In this document: positions 1 through 50,046 of the stretch, in pieces
How the letters are laid out: every line of letters begins with the position of its first letter
Numbering within the stretch: the first letter of the stretch is position 1
Source: Acidimicrobiaceae bacterium
GTDB taxonomy: Bacteria; Actinomycetota; Acidimicrobiia; Acidimicrobiales; Ilumatobacteraceae
DNA length: 50,046 nt
Reading direction: 5' to 3'
NCBI GenBank assembly: GCA_002698945.1
Contig: NZZV01000082.1
Span: 1 to 50,046 of the forward strand
Translations under genes and position numbers: made by a program
Notes under the pieces: model-generated
Told to the model about the DNA's origin: nothing
Databases searched by the model: none
What the model saw: only the letters and a program-made list of their open reading frames with translations

Positions 1-2595
1 CCGCGGCCCGCACGCACCCGCGACCGGCAGCCTCGTCGCACGGTCGACGAACTCGGCCAACTCATCGCGGCCGTCGAAGCCGTACCGCAGGTAGATCCTC
101 CGCAGATGGCTCTCGACCGTCCGATGTGAGATGAAGAACTGCGCCGCGGCCTCGCGGTTGGACGCTCCAGCGCTCACTGCCGTCGCCACCTGGAGTTCGC
201 GGTCCGACATGGTCCGCTCCATCGTCGAGCGAGAGAACGACCACTGTGGTCGATCGCCCACGACGGCGTCACTGCGCAGCTGGGAGAACAGCGCTGCTCG
301 CACGTCTCCGCGTTGGAGATGGAAACCCGTCGCCAACGCTGCAGCGTCGGCTGCAAGCCCCAACGAGCCGAACGACCACGCATCTGCGGCGACCTCGTCC
401 AGAGCGCTCGGCGACTGCTCGGCCAGCGCTGCAAGCTCCCGAGCGACGAGACCAGCGTGTCCGCCTCCCATGCGCCGCGCCAACTCGTCGGCGCGCGGCA
501 CGGCGTCCGCTGCCGCGCCCAGTTCACCCGACAACCTCAGCAGCGGCACCTCATGGATACGAGCCGACCGCCGCCGTGCGGCCCGCACGCCTTCGGCGAT
601 GGCGGGAGACGGGTCTCGCCCCGACCGCAGCAGGACCATCGACTCGGTCAACTTGTACAAGGGCTGCACCATCCACATGGACAGCGAGGGGGCTCCGCTC
701 AGTTCCCGCAGCAGGAGTTCCGCCTCGCCCGCACCGTCGTCGATGCTCGCGAGCGCTCGCGCCAACTCGACTTGGATCAGACGGCCCGAGAGTCGCCTGC
801 GTGCAAGACACTTGATCGTCATCGCTTTGCGGAGGTGAGGAAGCGCCTCCACCGGACACGTGAGATCGTTGAGCGTCATTCCCTCGTAGCTCAGCGACAG
901 GATCTCCCGCTCAGGGTCGCCGCTGGCGGCATGGCACCTCATCGACCGGGCGAGGCGCTCGGGTGCGGCGCGCCGACCACGCAACCAGCGCTGGCACTGC
1001 AGCGTCACGCCGTCCATTCGGGCCTGCTCGACGGGATCGAGTCCGGCCGGACGACCCAGATCGTCACTCGCGTCGAGGCCGGCCGCGAAGTCGCCGCAGT
1101 GCGATGCCGCCGTGGCGAGCTGGACGAGGCCGGCCGAACGAAGCGGCGAGGCCGGGCGACGCGCCAGCCAGGCGCGGTTCGCCACGATGGCACGGTCGAG
1201 GTCCCCGGTGAACAGTTCGAATCTCAGGTTGACGATCTCCCACAGTTCCGAGCCACGCTCACCGATCTGGGGCGCGACCTCCCTGATGATCCTCTCGTTG
1301 TGCTCGAGGTCGTCGCCATACTCGAAGTTCAGGAGCGCCCACCGCTCCCGCAGGTCGACCGTGTCGTTCGGGGCGGCTGTGATGGCTGCCTCGTACTGCG
1401 TCGCCGCCTCGTCCCACTCCCCCTGTGCCCCCAGTGCTTCGGCAAGCATCATTCGGACATCGGGGTCGTCGCCCTGTTCGAGGAGCTGGCGACTGAGCCG
1501 TTCCGCGCACCACGGCAGATGCGGCCTTCGGGCAACGTCGAGGGCCTGGCGGAGCAATGCGGTGTCGACGGCCTCACCGGCATCGAGGCGCAGGAGCGCC
1601 ATGAGCACCAGGTCGGTCGAGCCGGCTGCGTGCAACGCGTCGGCGAGACGGAGCCGTGCGTGGCGAGCCTGCACCTCGGTCAAGTTGGCCAGTACTGCGG
1701 TCGCGTAGAGCGGATGACCGATCTCCACGCTCGCGTCGTCGATGACCACCAGACCATGGCGGTCCAGCTCGAGTACCGTGGCAACGCTGACCATCTGGGT
1801 GAGTACGCCCCGGGGAACCCGTCCGCCGACGGCGACGATGCAGAGCGCGTCGCGTTCGCCCTCGGTCAGCCGGCGGATTCGTCGCGCGAGGAGCGACTGA
1901 AGTCTCGAGGTCCAGCGCGGTGCGCCGTCGGCGTCGCACCCCTGAAGGTCGACGTCGGCGCCGCTCGGGCCGCCCGCGGCGAGCAGCTCACGGACGTAGA
2001 GGGGGTTCCCTCGGCTCTGTTCCCAGATCATCTGGAGTGTCGCCGGATCGGCTGGGCCCGTCAGGAGCTCGGTGAGCTCGACCGTCGACGCACGATCGAG
2101 CGGCCGCAACACCACCGAGGTGGCCAACTCGTCCGTGAGTATCGACGAGATCGGTGTCGGCACCTGCTCGCCGTCGCGCACCGCGACGACGAGGGAGTTG
2201 GCCTCGATTCCCGCTGCCTGACGGACGATGGCGGCCGTGGCGTGGTCGAGCAGGTGCGCATCGTCGACCAACAGCACGACGCGGCGCGAACGCGATCGCC
2301 GGTAGAGCTCGGTGATGATCGCAGGTCCGGCTTGTTCGGCTCCCGGCGGACACAACCTGAGGAGCGGAGCAAGCGGAACCACGGAGGTGGCCTCCATCCC
2401 GCTCACGGTGATCACCTCGACCTCCAATTCGAGCAACCGGCGTCGAATTGCCTGCAAGAGCGCTGTCTTGCCGATGCCCACGGCGCCCGTGAGGTAGACG
2501 TTCCCCGAGTTCAACAGTTTCGAGAGCACTCGATCGATCTCGTCGTCACGACCAACCGATCGAGCCGCCGGACGGTCAACGGTCCCCGACAACAT
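1..2595 (-). CDS. LuxR-family regulator with N-terminal AAA ATPase (LAL-type), 3' end beyond the window
   Basis: Large ATP-dependent transcription regulator, read on the minus strand and still open at base 1, so at least 865 residues are visible. The N-terminus has a typical lead-in (SVGRDDEIDRVL) and then Walker A (GAVGIGKTA, near 2461-2500) and Walker B (VVLLVDDAHLLD, near 2240-2280), followed by a long helical TPR-like middle. The C-terminal LuxR DNA-binding domain lies at about 60-215: SDRELQVATAVSAGASNREA, then SHRTVESHLRRIYLRYGF. The family couples ATP and an effector or partner to promoter binding; the target here is unknown. ATG at 2593-2595 is the only sensible Met upstream of the ATPase domain, and the frame is closed by a stop inside the palindrome at 2670-2714. 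The protein probably ends just past the window edge, because only a short tail normally follows the helix-turn-helix. Confidence 0.9.
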   Translation of the reverse strand, partial: MLSGTVDRPAARSVGRDDEIDRVLSKLLNSGNVYLTGAVGIGKTALLQAIRRRLLELEVEVITVSGMEATSVVPLAPLLRLCPPGAEQAGPAIITELYRRSRSRRVVLLVDDAHLLDHATAAIVRQAAGIEANSLVVAVRDGEQVPTPISSILTDELATSVVLRPLDRASTVELTELLTGPADPATLQMIWEQSRGNPLYVRELLAAGGPSGADVDLQGCDADGAPRWTSRLQSLLARRIRRLTEGERDALCIVAVGGRVPRGVLTQMVSVATVLELDRHGLVVIDDASVEIGHPLYATAVLANLTEVQARHARLRLADALHAAGSTDLVLMALLRLDAGEAVDTALLRQALDVARRPHLPWCAERLSRQLLEQGDDPDVRMMLAEALGAQGEWDEAATQYEAAITAAPNDTVDLRERWALLNFEYGDDLEHNERIIREVAPQIGERGSELWEIVNLRFELFTGDLDRAIVANRAWLARRPASPLRSAGLVQLATAASHCGDFAAGLDASDDLGRPAGLDPVEQARMDGVTLQCQRWLRGRRAAPERLARSMRCHAASGDPEREILSLSYEGMTLNDLTCPVEALPHLRKAMTIKCLARRRLSGRLIQVELARALASIDDGAGEAELLLRELSGAPSLSMWMVQPLYKLTESMVLLRSGRDPSPAIAEGVRAARRRSARIHEVPLLRLSGELGAAADAVPRADELARRMGGGHAGLVARELAALAEQSPSALDEVAADAWSFGSLGLAADAAALATGFHLQRGDVRAALFSQLRSDAVVGDRPQWSFSRSTMERTMSDRELQVATAVSAGASNREAAAQFFISHRTVESHLRRIYLRYGFDGRDELAEFVDRATRLPVAGACGPR

Positions 2596-2669
2596 CTGGC
2601 GACCGTACCGCCCGTGGTTCGAGCGATCTTCAGAGACAGCGGCCCGGTACCGAGCAGCCCAACAGACGA

Positions 2670-2714
2670 ATGCGTGAACAATCTGCGGAACTGTTCCGCA
2701 GATTGTTCACGCAT
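2670..2714. repeat. 45-bp perfect palindrome (22-1-22)
   Basis: Two 22-bp arms, exactly complementary, are separated by one base (T2692). It lies between the stop of the MaoC-like gene (2760) and the start of the LuxR regulator (2595), both on the minus strand. It could be a terminator for the upstream genes, without a visible U-tract, or an operator for the regulator. Its outer 9 bp (TGCGTGAAC/GTTCACGCA) recur at the ends of the palindrome at 36609-36651. Confidence 0.9.
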
Positions 2715-2759
2715 TGCACGGGGCTTGGGACCGAAGGCCGACTGCCCGCACCCCTTGCG

Positions 2760-3203
2760 TCAGGCGGGTCGACGGCCGTACATGCCGATGCCGCGCATCG
2801 ACATCACGGTGACGCCGTCCTGGTTGCGCATCTCCCACGACGCCTCGATCAGCCCGCGGTCCGGCTTCGTCGCCGACGCCCGGGTCGACTCGATCGTGAA
2901 CCACCCGGTCAGCACGTCGCCCGGCCGGACCGGCGCCAACCAGCGCACCTCGTCCATGCCCGGGGAGCCCATGCTCGCGGTGTCCTTCGTGAACCCGTCG
3001 ACGAACAGGCGCATGAACATCGCGCAGGTGTGCCATCCGCTCGCGACGATGCCACCGAAGTGCGACTCCGCAGCTGCGACCGGGTCGATGTGGAACGGCT
3101 GTGGGTCGAATCGGGTCGCGAACTCGATCACCTCGGCCTCGTCCACGACGACGCTGCCGAGCTCGTACACGGATCCGGCCTCCAGGTCTTCGAAGTAGCG
3201 CAT
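2760..3203 (-). CDS. MaoC-like (R)-specific enoyl-CoA hydratase/dehydratase
   Basis: A 147-residue single hot-dog-fold protein. The hydratase motif is visible as FDPQPFHID (Asp-x4-His, near residues 32-40), followed by GGIVASGWHT, the usual MaoC segment that lines the active site. Family members hydrate trans-2-enoyl-CoA in beta-oxidation, polyhydroxyalkanoate precursor supply or actinobacterial lipid metabolism; the substrate cannot be read here. ATG at 3203 begins with MRYFEDLEAG, the standard family N-terminus. It lies 50 bp downstream of the adenylate cyclase on the same strand and may be co-transcribed with it, though no functional link is obvious. Confidence 0.88.
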   Translation of the reverse strand: MRYFEDLEAGSVYELGSVVVDEAEVIEFATRFDPQPFHIDPVAAAESHFGGIVASGWHTCAMFMRLFVDGFTKDTASMGSPGMDEVRWLAPVRPGDVLTGWFTIESTRASATKPDRGLIEASWEMRNQDGVTVMSMRGIGMYGRRPA

Positions 3204-3253
3204 GGTCGCAGCGTGTCAGCCCGAACCGGCCGGAGGCGAGGCGAAGTGACGTG

Positions 3254-4363
3254 TCAGACCGACAGCGAGCGCACGACGATCGGCTCGTCGAAGCCCTTCA
3301 GCATGCGGCGTCCAGCGGGCTCGAACGCGTCGTCGGTGGCGTCCGCCAAGCCGGTCGTGACCAACAACTCCCCGGGCACTGCGGCGTCCGCGAGTCGGGA
3401 TGCGATGTTCACGATCGATCCGTAGTAGTCGCCGCCCCGCAATACGACGCTGCCGAACGCCATCCCGCCGCGCGGGAGCACGCCCTCGCCCATGGCCGAG
3501 AACGTGGCGATCAGCGCCCGACCCGCGGCGACCGCGGCACTGGGGTCGGGATCGACGAACATGACCTCGTCGCCGATCAGCTTGACCACACGCGCGCCAG
3601 CTGCGGTCACGACCTCGTGGGCGGTGCGTTCGAAGCGCCCGACGAACGCCGACAGGTCTTGCGCCGTCATGTTGCGCGAGATCGCCGTGAAGCCGACCAG
3701 GTCGACGAAGCCGACGGCGTACCGATACTGGAACCGTTCGACGGCGTCGATCGTGGTCGCACGTGTCCGTTCGGCGGCCTGGAGCATGTGGCGACGCAAT
3801 GCCGGGTCGAGCCGCGCACCGAGACCGTCGACGAGTTGGACGGCGTCGTACACGGTTCGGGCGAGCTCGAACTCGCTGCCGCCCTCGCGAACGTGTGCCG
3901 ACTCCACGTCGGCGAGGAACAGGGACACGGCCGCCTCGGCGATCCGTGACAGCGCGCTGGCGATCACCCGCAGCAGGGCGAGCGCTTCGTCGTGGCTGAA
4001 CAGGCTCGTCAGCTGCTCGACCGACGCGAGCAGGTCGAGCTCGGCGTCGGTGATCCCGATCTCACCGTCGGGCGAACCCTGGATCGGCTCGTACCCGATC
4101 GCGGCGACCAGTTCGTCGAAGTGGGCAGGCTCGAGCCCGCTGCGTTCGATCGCCTCCGCTCGCGTCAACCGCGGACCCGGAACGAGCCACCGGTCACTCG
4201 CCACCGACGACAGCTGTCCGAACGTGAGCGAGGCTCGGAGCTGATCGAGGTCGACACCCACCCCGGCGAGCCACTCGAGCAACCGGAGCCGATCGGCGGC
4301 GTTCGGAGCCGACGGGTCGTACAGACCCGCCGCTTCGAACTCGTCGGCACCCGGTGTGGACAC
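3254..4363 (-). CDS. Class III adenylate cyclase with N-terminal regulatory domain
   Basis: A 369-residue soluble cyclase. Residues 1-205 form a helical N-terminal domain of the kind seen in pH-regulated mycobacterial Rv1264-type cyclases. Residues 213-369 are the catalytic domain. Metal-binding Asp221 (FVDLVGFTAISR) and Asp265 (KLIGDEVMF), purine-specifying Lys261 and Asp312 (GDYYGSIVNIASR), and transition-state Asn319 and Arg323 are all present, so ATP-to-cAMP activity is expected as a homodimer. No membrane segment is seen. The start is GTG at 4361-4363, 12 bp after the stop of the alpha/beta hydrolase, so the two are probably one transcript. The Crp-family protein at 42914 is a plausible receptor for its product. 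Confidence 0.9.
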   Translation of the reverse strand: MSTPGADEFEAAGLYDPSAPNAADRLRLLEWLAGVGVDLDQLRASLTFGQLSSVASDRWLVPGPRLTRAEAIERSGLEPAHFDELVAAIGYEPIQGSPDGEIGITDAELDLLASVEQLTSLFSHDEALALLRVIASALSRIAEAAVSLFLADVESAHVREGGSEFELARTVYDAVQLVDGLGARLDPALRRHMLQAAERTRATTIDAVERFQYRYAVGFVDLVGFTAISRNMTAQDLSAFVGRFERTAHEVVTAAGARVVKLIGDEVMFVDPDPSAAVAAGRALIATFSAMGEGVLPRGGMAFGSVVLRGGDYYGSIVNIASRLADAAVPGELLVTTGLADATDDAFEPAGRRMLKGFDEPIVVRSLSV

Positions 4364-4375
4364 AACGCGCCGTCG

Positions 4376-5272
4376 TCAGGATGCGGCGGACTGCCGCTCG
4401 GGAGCGCCGGCGCGGTCGGCGTTCAGGCGGATCTCCTGCGCCATCTCGTCCCATCGGGTCCGCGGTAGATCGTGGCCCATGTCGGGGTACATGACGAGGC
4501 GGGAACCGGGGATCGCCTTCGCCGTGGCGACACCGCCGCTCGGCCGCACCAGCGGATCGACCATGCCGTGGACGACGAGCGTGGGCACGTCGAGGCCACG
4601 AAGCGCCGGGGTTCGGTCAGGGCTGGCGAAGATCGCCGCCGTCTGTCGGGCGGTGCCGGCCGGCCGAAAGCTCCGGGCGACCGACTCGACTGCCAGCGCC
4701 CGGAAGTCGTCCTCGTGGAACGTCGGCCCGCTGATCTCGCGGAAGAACAGCACGCTCTGGTCGACGGCCGTCTCCGGCGTCGGCGTCGGACGGCGGGCGG
4801 TCTTGCGCAGCAGCCCCGCCTTGGGCTGACCGACCCGACGATTGCCGGTCGTCGACATGATCGACGTCAGCGAACGGATGCGGGAGGGGTGCTCGATGGC
4901 CAACGTCTGGGCGATCATGCCGCCCATCGACATCCCCGCGACGTGGACCGAGTCGAGTCCGAGTGCGTCGAGCAACCCGACGGCGTCGGCGGCCATGTCG
5001 GTCAGCAGGTATTCGGCGTCGACGAACCGACGCGAGACGATCGCCTTGGCGAGATCGACGGTGGTCGGCGGCGCCGAAGTGAACTCGGTCGACAGGCCCG
5101 CGTCGCGGTTGTCGAGACGGATGACCTCGAACCCTCGGGCGACGAGAGCGTCGAGGAAACCACGGGGCCAGTCGGAGAGCTGACCCCCGAGCCCCATGAC
5201 CAGCAGCAACGGTTCACCGTGGCCGTCGCGCTCGTATTCGATCGTGATGCCGTTCGCTTCGACGGATGCCAT
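4376..5272 (-). CDS. Alpha/beta hydrolase
   Basis: A 298-residue alpha/beta hydrolase-fold protein. The nucleophile elbow is GMSMGG (Ser catalytic), the acid lies in VVHGMVDPLVR and the base in DMGHDLPRTRW. An oxyanion segment LLVMGLGGQLSDWP follows the first strands. This resembles the esterase/haloperoxidase-like group; the substrate is unknown. The frame is open 40 codons further upstream, but that segment is compositionally unlike protein, and ATG at 5270-5272 (MASVEANGITIEYERDG) starts exactly where the family begins. It is the first gene of a likely two-gene unit with the adenylate cyclase. Confidence 0.85.
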   Translation of the reverse strand: MASVEANGITIEYERDGHGEPLLLVMGLGGQLSDWPRGFLDALVARGFEVIRLDNRDAGLSTEFTSAPPTTVDLAKAIVSRRFVDAEYLLTDMAADAVGLLDALGLDSVHVAGMSMGGMIAQTLAIEHPSRIRSLTSIMSTTGNRRVGQPKAGLLRKTARRPTPTPETAVDQSVLFFREISGPTFHEDDFRALAVESVARSFRPAGTARQTAAIFASPDRTPALRGLDVPTLVVHGMVDPLVRPSGGVATAKAIPGSRLVMYPDMGHDLPRTRWDEMAQEIRLNADRAGAPERQSAAS

Positions 5273-5350
5273 GACGCCACAGGCTACGTGAGGCGGTGGG
5301 TACGTCGTCGCCCGGCCCGCAGTCGGCTCGTCACCGGTGTCCGGACGCGG

Positions 5351-5390
5351 GATCGCCCGTCCCGGGGCGGACGGTTCGGGACGGGCGATC
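5351..5390 (-). terminator. Perfect 13-bp inverted repeat, likely terminator of the Rho_N-tailed gene
   Basis: Arms 5351-5363 (GATCGCCCGTCCC) and 5378-5390 are exact complements with a 14-nt loop. It sits just past the stop at 5450 and upstream of the alpha/beta hydrolase start, so it fits a terminator separating two minus-strand units. No clear U-tract. Confidence 0.6.
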
Positions 5391-5449
5391 AACCGGGCAG
5401 ACGACCGGAGGCCGGCTGCGGGCTGGGGGGATCTGGGGTGGAAGCTCGG

Positions 5450-5956
5450 TCAGGCGTTGCGCAACGCCTTGATCAGCTGCTGCTTCGACATCGTCGAGCG
5501 GCCGTCGATGTCGAGTTCCTGAGCCCGCTCGTAGAGCTCGGTCTTCGACCACTGCTCATACGGGGTTCCGCTCGACGGACTCGGGTCGACGGCGTCCATC
5601 GCTCGCTCGGCGGTGCGCTCGGTCACGCGATCGAGCTGGTCGTTGGCGCGCCGACCCTGGGCGCGGGCCTGCCCCGCCACTTCCTTGACGCCCTTCGACG
5701 CCTGGGTCGCGGTGCGCTCGCCGGCCGAACGAGCCTGGCCGACGACTTCCTTGGCGCCCTTCGATGCCTGGTCGACGGTTCGGCCGGTCGCCGATTGTGC
5801 CTGGCCGACGACGGTGGCGCCGGTGTCACGTGCGATGTGGAAGGCGTTGGTGACGCCGTCGCCGACCGCACCTGCGACGGTGCGGGCGGTGTCGACGGAC
5901 GCTCCGACCATTGCCTTGTTGAAGTCGTAAATCTTGCGGACGACGGTGGTCGCCAT
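5450..5956 (-). CDS. Rho_N/SAP-like domain protein with 22-residue amphipathic repeats
   Basis: A 168-residue protein. Residues about 51-108 carry consecutive 22-residue units (GQAxSxxxRTxxQASKGxKEVx), two complete and one partial, with alternating Ala and charged residues, predicted long amphipathic helix. Residues about 136-166 (SKTELYERAQELDIDGRSTM, then SKQQLIKALR) match the small helical Rho termination-factor N-terminal/SAP-like domain that binds nucleic acid and is often a C-terminal tag in actinobacterial proteins. ATG at 5956 is preceded by AAGGAG at good spacing; in-frame codons further upstream read across the divergent gene and are not coding. Role unknown; a nucleic-acid, nucleoid or inclusion-surface protein is possible. 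Confidence 0.75.
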   Translation of the reverse strand: MATTVVRKIYDFNKAMVGASVDTARTVAGAVGDGVTNAFHIARDTGATVVGQAQSATGRTVDQASKGAKEVVGQARSAGERTATQASKGVKEVAGQARAQGRRANDQLDRVTERTAERAMDAVDPSPSSGTPYEQWSKTELYERAQELDIDGRSTMSKQQLIKALRNA

Positions 5957-6077
5957 GGTCGTGCTCCTTGAGGGACGCGGATGTGTACCAAGAGGGGCTA
6001 CCCGTCGGTAACCAGACTCAAACCCGGTACGGAGCCTGCCAGGAGCGCGCCCGTCCGGTACGGTGACGCACAGAGCT

Positions 6078-6737
6078 ATGGGACTGTTCAAAAAGCGTGC
6101 CGACCCCGCCGAGATGGAGCGCTTGCGGGCCGAGATCCAGTCGATGAGCGCGCGCCTGAGCGCCGCCGATGCCGCCAAGCAGCAGCTCGACGAGCGCGTG
6201 CAGAACCTCACGCAACGGCTCGACACGCCACTCACGACCCCACCGTCGACGCCGCCGCCGAAGCCCGGGGGTGTCGACCCGGCCGAGGTCGACCGGCTGC
6301 GGTCCGACCTGTTGCGACTCTCGACCCGGGTCGACGAACGGCCGGCCACGCCGCGTGCCCCAACCGTCGATCCCGCCGATCTCGCCGCCGTGCGCGACGA
6401 GGTCGGCCGGCTGCACCAGCGGCTCGACGAACAACCGCCGGTCGTTCCCGGATCCGACCCTGCGGAGTTGGCAGAGGTGCGAACGATGGTCGAACGCCTG
6501 ACCACCCGGCTCGACGAGGTCGATGCCCGCATCACGTCGATCAGCACCGAGCTGGCGAACCAGATCTCGGAGATCTCCAACGACGTCGAAGCGATCGGTG
6601 GCGCTGAACCGCCGACCGACGAGGTCGTCGACGAGTTGCGCGGGGCCCAGACCCGGTTGGCGAACGAGCAGGCGCGTTATCAGATTGCGTTCCGCCACGA
6701 CCTCGCCGAACTCGCCGAACGCCTCAAGCACTCCTGA
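6078..6737 (+). CDS. Coiled-coil protein of unknown function
   Basis: A 219-residue hydrophilic protein with no signal peptide or membrane segment. Heptad-rich stretches lie at about residues 10-50 (AEMERLRAEIQSMSARLSAA), 70-90, 100-120 and 135-215, separated by Pro-rich linkers (TPPSTPPPKP; PATPRAPTVDP). The repeated phrase DPAxxxxxRxxxxRLxxRLDE occurs three times, suggesting duplication of one coiled-coil unit. ATG at 6078 (MGLFKKRADPAEM) is preferred to the ATG 15 bases earlier because the GLFKK start is typical. It is divergent from the Rho_N-tailed gene (121-bp gap) and convergent with the UPF0182 gene. I do not recognise a family. Confidence 0.7.
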   Translation: MGLFKKRADPAEMERLRAEIQSMSARLSAADAAKQQLDERVQNLTQRLDTPLTTPPSTPPPKPGGVDPAEVDRLRSDLLRLSTRVDERPATPRAPTVDPADLAAVRDEVGRLHQRLDEQPPVVPGSDPAELAEVRTMVERLTTRLDEVDARITSISTELANQISEISNDVEAIGGAEPPTDEVVDELRGAQTRLANEQARYQIAFRHDLAELAERLKHS

Positions 6738-6752
6738 GTGATCGCAACTCCC

Positions 6753-6874
6753 GGATTCTGGGGAAGCGACGACGCCCTCCTGTGGGCATGATCGCTTCCA
6801 CAGAATCCCCGGTCGCATGCCGCGCACGTGCTGGGGAAGCGATGGAGACGGCGGCCGTCATGATGGCTTCCCCA
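6753..6874. terminator. Two successive hairpins sharing a GGGGAAGC stem, convergent junction
   Basis: First inverted repeat: 6753-6769 with 6792-6808 (17-bp arms, one mismatch). Second: 6832-6840 with 6866-6874 (TGGGGAAGC/GCTTCCCCA). Both use the same stem core. They lie between the coiled-coil gene stop (6737) and the UPF0182 stop (6915), so they probably serve as bidirectional terminators. Confidence 0.65.
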
Positions 6875-6914
6875 AAGTGGGCAAGGGAGACCTCACCCCC
6901 GACCCGAAGGGCGG

Positions 6915-9815
6915 TCAGGAGTCGAGTTCGGCGGCGAGGGCGGCGAGGACCTCGCCCATCTCGTCGATCTTCTGCTGGTAGCCGCCGAGGTCACCCTCGC
7001 GGAGCAGGTCTTGCGCCTCGTTGTAGAGCGCCTCGGCCTGTGACACCAGTTCGGCGGCGTCGCCCGTGATCACCGACGGCTCGGACGGCTCGTCACCATC
7101 GTCACCCGGGTCCGTCGATCCGTCGTCGCCGTCACCGTCGGCCTCGCCGTCGGGATCTGCGTCGTCGGGATCGGGGATCCGCTCGCCGACCTCACCCTCG
7201 TAGCCCGGGAACAGGCGGGCGAGCGCAGCGTCGAGTGTCTCGTCGAGCACCGACCGGTTGTTGTGCGAGACGATCACGAGTCGGAACTCGGTCACGTCGC
7301 TCGACACGACGTAGACCGGACGGACGTAGACGAGTCCGTCGGCGACGGGGATCGGCTGCATGTCGCCGAACTTGACCTGGGTGCCGGTCTCGTCGTTCGC
7401 GAGGAGGCTCAACTCGGGACTGATGTCGGAATCGGACTCGGCCTGGTCGGCGACGCGCAACGGCCCGGCCGGGAGCGGATCCTGCTCGACGACGTAGGTC
7501 GTCAACTGGCCGTACGAGGCGGGGTCGCTGGACGCGGTCATGTACGCCTGCAACTCGGTGCGCCGGTCGTCGGTCGAGAACGGCACGAACGGCCGGAGGA
7601 TGACGAACTCTTCCTCACCGGTCAGCTCGTCGCGGAACATCGTGTAGTAGGGCACGAACCGTTCCGAACCCGATTCTGCGGCGAAGTCGGTCTGCACGTT
7701 GGTCGGGTCGGCGGGGACGCCCGCGGTCGGCGTGACCGACTCACGTCGATCTACGGACGGCGCCTGCGCGACCGACCAGGCGCCGATCCGCTGGAAGAAG
7801 TTCTCGGGTTCGATCTGGTACTTCGAGTACAGGTCGGTCTGGACCCGGAACAGGTCCTCCGGGTAGCGCAGGTGTTCACGCAGCTCGTCGGGCATCTCCT
7901 CGCCCGGGGTGAACAGGTCGGGGAACGCAGAACTCCACGCCTGCAGGATCGGATCCTCGTCGTCGATCGCGTAGTAGGTGACCTCGCCGGTGTACGCGTC
8001 GACGACCGCCTTCACGCTGTTGCGCACGTAGTTGTCGCTGCTCGACAGCCCCGTGCGGCTGCTCAACTGCACGTCGCCGATGCGCTGCGCGTACGGGTAC
8101 CGACCGGTCGAGGTGTAGGCATCGACGACCCAGACGACACCGCCGTCGACCTGCACCGGGTAGGGATCACCGTCGTAGTCGAGGAACGGCGCCAGCGTCT
8201 CGAGACGCTCCTCGACGGAACGGTTCCACAGCATCTGCGAGTCGCTCTCGATCGCGCCCGTGCCGACGATGTTGTAGTCGAGGAAGGCCAGCGCGAATGT
8301 GGCTCGACGGAAGAAGCTCGACATCTCGACGCCGGCCTCACCTTCGTAGGGTTCGGTGCCACCGCACGGCGTCTCGTTGACGTTGGTGCCGACGACCGCG
8401 TAGCCACTGATCGACGGGCTGAAGTACAGCTCTGGTCGCGCGAGCGCCGGGGTGCGATAGTCGGGGCGGTCGGCCTCCGTCACCTGCGACGCCGACGCCA
8501 GCACGAGGCCGCACCCACGGGTGCTCACCAGGTGCTCGCCCTGCCAGCTCTTGTTCGGGATGTTGTCCAGGTCGAGCTCGCGAGCGGTGACGAGCACCTG
8601 CGTCATGTTGCCGTCGAGCTCGTAGCGGTCGACGTCGAGGTCGTCGATCTTCAGACCGGCGACCTCACCACGGTCGAACGAGAAGCGCGGCAGCATCTGC
8701 ACAGGGTTCAGCAGACGGGCGTTGCGGATCGGTTCGAGGTCGGACTCGACGTCGCTGGCGGTGAGCCGCTCGAACTCGGTGGGCACCGTCTCGACGTCCG
8801 CGATGCCCATTGCCACCCGTGTCGCCTCGACGTTGCGGGCGATGTACAGCGACTCGCGTTCTTCCTGGTTCGGCTGCACCACGAGTGACTGGACGAGCGC
8901 GGGATAGATCACGGCACCGCCGATCAGCACGACCAGCCAGAGTCCCGACGCCACGATGGGGAGCCGCCACCGGTCGAAGCGGATGGTCGACAGGAACAGC
9001 ACCGCCGTCGTGAGGGCGATGAGCACGAGCAGCATCAGGGCCGGGATCTGGGCGTTGACGACCGTGTAGGTGGCGCCCTGGACGAAGCCGCGGGTGTCGT
9101 TCGTGAGCTCGTAGCGCGACAGCCAGTAGTCGCCCGCCTTGACCGCGGCGAGGATCGCGAGCAGCACGGCGACGTGCACCTTCGTCGACGCACGCACCGT
9201 CGGCGTCGCCGAGGTGAACAAGACCCCGCCGTTCAGGAGGTGCGCCGCAACGGTGAGAATCAGCACGATGACGAGCGCCGCGAACAGCCAGTCGATCGCG
9301 AACGTCAGGAACGGCAGTTCGAACACGTAGAACCCGACGTTCACCCCGAACTGGGGGTCGGAGTCGGGGAACGACTTGCTGTTGCGGAACAGCAGCCACT
9401 CCTGCCAGCGCGACGCGGCGGGGAGCGCCAGCATCAGGGCGAGCACGGTCGCCGTCCCGTAGCGCAGCAGGCGGAGTCGGTGGCCGAACACCTCGTGGAA
9501 CCGCTCGACGTACGGATGCACGTTGGCGGGGAACTCGGTCGGCGCCGTGCGGTCGGCGAACCACAGGTTGACGAACGCCATGATCAGGAAGATCAGGAAG
9601 AACATCACGAACAGGGTCGCCCTGGCCGAGAGTTGACCCCAGAAGACATCGCTGCGACCGAGCGCGTCGTGCCACAGCGCGCTCACGTAGAACCGGGCGA
9701 TCGCCCGCCCGAACACGATCACGACGAACACGAGCACGCCGAGGGCGATCAGGATGGCACGGCCGGTGAGCCGGGACCGGAAACCAGGGCGTGGAACGTC
9801 GGTATCGGTGGCCAT
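6915..9815 (-). CDS. UPF0182 family integral membrane protein
   Basis: A 966-residue protein of the UPF0182 (COG1615) family, widespread in Actinobacteria and of unknown function. Hydrophobic helices lie near residues 20-42, 65-85, 115-135, 170-190, 215-230, 260-280 and 290-310, giving about seven transmembrane segments, followed by a large extracytoplasmic domain (WLVLVGG... to the end) with conserved-looking family phrases such as YPYAQRIGDVQLSSRTGLSS. An Asp/Gly-rich linker near residues 870-905 precedes a helical tail. ATG at 9815. It is the last gene of an apparent unit with the YlbL-type protease and the DivIVA-like protein; the YlbL-UPF0182 adjacency is also seen in mycobacteria (Rv3194c-Rv3193c). 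Confidence 0.92.
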   Translation of the reverse strand: MATDTDVPRPGFRSRLTGRAILIALGVLVFVVIVFGRAIARFYVSALWHDALGRSDVFWGQLSARATLFVMFFLIFLIMAFVNLWFADRTAPTEFPANVHPYVERFHEVFGHRLRLLRYGTATVLALMLALPAASRWQEWLLFRNSKSFPDSDPQFGVNVGFYVFELPFLTFAIDWLFAALVIVLILTVAAHLLNGGVLFTSATPTVRASTKVHVAVLLAILAAVKAGDYWLSRYELTNDTRGFVQGATYTVVNAQIPALMLLVLIALTTAVLFLSTIRFDRWRLPIVASGLWLVVLIGGAVIYPALVQSLVVQPNQEERESLYIARNVEATRVAMGIADVETVPTEFERLTASDVESDLEPIRNARLLNPVQMLPRFSFDRGEVAGLKIDDLDVDRYELDGNMTQVLVTARELDLDNIPNKSWQGEHLVSTRGCGLVLASASQVTEADRPDYRTPALARPELYFSPSISGYAVVGTNVNETPCGGTEPYEGEAGVEMSSFFRRATFALAFLDYNIVGTGAIESDSQMLWNRSVEERLETLAPFLDYDGDPYPVQVDGGVVWVVDAYTSTGRYPYAQRIGDVQLSSRTGLSSSDNYVRNSVKAVVDAYTGEVTYYAIDDEDPILQAWSSAFPDLFTPGEEMPDELREHLRYPEDLFRVQTDLYSKYQIEPENFFQRIGAWSVAQAPSVDRRESVTPTAGVPADPTNVQTDFAAESGSERFVPYYTMFRDELTGEEEFVILRPFVPFSTDDRRTELQAYMTASSDPASYGQLTTYVVEQDPLPAGPLRVADQAESDSDISPELSLLANDETGTQVKFGDMQPIPVADGLVYVRPVYVVSSDVTEFRLVIVSHNNRSVLDETLDAALARLFPGYEGEVGERIPDPDDADPDGEADGDGDDGSTDPGDDGDEPSEPSVITGDAAELVSQAEALYNEAQDLLREGDLGGYQQKIDEMGEVLAALAAELDS

Positions 9816-9884
9816 GTGACCCTGGAGGCTAACGGGGTCCGTCGTCGGCGGGACGTCGCACGGCGCGAACCACTCCGCCGAGAC

Positions 9885-12026
9885 TCAGCCGGACGGCAGC
9901 GTCAGGCAACGGCATCCGGGATGCGCCGGTGCCGACTGATGGCCGGTGGGGAACGCGTCGCCGGCCGGCACCGCTCCGGACAGGGAGTTGTCCTCACAGT
10001 CGGGGCACGCCGACGTCGACGGATCGATCGTCCACACCAGCGGGGTGCCGGGCTCGACCACGGCCGCCAACCCGCCGGCGAACGCCCGCCGGAACACGTC
10101 GTCGAGCTGGTCGTCGATGTGCTGCGTCTTCCACTCGCGGTAGACCGCGCGCACCCGCTTGGTGATCTCGTCGTTGTCGCCGTCACCGTCGGCGACAGCG
10201 CGTCCGAGCCGATCACGCAACGGTGTGACGAGCGCGAGCCGGACCCGATCGTGGGCCCCGTCGAGTGCGCCCGCCTTGCGCAGCTTGGTGCGGAGCGTCT
10301 TGCTGTCGCGCACGCCGAGTTCGGCAGCACCCGCGACTGCCGCGGTCATCAGATCGTCCGCGAGCGCTTCGAGGTAGGTCGCGGCGTGATCGTCGAGCGC
10401 CGGCACCACCGCGTCGAGCGCGATGACCGGTTCGCGGCGGCGGAGCGTGTCGAGCGCGCCGTTCTGCTCGTCGGCCAGCACGCGCTTGAGGCGTCGTGCC
10501 CCCGCCACGATCAGCGGGACGATCGTCTCGTCGCGCCGGCTGAACGCCGTCGGCTCGCCGGTGTCGTCGGCCGCGACGCCACGTGCGTCGTCGCCGGTGT
10601 CGTCGCCGGTGTCGTCGGTGCCGGTGTCGTCGGTGCCGGTGTCGTCGGTGACCTGCTCGTCCTCGGAGCGCTCGACGGTGGTCGCCGCAGCCGGGACCTC
10701 GTGGCGGAGCCGTTCGAAGATGCCACCGACATCCGGCTTGTCGTCGGACTCGTCGGCGGTGCCAGCCGTGTCAGCCGTGTGGGCCGTTTCGTCAGTGTGA
10801 TCGGTGTGGTCGATGCTGTCATCGACGGTGTCGTCGTGGGTGACCACCGGCTCCTCGGTGGAGGGGTGGTCGTCCGCCACGGCGGTCTCGGTCGGCGACG
10901 GCCGACCACGGAACAACGACACCACGTTGGTGTCGTCGTCGTTCGCCTCGCGCGGCGCGTCATCGGTCTGCTCGTCCGTGTCGTTCACGGTCGCTGCGTC
11001 GTCGGCGTCGTCGGCGTCGTCGGCCAGCTCGTCCGCGTCGTCCACGGTCTCGACGTCGCCGGCCGCGTCGTCGGTCTCCATGTCGTCCGTGCTGACCGCC
11101 TCGTCGGAGGTCGGCTCGGCGTCATCCATCGCATTTGCGGCGTCCGTGACCTCGCCGGTGTCCGGTTCGACGGCGGCCGTTTCGTCGGTGCGGGTGTCGT
11201 CGGTGCGGGTGTCGTCGGTGCGGGTGTCGTCGTCGATCGTGTCGTCGACAACGGGTACGTCGATCGCATCGGTGGCGTCGAGGTCGGCGGACGGCTCCTC
11301 GGTCGGCTCGGGCTCCGGTTCGGGTCGCCGCTGCTGGGGCACCATGATCGGCACCGGGCCGGTCGTCGGCGCCAGGTTCACCAACTCGTCCGGCGAGTCG
11401 ACGGCTTTCAGCTCGCTCGTCACGTCGACGGCGACGAGGCGGGCCCGCTCGAACACCTGCAGCAGGCGGTCGCGGCCGTGGATCAGCTCCTCGATCTGCT
11501 GGCGGGCGAGTGTCGTCCGGCGATCGAGGTCGGCGAGGACCCGCTCACGGTAGGCGCGGGCCTCGTTGACCATCTCGCGGCCCTGCTGCTTGGCGAGCGC
11601 CACTTCGGCTTCGGCGTCGGAGGTGGCGTCCTGACGCTTGCGAGCCACCTCGACCTCGATGTCCTGGCGGAGACGGTTGGCCTCCTCGGCCGCCTCGCGC
11701 ACGGTGCGTGCTGCGTTCTCCTCGGCCCGCACACGGATCTGCGACGCCGACTCGCGTGCGGTCTGCAGCACGCGCAGGGTCTCCTCACCGAGCAGTTTCG
11801 TGACGGTGTCGTCGTCGAGCTCGACCTCGGTGGCGGCCTCCTCGGCGCGCCGCAGCTCGGCTTCGAGCTGACGCTCGCGCTCGTGCAACCGGCCCATCTC
11901 GGCCGCGACGGACACGAGGAACGCCCGCACCTCGTCGGGGCTGAAGCCACGACGAGCCGTGCTGAACGACGCCTCGGCCACCGACGCCGGTGAGGAGGGG
12001 TCTGGGCGCGAGAGGGATGCAGCCAT
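9885..12026 (-). CDS. DivIVA-like coiled coil fused to a phage Mu F-like C-terminal domain
   Basis: A 713-residue protein in three parts. Residues about 16-210 resemble DivIVA (FSTARRGFSPDEVRAFLVSV, then a long Ala/Glu/Arg coiled coil), a fold that binds curved membrane and organises polar growth or division. Residues about 235-530 are a very acidic Asp/Thr low-complexity region with short tandem units (DDTRT x3, DDTGT x2). Residues about 530-713 are globular and end in CPDC (674-677), then AHPGCRC (701-707): this C-x2-C...FPxG...HPxCRC pattern is the hallmark of phage Mu F-like head-morphogenesis C-terminal domains. No phage genes are nearby. Its position between YlbL and UPF0182 suggests an envelope or division role rather than a viral one. 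ATG at 12026; the exact function is unknown. Confidence 0.8.
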   Translation of the reverse strand: MAASLSRPDPSSPASVAEASFSTARRGFSPDEVRAFLVSVAAEMGRLHERERQLEAELRRAEEAATEVELDDDTVTKLLGEETLRVLQTARESASQIRVRAEENAARTVREAAEEANRLRQDIEVEVARKRQDATSDAEAEVALAKQQGREMVNEARAYRERVLADLDRRTTLARQQIEELIHGRDRLLQVFERARLVAVDVTSELKAVDSPDELVNLAPTTGPVPIMVPQQRRPEPEPEPTEEPSADLDATDAIDVPVVDDTIDDDTRTDDTRTDDTRTDETAAVEPDTGEVTDAANAMDDAEPTSDEAVSTDDMETDDAAGDVETVDDADELADDADDADDAATVNDTDEQTDDAPREANDDDTNVVSLFRGRPSPTETAVADDHPSTEEPVVTHDDTVDDSIDHTDHTDETAHTADTAGTADESDDKPDVGGIFERLRHEVPAAATTVERSEDEQVTDDTGTDDTGTDDTGDDTGDDARGVAADDTGEPTAFSRRDETIVPLIVAGARRLKRVLADEQNGALDTLRRREPVIALDAVVPALDDHAATYLEALADDLMTAAVAGAAELGVRDSKTLRTKLRKAGALDGAHDRVRLALVTPLRDRLGRAVADGDGDNDEITKRVRAVYREWKTQHIDDQLDDVFRRAFAGGLAAVVEPGTPLVWTIDPSTSACPDCEDNSLSGAVPAGDAFPTGHQSAPAHPGCRCLTLPSG

Positions 12027-12121
12027 CCCACCAGCGTAAACGGCGCCCGGCCGCGGATGGCGTCAATCAGAGCACGCGCAGCGAGGAACTGGCAAACCCG
12101 CACCGTGTCGGGTACGACCGA

Positions 12122-13378
12122 TCACGACGGCAGCGGCGGGATGGGATCGCCGCCGTACTCCTCGAGCACCTCGATCGCCTCGTCGAGGGTCTCGACGGGG
12201 ACGATCGTCAGGTCGTCGCCGCCCGACTCACGTGCTGCTGCGATGTCCTCGTCACTCTGGCTGGCCGGCACGATGAAGAGCTCCACGCCGGTCTGGGCGA
12301 CCGCGGATGCCTTCTGCCGCAGCCCGCCGATCGCCCCCACCGAACCGTCGAGTTCGATGGTGCCGGTGATCGCCACCCGGCCGCCACCGGTCAGCTCACC
12401 TGGACTCAGTTCGTCGATCAGCGTGAGCGTGAACGCAAGACCGGCCGACGGTCCGCCGATCGAGCCTGTGTCGATGTCGAGTTCGAACGGCAGCTCGACC
12501 CGACGGGTGTCGAACGGATAGAAGCCGACGATCGTGCGATCGGGTTCCTCCGGTGACGCCGTGAGCTCCACGTCGACCTCGATCTCGCCGGTGCCGGGAC
12601 GGTCGACACGCATCGGCACGACGTCGCCGGGCTCGAGCCCTTCGAGCAGACGACTCAGATCCTCGACACCGTCGATCGCTTCACCGTCGACGTCGAGAAT
12701 GCGGTCGCCGGGATCGAGCACCTCGTCCGACGGACTCCACTGGATGCACTCGAGTCCGTCGTCGCTCGGCACGAGACACACCATGTCCCGGATGAGCACG
12801 TCGCCGAGCACCAACTCCACGTCGTACCCCAACCGTTGCAGGGCCACGAACTGGGCGACCTGCTCGGAGGTGCGCATCTGCTCCAGTGCGAACGTGCGGC
12901 GTTGCTGTGGTGTCTGGAAGCCGAACTTCGCCTCCTCGGTGAGGAACTGCACGGCCGGATCGTGGCGACCGACGAGCCACGACAGGATCGACTGCGACGG
13001 CTCGGTAATGGTGACGAAGTAGAAGTCACCCTCCGGCGGATACTGCGGGGCGACGTCGTCGATCTCGCCGACCGCGATGCGATCGGTGACCGGCTGCGCT
13101 GACGCCGGCACCCGGGCGTAGGGGGCGGGCTGCATCTCGTCGAGTCGGGCGTTGTACTCCTCGGCGACCCAGCTCGACGGCATGACCGCGAACAACGAGA
13201 TGGCGGTGAGCACCAGGAACGCCACGGCGACCAACGGGAACGTCCACAGCCGGTGCCGGGGTGACCCGACCGTCAGACCGACCCGTCGGGCGGCCTCCCG
13301 TGTCGTCTCCACATGGCCGAGCGGCGCCCCGTCCGGGGCCGGCGGCGGGGGTAGGGTCTGTGGTCTGGTGTCGGTCAC
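12122..13378 (-). CDS. YlbL-type membrane-anchored PDZ/Lon-like serine protease
   Basis: A 418-residue protein. One transmembrane helix near residues 45-70 (FPLVAVAFLVLTAISLFAVM) is followed by an extracytoplasmic segment, a PDZ domain (about 205-285, DEVLDPGDRILDVDGEAIDG) and a Lon-type S16 domain. The catalytic Ser lies in GSIGGPSAGLAF and the catalytic Lys in GAIGGLRQKASA, forming the Ser-Lys dyad. YlbL-family proteins are single-pass proteases; the B. subtilis relative degrades a cell-division inhibitor. I take GTG at 13376-13378 (VTDTRPQTLPPPP), preceded by GAAAG; an in-frame ATG at 13423 would add 15 residues. It heads the unit with the DivIVA-like and UPF0182 genes. Confidence 0.87.
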   Translation of the reverse strand: MTDTRPQTLPPPPAPDGAPLGHVETTREAARRVGLTVGSPRHRLWTFPLVAVAFLVLTAISLFAVMPSSWVAEEYNARLDEMQPAPYARVPASAQPVTDRIAVGEIDDVAPQYPPEGDFYFVTITEPSQSILSWLVGRHDPAVQFLTEEAKFGFQTPQQRRTFALEQMRTSEQVAQFVALQRLGYDVELVLGDVLIRDMVCLVPSDDGLECIQWSPSDEVLDPGDRILDVDGEAIDGVEDLSRLLEGLEPGDVVPMRVDRPGTGEIEVDVELTASPEEPDRTIVGFYPFDTRRVELPFELDIDTGSIGGPSAGLAFTLTLIDELSPGELTGGGRVAITGTIELDGSVGAIGGLRQKASAVAQTGVELFIVPASQSDEDIAAARESGGDDLTIVPVETLDEAIEVLEEYGGDPIPPLPS

Positions 13379-13565
13379 ACTCGCGCTTTCGGTCGACGGT
13401 CTCACGGTGAGAGCCGCATTCATCGCCGGCTTGGCGATCGCCGCTCTGCTGCTGACCGGGTGGCGTAAGCCTGCCAGAGCCGAACCACGATCACCACGCG
13501 GATCAGCGGGCGGAAGTTCAGCTCGCTCTTCGTCGGGCGTCGTCGTCGATCACCTCACCGCACCG

Positions 13566-13715
13566 ATGTATCGACGGCCGGGCATCGTCCGCCGGGTGTT
13601 GGCGTTGGCGACGTCGGGCGGCATCGCGGTGCTGATCGGTGTCCTGTCCGCGATCATCACGGCGTTCGCAGTCGCCTCGGCCGTCATCTGGATGACGAAC
13701 CTGCTGCAACAGTGA
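13566..13715 (+). CDS. Small single-pass membrane protein
   Basis: A 49-residue protein from ATG 13566 (MYRRPGIVRRVLALATSGG) with one hydrophobic helix spanning roughly residues 17-45 and a positively charged N-terminus, so the N-terminus should be cytoplasmic. The upstream open frame is antisense to the YlbL gene and is not protein-like. Its TGA (13713-13715) overlaps the GTG start of the HEAT-repeat gene (GTGA at 13712), strong evidence for translational coupling and that this short frame is real. Family unknown. Confidence 0.6.
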   Translation: MYRRPGIVRRVLALATSGGIAVLIGVLSAIITAFAVASAVIWMTNLLQQ

Positions 13716-14335
13716 GCACCGAAACCGCCTCCCGGCGGCGAGCCGCCGTGCTCGCCGGGCATCAGGGTGACGCCGACGCGGCGCTCCGAGCGTGGGCCGA
13801 TCCGGATGGACGCGTCCGCGAGGCAGCGCTCGGCGCGCTCGACCGGACCGGTGTGCTCACCGACGCGTTGTTGACCGACGCCGTCGCCGACCCGGAGCCG
13901 CTGGTGCGTCGTCGGGCGATCGAACTCGCCGCGCGACGGCCCGGCGTCGATCTCCTGCCGGCGCTCGACGACCCCGACGACGACGTGGTCGAGGTGGCGG
14001 CGTGGGCGTGCGGCGAGCAGCTCGAAACGAGCGACGATCCCGACCTCGCGGTCGTCGCGCGATTGGCCGGCCTGGTGGACGGTCACGATGCGCCGCTGGT
14101 GCGCGAGGCGGCGGCTGCCGCGCTCGGCGCGATCGGGCACCCGGCCGGGCTCGCGGCCATCCTGCGAGCGTGCACCGACAAGCCCCAGATCCGCCGCCGA
14201 GCGGTGCTGGCCCTGGCACCGTTCGACGGTCCGGAGGTCGAGGCGGCGATCGACGCCGCGCTCACCGACCGCGACTGGCAGGTTCGCCAGGCCGCCGAAG
14301 ACCTCCGCCGAGCCGCCGGCGAAGTCGACACGTAA
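13712..14335 (+). CDS. HEAT-repeat (PBS-lyase-like) protein
   Basis: A 207-residue all-helical repeat protein starting at GTG 13712, overlapping the preceding stop by 4 bp. About five to six HEAT-like units are visible (for example DPDGRVREAALGALDRTG, DPEPLVRRRAIELAARRPG and DRDWQVRQAAEDLRRAAGE), each with the Asp-x-x-x-x-V-R-x-x-A pattern. Such proteins are scaffolds for protein-protein interaction or, in other lineages, phycobilin lyases; without phycobilin genes a scaffold role is the reasonable reading. Coupling to a tiny membrane protein suggests they work together at the membrane. Confidence 0.82.
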   Translation: MSTETASRRRAAVLAGHQGDADAALRAWADPDGRVREAALGALDRTGVLTDALLTDAVADPEPLVRRRAIELAARRPGVDLLPALDDPDDDVVEVAAWACGEQLETSDDPDLAVVARLAGLVDGHDAPLVREAAAAALGAIGHPAGLAAILRACTDKPQIRRRAVLALAPFDGPEVEAAIDAALTDRDWQVRQAAEDLRRAAGEVDT

Positions 14336-14353
14336 CTGACAGGAGGTGTCGAG

Positions 14354-14450
14354 CACGAATGGTGTCACGAATGGTGTCGGATCCCTTGCGTGCCTCGACC
14401 TGGGCCGGTGTACGACCTGCATGCACGCAAGGGATCCGACACCATTCGTG
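14354..14450. terminator. Perfect 28-bp-arm inverted repeat with a 12-bp tandem duplication, convergent junction
   Basis: Arms 14366-14393 and 14423-14450 are exact complements, with a 29-nt loop. The outer 12 bp of the left arm (CACGAATGGTGT) is duplicated in tandem just before it (14354-14365). It lies between the stops of the HEAT gene (14335) and the GNAT gene (14463), consistent with a bidirectional terminator. Confidence 0.75.
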
Positions 14451-14462
14451 CGGTGACCGAGG

Positions 14463-14894
14463 TTACAGCTGGAAGCGGTAGAGGTTGGTGTCGTAGGGCT
14501 CGAAGCCGATGCGCTGGTACAGGCGGTTGGCGGAGTCGCGCGACGCTCGGCTGGTGAGGCTGACGTTCTTGGCGCCGCGCGCTCGGGCCTCGTCGAGGGC
14601 CGCGAGATTCAGGGCTTCACCGACACCGTTGCCCCGCGCTGCGTCGTCGACGACGACGTCTTCGATCCACGCCTTGACACCGGTCGGGATGCGGTAGAAC
14701 GCGAGCGTCAGGCTCCCGACGATGGCCCCGTCGAGGCGGGCCAGGAACAGCACCGAGTGCGGGTTGTCGACGATCGCGCCCAATGCCGAGGCGTCGGGAG
14801 GCGGCGACGACGAGGACAGCTGGGGGATGAGGTGGGCGAACGCGTCGACGAGTTCGCCATCGACGTTGCGGCACTGGCTGATCTCCACGGTCAC
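14463..14894 (-). CDS. GNAT-family N-acetyltransferase
   Basis: A 143-residue single GNAT domain. The acetyl-CoA pyrophosphate-binding loop is ARGNGVGEAL (motif A, consensus R/Q-x-x-G-x-G/A, here preceded by WIEDVVVDDA), and motif B is DSANRLYQRIGFEPYDTNLY. These features match small-molecule or protein N-acetyltransferases; the acceptor is not predictable. I place the start at GTG 14892-14894 (VTVEISQCRNVDG); the frame continues upstream but is antisense to the PAC2 gene. It is divergent from PAC2, with 73 bp between starts, which must hold both promoters. Confidence 0.85.
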   Translation of the reverse strand: MTVEISQCRNVDGELVDAFAHLIPQLSSSSPPPDASALGAIVDNPHSVLFLARLDGAIVGSLTLAFYRIPTGVKAWIEDVVVDDAARGNGVGEALNLAALDEARARGAKNVSLTSRASRDSANRLYQRIGFEPYDTNLYRFQL

Positions 14895-14967
14895 GCGGCC
14901 GACGCTACCCCCGCAGCGTCCGCCGACACGGACGGTCGTCCACTCACGTGCCGGTAGTGTGAGGCCG

Positions 14968-15855
14968 ATGGAGCACGTGCGATGGCTGCCCGGAGTCGAC
15001 GCGATCACGCTCACCAACCCTGTCGTCGTCGCGGCGTTCACGGGCTGGAACGACGCCGGCGACGCCGCCTCCACTGCGGTGCGCACGATGATCGAGTCGT
15101 CCGGTGCCGTGCCGCTCGCCGAGATCGACCCCGAGCCGTTCACCGACTTCGCCACCGTGCGCCCGCACGTGACACTCGACGCGGAGCGCAACCGGTCGAT
15201 CGTGTGGCCGACCGTCGGCGTGTGGGGTGCCACGACGCCCGGCACCGACGTCGTGCTCGTGCTCGGCCCGGAACCGGCGCTCAAGTGGCGCACGTTCTGC
15301 GAGCAGATCGTCGTCGTCGCCGATCGCGTCGGTGCTCGCATGGCGTTCACGCTCGGTGCGCTGCTCGCGGACGTCCCGCACACGCGTCGCACCCAGGTGA
15401 TCGGCACCGCGACCGACCCGGACCTGCTCGAGCGGTTCGAACTCGAACGGTCCCGGTACGAGGGACCGACGGGCATCGTCGGCGTGCTGCACGAGGCACT
15501 GTCGAACAACGGCTTCCCGACCGCGTCGCTGTGGGCGGCCGTGCCGGGCTACGCGGCACAGTTGCCGTCGCCGCGAGCGACGTTCGCCCTGCTCGAGAAG
15601 TCGTGCACGATGATGGGGACGCCGGCGCCGGTCGCCGGCGTGGCCGCCGAGATCGCCGACTACGACGCCAAGGTCGCCGCGCTGATCTCCGACGACGACG
15701 ACCTCGTCACCTACGTGTCACGACTCGAGGACATGGTCGACGAGATGGCCGACGACACCGGACTCGACGACGACGACTTCGAGACGATCGACGACACCGA
15801 CCCCGGCCTCCTCGTCGACGAAGTCGAACAGTTCCTCCGCAACCAAGATGACTGA
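14968..15855 (+). CDS. PAC2 family protein
   Basis: A 295-residue member of the PAC2 (proteasome assembly chaperone 2-like) family, common in Actinobacteria. The N-terminal half has the typical phrases VVAAFTGWNDAGDAASTAVR and DVVLVLGPEPALKWRTFCEQ, and the middle has GALLADVPHTRR and AAVPGYAAQLPSPRATFALL. The C-terminal 45 residues are very acidic (DDTGLDDDDFETIDDTDPG), as in mycobacterial homologues. Its biochemical role in bacteria is unresolved; no proteasome gene is in the window. ATG at 14968 gives the family N-terminus (MEHVRWLPGVDAITLTNPVV). Confidence 0.88.
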   Translation: MEHVRWLPGVDAITLTNPVVVAAFTGWNDAGDAASTAVRTMIESSGAVPLAEIDPEPFTDFATVRPHVTLDAERNRSIVWPTVGVWGATTPGTDVVLVLGPEPALKWRTFCEQIVVVADRVGARMAFTLGALLADVPHTRRTQVIGTATDPDLLERFELERSRYEGPTGIVGVLHEALSNNGFPTASLWAAVPGYAAQLPSPRATFALLEKSCTMMGTPAPVAGVAAEIADYDAKVAALISDDDDLVTYVSRLEDMVDEMADDTGLDDDDFETIDDTDPGLLVDEVEQFLRNQDD

Positions 15856-15865
15856 AGCACCGCTG

Positions 15866-15893
15866 CGCGGGCCCTTCGCCACAAGGGCCGCGA
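15866..15893 (+). terminator. Hairpin after the PAC2 gene
   Basis: GCGGGCCCTT pairs with AAGGGCCGC with a one-base bulge and a loop of about 8 nt, starting about 11 bp past the PAC2 stop. It is a probable terminator; the long repeat element at 15910-16018 follows at once. Confidence 0.5.
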
Positions 15894-15909
15894 ACAACTT
15901 CTTCGAGTT

Positions 15910-16018
15910 CTGAGCCGGGAACGGATCGTGCGCTCGCAAGGCGCGACGAACCCGAGCAGCCTCTCGGCTGCGAGCGGTGAGGCGGAACGCCGCGAGCGTG
16001 CGATCCGGCCCGGCTCAG
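15910..16018. repeat. 109-bp dispersed structured repeat, copy A
   Basis: This element recurs at 26698-26806 with identical length and about 90% identity, including an uninterrupted identical core of over 50 bp. Its ends are inverted repeats (CTGAGCCGGG at 15910-15919; CCCGGCTCAG at 16009-16018) continuing inward through CGGATCG and CGCTCGC pairs, so about 25 bp of each arm can pair. An inner hairpin GCAGCC/GGCTGC lies in the core. The right arm contains the stop codon of the Nudix gene. Several differences from copy B are compensatory. No target-site duplication is obvious. Confidence 0.9.
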
Positions 16019-16710
16019 GTTCGCCAGACGGTGTCTCTCGGGGGATCGAACCTGGCGGGGGTGGGGGTGCCGGTGATGGCGGCGAAGGCGACCGGGCCCC
16101 ACCAGCTGGCGCCGGCGGTCGCCTCGGGCATCGAGGTCGGGCCGAACCAGCCGACGTCGCTCGTCTCGAGTGGGTGGGTGCGCAACTCCCCGCCGGTCGC
16201 CCGGCAGTGGAACAGCAGCATGTACATCGCGAAGCGCGAGAAGCCCATCCGCTGTCCGTCGATCACCGAGATCAAACTCACCGGTTCACACTCGATGCCG
16301 GTCTCCTCCGACACTTCCTTGACCGCGACCTCCGACGGTGAGTAGCCGACGTCGGCCCACCCCGTCGGGTACAGCCAGATCCCCGAGTCGGCGCGCTGCA
16401 CGAGCAGGATCTCACCGTCGTCGTTGCCCACCACGGCGCCGATCGCGACCTTCGGCGTGACGTAGCCCGGCACGCCCTCACCGATGTTCTCGAGCCACTC
16501 CTGCACGAAGTGGTCCTGCTCACGTTCGACCTCGGCGGCTTCCTCCATCTCCGCCGCGGCGGCCTTGATGTCGCCGGCGATGTGGAGCACTTCTTCGTAC
16601 CGCTCCCGCTCGTAGAGGTTCTCGGTGAACCCCATGCCGGTGCGGGCGATGGCCGCCAGTGAGCTGCTCCAGCGGGCGAGGTCGCGGGGCTCGGGTCCTT
16701 GGCTTCGCAC
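16015..16710 (-). CDS. Nudix hydrolase with N-terminal helical Nudix_N domain
   Basis: A 231-residue protein. Residues about 5-65 (RDLARWSSSLAAIARTGMGF) resemble the helical N-terminal domain found in YjhB-like ADP-ribose pyrophosphatases. The Nudix domain follows from VTPKVAIGAVVGNDDGEILL. The Nudix box reads GYSPSEVAVKEVSEETGI: the EExG core (EVSEETG) that holds the metal is present, but the Arg of REUxEE is Lys and the Glu of GESPxE is Tyr. Such substitutions occur in this subgroup, so activity is likely but the substrate is uncertain (nucleoside-diphosphate linked). GTG at 16708-16710 is preferred over the ATG at 16794, which would overlap glnD. The stop codon lies within repeat copy A. 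Confidence 0.82.
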   Translation of the reverse strand: MRSQGPEPRDLARWSSSLAAIARTGMGFTENLYERERYEEVLHIAGDIKAAAAEMEEAAEVEREQDHFVQEWLENIGEGVPGYVTPKVAIGAVVGNDDGEILLVQRADSGIWLYPTGWADVGYSPSEVAVKEVSEETGIECEPVSLISVIDGQRMGFSRFAMYMLLFHCRATGGELRTHPLETSDVGWFGPTSMPEATAGASWWGPVAFAAITGTPTPARFDPPRDTVWRT

Positions 16711-16790
16711 GACAGCGACGCTACACGCCGCCTTGATCGAACGATCAGCCGGTCGGCGCGTCAACTGGTCGGCACTCACCGGTCGGCAGG

Positions 16791-19118
16791 TCAACCGATC
16801 GCGTGGAGGACGGCGCGTTCGATTTCGGCGCGGTGGCCGGCGTCGGTGATCCGGTTGCCGTTCCAGTCACGGACGTAGAACGTGTCGATCACCTCGGAGC
16901 CGATCGTCTGCACCGTTGCGTGCCGGATGTCGAGTCCGACCTCGGCCAACGCCTTGGTGATCCGGTAGAGGATGCCGATCTTGGTCTGGCAACGGACCTC
17001 GATGACGCTCGCGTCGTCGGACGCCTCGTCGTGGAACCGGAGCCGTGGCGGGCCGGGGTCGGCTGCCTGCAGCGTGCGGCGCCGTCGGTACGTCTTGGCG
17101 CGTTCGGCGAGACGCGACTCGATCGCGAGACGACCTTGCAGCGCCCGTTCGAGGTCGAGCACCACGGGCTCCCACTCGACGCCGGTGCGCGGCATCTGGA
17201 TCCGGAACTCGGAGGCGCCCATGCTGACCCGACCGAGCTGCGGCTCGTCGGAGTGGGCACGGGCGGCCAACACGTCGAGCCCGTGCAGCGACACGACGCC
17301 GGCGATCCGGCTGAACATGCCGGGCGCGTCGCGGTACACGATGAGCAGGCGGGTGCCGTCGACGCGAACGTGCGGATCGCCGGTCGCCATGAGGGCGAGC
17401 GTCTCGGCGTCGGGGAACAACGTCCAGGTGGCGTCGGCGACGTCGCCGCCACCCACGACGTGCGACACCCGCTCGACGAGCTCCTGTACGAGCTGCTCTT
17501 TCCAGCTGCCCCACGCCGACGGCCCGGTCGCTTTCGAGTCGGCGATCGTGAGCGCGTGGAGGAGCTCCAGCACGTCCTGGGTCTCGACCCGCTCGGCGAC
17601 GTCCGTGAGCGTCGCCGGGTCGGACAGATCGCGCCGCATCGCGACGTCGGGGAGGAGCAGGTGGTGTTCGACCATCTTGATGATCACGGCGGTGTCGGCG
17701 TCGGTGAGGCCGAGCCGCGGCCCGAGATCACGCATCATGTCCATGCCGACCTCGGTGTGGTCACCGGGGTAGCCCTTGCCGATGTCGTGGAACAACGCGC
17801 CGAGCACCAGCAGGTCGGGGCGGCCCACCATGTCGACGAGCTCGCTCGCGTTCGCCGCTGCTTCCCACAGATGACGGTCGACGGTGAACCGGTGGTATGC
17901 GTTGCGCTGCGGTCGCGAGCGCACCGGCTCCCACTCGGGCAGCATGCGCGAGATCAGCCCGCGCTGGTCGAGCGCCTCGAGCACCGGGATCGCCTGGTGA
18001 CCCTCCAGCAGCAACGCGACGAGCTTGTCGATCGCGCCGGCCGGCCACCGGCTCGGCCAATCCGGGAGCAGCTCGGCGAGACGGTCGAGGCTCGTGCGTC
18101 CGATGCGGGCGCGGTGCCGGGCGGCCGAGGTCGCGATGCGCAAGATGTACGTCGGGTCGATCGACGGGTCGGCGTCGACGGCGAGTTCCATCTCCCCGTC
18201 GATGTACATGACGCCCGGTGCCACCTCGCGCGGCACCCCGCCCTGTCCCTTGTCGAGCCGCCCCCACGCCTCGTCGGCGATCCAGGCGATCGAGCGGGCA
18301 GCGGCGGCGATGTCGGCCATGAACGCGTCGGCGCTCTCCGCCCCGGCCGCTTCGGCCGCCGCGTCCTGGTCTTCGAGGCGGAGCGTGTCGCCGGTGCGTT
18401 CGGTCGCCAGGTGGAGTGCGACGCGCGCCGACAACAAGACGTCGTAGCACTCGTTCAGCATCCGGTTGTCTTCGTCGTTCAGGGTCAGACCACCGCGCTC
18501 GGCCCACCAGAGCGAGTGGGCATCGCGGATGCCGCCGTGGCCGTTCTTCAGGTCGGGTTCGAGGATGTAGGCGACGTCGCCGGCGTTGGTCTGACGTTCG
18601 AGCACACGGCGGGCCAGTTCGAGGCGCCACCGTTTCTTGCGCTTCGTCCAGTTCTTCAGCCCGGCGTCGACGACGGTCGCCCCGAGCTTCTCGTCACCCC
18701 AGATCGGGCGCGCCGTCAGGAGTGCGGTGGCGGTGTCGAGGTCGTCCTTGGCCAAGGCGAGGTGGTCGTCGAACGTTCGCACGGCGTGACCCAGTTTCAG
18801 CCCGGCGTCCCAGATCGGATACCAGATCGCCGACGCGACGGCCTCCATCGACTGCTTGCTCTGGTGGATCAGCACGAGATCGATGTCGCTCTGCGGCGAC
18901 AGCTCTCCTCGCCCGTAGCCACCGACCGCGACGAGCACGAACTTGGGGGCGCGGGGATGTTCGTCGCGTGCGCGTCGGGCGAGGGCCGCGATCCAGGCGT
19001 CGGTCGCCGCGGCGAGCCGGTGGCAGTACTCCCGACCCCCGACGGAACGATCGACCAGCGCTGCCTGGCGCGCCTCCCACGCCCGGTCGATGTTGCCTCG
19101 TGTCGTGGCCGTCGTCAC
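16791..19118 (-). CDS. glnD: Bifunctional [protein-PII] uridylyltransferase/uridylyl-removing enzyme
   Basis: A 775-residue GlnD. The nucleotidyltransferase domain has GGYGRGELSPQSDIDLVLIH (residues about 67-86) with the metal-binding Asp pair. The central HD domain has FHDIGKGYPGDHTEVG for UMP removal. Two ACT domains follow: IVYRDAPGMFSRIAGVVSLH and VRCQTKIGILYRITKALAEV, which sense glutamine. It modifies PII proteins in the nitrogen-control circuit in the cytoplasm. GTG at 19116-19118. It is shorter than E. coli GlnD (about 890) but typical for Actinobacteria. The usual amtB-glnB neighbours are absent here, so it appears to be a separate transcription unit. Confidence 0.95.
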   Translation of the reverse strand: MTTATTRGNIDRAWEARQAALVDRSVGGREYCHRLAAATDAWIAALARRARDEHPRAPKFVLVAVGGYGRGELSPQSDIDLVLIHQSKQSMEAVASAIWYPIWDAGLKLGHAVRTFDDHLALAKDDLDTATALLTARPIWGDEKLGATVVDAGLKNWTKRKKRWRLELARRVLERQTNAGDVAYILEPDLKNGHGGIRDAHSLWWAERGGLTLNDEDNRMLNECYDVLLSARVALHLATERTGDTLRLEDQDAAAEAAGAESADAFMADIAAAARSIAWIADEAWGRLDKGQGGVPREVAPGVMYIDGEMELAVDADPSIDPTYILRIATSAARHRARIGRTSLDRLAELLPDWPSRWPAGAIDKLVALLLEGHQAIPVLEALDQRGLISRMLPEWEPVRSRPQRNAYHRFTVDRHLWEAAANASELVDMVGRPDLLVLGALFHDIGKGYPGDHTEVGMDMMRDLGPRLGLTDADTAVIIKMVEHHLLLPDVAMRRDLSDPATLTDVAERVETQDVLELLHALTIADSKATGPSAWGSWKEQLVQELVERVSHVVGGGDVADATWTLFPDAETLALMATGDPHVRVDGTRLLIVYRDAPGMFSRIAGVVSLHGLDVLAARAHSDEPQLGRVSMGASEFRIQMPRTGVEWEPVVLDLERALQGRLAIESRLAERAKTYRRRRTLQAADPGPPRLRFHDEASDDASVIEVRCQTKIGILYRITKALAEVGLDIRHATVQTIGSEVIDTFYVRDWNGNRITDAGHRAEIERAVLHAIG

Positions 19119-19196
19119 GACGACACCGTAGAACCCGCGACGGAGACTCCCGACATCGTCACCGCGTCGACCAAGGTCGTCACCGCCACGCGATCG

Positions 19197-19661
19197 TCAC
19201 CGGAGGCCTTCGTCGCGACGGCGCTGTAGCACGGTCATCGCCTTCCAGGCTCCCCAGGTCAGACCGGGCGTCTGCAGCGAGTCGTCGATGTCGGTCCAGG
19301 TGGCGGGACCGAGTCGGTACGGGTCGTCCGGGAAGTGCTCCTCGGCGAAACGGTCGATCGGCGGCGCGGGCACCTCGTGGGCGCGGAGCAGCTCGGTCGG
19401 CGCCGCGACCGCACCTCGGAACAGCGAGAGCGGGTTCGTGCGCTGCTCGTCGACGTCGGTGGCGAGCAGCCGCTCGAGTGCCGCGAGGAGGTCGGCGGCG
19501 GTCTCGGCGACGACCCGGTCGAGATCGTCCCAGTCGTCGGTCGACACACCGCCCGCACCAGCGGTTCGCTCGATGCTCCGGCGGAGCCATGGCGCGGTCA
19601 CCTCTGCCGCGACGGCGAGCAGCTCGGCCGCCGGTTCGGAGAGCTGCACGTGATCGGCCAC
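19197..19661 (-). CDS. Hypothetical protein
   Basis: A 154-residue soluble protein with no recognised domain. The first 75 residues are Ala/Leu/Asp-rich helices (AAELLAVAAEVTAPWLRRSI and DLDRVVAETAADLLAALERL); the second half has aromatic/proline phrases (EEHFPDDPYRLGPATWTDID; LTWGAWKAMTVLQRRR) typical of conserved actinobacterial proteins that I cannot name. GTG at 19659-19661. It is divergent from the lipoprotein gene with only 14 bp between the starts, and lies 78 bp upstream of glnD on the same strand. Confidence 0.7.
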   Translation of the reverse strand: MADHVQLSEPAAELLAVAAEVTAPWLRRSIERTAGAGGVSTDDWDDLDRVVAETAADLLAALERLLATDVDEQRTNPLSLFRGAVAAPTELLRAHEVPAPPIDRFAEEHFPDDPYRLGPATWTDIDDSLQTPGLTWGAWKAMTVLQRRRDEGLR

Positions 19662-19675
19662 ACCTCTCTTCTATC

Positions 19676-20932
19676 GTGAAGCCCGTGCCGTTCGCCGCTC
19701 ACCACTCCCGAGGCGCTCGTCGCGCGCTCGGCACCATGACGGTTGCGGCGCTGGCGCTCACGGCCTGCTCCGGCGACGACGACACCGCGACACCGTCGAC
19801 GACCGTCGTCGCAACGACCACGACCCTCGTCCAGCGGACCAGCGACGGGACGCTGACACTCGGGATCTACCTCCCGCGAACCGGAGCCGGCGCCTCGCTC
19901 GGCCCCCCGCTGATCGCCGGCGTCGAGGAGGCCGTCCGGGTCGTCAACGACAATGGTGGCGTGCTCGGTCGCGACGTCGAGGTCGTGACGGCGGACGAAG
20001 GGTCGGAGGCGATCGAGGTCCTCGTCACCGCGGGGGTGGACGCGATCGTCGGTCCGGCATCCTCGCTGGTGGCGCTGTCAGGGCTCGGTCCGGCCGTCGA
20101 CGCGAACTCCGGGGTGGTGACGTGTTCACCGATGGCCACCGCCCGCGGTCTCGACGCATATCCCGACAACCAGTTCTTCTTCCGGACCGCCCCGAGCGAC
20201 ACGCTCCAGATGGCCGCGATCGCACGGATCGCCGAGCGAACGGGTGCCCAGGACATCGCCGTCGGGTACCTCGACGATCCCTACGGCCGCGGCCTGTCGG
20301 TGGCACTGGAAGATGCGCTCGACGATCGGCTCGTGACCCTCGAACCGTCGATCGGCTTCAGCGGCGACGAGGGCGATCTCGGACCGGTCGCTCGGGAGCT
20401 GCTCGCGGGCGACCCGGGCGTCGTGGTCGTGCTCGGCGATGCCGACGACGGCAGCCGACTCCTCGCCGCCCTCGACGAGGCGACCGACGATCCGCCGGTG
20501 ATCATCATCAACGACTCGATTCGCCAGGCCCGCCAGGTGATCCAGGGCCTGTCGGACGACTTCCGCGACCAGCTCGTCGGCGTGGCGCCCCAGGCGCACG
20601 CGGCGTCGGGCGACACCGAGACCGGCTTCTTCGTACCGCATGCGATCGACTGTGTGAACCTGATCGCACTGGCGGCGATCGATGCCGGGACCGACGACCC
20701 GATCGAGATCCGCAAACAGATGGCAGCCGTGAGCACCGGAGGCCGCGCCTGTACCTCGTTCTCGTCGTGTGCGGCCCTGGTCGAACAGGATCTCGGCATC
20801 GACTACAACGGCGTCTCGGGCCGGGTCGATCTCTCGAGCGTCACCGGCGATCCGACGCGGGCGTGGTTCGAGACCTTCACCTTCGACGCCGAAGGCAACG
20901 AGGTCCGCCAGGCTCCGATCGAGGTCAACTGA
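19676..20932 (+). CDS. Lipoprotein, type 1 periplasmic substrate-binding protein (branched-chain amino acid ABC-like)
   Basis: A 418-residue secreted lipoprotein. The signal sequence ends with lipobox LTAC (in MTVAALALTACSGDDD), followed by a Thr-rich linker. The mature domain starts TLTLGIYLPRTGAGASLGPP and keeps the Peripla_BP_6 pattern: VDAIVGPASSLVALSGLGPA, CSPMATARGLDAYPDNQFFF, and a Cys pair near the C-terminus (RACTSFSSC). The family binds amino acids, amides or urea at the cell surface. No permease or ATPase gene is adjacent, so it may deliver to a distant transporter or act as a sensor. GTG at 19676 is chosen; GTG 19685 is an alternative three codons later. Confidence 0.87.
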   Translation: MKPVPFAAHHSRGARRALGTMTVAALALTACSGDDDTATPSTTVVATTTTLVQRTSDGTLTLGIYLPRTGAGASLGPPLIAGVEEAVRVVNDNGGVLGRDVEVVTADEGSEAIEVLVTAGVDAIVGPASSLVALSGLGPAVDANSGVVTCSPMATARGLDAYPDNQFFFRTAPSDTLQMAAIARIAERTGAQDIAVGYLDDPYGRGLSVALEDALDDRLVTLEPSIGFSGDEGDLGPVARELLAGDPGVVVVLGDADDGSRLLAALDEATDDPPVIIINDSIRQARQVIQGLSDDFRDQLVGVAPQAHAASGDTETGFFVPHAIDCVNLIALAAIDAGTDDPIEIRKQMAAVSTGGRACTSFSSCAALVEQDLGIDYNGVSGRVDLSSVTGDPTRAWFETFTFDAEGNEVRQAPIEVN

Positions 20933-20992
20933 GCCGTCCCGGAACCTCGTTCCTCGGCGTCGCTCCGACGGCTGACCCGTAGGCTCGACGCC

Positions 20993-21652
20993 ATGCGTAT
21001 GGAAACCGGCGTGTGCGTCCTGCACCTGTTCCTCAGCCCCGCTGACGGTCGCTCGGTCGACGTCGACGGCGCCCAGGCCACGATCGACTGGGCCCGCGAG
21101 CACGACTGTCAGGTCGTCACCGCGGCGATGCTCGGCCACAAGGGCGATCTGGCCGTGATGGGCCTCTCGGCCGACGTGCCGACGTTGCGTCACCTGCAGA
21201 GCGGCCTCCAGAAGGCGGGGCTCGACGTCGTCGACTCGTACCTGTCGATCACCGAGGTCAGCGAGTACGCGCCCGGGCTTCCCGAGGAGATGCTCAACGC
21301 GCGTCTCTATCCGCAGCTGCCGCCCGAGGGCAAGCCGGCGTTCTGCTTCTATCCGATGAGCAAGCGTCGAGACGCCCACGCCAACTGGTACGCCACCGGC
21401 TTCGAGGAGCGCAAGGAGATGATGTACGAGCACGGAGCGAGCGGTCGCAAGTTCGCCGGGCGCATCGTGCAGCTCGTCACCGGCTCGACGGGCCTCGACG
21501 ATTTCGAGTGGGGCGTCACCCTGTTCGGCGAGAGCCTCGAGGCGATCAAGGACGTCGTCTACACGCTCCGCTACGACAAGGGCTCGGCGATCTACGGCGA
21601 GTTCGGCGACTTCTACGTCGGCTACCTGGCCGACATCACCGAAGTCGTCTGA
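20993..21652 (+). CDS. hemQ: Coproheme decarboxylase (HemQ/ChdC, chlorite dismutase-like)
   Basis: A 219-residue member of the chlorite-dismutase superfamily, HemQ branch. It catalyses the last step of the coproporphyrin-dependent heme pathway: oxidative decarboxylation of coproheme to heme b. The diagnostic stretch YPMSKRRDAHANWY (120-133) holds the catalytic Tyr133, followed by HGASGRKFAGRIVQLVTGST and GLDDFEWGVTLFGESLEAIK, almost word for word the actinobacterial HemQ signature. ATG at 20993 (an ATG two codons later is also possible). No other heme gene is near, so it is transcribed alone and converges on fdhD. Confidence 0.94.
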   Translation: MRMETGVCVLHLFLSPADGRSVDVDGAQATIDWAREHDCQVVTAAMLGHKGDLAVMGLSADVPTLRHLQSGLQKAGLDVVDSYLSITEVSEYAPGLPEEMLNARLYPQLPPEGKPAFCFYPMSKRRDAHANWYATGFEERKEMMYEHGASGRKFAGRIVQLVTGSTGLDDFEWGVTLFGESLEAIKDVVYTLRYDKGSAIYGEFGDFYVGYLADITEVV

Positions 21653-21701
21653 GCCGACCCGGGTCGGGTGCCGTACGGGACGCCGAGGCGCAGCCGAGGT
21701 G

Positions 21702-21769
21702 TTTCGGGAGATCACCCGCCCCCGGCCGTCGTGCGAGCCGTCGTCAACGGGTCGGGTGATCTCCGGAAA
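21702..21769. terminator. 17-bp-arm inverted repeat at the hemQ/fdhD convergent junction
   Basis: Arms 21702-21718 and 21753-21769 are complementary with one mismatch and a 34-nt loop. An outer pairing of GGGTCGGGTG (21661-21670) with CACCCGACCC (present at 21797-21806 and 21834-21843) can extend the structure. Probable bidirectional terminator. Confidence 0.6.
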
Positions 21770-21776
21770 CGTCGAC

Positions 21777-21848
21777 TCCGTCGCCGTTCCCTCCGACACC
21801 CGACCCGCCGCCTTCCGTCGCCGTTCCCTCCGACACCCGACCCGCCGC
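21777..21848. repeat. Two direct 35-bp repeats, period 37
   Basis: Units at 21777-21811 and 21814-21848 are identical (beginning TCCGTCGCCGTTCCC, ending CACCCGACCCGCCGC), separated by two bases. They stop just before the fdhD stop codon (21851) and supply two alternative partners for the GGGTCGGGTG upstream, so the duplication may have doubled one arm of a terminator. Confidence 0.85.
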
Positions 21849-21850
21849 AG

Positions 21851-22648
21851 CTACAGGCGTTCGGGGCTGTAGACGTTGAAGGTGGCGCCGGTGACGAAGC
21901 CGGCGAGCACGAGGTTGGCGCGTCGGGCGGCGGTCACCGCGAGCGACGTCGGCGCGCTGACGGCGACGACGGCGGCGAACCCGGCCGCCCACGCCTTCTG
22001 CACCATCTCGACGCTCGCCCGCCCGCTGACGAACAACCCGAGGTCGGTCGCCGGCAGCTCGCCGGCGAGCAGCATCGCACCGACCACCTTGTCGACCGCG
22101 TTGTGCCGCCCGACGTCTTCGCGTACGAGCCGGACCGCACCGGAACGGTCGAACACGGCGGCGGCGTGAACGGCGCCGGTGTCGGCGAACAGCTCCTGTT
22201 CGGCACGCACTGCGTCCGGCACCGCGGCCAGGACGTCCAGGTCGAACGGTTCGGTCACCTCGAGCGGCGCGAGCCGTTCGGTGAGCTCGTCGATCTGATC
22301 GTTGCCGCACCATCCGCAGCTCGAGGACGTCGGCCCGAGGCGTGGCGACGGCGTCGGCGCCTTGCCGAGCGTGTCGACGGTGACGATGTTGAACTCGGTG
22401 AGCATCGCACTACCCGTACCGCAGTACTTGATCGCCTCGACCGGCGCACCGTCGAGCAGACCCTCGGTGTGGCAGAAGCCGGCCGCCAGCTCGAAATCGT
22501 GACCAGGCGTCCGCATCGTCGTGCTGACCGTGACACCGTCGAGCTGGACCGTCATCGGCTCCTCGACGATCAGCTGGTCGGGGCTGCGCCGCGCACCGTC
22601 GGCCGTCACCTTGGTGACGATGAGGCGCTCGGTTCGGCGGCGGGTCAC
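21851..22648 (-). CDS. fdhD: FdhD sulfurtransferase for formate dehydrogenase
   Basis: A 265-residue FdhD. The persulfide-carrying Cys pair is in SSCGWCG (Cys111, Cys114); other signatures are YCGTGS, HAAAVFDRSG, REDVGRHNAVDKVVGAMLL and SGRASVEMVQKAW. FdhD takes sulfur from the cysteine desulfurase and sulfurates the molybdenum/bis-MGD cofactor of formate dehydrogenase. No formate dehydrogenase subunit is in the window. The GTG start (22646-22648) overlaps the stop of the ATP-grasp gene by 4 bp, so the two are translationally coupled. Confidence 0.93.
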   Translation of the reverse strand: MTRRRTERLIVTKVTADGARRSPDQLIVEEPMTVQLDGVTVSTTMRTPGHDFELAAGFCHTEGLLDGAPVEAIKYCGTGSAMLTEFNIVTVDTLGKAPTPSPRLGPTSSSCGWCGNDQIDELTERLAPLEVTEPFDLDVLAAVPDAVRAEQELFADTGAVHAAAVFDRSGAVRLVREDVGRHNAVDKVVGAMLLAGELPATDLGLFVSGRASVEMVQKAWAAGFAAVVAVSAPTSLAVTAARRANLVLAGFVTGATFNVYSPERL

Positions 22649-23481
22649 GCCATCAGGTTACGGAACACCGCCACCGCCCGCTCGGGGGCGTCGGGGTCGG
22701 TCTCGAGGAACAGCGACGGTTCGGTCAGTTCGAGTTCGAGCAGTTCGGGCCCGTCGGCGCCCGGCACGAGGTCGACCCGGGCGTAGGCGGTGGCAGGAAG
22801 CCCGGCCACGACGCGGTCGGCGAGCGCCCGCTGTTCCGCCGTCGGGACACGCGCCTCGATGCGCTCCTTGACGTAGAGCGTCCCTTCCCACTCGATCGGC
22901 GCGGCGAGGATGGCCGACTTCTCGAAGGCGTGGCTGAACGAGCCACCGAGGTACACCAGACCGGTCTCTCCCTCGGTGTCGATGTTCGCCCGGTACGGCT
23001 GGATCATCGCGGCCGCCCCGTCGGCGTGGAGGACGGCGATGTGGACACGGGCGGCGGCCGGGTCGTCGGTGACACGCTGCACGCCTTTCGAGCCGCCGCC
23101 CACCGTCGGCTTGACGACGATGTCGCCGACGAGGTCATCGTCCGGCGGTACGACACCGATGTCGACGACGGTTGCCGGCACGGTCGGGATGCCGGCATCG
23201 GCGAAGCGCTGCAGGTACCGCTTGTCGGTGTTCCACTCGAGCACGTCGGCCGGGTTCCACAGCTGGGTGGCACCAGCGACGCGGTGCGCCCACGCCAGGA
23301 ACTCGTCCCGTCGGCGGGGGTAATCCCAGGCCGAACGAATGATGACTGCCGCGTACGACGACCAGTCGACCGACGGGTCGTCCCACACCACGACCTCCGC
23401 CTCACCCTCGAGGTGTTCGAGGAGCAGCGGCAGGTCGGCGTCGAGGTCGCGGGCATCGGCGCAGGTCACGAGGGCGATCAC
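22645..23481 (-). CDS. ATP-grasp protein, glutathione-synthetase/RimK-like
   Basis: A 278-residue protein. After an N-terminal domain (IALVTCADARDLDADLPLLL), the ATP-grasp fold is seen in VVKPTVGGGSKGVQRV (ATP-binding Lys and Gly-rich loop), MIQPYRANIDTEGETGLVYL, and the metal/ATP-binding C-terminal ARVDLVPGADGPELLELELTEPS (reported here in parts: ARVDLVPG, LLELELTEPS). This pattern is common to actinobacterial RimK-like hypothetical ligases, which join a carboxylate to an amine or thiol. Substrates are unknown. ATG at 23481. It is upstream of and overlaps fdhD. Confidence 0.83.
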   Translation of the reverse strand: MIALVTCADARDLDADLPLLLEHLEGEAEVVVWDDPSVDWSSYAAVIIRSAWDYPRRRDEFLAWAHRVAGATQLWNPADVLEWNTDKRYLQRFADAGIPTVPATVVDIGVVPPDDDLVGDIVVKPTVGGGSKGVQRVTDDPAAARVHIAVLHADGAAAMIQPYRANIDTEGETGLVYLGGSFSHAFEKSAILAAPIEWEGTLYVKERIEARVPTAEQRALADRVVAGLPATAYARVDLVPGADGPELLELELTEPSLFLETDPDAPERAVAVFRNLMA

Positions 23482-23505
23482 GGGGTCAGGCTACGCTCGC
23501 CGACG

Positions 23506-24270
23506 ATGAGCGAGTCGGTCGACCTTCGCAACGTCTTCGCCGAGTTCGTCGGCACCGTGCTCGTCATGCTCGCCGGGCCGGGACTGCTCGTGCTGGGCGG
23601 TGACTCGCTCGGCACCCTCGGCGTCGCGATCGGCTTCGGTGCCGCCACGGCGCTGGCGATCGGGGTGATCGGCGCCGTCGCCAATCCGATGTTCTCGCTG
23701 GCACTGTTCTTCGCACGAGGCATCACCGGCCGGCAACTCGTCACCGATCTGATCGGTCAGCTCCTCGGCGGGATCGTCGGCGCCGCCGCGATCTGGGGGA
23801 TGAACGACGCCGACAGGTTCACCGTCGGCAGCAACGGCTGGGAGCCCACGAGCGACGTCGGCCTCCAGCTGACCGGCTTCTCCACCCTCGGCACGGTGAT
23901 CGCCGCCGAACTCGTCATCGGCATCGTGATCACGGTCGTGCTCTTGTCGTCCATCCGCCAGCACCGCTCCGAGTCGACCGTGGCCGCCTTCACCGGTCTG
24001 GCGGTCGGCGTCGGCGCGTTGTTCCTGCTCCCGATCTCCGGCTTCGGCGCCAATCCGGCCCGCAGCATCGGTGCCGCTGTGTTCGCCGACACCGACCCGA
24101 ATGCCCTCGGCCAGGTGTGGGTCTTCGTGGTCGTGCCGATCGTCGCTGCGTTCGGGGGAATGCTCGTCTGGCTCGGCATCGACGAGGCGACCGTCGACGA
24201 CACGATCTTCGACGACACCGTGCTCGACGACGTCGCCGACGCCGTCGACGAACTCATCGACGGCGACTGA
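23506..24270 (+). CDS. MIP/aquaporin family channel with atypical first NPA box
   Basis: A 254-residue membrane protein with six hydrophobic helices and two half-helices. The second NPA box is canonical (GFGANPARSIGAAVF). The first reads GAVANPMFSLAL: Met replaces Ala, and the usual His of the GAHxNPA lead-in is Val. The family conducts water, glycerol or small neutral solutes. The C-terminal tail is strongly acidic (DEATVDDTIFDDTVLDD). ATG at 23506; the frame continues upstream only as antisense to the ATP-grasp gene. The starts of these two divergent genes are 25 bp apart. It is followed 1 bp later by the DUF1697 gene, probably the same transcript. Confidence 0.85.
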   Translation: MSESVDLRNVFAEFVGTVLVMLAGPGLLVLGGDSLGTLGVAIGFGAATALAIGVIGAVANPMFSLALFFARGITGRQLVTDLIGQLLGGIVGAAAIWGMNDADRFTVGSNGWEPTSDVGLQLTGFSTLGTVIAAELVIGIVITVVLLSSIRQHRSESTVAAFTGLAVGVGALFLLPISGFGANPARSIGAAVFADTDPNALGQVWVFVVVPIVAAFGGMLVWLGIDEATVDDTIFDDTVLDDVADAVDELIDGD

Positions 24271-24271
24271 C

Positions 24272-24826
24272 GTGTCGGACGTCCACGTCGCGTTCGTACG
24301 CGCGGTGATGATCGGACGCGAAGGACTCCACCGCCCCGTGCTGCTCGACATGTTCGAACGGGCCGGGGCCGCCGAGGCCACCTCGTACATCGCGACCGGC
24401 AACGTGTCGTTCCGCGTCGAGACCGACGCCGTACCCGCCGTGGTCGAGTCGGTCGAGGCCGACTTGGAGCGGCTGCTCGGGCGTCCGACGCCACTGTTCG
24501 TTCGCCCGCTCGACGACGTGGTCGCACTCGTTGACTCGAACCCGTTCGCAAACGCTCCGCGGGGCCCAGTACGCGACGAGGTCGTCACGTTCTTCCGCGA
24601 CCGTGTCCCCGACCATCTCGCGCCTCCGATCGAGGCGCCCAACGGCGACTTCGTTGCCTTCGCTGCCGGCCCGGCCGAACTCTTCTCGGTCGTCATCGAT
24701 CGCGACGATCGCCAGCCGTCCGCACCTGGCGGCTACCTCGAGCGCCTCGCCGGCGAGCCCGTCACCACCCGCGCCGTCACCACCCTCGAACGCATCGTCG
24801 AGAAGCTGACCGGCCCTGGCCGGTAA
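24272..24826 (+). CDS. DUF1697 family protein
   Basis: A 184-residue protein matching DUF1697: an N-terminal strand VHVAFVRAVMIGREGLHRPV in place of the usual LLRGINVGG..., then LLDMFERAGAAEATSYIATG, followed by NVSF, and a C-terminal segment ending in TTRAVTTLERIVEKL, which corresponds to the family phrase TxRNWxTVxKL. Function unknown in all organisms I know of. GTG 24272-24274 directly follows the MIP stop (one-base gap), which decides this start and suggests coupling. Confidence 0.85.
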   Translation: MSDVHVAFVRAVMIGREGLHRPVLLDMFERAGAAEATSYIATGNVSFRVETDAVPAVVESVEADLERLLGRPTPLFVRPLDDVVALVDSNPFANAPRGPVRDEVVTFFRDRVPDHLAPPIEAPNGDFVAFAAGPAELFSVVIDRDDRQPSAPGGYLERLAGEPVTTRAVTTLERIVEKLTGPGR

Positions 24827-24833
24827 CCGAGCG

Positions 24834-24869
24834 CGGACGAGCCCGGGCCGTACGACCCGGACTCGTCCG
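24834..24869 (+). terminator. 14-bp-arm hairpin after DUF1697
   Basis: Arms 24834-24847 and 24856-24869 are complementary with one mismatch and an 8-nt loop, starting 8 bp past the DUF1697 stop. It is a good intrinsic-terminator stem without a T-tract. Confidence 0.65.
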
Positions 24870-24888
24870 TGTGCGGGGTAGATCGCTC

Positions 24889-24926
24889 ATCTGTGTCGAA
24901 CTGTGCCTGGCACAGTTCGACACAGA

Positions 24927-24927
<1 letters not shown>
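24889..24927. terminator. 39-bp perfect palindrome (19-1-19) touching the groEL stop codon
   Basis: Arms 24889-24907 and 24909-24927 are exact complements around T24908. The right arm ends on the last base of the groEL stop codon (24927-24929 on the plus strand). With the hairpin at 24834 it forms a back-to-back pair between convergent genes. Confidence 0.75.
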
Positions 24928-26603
<1,676 letters not shown>

Positions 26604-26607
<4 letters not shown>

Positions 26608-26630
26608 CACTCTACAACCGAGACTGCTAA
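26604..26630 (-). promoter_or_regulatory. CIRCE operator 2, overlapping operator 1 by 4 bp
   Basis: CTAGCACTC-N9-GACTGCTAA at 26604-26612 and 26622-26630. It shares the CTAG at 26604-26607 with operator 1, so the two 27-bp sites are offset by 23 bp, about two helical turns. Confidence 0.85.
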
Positions 26631-26651
26631 AGGGACAATGGAAACCGTCAA
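26609..26651 (-). promoter_or_regulatory. Candidate groEL promoter
   Basis: On the minus strand, TTGACG (26646-26651) is a good -35. Possible -10 elements are TAGCAG (26624-26629, 16-nt spacing) or TAGAGT (26609-26614, which would pair with a weaker TTGTCC). Either -10 lies inside CIRCE operator 2, giving a simple repression geometry. Confidence 0.5.
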
Positions 26652-26697
26652 TGCCCGCGGTCCACTCTCAACCCAACCACCGGATTCGATTCTGATT

Positions 26698-26806
26698 CTG
26701 AGCGGTGATCGGATCGTGCGAGCGCAAGGCGCGACGAACCCGAGCAGCCTCTCGGCTGCGAGCGGTGAGGCGGAACGCAGCGATCGTGCGATCCGGCGCC
26801 GCTCAG
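26698..26806. repeat. 109-bp dispersed structured repeat, copy B
   Basis: Second copy of the element at 15910-16018, same length and orientation. Ends CTGAGCGGTG (26698-26707) and CGCCGCTCAG (26797-26806). The stop codon of the CysO-like gene (26803-26805) is in the right arm, as the Nudix stop is in copy A. Position 7 from each end has changed C:G to G:C relative to copy A, and an inner pair C:G to A:T, so pairing is kept. Confidence 0.9.
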
Positions 26807-27081
26807 CAGCCGCCGGCGACGGCGGGGATGATGGAGACGGTGATGCCGTCGGGGACCTGGGTGCCGAGGCCGTCGAGGTAGCGGACGTCGTCGTCGTCGA
26901 CGAAGACGTTCACGAACTTGCGCAGGTCGCCGTCGTCGTCGAGGAGGCGATCGGAGAAGCCGGGATGCTGGGCGTCGAGTCCGGCGATCACCTCGGAGAG
27001 GGTCCCCGGCTCGACCTCGACCAGCTTGTTGCCGCCGGCCATCGGGCGGAGGGTGGTGGGGATGCGAACCGTGACTGCCAT
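26803..27081 (-). CDS. CysO-like ThiS/MoaD-family sulfur carrier protein ending Gly-Gly-Cys
   Basis: A 92-residue ubiquitin-fold sulfur carrier. MAVTVRIPTTLRPMAGGNKL and the end FVNVFVDDDDVRYL...GITVSIIPAVAGG follow mycobacterial CysO closely; CysO carries a C-terminal thiocarboxylate used by CysM to make cysteine, which Mec then releases. The unusual point is that the encoded protein ends AVAGGC (Gly90-Gly91-Cys92): one Cys follows the Gly-Gly. To be activated the terminal Cys would first have to be removed, as JAMM proteases do for the GGCF tail of QbsE. ATG at 27079-27081. No cysM or mec gene is in the window. The stop codon lies in repeat copy B. Confidence 0.85.
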   Translation of the reverse strand: MAVTVRIPTTLRPMAGGNKLVEVEPGTLSEVIAGLDAQHPGFSDRLLDDDGDLRKFVNVFVDDDDVRYLDGLGTQVPDGITVSIIPAVAGGC

Positions 27082-27159
27082 ACGGGAAAAGATAACTGAA
27101 CTGGTCGGGATTTCATTCCCGAGCCGTTCCCTCGTGACAGGTTGCGTAGGGTCTCGCCC

Positions 27160-28332
27160 GTGACGACGTTCGGCCGGGCCCTTCGCGATCAGTGGTATCT
27201 CGATCCCGACGTGACGTACCTGAACCACGGCACGGTCGGTGCCCCACCGCGAGCGGTGATCGCCGAGCAGTTCCGGCTCATGGAGGAGATCGAACGTCAC
27301 CCCGCACGCTTCATGCTGCGTGAACTCGCCGACACGACCGGCGAGGCGACCGAGCCGTCACGCCTCCGACAGGCCGCCGCCCAGGTCGCGCCGTTCGTCG
27401 GCGTGCAACCCGACGACCTGCTGTTCGTGGACAACATCACCACGGGTGCCAACTCGGTGCTGCGCTCGTTCCCGTTCCGAACCGGCGACGAGATCGTCGT
27501 GACGTCGCTGGGATACGGCGGCATCACGCTGGCCGCGACCTACGCCGCACGGAGCAACGGCTGCGACCTCCGCACGATCGACCTGCCCGGGCCAGGCGCG
27601 GCACCCCACGAGTACGTCGAACGGATCGAGGCCGGTCTCCGGCCGGAGTCGCGCATGATCGTCGTCGACCATCTGGCGGCGAACTCCGCGCTCGTCCTGC
27701 CGATCCGCGAGATCGCCGAGGTGTGCCACCGCAACGGCACGCTGGTGCTCGCCGACGGGGCGCACGTCCCGGGCAACATCGCCCTCGACATCGAGTCGCT
27801 CGGGGTCGACTGGTACACCGGCAATCTGCACAAGTGGGCGTGGACGCCGCGCAGCTCGGGCGTGCTGTGGGCGGCACCGGAACACCGGGACGTGTTGCAC
27901 CCGGCCGTGATCTCGTGGGGACTCGACCACGGGCTCACCGCCGAATTCGACCTGCTCGGCACGCGTGACCCGACGGCCCACCTCACGGCTCCGTTCGCGA
28001 TCGAGTTGCTGCACTCGTACGGCGAAGGAGCCGTGATGTCGTACAACCACCAGCTCGCGTGGTGGTCGGGTCAGTACCTGTCGGACGCGTGGGGCACCCC
28101 GTTCGCGACGCCCGAGGAGATGATCGGCGCGATGGTGTCGGTCCGGCTCCCCGAGCGGTTCGGTTCGTCTGCCGACGACGCGACCCGACTCCGAGACGAG
28201 CTCGACCGGCGCAACATCGAGGTGCCGGTCACGGCCCATCCCGACGGGCTCACGGTGCGGGTCTCGGCACAGGTGTACTGCGACCGCGACGACATCGAGC
28301 ACCTCGCGGAGACCGTCACCGAGCTCGGCTGA
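27160..28332 (+). CDS. PLP-dependent class V aminotransferase (isopenicillin-N-epimerase-like)
   Basis: A 390-residue fold-type I PLP enzyme. The N-terminus has DPDVTYLNHGTVGAPPRAV, the cofactor-contacting part of CefD-like enzymes, then FVDNITTGANSVLRSF and VLADGAHVPGNIALD (PLP-nitrogen Asp and following His). The Schiff-base Lys is in YTGNLHKWAWTPRSSGVLW. Family members epimerise or desulfurate amino acids or remove amino groups; the substrate here cannot be told. GTG 27160 (VTTFGRALRDQWYLDPD) is preferred; TTG at 27142 would add six residues. Divergent from the CysO-like gene; a sulfur-related role is tempting but only inference. Stops 16 bp before the glycerate kinase. Confidence 0.86.
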   Translation: MTTFGRALRDQWYLDPDVTYLNHGTVGAPPRAVIAEQFRLMEEIERHPARFMLRELADTTGEATEPSRLRQAAAQVAPFVGVQPDDLLFVDNITTGANSVLRSFPFRTGDEIVVTSLGYGGITLAATYAARSNGCDLRTIDLPGPGAAPHEYVERIEAGLRPESRMIVVDHLAANSALVLPIREIAEVCHRNGTLVLADGAHVPGNIALDIESLGVDWYTGNLHKWAWTPRSSGVLWAAPEHRDVLHPAVISWGLDHGLTAEFDLLGTRDPTAHLTAPFAIELLHSYGEGAVMSYNHQLAWWSGQYLSDAWGTPFATPEEMIGAMVSVRLPERFGSSADDATRLRDELDRRNIEVPVTAHPDGLTVRVSAQVYCDRDDIEHLAETVTELG

Positions 28333-28348
28333 CGCTACGGTCGCCGTC

Positions 28349-29326
28349 ATGAAGGTCGTGGCGGCCGTCGACAAGTTCCGTGGATCGGCGACCGCGGCCG
28401 ACGTCGCGTCGGCGATCGGACACGCGTGCTGGGAGGCCGGGCATGACTGCGTCGAGGTACCGATGGCCGACGGAGGCGAAGGACTCCTCGAGGTGCTCGG
28501 CGGCCCGAACCGCATCACCCGGGTGACCGGACCGCTGGGATCGCCGGTCGAGGCGCCGTGGCGGCTGTCGGGCGGCACGGCCGTGATCGAGATGGCGCTC
28601 GCCAGCGGACTCGAGGTGGCGGGCGGCGCCGACGGCAACGACCCGATGAACGCCACGACGGCCGGTACGGGCGAACTGATCGACGCCGCGCTGACCGCCG
28701 GCGCCAAGCGGATCGTCGTCGGTCTGGGTGGCTCGGCGACGACGGACGGCGGGCTCGGCGCGCTGCAGGCGCTCCGGTCCCCGGCCCGACTCAAGGCGGT
28801 CGAACTCGTCGCCGCGTGCGACGTCACGACGACGTTCACCGACGCGGCCCGCGTCTTCGGCCCGCAGAAGGGGGCCAGCGGCGCCCAGGTGCGCATGCTC
28901 ACCGCACGGCTCGAACAGCTGGCCGAGCGCTACCGCTCCGAGTTCGGCGTCGACGTCGCCGAGGTCGAGGGGTCGGGCGCGGCGGGCGGCATCGGCGGAC
29001 TGATCGCAGCGCTCGGTGGCAGCCTGATGCCCGGATTCGAGCTGGTGGCCGACGAACTCGACCTGTGGGATCACGTCGAAGACGCCGACCTCGTGATCAC
29101 CGGGGAGGGTCACCTCGACGCGCAGAGCTTCGAGGGCAAGGTCGTCGGTGGTGTCGCCGAGATCGCCGGCGACTGTGGCGTTCCGGTGGCGGCCGTGGTC
29201 GGCATCGCCGACGCCGACGTGCGCGAGCGGATCAAGCACGTGGCGATCGCCGACGAGTTCGGCCTGGAGCGCGCGATGCGCGAACCCCTGTGGTGCATCG
29301 AACGCGCCGTCCCCAAACTCTGGTGA
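28349..29326 (+). CDS. Glycerate kinase (GlxK/GarK family)
   Basis: A 325-residue glycerate kinase. Start MKVVAAVDKFRGSATAADVA and PMADGGEGLLEVL are the N-terminal substrate-binding signatures; VVGLGGSATTDGGLGALQAL and FGPQKGAS are the family's most conserved segments; VITGEGHLDAQSFEGK is near the C-terminus. It phosphorylates D-glycerate, feeding glyoxylate or photorespiration-type carbon into glycolysis; whether 2- or 3-phosphoglycerate is formed is not readable (this family usually gives 2-phosphoglycerate). Shorter than the usual 370-380 residues, with the loss in the middle of the protein. ATG at 28349, 16 bp after the aminotransferase, probable operon. Confidence 0.9.
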   Translation: MKVVAAVDKFRGSATAADVASAIGHACWEAGHDCVEVPMADGGEGLLEVLGGPNRITRVTGPLGSPVEAPWRLSGGTAVIEMALASGLEVAGGADGNDPMNATTAGTGELIDAALTAGAKRIVVGLGGSATTDGGLGALQALRSPARLKAVELVAACDVTTTFTDAARVFGPQKGASGAQVRMLTARLEQLAERYRSEFGVDVAEVEGSGAAGGIGGLIAALGGSLMPGFELVADELDLWDHVEDADLVITGEGHLDAQSFEGKVVGGVAEIAGDCGVPVAAVVGIADADVRERIKHVAIADEFGLERAMREPLWCIERAVPKLW

Positions 29327-29327
29327 C

Positions 29328-29411
29328 GTCGGTTGGGGTCAGACCTCAACCGACAGCAGTTGCGACGCCCTCGACGGCCAGTATGTCGGTTGAGGTCTGA
29401 CCCCAACCGAC
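29328..29411. terminator. Perfect 28-bp-arm inverted repeat built from a 27-bp near-palindrome, convergent junction
   Basis: Arms 29328-29355 and 29384-29411 are exact complements, loop 28 nt. Each arm is itself nearly palindromic (GTCGGTTG...CAACCGAC). It lies between the glycerate kinase stop (29326) and the LytR_C gene stop (29421), as a bidirectional terminator would. A third, diverged copy of the 27-bp unit is at 43618-43644. Confidence 0.75.
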
Positions 29412-29420
29412 CGACCCCGG

Positions 29421-30140
29421 TCAGCCGGTGGCGGTCGTGGTGGTCGTGGTGTCGCCGGCGATCGGGGGGCTGGTCAGCTGGGTGGCTCCGCCATCGGCGA
29501 GATCGGGATTGAGCGCCTCGAGGGTCTGGCCGGCCTTGTCGTTGCCGAGCATCAGCAGGACGTCGGCGCCCATCAGGTCGCCGTCGGACGTCGGGGCCGT
29601 GGCAGGCATCGGCAAGATGTCGGAGACACCGCCGAGCACTTCACCGAGCGACTCCGCGACCGGCTGTGCCTGCGTGTTCGTCTCGACGTAGTAGATCACC
29701 GACACATCGAGTTCGCCGACCGACGTGCTCGCGTTGACCGCGCCGGCCACAGTGAACCCGGGGCCGGTCTCGAGCGCCCGCTGCATCTGACCGGCCGATC
29801 CGCCGACGTTGTTCGCGTTCGCCACGAGCACCGACGCCCCCTCGGTGACGACCGCCGGGGCGGTCGTCACCGGAGCGAGCGTGCCGACGGTCGTCTGGGA
29901 CGGATCGACCGTGGTGACCGGGCCGCCTCCATCGTCGCCGCCGGAGCTGTTCGAGGTGTCGGCCGGGAAGTCGAGGGCGTTGTCACCGCCGTCGCTGATC
30001 GAGTTCAGGATGAGGAACCCGGCGACGACCGCGACGAGTGCGAGAACGATCGCCACGGCCCCGCTGACCGGCGAGCCACCGTCGCCGACGCGGGGGTTGC
30101 GGCGGGGCATCTGGCCGGACGCATCGGTCATGTCGCTCAT
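29421..30140 (-). CDS. Single-pass membrane protein with LytR_C domain
   Basis: A 239-residue protein. After a hydrophilic N-terminus it has one transmembrane helix (SGAVAIVLALVAVVAGFLIL, residues about 25-45), an outside Gly/Asp/Thr linker, and a LytR C-terminal (LytR_C) domain beginning VLVANANNVGGSAGQMQRAL and continuing with DVSVIYYVETNTQAQPVAES. LytR_C domains accompany LCP cell-wall ligases or stand alone in Actinobacteria; their ligand is unknown. Low-complexity Thr tail at the end. The ATG (30138-30140) overlaps the stop of the DUF3263 gene (ATGA), the common actinobacterial pairing. Confidence 0.87.
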   Translation of the reverse strand: MSDMTDASGQMPRRNPRVGDGGSPVSGAVAIVLALVAVVAGFLILNSISDGGDNALDFPADTSNSSGGDDGGGPVTTVDPSQTTVGTLAPVTTAPAVVTEGASVLVANANNVGGSAGQMQRALETGPGFTVAGAVNASTSVGELDVSVIYYVETNTQAQPVAESLGEVLGGVSDILPMPATAPTSDGDLMGADVLLMLGNDKAGQTLEALNPDLADGGATQLTSPPIAGDTTTTTTATG

Positions 30141-30427
30141 CGCTGGGTGCCTCCCTGGGCATCGGTGCCCGTGTCGAGGCGTTCACGGCGACGGCGGAGC
30201 CGCTGGCGCTGCAGACGCCGGACCACGAGCGGGTCGTGCTCCATCGCCTCGGGCGACTCGAGCAGATCGTTCAGCTCCGCATAGTACTCGTCGGCCGAAC
30301 ACTGGAACCGCGCGCGGATCAGGGACTCCTTCGGCTCGTCGAAGGTCCAGAAGTTGCGCTCGAACTCGAGCATCGCTTGATGCCGCTCAGTGATCACCCG
30401 CCTAGCCTGGCCGTCCGACGGGGTCAT
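30137..30427 (-). CDS. DUF3263 family protein
   Basis: A 96-residue helical protein matching DUF3263: ERHQAMLEFERNFWTFDEPK, then ESLIRARFQCSADEYYAELN (pattern of a small helix-turn-helix-like fold), and DPLVVRRLQRQRLRRRRERL. Function unknown; in mycobacteria and relatives it is paired with a LytR_C protein, as here, with a 4-bp overlap. The positively charged C-terminus could contact nucleic acid. ATG at 30425-30427. Divergent from the uridine kinase across a 112-bp region. Confidence 0.87.
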   Translation of the reverse strand: MTPSDGQARRVITERHQAMLEFERNFWTFDEPKESLIRARFQCSADEYYAELNDLLESPEAMEHDPLVVRRLQRQRLRRRRERLDTGTDAQGGTQR

Positions 30428-30539
30428 TTACAAGCACCCCACCCAGAATGTCCGCGACGGCGCGCCGGGGCGGCCCTGGAGAGGGCGCGTGGGGCCCGCC
30501 CGTGGGGTGGGCATCATGGTGCCCCGTAGTCTTGGGCGG

Positions 30540-31187
30540 GTGACGCTGACCGACGACGATGCGCTCCCCTCCGACCGTCCCTTCCTCATCGGGGTCGCCG
30601 GGGGATCCAACTCCGGCAAGACGACGATCGCCCACCGGCTCGCCGAGATGATGGGCGACGACCGGCTCTCCCTGCTGAAGCTCGACTCCTACTACATCGA
30701 GCGTTCCGACGAGCCGATCGAGGTGCGGGCCGCCGCCAACTACGACCACCCGGATGCGTTCGACTGGGATCTGCTCAACGACCACGTCGCGGCGCTGTCG
30801 GCCGGTGCGTCGGTGAACGTGCCGATCTACGACTACACGATCCACGATCGGTCCCCGGACTGCGAGACCGTGAACTCGACCAAGGTCGTCGTCGTCGAGG
30901 GCATTCTCGTGCTGTGGGAACCGCGACTGCGCGACCGGTTCGACCTCAAGATCTTCGTCGACACCCCCGCCGACCTGCGCATCATCCGTCGGCTGCGACG
31001 CGACGTCGCCGAACGCGGCCGGACGCCCGAGAGCATCCTCGACCAGTACCTGACGACGGTCCGTCCGAGCCACGAGCGGTTCATCGAACCGAGCAAGCGC
31101 TACGCCGACGTGATCGTGCCCGAAGGTGGTCTGAACCGGCCGGCGATCGAGGTGTTGTTGGCGCGTGTCCGCGAGCTGGCCGGCTGA
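30540..31187 (+). CDS. udk: Uridine kinase
   Basis: A 215-residue P-loop kinase. Walker A is GVAGGSNSGKTTIA; LKLDSYYIERSDEP, NYDHPDAFDWDLL (lid/uridine-site region) and VVVVEGILVLWEPRLRDRFD match the uridine kinase family, as does the REVERSE-Arg-rich RRLRRDVAERGRTPESILDQ segment. It phosphorylates uridine or cytidine in pyrimidine salvage. GTG 30540 (VTLTDDDALPSDRPF) gives the usual N-terminus; ATG 30516 is a possible start eight codons upstream. Ends only 24 bp from the convergent lipoprotein gene, without an obvious hairpin between. Confidence 0.92.
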   Translation: MTLTDDDALPSDRPFLIGVAGGSNSGKTTIAHRLAEMMGDDRLSLLKLDSYYIERSDEPIEVRAAANYDHPDAFDWDLLNDHVAALSAGASVNVPIYDYTIHDRSPDCETVNSTKVVVVEGILVLWEPRLRDRFDLKIFVDTPADLRIIRRLRRDVAERGRTPESILDQYLTTVRPSHERFIEPSKRYADVIVPEGGLNRPAIEVLLARVRELAG

Positions 31188-31211
31188 AACGACCGCGACG
31201 CTGGACCCGGA

Positions 31212-31949
31212 TCAGCTGTCGGCTTCGGTGGTGTCGGTCGACTCGTCCGTGGCCTCGGTGGTGTCGGTCGAGTCGTCCTCGCCGTCACCGGTGTCGTCGG
31301 TCGTGTCCGCCGTCGTGTCGTCGGTCGCCGGGGCACGTCCCTGGAGCGACTCGAGCGTCTCGTCGGCGGTGTCGTTGCCCATCGAGACGATGACCGTGGC
31401 GTCGCCCGTTTCACCGCCGTCGACCGGTGCCGGAACACCGACCTCGAACACCTGGATGTCGCCGCCACCGAGCGCTTCACGGAGCGACTCGGCCACCGGC
31501 AGGGCGTTCTCGTTGGCCGGGTCGTAGTAGATCTTCGTCACCTCGAGCTGGCCCTCGGTGCCGTTGGTGGCGGTCCCCATCTCGAACCCGACGGCCGCGA
31601 GACGATCGGACATCCGGCCCGCCCCGCCGTCGACGTTCGACGAGTTCGCCACGATCACGATCGCGCCCTCGGTGACGTACTCGGGTTCGTCGGGCACCGC
31701 GGCGGTGGACGTCGGGGTGGTGGTCGTGGTCGCCGATGCAGCCTCGGTGGTCGTCGTGGCGAGTGAGATCGTCGTGTCGGGCGTGGTGTCGTCCGACTCC
31801 TCGTCGTCGCCTCCACCACACGCGCCGAGCGCGACCGCGGCGAGGCCGACGCCGAGCACGACACCGACGGAACGACGGGCGGATTTGGAACGGCGCGGCC
31901 GCTCGGTGACCGTCTGGATCGAGGACGAGCTGGACGATGCGCGCTTCAC
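31212..31949 (-). CDS. Lipoprotein with LytR_C domain (paralogue of the 29421-30140 protein)
   Basis: A 245-residue secreted lipoprotein. After a basic N-terminus (RPRRSKSARR) the signal helix ends with lipobox LGAC (VALGACGGGDDEE). A Thr/Ala linker is followed by a LytR_C domain: IVIVANSSNVDGGAGRMSDR, then EVTKIYYDPANENALPVAES, aligned with the same phrases in the paralogue across the uridine kinase gene. The C-terminal 40 residues are Asp/Thr repeats (DTTADTTDDTGDGEDDS). GTG 31947-31949 is preferred because it places the basic n-region just before the helix; ATG 31997 would add 16 unlikely residues. Probable surface protein of unknown ligand. Confidence 0.82.
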   Translation of the reverse strand: MKRASSSSSSIQTVTERPRRSKSARRSVGVVLGVGLAAVALGACGGGDDEESDDTTPDTTISLATTTTEAASATTTTTPTSTAAVPDEPEYVTEGAIVIVANSSNVDGGAGRMSDRLAAVGFEMGTATNGTEGQLEVTKIYYDPANENALPVAESLREALGGGDIQVFEVGVPAPVDGGETGDATVIVSMGNDTADETLESLQGRAPATDDTTADTTDDTGDGEDDSTDTTEATDESTDTTEADS

Positions 31950-32081
31950 ACTCGGAAAACTAGTCGCGACCAGGGCACCGATGCGTGGCACCCTCACAGA
32001 TCGGTGGTCGACGACGCGTTCGCGGGACTCGCGATCGCGCGCCGATGACGGAACGCGATCGTCGCGAGCCCGAGCCGAGCG

Positions 32082-33665
32082 TCAGATCTCGGCGTCGACC
32101 GCGGCCAGGATCTCGGACAGATCGTCCGGCGCCTCGCTGACGTCGACCGACCAGTCGGGAGCGATGTCGTCGCGATCAGCCGTCCGTCCCACCGCCGTGA
32201 ACGTGCCCGCCGGCGCCATGGACGGCAGGGTGGCCATCACCTGACGGACCACGTGCTGGTCCCATTGGCTGCCGGCATGTTCGCGGAGGATGGCGAACGC
32301 CATCGAGACGGGCAGCGCCTGGCGATACGGCCGGTCGTGGGTCATGGCATCGAGCGCGTCACAGACGGCGATGATGCGCGAGGCGAGCGGGATCTGATCG
32401 CCGACCAGTCCGTCGGGGTATCCGGCGCCGTCCATCCGCTCGTGGTGCGACCGCACGATCGGTGCCGCGGCGGCGAGCGTCGGCTCGGTGGCGAGCATCT
32501 GCTCCCCGTCGGTCGGGTGGAGCTTGATGACCTCGTATTCTGCGGCGGTCAGACTGCTCGGCTTCTTGAGGACGGAGTTCGGGGTGTTGAGCTTGCCGAC
32601 GTCGTGCAGCATCGCGGCCAGGCCGAGCGTGCGGAGTTCGGACGCCGGGAGTCGCATCCGTTCGCCGACGCGAATCGCCAGCTCACCGGTGCGGACGACG
32701 TGGTCGCGGGTGATCTGGTCCTTGCGCTCCAGATCGGCGACGAACTGGTGCACGACCGGACTGAGGCCCAGCTCGAAGGCGACGAGCGGGTCGCGGGTGA
32801 GGATCGGGGCGAGGATGTCCTGCGCGGACTTCGTCATGCCTCGCGACACCGCCATGCCGACGCAGGCACCGAGCACGCCGAGGCTCCCGGCGACGTGCAG
32901 CCACCAGAACGCCGCGTTGTACGGGTCGTCGATCGTGGGGAGGAGCGCGGTGATCGAGATCATGGCGAGCGAGAGCGAGGCGACGAGGTTGGCCGGGCTG
33001 CGGCCGAGCTCGTAGAGCCGGAGCTGTCGTACCGAGAGCGAACCCGTGGCAGCCAGGACGAGCAGGGTCATCGCGATCGTGAACGGGGAGCGTGGGTCCG
33101 GCACGGTCACGAGATCGGGGAAGAACACGATCACCGACGCCAGCACGAACACACCGAGCAACGACAGCAGGGTCCAGTCGCGCCAGCGACGCGACGCCCA
33201 ACGACCGAACGCCGAGCGCGGCACCATGAGTGGGAGCGCGACGACCATCGCGACCGGGAGCGCCAGGTAGATCGACGTCCGAAACGCCTCGTTGTCGTCG
33301 TAGAGGACACCCGGCGTCGTGAGGCCGTGGACGAGGGGCATCACCGACGTGACCATCAGTGCCGTGCCCAACAGTCCGACCTCGGCCATGTCGCGCTGAT
33401 CGGCGAGCGCGATCGTGATGGTCGACGCGATGACGCAGGCCGCTGCCGTCACCGTGACGAGCGTGAACAGGAGCTGGGGATTCTCCCAGGTCGTCGACGA
33501 CATCGGGCCGAGCAGGGTCGCGGCGGTCACGGCGGCCAACGCCCCGACCAGGAGCAGCCAGGCCGTCCGGCCCGAGGAACGACACAGTTGAGTCACGACT
33601 GGCCTATCGGCACCGGCGCTGCGCCGCTTGAGACGCGTCCGTCTCGAGCGCTGCCCATCCGACAT
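32082..33665 (-). CDS. Membrane HD-GYP domain protein (putative cyclic-di-GMP phosphodiesterase)
   Basis: A 527-residue protein. The N-terminal half has about eight hydrophobic helices (for example TAWLLLVGALAAVTAATLLG, SIYLALPVAMVVALPLM, WTLLSLLGVFVLASVIVFF), forming a membrane sensor-like domain. The C-terminal half is an HD-GYP domain: MLHDVGKLNTPNSVLKKP holds the HD metal ligands and HHERMDGAGYPDGL the GYP motif, followed by VCDALDAMTHDRPYR. HD-GYP proteins hydrolyse cyclic di-GMP or related dinucleotides. ATG 33665 (MSDGQRSRRTRLKRR) gives a basic cytoplasmic N-terminus; later GTG starts are possible. Divergent from the monooxygenase with 39 bp between starts. Confidence 0.88.
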   Translation of the reverse strand: MSDGQRSRRTRLKRRSAGADRPVVTQLCRSSGRTAWLLLVGALAAVTAATLLGPMSSTTWENPQLLFTLVTVTAAACVIASTITIALADQRDMAEVGLLGTALMVTSVMPLVHGLTTPGVLYDDNEAFRTSIYLALPVAMVVALPLMVPRSAFGRWASRRWRDWTLLSLLGVFVLASVIVFFPDLVTVPDPRSPFTIAMTLLVLAATGSLSVRQLRLYELGRSPANLVASLSLAMISITALLPTIDDPYNAAFWWLHVAGSLGVLGACVGMAVSRGMTKSAQDILAPILTRDPLVAFELGLSPVVHQFVADLERKDQITRDHVVRTGELAIRVGERMRLPASELRTLGLAAMLHDVGKLNTPNSVLKKPSSLTAAEYEVIKLHPTDGEQMLATEPTLAAAAPIVRSHHERMDGAGYPDGLVGDQIPLASRIIAVCDALDAMTHDRPYRQALPVSMAFAILREHAGSQWDQHVVRQVMATLPSMAPAGTFTAVGRTADRDDIAPDWSVDVSEAPDDLSEILAAVDAEI

Positions 33666-33704
33666 CACCCCGACATCACCGGAGCCGACCGATCCTGGCA
33701 CCAT

Positions 33705-35510
33705 GTGCTCGTGGCTGCCACGAGCGAACCGACGACGCGTGACGAACTCCTCGCGAGGTACCGCGCCGAGCGAGACAAGCGCCTGCGCGACGACGGCAAC
33801 GAGCAGTACGTCGAACCGACGGGCAAGTACGCTTACTTCCTCGACGATCCGTGGACGGAACCGCCGGCGCGCGAACCGCTTCACGACGACGTGACGGTGG
33901 CATTCATCGGCGGCGGTTTCGCCGGGTTGGTGACCGGCGCGAAGTTGAAGCAGGCCGGGATCGACGACGTCCGCATCATCGAGAAGGGCGGGGACGTCGG
34001 GGGCACCTGGTACTGGAACCGCTACCCCGGCGCCCAGTGCGACACCGCGGCGATGATCTATCTGCCACTGCTCGAAGAGACCGGCCACATGCCGTCCGAG
34101 AAGTACACCCACGGCCCGGAGATCTACGAGCACACCCGCCGGATCGCCGAGACGTTCGACCTCTACGACAACGCGTGCCTCGGCACCGAGGTCACCTCGC
34201 TCGAGTGGGACGACACCGCCAAGCGGTGGATCATCTGCACCAACCGCGGCGACGAGATGCGCGCCAAGTTCGTGGCGATGGGCACCGGCCCGCTCCACCG
34301 CCCGAAGCTGCCGGGCATCCCCGGCATCGATTCGTTCGAGGGGCACGCGTTCCACACGAGCCGCTGGGACTACGGCTACACCGGTGGCGACCCCGACGGT
34401 GGCCTGATGACCGGGCTGGCCGACAAGCGCGTCGGGATCATCGGGACGGGTGCGACCGCGGTGCAATGCGTGCCGCACCTCGCGCGGGCAGCCGGCGAAC
34501 TGTTCGTGTTCCAACGCACGCCGTCGTCGATCGACATCCGGAACAACCACGAGATCGACCCCGAGTGGTTCTCGACGCTCGAGCCCGGCTGGCAGCGCGA
34601 ATGGCTCGAGAACTTCATGATCTTGCAGACCGGAGGCTTCGCCGACGACGACCTGGTGAAGGACGGCTGGACCGACATCAGCCAACGGATCCGCGACCGG
34701 GTGTTCGCCGACCCCGACGCCGAACTGACCCCGGAGTCGTGGATCGCCGCGTACGAGGCCAGTGACGACGAGAAGATGGCCGAGATCCGGGCTCGCGTCG
34801 ACGAGATCGTGGCCGACCCGACGACCGCCGAGGCGCTCAAGCCGTGGTATCGGCAGCTGTGCAAACGGCCGTGCTTCCACGACGAATACCTACAGTCGTT
34901 CAACCGACCGAACGCCCACCTGATCGACACCGACGGCCGCGGCGTCGAACGGATCGACTCGACCGGCCTGTGGGCGAACGGCGAACACTACGAACTCGAC
35001 TGCATCATCTACGCGTCCGGCTTCGAGGTCGGCACCGACTACGCACGTCGGTCGGGCTACGACACGATCGGCCGCGACGGTGTGAAGCTCTCGGAGAAGT
35101 GGGCCGACGGGATGCTGTCGTTCCACGGCATGCACGTGCACGGCTTCCCGAACCTGTTCGTGGTCAGCCCGTCGCAGGCCGCCAACCTGATCTCGAACGT
35201 GCCGCACAACCTGGTCGAGGCCGGCGAGACGATCGCCGCGATCCTCCGGCACGCGCTCGACGCCGAGGTCGACGAGGTCGAGGCGACCCAGGAGGCCGAA
35301 GAACGGTGGGTCGAGATGCTGGAGAAGCACGGCCGACGGTTCGGCAACAACCAGGAGTGCACCCCCGGGTACTACAACAACGAGGGCCGATCCCCAGGGC
35401 GCCGCGGCCTCCTCAACTCGGCGGGCTACCCGGCCGGACCGGTCGCGTACTTCCGCTACATCGACGAGTGGCGCACGTCGGGCGCGTTCGACGGACTGCA
35501 ATTCCGCTGA
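33705..35510 (+). CDS. Flavin-dependent Baeyer-Villiger-type monooxygenase
   Basis: A 601-residue FAD/NADPH enzyme. First Rossmann motif VAFIGGGFAGLVTGAKL, then GGDVGGTWYWNRYPGAQCD, the Baeyer-Villiger fingerprint FEGHAFHTSRWDY (F-x-G-x3-H-x3-W), and a second dinucleotide motif VGIIGTGATAVQC for NADPH. C-terminal phrases PNLFVVSPSQAANLISNVPH and GRRFGNNQECTPGYYNNEGR belong to the phenylacetone/cyclohexanone-type clade with an N-terminal extension. It would insert oxygen next to a carbonyl of a ketone, probably hydrophobic. GTG 33705 or GTG 33711 are both possible starts; the frame further upstream is antisense to the HD-GYP gene. Confidence 0.92.
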   Translation: MLVAATSEPTTRDELLARYRAERDKRLRDDGNEQYVEPTGKYAYFLDDPWTEPPAREPLHDDVTVAFIGGGFAGLVTGAKLKQAGIDDVRIIEKGGDVGGTWYWNRYPGAQCDTAAMIYLPLLEETGHMPSEKYTHGPEIYEHTRRIAETFDLYDNACLGTEVTSLEWDDTAKRWIICTNRGDEMRAKFVAMGTGPLHRPKLPGIPGIDSFEGHAFHTSRWDYGYTGGDPDGGLMTGLADKRVGIIGTGATAVQCVPHLARAAGELFVFQRTPSSIDIRNNHEIDPEWFSTLEPGWQREWLENFMILQTGGFADDDLVKDGWTDISQRIRDRVFADPDAELTPESWIAAYEASDDEKMAEIRARVDEIVADPTTAEALKPWYRQLCKRPCFHDEYLQSFNRPNAHLIDTDGRGVERIDSTGLWANGEHYELDCIIYASGFEVGTDYARRSGYDTIGRDGVKLSEKWADGMLSFHGMHVHGFPNLFVVSPSQAANLISNVPHNLVEAGETIAAILRHALDAEVDEVEATQEAEERWVEMLEKHGRRFGNNQECTPGYYNNEGRSPGRRGLLNSAGYPAGPVAYFRYIDEWRTSGAFDGLQFR

Positions 35511-35547
35511 AGCCCGACCCAATTCGGGTGATAACAGTGAGCTGCCG

Positions 35548-35575
35548 TTGGCGGCGGTCGGGCGAGCAATAGGAT
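35548..35575 (+). promoter_or_regulatory. Candidate promoter of the L,D-transpeptidase gene
   Basis: TTGGCG (35548-35553) and TAGGAT (35570-35575) with 16-nt spacing lie about 60 bp upstream of the ATG at 35639. This is a match to a housekeeping sigma consensus, found by eye only. Confidence 0.35.
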
Positions 35576-35638
35576 CGAACGCGAACAGCAGTGTCCCGGC
35601 ATCCCGCTGACCGCACGCCGTTCCGAGAACCTCACCGA

Positions 35639-36601
35639 ATGCTGAACCGCTCGCCGCTCGCCGCCCTCGCGCTCGTCGTCCTCGCCGGATGTTCGTCGTC
35701 GACGATCAACGCGACCACCGACGAGCCCGCAGCGGACGACGTGACGGAAGCGTCGACGGATGTGTCGACGGATGTCACGTCAGCGAACGACAGCGGTGAC
35801 GAGCTCGTGTCGAACACGACGGTGCCCGCCTCCGAGCCGGAGGCGACCACGACACAGGCGCCGACCACAGCGGCGACGACCACGACGACGACGCTTCCTC
35901 CCCCACCGGTGACCCTGCCCGAGCGCGACATCGCGCCGCTCGCCGCCATGACCCCACCGCTCGAGGCGGTCGGCACGTCGAACGGCGACGCCACATCGCG
36001 CGCCCAGTGGCGACTCCTCGAGCTCGGATTCTGGTTGCAGGACCCGAACGGGCGCTACGACCAGACGACCCAGCAGGCGGTCATGGCGTTCCAGAAGTAC
36101 TACGGCCTCGAGACCGACGGCTCGCTCGGACCCGTCACCGCCGCCAAGCTGAGCGAGATCGACGTCCGTCCGAGCGGCGCCAGCACAGCCGGCACCCTGG
36201 TCGAGGTCGACAAGACCAAGCAGCTGGTCTTCCTCGTCGACGAGGGCGTCACGAGGTGGATCTTGAACACCTCGACCGGCACCGAGGTGCCGTACGACAC
36301 CGTCAACAAGAACACCGGCGAGCCCGAGTCGGGCGACTCGGTCACGCGGCCCGGCGTCTTCGCCGTCGATCGCCAGCGCGAAGAGGGCTGGTGGGCCGGC
36401 GACCTCGGCGAGATCTACCGGCCGAAGTACTTCGACGCCGGCATCGCTCTCCACGGCTCGAACTACATCCCGAGCTACCCCGCCTCGCACGGTTGCGTCC
36501 GATTGAGCACCGCCGCGATGGACTGGATCTGGGACAGCGACCTCGTCCCGATGGGCACCACCGTCTGGGTCCACGGCGACATCCCCGGCACCCCCGCCTG
36601 A
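35639..36601 (+). CDS. L,D-transpeptidase lipoprotein with peptidoglycan-binding domain
   Basis: A 320-residue lipoprotein. The signal ends with lipobox LAGC (LALVVLAGCSSS), a Thr-rich linker follows, then a PG_binding_1 domain (ATSRAQWRLLELGFWLQDPN and AFQKYYGLETDGSLGPVTAA) and a YkuD catalytic domain. The catalytic signature is IALHGSN...YPASHGCVRLS, with the nucleophilic Cys in SHGCVR. It cross-links peptidoglycan stem peptides (3-3 links) or attaches proteins outside the membrane. ATG 35639 places the signal peptide correctly; an upstream ATG (35591) would put 16 extra residues before it. A monocistronic gene between the monooxygenase and a tRNA. Confidence 0.92.
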   Translation: MLNRSPLAALALVVLAGCSSSTINATTDEPAADDVTEASTDVSTDVTSANDSGDELVSNTTVPASEPEATTTQAPTTAATTTTTTLPPPPVTLPERDIAPLAAMTPPLEAVGTSNGDATSRAQWRLLELGFWLQDPNGRYDQTTQQAVMAFQKYYGLETDGSLGPVTAAKLSEIDVRPSGASTAGTLVEVDKTKQLVFLVDEGVTRWILNTSTGTEVPYDTVNKNTGEPESGDSVTRPGVFAVDRQREEGWWAGDLGEIYRPKYFDAGIALHGSNYIPSYPASHGCVRLSTAAMDWIWDSDLVPMGTTVWVHGDIPGTPA

Positions 36602-36608
36602 AGCCCAC

Positions 36609-36651
36609 TGCGTGAACTTCTTGCGCACCGGGTGCGCAACGAGTTCACGCA
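36609..36651 (+). terminator. 43-bp near-palindrome after the L,D-transpeptidase gene
   Basis: Outer arms 36609-36618/36642-36651 and inner arms 36621-36629/36631-36639 pair around one central base, with a 2x2 mismatch between them. It starts 8 bp after the stop codon, as a terminator should. Its outer TGCGTGAAC/GTTCACGCA is shared with the palindrome at 2670-2714. Confidence 0.7.
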
Positions 36652-36693
36652 TTCGGCGGGGTGGTGTCGGGCGATAGCCTGCGTGGGCACCCC

Positions 36694-36766
36694 GCCGGGT
36701 TAGCTCAGTTGGTAGAGCACTTGACTTGTAATCATGTGGTCGCGGGTTCGATTCCCGCACCCGGCT
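36694..36766 (+). tRNA. tRNA-Thr (TGT anticodon)
   Basis: Full cloverleaf: acceptor GCCGGGT/ACCCGGC (36694-36700 and 36759-36765), D arm GCTC-AGTTGGTA-GAGC, anticodon loop CTTGTAA with anticodon TGT reading ACA threonine codons, T arm GCGGG-TTCGATT-CCCGC. The anticodon stem CTTGA/TCATG has a T-T mismatch at its second pair. CCA is not encoded. A TAGCCT box (36675-36680) lies upstream as a possible -10. Confidence 0.95.
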
Positions 36767-36774
36767 CTGCACGC

Positions 36775-36806
36775 GACGAGGCCCGGCCGATCGGCCGGGC
36801 CTCGTC
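36775..36806. terminator. 32-bp perfect palindrome between tRNA-Thr and the fasciclin gene
   Basis: GACGAGGCCCGGCCGA and its exact complement meet without a spacer at 36790/36791. It begins 9 bp after the tRNA and lies 23 bp from the fasciclin stop (36829), so it can terminate both transcripts. Confidence 0.85.
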
Positions 36807-36828
36807 AGTGATGCGGGTGCGGGTCAGG

Positions 36829-37893
36829 TCATGCCGTGGGGCGACGGCGAGCGAGGAGGAGGCCGCCGCCGGCCATCACGAGCAAACCGGCGACCAGCGC
36901 CAGCACCGAGTTGCTGCCGGTGGGCGGCAGGTCGGGCGACACCGTGGTCGGGGTCGGCAGCGTCGTCGTGGTCGGGTCCGGCGTCAGGCTCGGCGGGAGC
37001 AGGACACCGTCGATCACGTGCACCACGCCATTGCACGCCCAGTTGTTCGTGGCGGTGATGTTCACCGAACCGTTCAGCACGGCACCGTCGACCGAGATCG
37101 CCTCGCCCTGCAGGGTCGTGAGCGAGTCGGACGTCGTCACCTCGGCGGCACCGGCGATGCCCGGCACCACGTGGTACTGGAGCACCGTCGTGAGCAACTC
37201 GGTGTTGCCCAGGAGCTCCTCCGCCGACAGGTCGAGCGCCGCCAACGCCGCGGCGAAGGCCTCGTCCGTCGGGGCGAACACGGTGAAGGGGCCCTCGGCA
37301 CAGTCGGCGAACGTCGGGACGAGGCCGGCGGCGTCCAGCGCGGCGACGAGCGTCGTGAAGCCGCCGTCGGTCGCAATGGTTGCGATGCTCGGCAGGTCAG
37401 GAACGAGCACGGCGTCGATCACGTGCACGACACCGTTGCAGGCGAAGTTGTCGGTGCCGGTGATGTTCACCGATCCGTTCAGCACGGTCCCCTCGACGGC
37501 GATGTCGCCGCCCTGGAGCGTCGTGAGCGACGTGGACGTGGTCACGTCGGTGGCGGGCACGATGCCGTCGACGATGTGGTAGTTGAGGATGTCGGTGAGC
37601 AGACCTTCGGGGTCACCGAGCGCGGCGTCGAGCAGATCGGCGTCGACGGCGGCGAACGCGTCGTCGGTCGGAGCGAACACCGTGAACGGACCAGCCGTGC
37701 AGTCGGCGAGCGCCCCGGCGAGGCCGGCTTCGGTCGCCGCGGTGAGCAGGGTCGTGAAGACCCCTGCGTCCGTCGCAACCTGGGCGATGCTGTCATCGGG
37801 GAGCGGGTCGGGTACTTGGGCGTTGGCAGTGGCGGGTACGGCCACTGCGACGAGGCCGACCGCTACTGCGATCGAGGCGAGTCGTTTCTTCAC
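36829..37893 (-). CDS. Cell-wall-anchored protein with two fasciclin (FAS1) domains and LPPTG sorting signal
   Basis: A 354-residue secreted protein. Signal peptide (KKRLASIAVAVGLVAVAVPA, cleaved after ATANA), two tandem FAS1 domains (about residues 35-165 and 168-300), each with GPFTVFAPTD-x-AF, a YHxV/I box and CNGVVHVIDxVL, and each with two Cys (ADC and ACNG) likely to form a disulfide. The C-terminus is a complete sorting signal: LPPTG, a hydrophobic helix (SVLALVAGLLVMAGGGLLLA) and RRRPTA. FAS1 proteins mediate adhesion. GTG 37891-37893 is preceded by AAGGAAG, which decides the start. The sortase gene at 38864-40711, two genes upstream on the same strand, is a natural partner. Confidence 0.92.
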   Translation of the reverse strand: MKKRLASIAVAVGLVAVAVPATANAQVPDPLPDDSIAQVATDAGVFTTLLTAATEAGLAGALADCTAGPFTVFAPTDDAFAAVDADLLDAALGDPEGLLTDILNYHIVDGIVPATDVTTSTSLTTLQGGDIAVEGTVLNGSVNITGTDNFACNGVVHVIDAVLVPDLPSIATIATDGGFTTLVAALDAAGLVPTFADCAEGPFTVFAPTDEAFAAALAALDLSAEELLGNTELLTTVLQYHVVPGIAGAAEVTTSDSLTTLQGEAISVDGAVLNGSVNITATNNWACNGVVHVIDGVLLPPSLTPDPTTTTLPTPTTVSPDLPPTGSNSVLALVAGLLVMAGGGLLLARRRPTA

Positions 37894-38031
37894 CGGGCTT
37901 CCTTTCGGTCGGTACGGCGCCATGGGCGGCGCCGTGGACGAGTGGAGATCCGGTGGTTCCCCCGACCTCCAGACCGCCCTACGTGCGCGACGTGGCCGAC
38001 GGATGCAACCGAGCCGAGGAAATCGTGCCCG

Positions 38032-38799
38032 TCAGGTCAGGGTGCGGGCCGTGGCGACCCAGGCGCCGAGTTCGGCACGATGTCGTTGCGCGTGCTGCAC
38101 CGCTTCGGTGACCAGTGCCGGGTCGGCACCGTTCATGGCGGCCATCCGGAGCGCGGTGTCGATCGAACTGGAGAGCTGGACGAGGATCGAGCCGAGCTGC
38201 TCCCACATCTCGCGATAGCCACCCGACGCCATCGTCCGGCCATCGATCGCGAGCTGGTCGACGCGGCTGCGTTCGACCGCCCAGCGCCGTTGCGCCTCCA
38301 CCGGCGGCATCGCGAGGATCTCGAGCGTGAGCTGATCGTGCACCCAGCCGGCGGTCGCGACGAGTTCCCGCCGACGGTCTGGCCCAGCCGTACCGCCTGC
38401 GTGTCGGCGCGACGCCAGGACCACCGCGAGGATCGCGCCGACGGCGATGATGCCGAGGAGCACGAGCCACGCCTCGGCGTTGCCGCTGCCGGCGTCGTCC
38501 AGATCGTCGCCACCGTCGGGGACCGGCGCCTCGGTCGGCGCGGGAACCGGTGCCTCGGTCGGTTGCGGTGCTGGTGCCTCGGTCGGTTGCGGTGCCGGTG
38601 CCGCCGTCGGCTCCGGGCCCGGCGCGGGCGCGCCCGTGGTCTCGCCGCCGCCCGCACCGGCGTCGCCCTCACCAGCGCCTGCGGGGAGGGTGATGTCGAT
38701 GTCGGGCTGTCCGTCGCCGTCGCCGTCGCACGCCGCGACGCCGAACGCCATCATGGTCACGAACGTCACGCCGGCCAGAGTTCGCGAGAAGCGGCGCAT
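38032..38799 (-). CDS. Lipoprotein/membrane protein with Pro-rich repeats and helical C-terminal domain
   Basis: A 255-residue protein I cannot name. Signal sequence with lipobox-like VAAC (MMAFGVAACDGDG), then a Pro/Thr/Glu repeat region (PAPQPTEAPAPQPTEAPVPA), a transmembrane helix near residues 108-130 (AWLVLLGIIAVGAILAVVLA followed by SRRHA), and a helical C-terminal domain (GWVHDQLTLEILAMPPVEAQ to the end). If the lipid anchor is used, the Pro-rich part is outside and the helical domain in the cytoplasm. ATG 38797-38799. It sits between the LPPTG fasciclin and the sortase on the same strand and may belong to the same surface unit. Confidence 0.75.
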   Translation of the reverse strand: MRRFSRTLAGVTFVTMMAFGVAACDGDGDGQPDIDITLPAGAGEGDAGAGGGETTGAPAPGPEPTAAPAPQPTEAPAPQPTEAPVPAPTEAPVPDGGDDLDDAGSGNAEAWLVLLGIIAVGAILAVVLASRRHAGGTAGPDRRRELVATAGWVHDQLTLEILAMPPVEAQRRWAVERSRVDQLAIDGRTMASGGYREMWEQLGSILVQLSSSIDTALRMAAMNGADPALVTEAVQHAQRHRAELGAWVATARTLT

Positions 38800-38863
38800 C
38801 TTCCCGACCCTAACAACCCCCGATCCGGGCGGTCTCCACCCCGTCCGGGTGAATCGCCGCGGA

Positions 38864-40711
38864 TCAGATCTCGCGCCAGGACACCAGCGCGAAGTTGACG
38901 ACGATGCGGTACAGCAGGCTCGTCGCCGCCCACGGGTTCGGGTAGCCCGACTTGCGGCTGTCGTAGCCGACCGTGCACGCCACGATCGAGAACGTCGTCC
39001 CGCTGTTGGCACGGGTGGCGTCGAGGATGTTGGTGTTCGCCGCGTCGGTGAGGTAGCGCCCGACCATCTGGTACGTGTACTCGCGTCCGTCGCCGGTGGT
39101 CACCGTGATGCGGTCACCGTTCACCATCCGGTCGAGGTAGCGGTACGGGCCGCCCGCCTCGGTGCGGTGGCCGAACACGGCCACGTGGGCGTTCTGCCCC
39201 ATGTAGCCCGTGCCGGTCCAGTGCCAGGTGTGGCCCGAGTCGGTGACGATGTTCGCGTCGCCCGACATCACGGTCGAGGTCAGACCGAGGCGCGGCACCC
39301 GCAGGATCCAGTTGGGCGGAGCCGGCGGCGGCGGCGGGTTCGTGTACTTCGGCAACGAACGCGGCATCGGGGCCCCGATGAAGTAGCCGGCGAGATCGAC
39401 GAGCACATGGCTGCCGAACTTGTTGTACACCTGCAAGCCGTACTGTTTCGTGACCTGCGAGATCACGTGGTTCGGCACGATCGCACCGGGCCCCGCCCAG
39501 TTGACGTTCGAGGTGTCGGGGATGACCTGGCGGGCGGCGGACACCGTCAAGTGGCCGGCGGCCCGGGACAACACGCCGGTGACGTTGCAGGCGATCGCGC
39601 CGGCCTTGCCCTCGATCGACCTGGGGAGCGGCACCTCGACCACCCAATCCGGCCACATGCGGCCGATCTGGCCCGGCTTGCGGGTGTCGATCAGGCGTTG
39701 CGGTGTCACCGGGACGAACAGACCGCGATCCGACAACTTCGACGAGCTGTCCGTGTAGTAGCCGAACACGTCGACGATGATGAACGCCGACCGGTGCGTA
39801 TAGATCTTGATGCGGCGCTTGCCGCGGATCGTCGTTACCGGCACGACCACGCCCGCGGCGCGGTTCTCGCCGGGTCCGGTGACATTGAGACTCGAGGTGG
39901 TCGGTGGGCCGGCGACCTCGTACGGCATCGCCGTGAAGTGACCGCCCGCTGTGCTCGCGGCGGCGGTCAGGTTGATCACGACCGAGGACGCATTCTCCGG
40001 CACATAACCGGTCAGATCGACCGTCGTGTACGACTCGTTCGGGACCGCCGGTCGAGCGGTCCGACGCGAGTCGTACGCTCGTCGTGGGCTCTGCAGCGAC
40101 TCGAACCGACCGTCACGGCTGCTTCCCGACGACACCGGTTCGTAGTAGCCGAGCACGTCGACGATCAGGTAGGCCGGCAGCAGCGCCTGGACGTCGACCG
40201 ATCCCGTCTTGCTGAGCTTGACGGTGACCAGGTTGGCGTTGACGTTGCCCGGGAACAGGTTGAGGTTCGATGCGGTCGGGATGCCTTCACCCGTCGGCCA
40301 GCACGTCACGTGGTTGAGGGTCGAGTAGTTCACCGCCGTGACGGTGAGCACCGCCGCGGTCGCCGCGTCCGGGACGCCGCTGAGGCCGCCGACCTTCACC
40401 CTGATGTACCGGTTGTTCGTCTCACCGAACATCGAAAAGGTCGTCGTGTACTTGGCTCGATGCTTGGGGCGCGTGTCCGCGAGGCGGACGGCCTTCGGCA
40501 GGATCACGAACTTGCTCGCCCCTTGCGGCACGGCCGCGTCTGCGGTTCCGTGAGGGACGAACTGGGTCGCAGTTGCCGCACCCGCCACAGCGCCGACGCC
40601 TGCCAGGAAGCGTCGCCGACCGACGCCCGCCACGTCGGGTCGGACGGCCTGGTCGGGCTGCGCGAGCGCGTCGGGCAGGAGGGGGTCGTCGGGTGATTCA
40701 GCCATGCTCAT
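38864..40711 (-). CDS. Tat-exported sortase with three N-terminal surface-repeat domains
   Basis: A 615-residue protein. A Tat signal RRRFLAGVGAVAGAATA starts at residue 32. Three repeats of about 110 residues follow (75-190, 207-319, 337-444), each opening with a [LIY]xD[TS]R phrase (VRLADTR; RAYDSRR; RLIDTR) and closing with VDV/VDL-x-GYY/F (LIVDVLGYY; IIVDVFGYY; VLVDLAGYF), the repeat common in secreted acidimicrobial proteins. After a Pro-rich hinge, residues 467-615 are a sortase: His515 (VFGHRTEAGG), Cys579 (FSIVACTVG) and Arg602 (LYRIVV). Sortases cut LPxTG-type signals and attach proteins to the wall; this one is apparently secreted, not membrane-anchored by an N-terminal helix. Its Cys context (IVAC) differs from the usual TLTTC. 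Confidence 0.85.
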   Translation of the reverse strand: MSMAESPDDPLLPDALAQPDQAVRPDVAGVGRRRFLAGVGAVAGAATATQFVPHGTADAAVPQGASKFVILPKAVRLADTRPKHRAKYTTTFSMFGETNNRYIRVKVGGLSGVPDAATAAVLTVTAVNYSTLNHVTCWPTGEGIPTASNLNLFPGNVNANLVTVKLSKTGSVDVQALLPAYLIVDVLGYYEPVSSGSSRDGRFESLQSPRRAYDSRRTARPAVPNESYTTVDLTGYVPENASSVVINLTAAASTAGGHFTAMPYEVAGPPTTSSLNVTGPGENRAAGVVVPVTTIRGKRRIKIYTHRSAFIIVDVFGYYTDSSSKLSDRGLFVPVTPQRLIDTRKPGQIGRMWPDWVVEVPLPRSIEGKAGAIACNVTGVLSRAAGHLTVSAARQVIPDTSNVNWAGPGAIVPNHVISQVTKQYGLQVYNKFGSHVLVDLAGYFIGAPMPRSLPKYTNPPPPPAPPNWILRVPRLGLTSTVMSGDANIVTDSGHTWHWTGTGYMGQNAHVAVFGHRTEAGGPYRYLDRMVNGDRITVTTGDGREYTYQMVGRYLTDAANTNILDATRANSGTTFSIVACTVGYDSRKSGYPNPWAATSLLYRIVVNFALVSWREI

Positions 40712-40805
40712 GCTCCGCCGGTGACGTCGGAGGTCGCCCCGAGACTACAACCGTCCCGACGGTGACGAACCCGCACTCACCACCCTTCCTCGGAAGAATG
40801 TGGGC

Positions 40806-40830
40806 AGCGCGCGGGCCATGCTCGCGCGCT
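40806..40830 (-). terminator. Short hairpin after rlmB
   Basis: AGCGCGCG (40806-40813) pairs with CGCGCGCT (40823-40830), loop 9 nt, just 3' of the rlmB stop at 40842. GC-only stem, plausible terminator. Confidence 0.45.
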
Positions 40831-40841
40831 CCGCGGGCGGG

Positions 40842-41729
40842 TCAGGACGTGCGATGGCGACGGATCTCGTACGTGGTCAACGCGGCCGCCGCGGACACGT
40901 TGAGCGAGCTCACCCGGCCGAGCATCGGAATGCTGACGATCACGTCGCACCGTTCCCGCACCAGACGTGACAGCCCGGCACCTTCGGCGCCGAGGACGAC
41001 GCACACCGGCTCGACGGCGAGGTCGCCGAGTTCGAACAGGGTGCGGTCGGCGGCGTCGTCGAGACCGACCACCCAGATGCCGGCGTCGCGCATCCGCTGC
41101 AACGCGGCCGGCAGACCGGAGACGACAGCGATCGGCACGTGCTCGACGGCACCCGCCGACGCCTTGGCGACCGTCGGCGTCACATGCACCGCACGATGAC
41201 GGGGCACCACGACGACGTCGACGCCGGCGCCGTCACAACTGCGGATGATCGCACCGAGGTTGCCCGGGTCGGTGACGCCGTCGACCGCGACGACGAACGG
41301 CGCCTTGCCCTTGCCGCGACGCAGGTAGCGGGCGAGGTCGGCCTCCGGGAGGGCGGCGGCGATCGCGAGGACACCCTGCGGCGCCTCGCTGCGGGCGGCC
41401 TGCTCGAGCTTCTTGCGGGCCACCTTGATGACGGGAACCCGATTCGCCTCGGCGATCGCCACGATGTCGTCGACCGCGTCGCTGCCCTCGAGTTCGCCCG
41501 AGATCCACACCTCGTGCACCTTGCGCCGCTGCGCCAGGAGCAGCTCGCGAACCGCCTGACGACCCTCGATCTGTTCGCCGCCGAGCGTCTTCGGTTTCGT
41601 CTTCGGCGCCGGCGAGTCGCCTTGGCGCGTCCGTCCGGTCCGACCGGCGCCGCGGCTCTGTGGCTTGTTCGACTTGCGACCGGCTGCGGCGCGCCCACCA
41701 CGCCCCTGGCCCGGACCTCGCTTGCTCAC
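40842..41729 (-). CDS. rlmB: 23S rRNA 2'-O-ribose methyltransferase, SpoU/TrmH family (RlmB-like)
   Basis: A 295-residue SPOUT methyltransferase. A basic disordered N-terminus of about 50 residues (SKRGPGQGRGGRAAAGRKSN) precedes the substrate-binding domain (EGRQAVRELLLAQRRKVHEV) and the knotted catalytic domain with the three SpoU motifs: DPGNLGAIIRSCDGAGVDVV, VLGAEGAGLSRLVRERCD and IPMLGRVSSLNVSAAAALTT. Uses S-adenosylmethionine to methylate a guanosine ribose of 23S rRNA. The GTG start (41727-41729) overlaps the ispF stop by 4 bp, so it is the third gene of an ispD-ispF-rlmB unit; cysS, often found between them in Actinobacteria, is absent. Confidence 0.92.
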   Translation of the reverse strand: MSKRGPGQGRGGRAAAGRKSNKPQSRGAGRTGRTRQGDSPAPKTKPKTLGGEQIEGRQAVRELLLAQRRKVHEVWISGELEGSDAVDDIVAIAEANRVPVIKVARKKLEQAARSEAPQGVLAIAAALPEADLARYLRRGKGKAPFVVAVDGVTDPGNLGAIIRSCDGAGVDVVVVPRHRAVHVTPTVAKASAGAVEHVPIAVVSGLPAALQRMRDAGIWVVGLDDAADRTLFELGDLAVEPVCVVLGAEGAGLSRLVRERCDVIVSIPMLGRVSSLNVSAAAALTTYEIRRHRTS

Positions 41730-42223
41730 GTCGACGCCTCGTCCGGGACGTCGGCGGCAGTGATCAGCGCGACCGACCACGCTGCGATGCCTTCCTGGCG
41801 TCCGAGCGCGCCGAGCCCCTCGGCGCGACGGCCGGCGACGGTGACGGGTGCGCCGGCTGCGGTGGTCAGGTTGCGTTGCATCTCGTCGATCCTCGGTGCG
41901 AGCTTGGGTCGTTCACAGACGACCTTGATGTCGACGTTTTCGATTCGCCAACCTGCCTCGCGCACCAGTTCGGCGACGCGGGCGAGGAGGTCGAGACTAT
42001 CGGCGCCCTTCCATCGGGGATCAGTGTCGGGGAAGTGATGCCCGATGTCGCCCAGTCCGGCAGCACCCAGCAGTGCGTCGGCGGCGGCATGGGCGGCCAC
42101 GTCGGCGTCGCTGTGGCCGGCCAACGGCCGAGCATCGTCGAACACGCACCCGCCGAGCACGAGCGTCCGGTCGGGATCGTCGACGTGGCGGTGGATGTCG
42201 AACCCCTGTCCGACGCGCATCAT
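41726..42223 (-). CDS. ispF: 2-C-methyl-D-erythritol 2,4-cyclodiphosphate synthase
   Basis: A 165-residue IspF, fifth enzyme of the methylerythritol-phosphate isoprenoid pathway. VGQGFDIHRHVDDP holds the zinc ligands Asp and His, LAGHSDADVAAHAAADALLG the third ligand His and active-site Asp, and DIGHHFPDTDPRWKGADS the loop binding the diphosphate. Functions as a cytoplasmic trimer. Three in-frame ATGs are close together (42229, 42223, 42220); AGGAGG at 42231-42236 is 7 nt from the ATG at 42223, which I therefore choose. Coupled to ispD upstream and rlmB downstream. Confidence 0.95.
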   Translation of the reverse strand: MMRVGQGFDIHRHVDDPDRTLVLGGCVFDDARPLAGHSDADVAAHAAADALLGAAGLGDIGHHFPDTDPRWKGADSLDLLARVAELVREAGWRIENVDIKVVCERPKLAPRIDEMQRNLTTAAGAPVTVAGRRAEGLGALGRQEGIAAWSVALITAADVPDEAST

Positions 42224-42225
42224 GG

Positions 42226-42885
42226 TCATGCCTCCTGCTGGTCGCGATCGTCGAGTCCGGTCACGTGACCGCGGGCCCACTCGAGATCGGCGGGGACGGT
42301 GATCTTGCGGTTGTCCGGATCCCCCTCGACGACGACGACACGCCCGCCGGACACTTCGATGAGGGCAGCGTCGTCGGTGGCGTCGGCGCCCGACGCGTGC
42401 GCCGCCACCAAGGCCGAGTATCGGAACGCCTGTGGTGTCTGTACCGCCACGAGACGCGACCGATCGGGCGTCGCCCTGACGACGCCGGCGTCGTCGACGA
42501 TCTTGATCGTGTCCGTGACCGCGATGCCGGGGACCGCGGCGTCAGCCCCCGCCACGACCGCGTCGATGACACGCCGGTAGAGATCGACGCCAGCGAACGG
42601 CCGCGCCGCATCATGAACACAGACGACGTCGGCGTCGGCGGGCACGCGGGCGAGACCCGCGCGAACGCTCTCGCTGCGAGTCGAACCACCGCCGACCGCT
42701 GACTCGGCGTCGGCGTCGGCGGGCGGGACGACCACGATCACCCCGTCGCCGGCGGTCTCGGCGATGCGGCGGGCCCGATCGATGATGCGCTCGTCGCCGA
42801 GGCGTTCGTACTGCTTGGGACGACCGAAGCGAGTACCGGATCCTCCTCCCACGACGATCGTCCACACCTTGGAGCGCGGAGCCAC
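42226..42885 (-). CDS. ispD: 2-C-methyl-D-erythritol 4-phosphate cytidylyltransferase
   Basis: A 219-residue IspD, third enzyme of the methylerythritol-phosphate pathway. The CTP loop is VVGGGSGTRFGRPKQYERL, and further signatures are RSESVRAGL, VCVHDAARPF, DTIKIVDD and QTPQAFRYSAL, with DDAALIEVSGGRVVVVEGDP near the end. GTG 42883-42885 is chosen since it leaves a short N-terminus before the Rossmann strand; ATG 42945 would run into the divergent crp gene. First gene of the ispD-ispF-rlmB unit, 28 bp from the start of crp. Confidence 0.94.
   Translation of the reverse strand: MAPRSKVWTIVVGGGSGTRFGRPKQYERLGDERIIDRARRIAETAGDGVIVVVPPADADAESAVGGGSTRSESVRAGLARVPADADVVCVHDAARPFAGVDLYRRVIDAVVAGADAAVPGIAVTDTIKIVDDAGVVRATPDRSRLVAVQTPQAFRYSALVAAHASGADATDDAALIEVSGGRVVVVEGDPDNRKITVPADLEWARGHVTGLDDRDQQEA
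42231..42236 (-). promoter_or_regulatory. Ribosome binding site of ispF
   Basis: AGGAGG on the minus strand lies inside the end of ispD. Its spacing is 1 nt to the ATG at 42229 but 7 nt to the ATG at 42223, which decides the ispF start. Confidence 0.7.
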
Positions 42886-42913
42886 CGGGTCGAGAGTAGT
42901 ACCGTGCTCTGCG

Positions 42914-43579
42914 ATGACTGGCCATGCTGAGCAGTTGGCGCGCACGTCCTTCTTCGCGGACGCTGAAGCGGGGATGATCCAGGAGGTTGCAGACGCCGGG
43001 GTCGAACGTGCCTTGACGCGCGGGGACGTCCTCTTCCAGGAGGGCGATCCGCCGGACGCGCTCTATCTGGTGCTGTCGGGCCGCATCGCCATCGCGATGT
43101 CGAGCCAGGTCGATCACCGCGAAAGCGTCGTCGCACTGATGGAGCCGGGCGACCTGTTCGGAGAGTTGGGGCTCCTCGACGAGGGGCCGCGGTCGGCGAT
43201 GGCCCGCGCCCTCGAGTCGTCGGTGGTGCTCGAAGTCCCGTTCGAACCGGTCAAGACCCTGTTCGAACGCGACCCACGCCTGCTCTGGAACGTGACCCGG
43301 CTGCTCGCGACCCGGCTGCGCGTGATGGACGAGGTGCTCGCCGACTCGGTCTTCCTCGACGTGACGGGCCGCACCGCCAAGCGGCTGCTCGAACTCGCCG
43401 GCGAGTTCGACGAGTTCCAGCTCCCGGTCACCCAGGAAGAACTGGCCGGCATGGTCGGCGCATCGCGGGAGCGGGTCAACAAGGCGATCGCCAACTTCAT
43501 CAAGCTGGGCTGGATCGAGCAGCACGACCGCACGTACCGCATCGTCCACCGCGACCGTCTCGAACTCCGCTCCCGCTGA
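42914..43579 (+). CDS. crp: Crp/Fnr-family cAMP-responsive transcription regulator
   Basis: A 221-residue regulator. The cyclic-nucleotide pocket is GDLFGELGLLDEGPRSAMAR: Glu84 for the ribose, Arg93 and Ser94 for the cyclic phosphate, so cAMP binding is expected. A dimerisation helix follows (LLWNVTRLLATRLRVMDEVL), then a winged helix-turn-helix (VTQEELAGMVGASRERVNKA, residues 172-191). Length and sequence pattern are those of the M. tuberculosis Crp (Rv3676) group. No Cys cluster for iron-sulfur is seen, excluding Fnr-type oxygen sensing. ATG 42914. Only 28 bp separate it from ispD, so the promoters overlap and self-regulation would touch ispD. Confidence 0.92.
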   Translation: MTGHAEQLARTSFFADAEAGMIQEVADAGVERALTRGDVLFQEGDPPDALYLVLSGRIAIAMSSQVDHRESVVALMEPGDLFGELGLLDEGPRSAMARALESSVVLEVPFEPVKTLFERDPRLLWNVTRLLATRLRVMDEVLADSVFLDVTGRTAKRLLELAGEFDEFQLPVTQEELAGMVGASRERVNKAIANFIKLGWIEQHDRTYRIVHRDRLELRSR

Positions 43580-43617
43580 TCAACCGACAGCGACCCATCG
43601 GAACAGCTCGGCCGAAC

Positions 43618-43644
43618 GTCGGTCGTGGTCTGACATCAACCGAC
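43618..43644. repeat. 27-bp near-palindrome related to the arms at 29328 and 29385
   Basis: GTCGGTCGTGG...CATCAACCGAC is a diverged form of the 27-bp unit that builds the inverted repeat at 29328-29411. ATCAACCGAC also occurs at 43578-43587, so 43578-43644 holds a direct repeat. It lies between crp and the permease gene, downstream of crp, and may be its terminator region. Confidence 0.6.
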
Positions 43645-43710
43645 TGCATCCGGCGGGCGGTACCGTGCCGTAGTCAGCGGCGACACCCGGCCCCGTTGAT
43701 CTGAGACTGC

Positions 43711-44832
43711 ATGTTCCTCGCCTTTCGAGAGATGTCCCGCGCCAAGGTGCGCTTCGGCCTGTTGACGGTCGCGCTCGGGATGCTCGTGTTCCTGATCCTG
43801 TTCCAGACGTCGCTCCAGAACGGCCTGCTCACCTCGTTCGTCGGCGCGATCCGCAACCAGACGGCACCGGTCCTCGTCTACTCGGTCGACGGACAACGGG
43901 TCATCCAGGGCAGCATCATCACGCCCGACCTCGAACAGCTCGTCGAGGAAGCCGACGGGGTCGGTGAGGTCGGCCGGATCGGGCAGGGCACGTTCTCCGC
44001 CACGAACGCCGACGGTGAGCTGACCGACGTCACCGTGCTCGGGTACGAGGTGCAAGACCTCGGCGCTCCCGCCGAACTGGTCGAAGGTCGGTATCCCGAG
44101 TCGGCAGGCGAGGCGATCGGCAGCTCGAACGACGCCGACGCCGGCTTCGGACTCGGCGAGACGATCGTCGTGCAACCCGGCGGGTACGAGATCACGATCG
44201 TCGGACTGGCCGACGACGTCCAGCTCAACGCCGGCGCCACCTTGTTCGTGACGTACGGGGACTACGTCGACGCCGTGAAGTCGGTCAACCCCGACGCCGG
44301 CGATCCCCTTCCCAACGTGCTGGGCGTCGCCCCCGCGGACGGGGTCGGCCCCGAGGAGGTCGTGACCTCCGTGAACGGCCAGTCGACCGACCTCGACGCG
44401 CTCACCCGGAGCGACGCCGCCGACGAGACACCCGGGGTGGCCCAGGTCCGTCAGTCGTTCCAGGTCATCTTCCTGCTCTACGGGTTGGTCATCCCGTGCG
44501 TGACCGGCTTGTTCTTCCTCATCATCACGTTCCAGAAATCGGGCGCGCTCACCCTGCTGCGAGCGATCGGCGCACCCGCCAAGCGGCTGGTCTCGTCGCT
44601 GTTGCTCCAGGCGGTGATCATCGTCGCCGCCGGCTACGCGATCGGGCTGGCGCTCTACACACCGCTGTCGCAGCGCCGACTCGGCGGCATCCAGCTCCGG
44701 TTCGAGACGACCGCCGTCGTCGTGTGGGCGGTGTTGCTGCTCGTGCTCGGCATCGGCTCGTCGCTCATCTCGGCGCGGCGGGTGCTCAAGATCGATCCGA
44801 TCGAGGCGACGACCGGAGGAGCGAACCGATGA
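43711..44832 (+). CDS. FtsX-like ABC transporter permease (first of pair)
   Basis: A 373-residue membrane protein. An N-terminal helix (FGLLTVALGMLVFLILFQTS), a large outside MacB_PCD-like domain (about residues 40-245) and three C-terminal helices (IFLLYGLVIPCVTGLFFLII; LLQAVIIVAAGYAIGLAL; AVVVWAVLLLVLGIGSSLIS) form the FtsX/MacB permease architecture. The coupling segment TLLRAIGAPAKRLVSSLLLQ and the closing SARRVLKIDPIEATTG are typical. Such permeases use ATP for mechanotransmission: lipoprotein, toxin or antibiotic movement. The stop overlaps the next start by 4 bp. Confidence 0.88.
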   Translation: MFLAFREMSRAKVRFGLLTVALGMLVFLILFQTSLQNGLLTSFVGAIRNQTAPVLVYSVDGQRVIQGSIITPDLEQLVEEADGVGEVGRIGQGTFSATNADGELTDVTVLGYEVQDLGAPAELVEGRYPESAGEAIGSSNDADAGFGLGETIVVQPGGYEITIVGLADDVQLNAGATLFVTYGDYVDAVKSVNPDAGDPLPNVLGVAPADGVGPEEVVTSVNGQSTDLDALTRSDAADETPGVAQVRQSFQVIFLLYGLVIPCVTGLFFLIITFQKSGALTLLRAIGAPAKRLVSSLLLQAVIIVAAGYAIGLALYTPLSQRRLGGIQLRFETTAVVVWAVLLLVLGIGSSLISARRVLKIDPIEATTGGANR

Positions 44833-45929
44833 AGCTGGCGCTGCGCGAACTGGTCCGCAAGCCCGGGCGATTCGTCACGGCCACGGTGATCCTCACCCTG
44901 ATCGCCGTACTGCTGATGTTCCTCGGCGGTCTGCTCGACGGCCTCCTGCGCCTGTCGACGGGTGCGATCCGTGCCCAGAGTGCCGACGCGATCGTCTACA
45001 GCGAGTCGTCGCAGTCGTCGTTCCTGCGGAGCCGGATCGAAGCCGACGACCGTGCCGCGATCGAGGCAGCCGACGGTGTCGACGAGGTCGGGGGGCTCGG
45101 CGTGGTCCTGCTCGGCGCTCGCGTGCCCGGCAACGGACCGCGCGATCTCGCGAACGTCGCCGTCTGGGGCTACGAGTTGCCGCCCACCGGGGTGCCCGAA
45201 CCGCCGGCGCCCGGGGAGGCCTACGCCGACGAACTGCTACAGGCCGACGGTGTGGAGGTCGGTCAGGAACTGCTCATCGGACCCGCCCGCACGCCGATCA
45301 CGGTGGTGGGGTGGGTCACCGACACCGCCTACAACGGGTCGGGCGGCCTGTGGGCCGACCTCGACACGTGGCGTGAGGCGCTGGCGCAGAACCGCCCGGA
45401 CGCGGTGCTCGCCGACGACGTCGTGCAGGCGCTGGTGATCAGCGGTCCGGGCGACCCGGCCGAGGTCGTCGCCGCGGCCGATGCTGCGAACGAGGGGACG
45501 TACGCACTCACGGTCGACGACGCGATCTCGGCCATCCCCGGCGTCGACGAGCAGTCCGGGACGTTCAACCAGATCCTGGGTGTCACGGTGGTCATCGCGC
45601 TGGTGGTGATCGCCCTGTTCTTCGCGCTCCTCACCGTCGAGCGCACCGCGTTGTACGGCGTGCTCAAGGCGATCGGCGCGCGTTCACGCACGATCTTCGG
45701 CGGCTTGGTCGTGCAGGCAGCAGCCGTCACCCTGATCGCTTCCGCCATCGCCGGGGTGCTGGTCGTCGTCCTCGATCTGCTGATCCCACCCGGCTCGATC
45801 CCGCTCTACGTGTCGGTCGGCCGCATCGTCCTGTCCGTCGTCCTGCTCCTGATCGCCGCGGTGATCGGCAGTGCCTTTTCCCTCCGCCGGGTCCTCCGCG
45901 TCGATCCGGCCTCAGCCCTCGGGAACTGA
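44829..45929 (+). CDS. FtsX-like ABC transporter permease (second of pair)
   Basis: A 366-residue permease with the same architecture as its neighbour: N-terminal helix (TATVILTLIAVLLMFLGGLL), outside domain, and three C-terminal helices (VVIALVVIALFFALLTV; VVQAAAVTLIASAIAGVLVV; ISVGRIV-type segment reading VSVGRIVLSVVLLLIAAVIG). Coupling motif GVLKAIGARSRTIFGGL and end SLRRVLRVDPASALGN. The pair probably forms a heterodimer. ATG 44829 lies in an ATGA overlap with the first permease. Followed 2 bp later by the ATPase gene: one operon. Confidence 0.88.
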   Translation: MKLALRELVRKPGRFVTATVILTLIAVLLMFLGGLLDGLLRLSTGAIRAQSADAIVYSESSQSSFLRSRIEADDRAAIEAADGVDEVGGLGVVLLGARVPGNGPRDLANVAVWGYELPPTGVPEPPAPGEAYADELLQADGVEVGQELLIGPARTPITVVGWVTDTAYNGSGGLWADLDTWREALAQNRPDAVLADDVVQALVISGPGDPAEVVAAADAANEGTYALTVDDAISAIPGVDEQSGTFNQILGVTVVIALVVIALFFALLTVERTALYGVLKAIGARSRTIFGGLVVQAAAVTLIASAIAGVLVVVLDLLIPPGSIPLYVSVGRIVLSVVLLLIAAVIGSAFSLRRVLRVDPASALGN

Positions 45930-45931
45930 CC

Positions 45932-46612
45932 ATGACACAGCCAGCACTCCAGATGTCCGACGTCCGCAAGGTCTATTCGATGGCCGACAACGAGGTCGTC
46001 GCACTCGACCACGCCACCTTGACGGTCGGCGCCGACGAGATCATCGCCCTCGTCGGGCCCTCGGGCTCGGGCAAGACGACGCTCTGCTCGATCGCCGGCG
46101 GCATCCTGTCGGCGACCGAAGGCTCGATCGCCGTCGGCGGTGAGGAGATCACCGACTACGGCGACAAGGAACTCACCACGTTCCGACAGAACAAGGTCGG
46201 GTTCGTCTTCCAGTCGGTCAACCTCGTGCCGTTCCTCAACGCCCGCGAGAACCTGCTCGTCGTCGACGAGTTGGGCCGCCGCGAAGGCAAGCCGGCGCGC
46301 GACCGTGCCGACCGCCTGCTCGACGAGCTGGGCCTGGCCGACCGTGCCAAGAACCTGCCGTCGCAGCTGTCGGGTGGACAGAAGCAGCGGGTCGCGATCG
46401 GACGGGCGTTGATGAACGAGCCGGAGCTGGTGCTGTTCGACGAGCCGACCTCCGCGCTCGACACCGAACTCGGCCAGCAGGTGATGGAACTCATCCGTTC
46501 CGAGATGAAGTCGAGGGGGACGGCGGCGATCGTCGTCACCCACGACGAGCGCATCACCAGCTACTGCGACCGCACGGTCCACATCACCGACGGCGTCCTC
46601 AACGCCGACTGA
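45932..46612 (+). CDS. ABC transporter ATP-binding protein (MacB/LolD type)
   Basis: A 226-residue ATPase. Walker A GPSGSGKTT (residues 42-50), Q-loop VGFVFQSVNLVPFLNARENL (the phrase FQSxNLxPxLxAxEN is typical of the LolD/MacB group), signature LSGGQKQRVAIGRAL, Walker B LVLFDEPTSALD and switch His VTHDERI. It energises the two FtsX-like permeases encoded just upstream (2-bp gap). No membrane-fusion or outer-membrane partner is present, as expected for a monoderm-type system; the substrate is unknown. Confidence 0.93.
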   Translation: MTQPALQMSDVRKVYSMADNEVVALDHATLTVGADEIIALVGPSGSGKTTLCSIAGGILSATEGSIAVGGEEITDYGDKELTTFRQNKVGFVFQSVNLVPFLNARENLLVVDELGRREGKPARDRADRLLDELGLADRAKNLPSQLSGGQKQRVAIGRALMNEPELVLFDEPTSALDTELGQQVMELIRSEMKSRGTAAIVVTHDERITSYCDRTVHITDGVLNAD

Positions 46613-46648
46613 CGCGCCCGCCGCTCCCGCCGCTCCCGCCGCGGCGGT

Positions 46649-46710
46649 CTTGCTGGAGCCACAACGCCCGCTCACGTCGTGTTTGCTCACGTCGTAGTGG
46701 CTCCAGCAAA
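46649..46710. terminator. 18-bp-arm inverted repeat at a convergent junction
   Basis: Arms 46649-46666 and 46693-46710 pair with two mismatches (core TTGCTGGAGCCAC). Inside the loop GCTCACGTCGT is repeated (46670-46680 and 46685-46695). It lies between the ATPase stop (46612) and the YczE-like stop (46730). Confidence 0.7.
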
Positions 46711-46729
46711 CCTGAGGCGATGGGGTGCA

Positions 46730-47467
46730 TCAGGCGGCGACGAGGTCGAGTTGGCGGCGGGAGGCGGTGAGGAGCGACTCGACCGTGCGGCTGCCGAACG
46801 CGACGGCCGGGCCGATCAGGGCGGCGACGATCACGGTGCCGACACCGATCGGACCACCGAGCGCGACGCCCAGCACCAGCCAGGTCGCCTCGAACACGAA
46901 GCGCATGCGCGGCTCGGGATGACCACTCCGGTCGGACGCCGCAGCGGCGAGCAGCTCACCCGATCCGGCGCCGAGACCGGACACGATCAGCGCGCCGGCG
47001 CCGAGACCGACGACGAGCACCGCACCGACGTGCACGATCACGCCGAGCACGAACGACGACGGCGGATCGAGCCGTTGGAGCTGTTCGAGCGCCAGCTGCA
47101 TCGCCGGACCGACCACGATCGGACCGATGACGCTGCCGGGACCCGGCCGCCGACCGATCGCCCAGGCGATCGCGAGCATGGCACCGATCGTCAGCCAGAC
47201 GGCGAACGTGAGCGGGAGGCCGGTGCGCGACTTCACCGCACCGATGAACACGTCGAGCGGGCCGGGGCCGATCTGGTTCCACAGCATGACGGCGACGCCC
47301 GACGCGATCAGGAGTGAACCGACGGCGAACATCAGGATGCGCGTCGTGCGGGCCGCGACCCGCCGGGGTCGCCCGACGGCGACGACCTGTGCGATGGCAC
47401 CGGCACGACTCCAGGCGCGCGACGAGGCCCACGACCCCATCGTGCTGATCTGGTCACGCCAACTCAC
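46730..47467 (-). CDS. YczE-like integral membrane protein
   Basis: A 245-residue membrane protein of the YczE (COG2364) type. Five hydrophobic segments are seen ([96 protein letters not shown]), and the family phrase [19 protein letters not shown] (G-P-x-D-x-F...S-x-x-x-G) follows the first. YczE proteins have no established activity; the B. subtilis one affects surfactin production. GTG 47465-47467 or ATG 47440 could start it; the 40-residue lead-in before the first helix is unusually long. Confidence 0.82.
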
Positions 47468-47824
47468 GCGTGCAGTATCGGCCGTCGGACGCCTGCCACG
47501 AGCAGGAGTTCGCGGTGTTTCCGGTCACATCGGCCGAGCCGGCGGGCGAGCGTCCACCCCGGACGGCCCTGCGGACTCCTGACCCTGGGGAGTGCGGCGT
47601 CCGCCGACGTCCGCATCCCCAGGGCGGAGCGCCCGCCGTGGCCGCCGCCGCTGCGAGGCTCCGGTGGTCGGTCCGCGAAGTGCTCCGTTTGGAGCGAACA
47701 TACCGACCGGGGTTCGGGTCGTCCTCAGGCCGTCCTCGGCCGCGAGGTTCGGCGTGCAGACCGAGCACCCGACCGACGAGTCCAACCGGAACCCGGTCGG
47801 TCGAAGACGGTCTACGCTGCGACC
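47468..47824. other. Divergent intergenic region with a bulged hairpin
   Basis: 357 bp between the starts of the YczE-like (minus) and acyl-CoA synthetase (plus) genes. A hairpin pairs 47583-47601 with 47606-47624 (CCCTGGGGA and its complement outermost, two single-base bulges, 4-nt loop). Open frames here are Arg/Ser/Pro-rich on both strands and do not look like proteins. The hairpin may be an operator or a leader structure; I see no riboswitch I can name. Confidence 0.5.
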
Positions 47825-49459
<1,635 letters not shown>

Positions 49460-49520
49460 CCGCCCTGGTTCGCGCCCGAGTCGTCGTCCGGCGCGCTCGG
49501 GCGGCAAGCTCTCCTGCGAC

Positions 49521-49961
49521 ATGGAGACGACCGACACCCCCACGAGCACCGACCTGATCGCCCACATCACCGAGGCGTTCCACGCCGGCGGTTCGCCGTT
49601 CGTGCTGGAGATGGGGTTGCACGTGACACACGCCGAGTCCGGGTTGGTGCGGTTCACGCTGCCGATCTCCGAACGGCTCACGCACGGCGGCGGGGTGTTG
49701 TCCGGGCAGGCGATCATGTCGTGCATGGACACCGGCATGGTGTTCGTGATGATGTCGCTGCGTCCCGAGGCAGACGTCAACTTCACGACGATCGAACTGA
49801 AGACCGCATTCGAGCGCGCCGTGCCGGCCGACACCCCCGAGGTCACGTTCGAGGCACGGGCGACCAAGCCGGGCCGCACCCTCGTGTTCGGCGAGATCGA
49901 CCTGCTCCTCCCCGACGGCAAGCGCGCCGCAGCGGCCACCACCACCTACATGTGGCTCTGA
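49521..49961 (+). CDS. PaaI-like hot-dog thioesterase
   Basis: A 146-residue hot-dog protein of the PaaI/YigI type. The active-site stretch is THGGGVLSGQAIMSCMDTGM (His-Gly-Gly, then Asp in the central helix), and the strands VNFTTIELKTAFERAV and VTFEARATKPGRTLVFGEID complete the fold. Members hydrolyse aryl- or acyl-CoA thioesters. ATG 49521 begins METTDTPTSTDLIAH. Downstream of the acyl-CoA synthetase on the same strand. Confidence 0.88.
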   Translation: METTDTPTSTDLIAHITEAFHAGGSPFVLEMGLHVTHAESGLVRFTLPISERLTHGGGVLSGQAIMSCMDTGMVFVMMSLRPEADVNFTTIELKTAFERAVPADTPEVTFEARATKPGRTLVFGEIDLLLPDGKRAAAATTTYMWL

Positions 49962-49990
49962 CCCCGCACCGCCCCGACGCCCCGGACACA

Positions 49991-50046
49991 CAGGCGATTT
50001 AATCCACCAGGCGTCCACCGGTGGACACCCAGGCGATTAAATCCAC
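49991..50046. repeat. Direct repeat flanking a short palindrome at the window edge
   Basis: CAGGCGATT(T/A)AATCCAC occurs at 49991-50007 and 50030-50046, with a truncated version CAGGCGTCCAC and the palindrome GTCCACCGGTGGAC (50013-50026) between. It lies downstream of the thioesterase gene; the structure probably continues past the window. Confidence 0.75.

Follow-up and report, generated by a model that had tools for sequence, protein, structure and literature searches.

As far as the available part of one account goes (PMC3733652), REPs are interspersed palindromes that lie mostly downstream of coding regions, less than 20 bp from the 3′ end of the upstream open reading frame in the genomes shown; the string "Actinobacteri" does not occur in the text of that paper. 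A second paper, in the sections at hand, counts REP-like palindromes in three Actinomycetota, Acidimicrobium among them, and does not name the element described below (PMC12306157). The same sections report, citing earlier work, that REPs within 15 nt of a stop codon stall ribosomes and that in E. coli they down-regulate translation (PMC12306157). REPINs, in the excerpted text of PMC3116915, are inverted doublets of REPs that are thought to be moved by RAYTs, and they display compensatory changes and conserved ends. Template switching, by which one arm of a hairpin is rewritten as a block from the other, has been proposed in the available portion of another study both to create RNA stems and to help maintain them (PMC8794818).

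The element considered here is REP-class in its behavior, yet it lies outside the described REP and REPIN families. With REPs of the GTAG/CGTC type it shares the common feature of interspersed intergenic palindromes near gene 3′ ends, and in 89 of 98 aligned copies a stop codon lies within 15 nt, the distance given for REPs that regulate translation. REPs of that type, however, are 20–40 bp long and carry a terminal GTAG or CGTC tag, whereas the element is a single hairpin of 109 nt, with a conserved middle, variable ends, and one orientation at the stop codon in the same 89 of 98 copies. It resembles REPINs in forming hairpins with compensatory changes, but the layout is reversed: REPINs combine conserved ends with a variable spacer. 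The element adds to the REP-like gene-end repeats an Ilumatobacter-type arrangement in which the middle is conserved, the ends are free, and the orientation is nearly strict.

Two copies lie in the window, the whole 50,046-nt stretch of contig NZZV01000082.1 (assembly GCA_002698945.1, from an Acidimicrobiaceae bacterium) that was analyzed. Their features and flanking genes are:

15910–16018, + strand (the pairing strand, antisense to the Nudix gene): element copy 1, an imperfect hairpin; 120.5 bits with model R1
26698–26806, + strand: element copy 2, oriented to its gene as copy 1 is; 122.4 bits with model R1
15935–15990, + strand: conserved core of copy 1; all 56 nt are the same in copy 2, and alignments A2 and A4 show the core to be conserved
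26723–26778, + strand: conserved core of copy 2; all 56 nt are the same in copy 1
15910–15918, + strand: left strand of the outer 9-bp stem of copy 1, from the A4 structure
16010–16018, + strand: right strand of the outer 9-bp stem of copy 1; its TCA is the Nudix stop codon TGA at 16015–16017
26698–26706, + strand: left strand of the outer 9-bp stem of copy 2, from the A4 structure
26798–26806, + strand: right strand of the outer 9-bp stem of copy 2, with the stop codon of the ThiS/CysO-like gene at 26803–26805
16015–16794, − strand: Nudix hydrolase gene, ending in copy 1 (Pfam NUDIX, 9.6e-15, and Nudix_N)
26803–27087, − strand: ThiS/CysO-like gene, ending in copy 2 (Pfam ThiS, 2.4e-13); the longest open frame runs to 27300, and the start codon is unsettled
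14722–15855, + strand: PAC2-family gene, convergent, left of copy 1 (Pfam PAC2, 6.7e-50)
24927–26540, − strand: groEL-type chaperonin gene, co-directional, downstream of copy 2 (Pfam Cpn60_TCP1, 5.3e-80)

An earlier note, made from the letters alone, had described two copies of equal length, 109 bp, with an identical core of more than 50 bp. Both statements hold: the copies align without gaps at 91.7% identity, and element positions 26–81 (56 nt) are the same in the two. Where the note had estimated about ten differences, mostly in the arms, nine are counted, at element positions 7, 9, 12, 24, 25, 82, 87, 101, and 103, all of them outside positions 26–81. The paired changes that it had singled out are real; from copy 1 to copy 2, pair 7:103 goes from C:G to G:C and pair 24:87 from C:G to A:T. 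Pair 9:101 goes from G:C to T·G, and a pair is gained in copy 2 at position 12, but not every change keeps pairing, and positions 25 and 82 lose theirs in copy 2. The right arm does contain, as the note had claimed, the TGA of the neighboring minus-strand gene, and Pfam matches to NUDIX and ThiS bear out the two gene assignments. Each copy folds as one long hairpin. On the + strand the folding energies are −78.9 and −68.0 kcal/mol for copies 1 and 2 (z −7.4 and −5.4), better than 200 of 200 shuffled sequences, and on the − strand they are −72.4 and −56.7 kcal/mol (z −6.6 and −3.1). Between copy 2 and the groEL-type gene, at 26580–26612, lies an inverted repeat, GCTAGCACTC..., which we take to be CIRCE-like.

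The two window copies belong to a much larger repeat family. BLAST retrieves 13 copies from the same genome at E ≤ 4.2e-7, together with one partial copy, and a covariance model (R1, built from 13 copies, alignment A2) retrieves 15, so the resemblance of the window pair is not due to chance. Searching relatives with the model, as the earlier note had advised, reveals the element in nine of ten genomes of the genus, each with from at least 3 to at least 29 copies, a range that also holds for the eight positive genomes among the nine others of the genus; these counts are lower bounds because only part of the candidates was scored (150 in the genus search, where candidates numbered up to thousands, and 15–25 in the larger searches). 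The only genus genome without the element is a 1.3-Mb assembly that is 74% complete. At the family level it is present in 22 of 150 genomes, which belong to 5 of 27 genera; in two of those genera it scores weakly. When 248 genomes drawn from the order were searched, four had a match at E ≤ 1e-4; three belong to this same family, and the fourth match, in another family, is weak and lies 29 nt from the nearest called gene end. A pattern scan of named genomes, which may omit records near the genome of the window, returned six stretches, all in Ilumatobacter metagenome-assembled genomes. In the draws tested, the element is thus found almost only in one family, that of Ilumatobacter and its relatives.

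Rfam 15 gave no match at the window element at the gathering threshold, nor in eight loci at E ≤ 1, and a known RNA family was rejected on this basis. An origin from phages or plasmids was likewise rejected, with no record matching copy 1 among phages or copy 2 among plasmids. No report of the element was found in the open papers searched; most subscription papers fell outside the scope of that search.

The anatomy of the hairpin was derived from 106 distinct copies among 117 genus matches (of the 11 left out, one is cut by a contig end, two lie on locus L124, and eight lie outside the stretches retrieved); counted by model hits, 123 less 10 duplicates from overlapping loci, 6 opposite-strand hits of the same copies, and the one cut by a contig end give the same 106. 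Alignment A4 comprises the 98 copies that score E ≤ 1e-9. From the outside inward the unit consists of a 9-bp outer stem, an asymmetric internal loop, an inner stem, the conserved core, and a 6-bp apical stem; across copies the middle is conserved and the arms vary, and the whole is a single long imperfect hairpin. In A4, which was fitted to the model's own structure and whose pairing counts lean toward that structure, standard pairs fill 95.1% of pair cells, two-sided changes occupy 794 cells versus 188 in shuffles, and the covariation score is 0.594, compared with 0.163 for shuffled and 0.05–0.08 for slid alignments. In A2, the first 13 copies aligned without structure, two-sided changes are seen in 27 of 41 predicted pairs. 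The earlier note would have given up its reading had there been no further copies and no covariation; both are present, and the fold is maintained.

The outer and apical stems vary a great deal, yet G·T pairs are rare in them. Cells of the outer stem hold 810 Watson-Crick pairs, 19 G·T, 10 A·C, and 34 others, and those of the apical stem 580, 2, 3, and 3, respectively; one apical pair is T-A in 50 copies, C-G in 47, and T·G in none. The outer stem is 9–10 bp long regardless of its phase to the stop codon, and it mostly stops at the same base, with no extra pair in 67 of 98 copies and one in 29, where shuffled flanks give 70.8 and 20.8. (These counts of stem ends, like those of T-runs, of stops at the left end, and of upstream conservation below, were made on 98 copies with L088 in place of L078_2001.) The base of the stem reads CTGAG, in at least 4 of 5 letters, in 65 of 98 copies; the outer stem is paired in 557 of 585 cells (95%) in these and in 253 of 297 (85%) in the 33 others.

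The association with gene ends is close. With gene ends called from open frames and codon-position G+C, without a gene finder, the stop codon of a gene in the expected orientation lies near the right end in 92 of 98 copies and within 15 nt in the 89 mentioned above. The TGA coincides exactly with the cTGAg of the element in 42 of these 98 copies of A4; on the set with L088 in place of L078_2001, the number within 15 nt is again 89 and that of exact coincidences 41. The nine copies beyond 15 nt include displaced tandem copies and ones near which no gene is clearly called. At the left end an opposing gene terminates within 15 nt in only 4 of 98 copies. Outside the genus, 9 of 13 copies examined have a stop codon within 15 nt. 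The use of gene ends that the earlier note had proposed is borne out by this mapping, and of its three options a small mobile or REP-like element fits best. Host genes named by Pfam include dnaN, rpsJ, rplQ, rplI, thiolase, and cyclophilin. In two complete genus genomes, 24 of 28 sites (tandems counted once, background gene bias not subtracted) lie behind genes that run with replication, where dnaN is presumed to mark the origin and the terminus to lie opposite. Tandem groups of two or three copies occur in G006 and G008 (L073, L078, L072, L115, L110, L041). Inspection by eye indicates that the gene-adjacent copy is complete and that displaced copies mostly keep the left arm and core and lose part of the right arm; in L073_2001 the left arm is changed too.

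Orthologous gene ends may be filled or empty. Among the genomes assessed, which did not include G001, the rpsJ site is filled in G000, G002, and G006 and empty in G003, G004, G005, G007, G008, and G009; dnaN is filled in six genomes, with stop codon TGA or TAG, and empty in G002, G005, and G008, where the stop is TAA; and rplQ is filled in five genomes and empty in G004, G005, and G008. Insertion of a core into pre-existing terminator hairpins was considered and finds no support, the empty rpsJ and rplQ sites having no matching arms by eye; the Nudix site of G002 and G003, however, has a different hairpin at that place. The stable G+C-rich hairpins that directly follow stop codons could suggest a bidirectional or specialized intrinsic transcription terminator, another of the options in the earlier note, but this identity is highly improbable. 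At least four T's in the 9 nt after the hairpin are present in 5 of 98 copies on the sense strand and in 10 of 98 on the antisense strand. Farther out than the element, rpsJ has a terminator-like hairpin, which the empty G003 site has too, and so does rplQ, where G000, G002, and G003 share it. Because of these distal hairpins and the rarity of T-runs, the element is not itself the terminator at the two genes, and the terminator reading was set aside. A terminator, moreover, has no need of the sequence conservation seen in the core. A crude scan of the 160 nt beyond the element gave a terminator-like hairpin with T's for 14 of 96 copies, the hit at L002 being the CIRCE-like repeat.

The strand that pairs can be deduced from the wobble pairs of the inner stem. 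Read on the + strand, the inner stem contains 213 G·T and 8 A·C cells, and G·T alternates with Watson-Crick pairs at A4 columns 12, 22, and 23; the excess of G·T over A·C identifies the + strand, antisense to the gene, as the pairing strand. The 45 nt to the left (upstream) of this strand show no promoter-like conservation, only weak preferences at −9 to −4, and an antisense RNA gene was rejected on that ground.

The attC sites of integrons, too, form a hairpin on the antisense strand of the gene before them, and their conserved parts are the outer boxes. The constant orientation of the element to its gene and the conserved asymmetry of its antisense-strand fold would suit an attC-like site, a bottom-strand hairpin placed after a gene in gene orientation. 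Such a site is nevertheless a near-negligible prospect here: no match to the integron integrase model TIGR02249 exceeds the curated cut-off in any of 10 genomes, no cassettes were seen, the host genes are scattered, and the conserved part is central. An attC site was rejected for want of an integrase above the cut-off; weaker recombinase matches in the same search occur in all 10 genomes and in all 14 control genomes.

The matching of the two arms can be followed where one of them is fixed by a gene. Coding sequence contains the outer right arm of 15 copies (stop at +4 to +15), and in 13 of these all nine outer pairs are Watson-Crick, though their sequences are not the same (TTGAGCTGA, CTCTCGTGA, AGCAGAGCT, AGCAGGGCT, and others). 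L075 and L085 depart from this, with 6 of 9 and 5 of 9 outer pairs, respectively; the right half of L085 resembles the G000 allele and its left outer arm the G007 allele. L085 and L082, both in G002, appear to be recombinants with mismatched arms, as if a crossover had occurred in the conserved core. The rpsJ end AGCAGAGC and the thiolase end CTCTCGTGA are also present in the empty sites of G003; this part is therefore native, and the far arm is its complement. At rpsJ, the complement of the native right outer arm is absent by eye from that place in the empty site of G003.

The rplQ site shows a block change. Between L079 (G002) and L104 (G003), five of nine outer pairs differ, all on both sides, which accounts for 10 of 140 columns; there is no one-sided change and none in an unpaired column, and the inner, core, and apical pairs agree. 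One of the five changed pairs is an A·G mispair in G002; the same left arm in G000 is paired at 9 of 9 positions. The left arm in G003 complements the final codons and stop of the gene in that same species. Over 14 close same-site comparisons, which overlap and are not independent, 55 pairs changed on two sides and 43 on one, and 22 of the 43 one-sided changes fall in L082 and L085. The dnaN copies of G006 and G007 have a native right base of the stem and a left base that is near the consensus and does not fully match the right.

The best explanation, with an even chance of being correct, is that the element is a REP-like repeat of gene ends in which DNA-templated rewriting does most of the work of keeping the arms matched. 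It would be a palindromic repeat of the REP/MITE kind, interspersed in the DNA, spread or homogenized within genomes, and now found, nearly always one way round, where many genes, some of them housekeeping genes, have their stop codons. The reading builds on the observed position, orientation, and stem length, on the covariation and strand asymmetry, and on genome-specific cores. The hairpin would form in DNA, on the strand antisense to the gene. One arm would change first, by insertion, indel, synonymous codon change, or recombination between alleles, and the other would then be rewritten as a block from the changed arm, through template switching or hairpin-templated repair, so that pairing is restored in one step. 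Hairpins at stop codons may have been retained since the gene is spared there, perhaps also through a REP-like action on translation termination or mRNA ends. Copying of DNA from arm to arm is the simplest account because intermediates are few, changes come in blocks, and arms follow codons. Template-switch (quasipalindrome) mutation is alike in its block rewriting, but it is known as a mutation process and not as a repeat family of fixed stem length at stop codons.

It is also possible, though doubtful, that the hairpin is a selected RNA structure at mRNA 3′ ends, in which a sense-strand hairpin slows termination or release, or blocks 3′ exonucleases, and pairing itself is under selection. 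The distance to the stop codon in 89 of 98 copies falls in the range for translation-regulating REPs (PMC12306157, sections at hand), the same gene ends are occupied in several species, those of thiolase and one other gene even in another genus (L130, L135), and the sense strand folds stably too. Yet the wobble-tolerant strand is antisense, so a sense RNA would carry A·C mismatches; wobble intermediates are few in the outer and apical stems; and several orthologous sites are empty. These data do not establish the structured RNA put forward in the earlier note, given an antisense pairing strand, no promoter-like conservation upstream, and paired changes that look DNA-templated. Because of this last feature, covariation does not by itself prove selection on RNA in this family. 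More generally, the element cautions that strong covariation, which usually counts as proof of a functional RNA, can stem from copying at the DNA level. How long stems stay perfectly paired is a known puzzle, and the element lends itself to studying it: protein coding sometimes holds one arm in place, the same sites are occupied in sister species, and the remainder of the element can be identical, so that base-by-base change can be distinguished from copying.

Several observations weigh against the repeat maintained by templated rewriting. The analysis turned up no transposition event, no clear target duplication, and no cognate enzyme; comparison of the filled rpsJ site with the empty one in G003 revealed no clear direct duplication by eye. 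It is not evident why template switching should set a stem length, but most stems end at the same base. In two complete genomes, with dnaN taken to mark the origin, the strand on which the hairpin would fold is not the lagging-strand template for most copies. One-sided changes do exist, pairing is poorer in copies without the CTGAG base, and the left base at dnaN in G006 and G007 only partly matches the right one.

The constant stem length raises another mechanism. It is unlikely, but would account for both the length of the stem and the arms that follow codons, that spread or repair copies the end of the host gene, last codons and stop included, to the far side as a reverse complement of fixed length, 9–10 nt. 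Each copy would then pair with the end of the gene beside it, as a repeat with a conserved centre that carries a programmed inverted copy of its target. The narrower proposal that insertion itself writes the outer stem, by copying the reverse complement of the last 9–10 nt of the target to the far side at fixed length, in a snap-back or guide-paired step, is distinctly unlikely. An outer stem of 9–10 bp whatever the stop phase agrees with it, as do the near-chance level of pairing past that stem, the native right arm at rpsJ whose complement is missing by eye from the empty G003 site, and the tandem groups, in which by eye the gene-proximal copy keeps its right arm and displaced copies mostly lose part of theirs. 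However, the outer stem is usually element sequence, because 65 of 98 copies have the CTGAG base; the dnaN left base in G006 and G007 is still near consensus beside a native right base; and no enzyme is known for such a step.

The distribution of copies among species bears on how the proposed templated-rewriting repeat spreads. After sites were grouped by protein similarity, with L095 removed from the thiolase site by eye as a paralogue and four displaced or doubled copies dropped, 61 of 94 non-tandem copies fall on 20 sites, gene ends that hold the element in at least two species, a pattern that could mean function or deep inheritance and not mobility. In the three closest genomes copies at the same site are clearly related, with a core distance of 0.111 versus 0.28 at other sites; in more distant pairs they barely are, the values being 0.277 and 0.299. 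Cores are more alike within genomes (0.252) than between them (0.305), and 0 of 500 permutations were as low; inner arms are not more alike within genomes, 310 of 500 permutations being as low. Between genomes the outer stem differs more than the core (0.458 and 0.305). As judged from these sequence distances, likeness at the same site and within genomes fits old occupancy plus exchange or spread within genomes. Three loci look by eye like decayed copies, L147 (G002, after the ThiS/CysO-like gene), L155 (G002), and L203 (G008); the right arm is kept, the core or left arm is gone, and the same gene ends are filled in G000.

REPINs have a cognate RAYT that is flanked by their copies, and here the element departs from them. 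Y1_Tnp matches occur in 9 of 61 family genomes, the element in 10, and both in 6, and the genera overlap; yet at 14 Y1 loci (of 15 matches; up to 3 kb on each side, up to 6.3 kb in all, some cut by contig ends) the best element match has E 0.1. A RAYT or Y1 enzyme as mover was rejected for this lack of a good copy beside any of the 14. In G000 the Y1_Tnp match (C46, 18491–18814) has an in-frame TAG, and the gene may be decayed. About 0.5 kb from it lies a palindrome of another family, the GGTCAGACC type. Since that palindrome lies close to the match and no good element match is nearby, Y1 may serve another palindrome family, and GGTCAGACC-type repeats may be the RAYT-linked REP family here.

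The window holds other palindromes. At 29328–29411 a 28-bp perfect inverted repeat, GTCGGTTGGGGTCAGACCTCAACCGACA, with 28 nt between its arms, starts within two bases after the stop of a plus-strand open frame (29326), and of 37 pattern matches to this kind of repeat in the genome, 26 begin with GGTCAGACC. A second 28-bp perfect inverted repeat, CACGAATGGTGTCGGATCCCTTGCGTGC, at 14366–14450, lies within 15 nt of the stop of a minus-strand frame (14463). At 2667–2716 there is a 50-nt near-perfect palindrome, GAATGCGTGAACAATCTGCGG..., and similar ones follow the cyclophilin stop in G002 and G003 (L198, L199). A further palindrome family has arms like GGTCGGATACGTTTCGTCG and is represented by L138 (G003), L137 (G002), and L192 (G007). 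In G002 and G003 the Nudix site holds this different hairpin, which occupies the stop codon at which the 109-nt element lies in the window.
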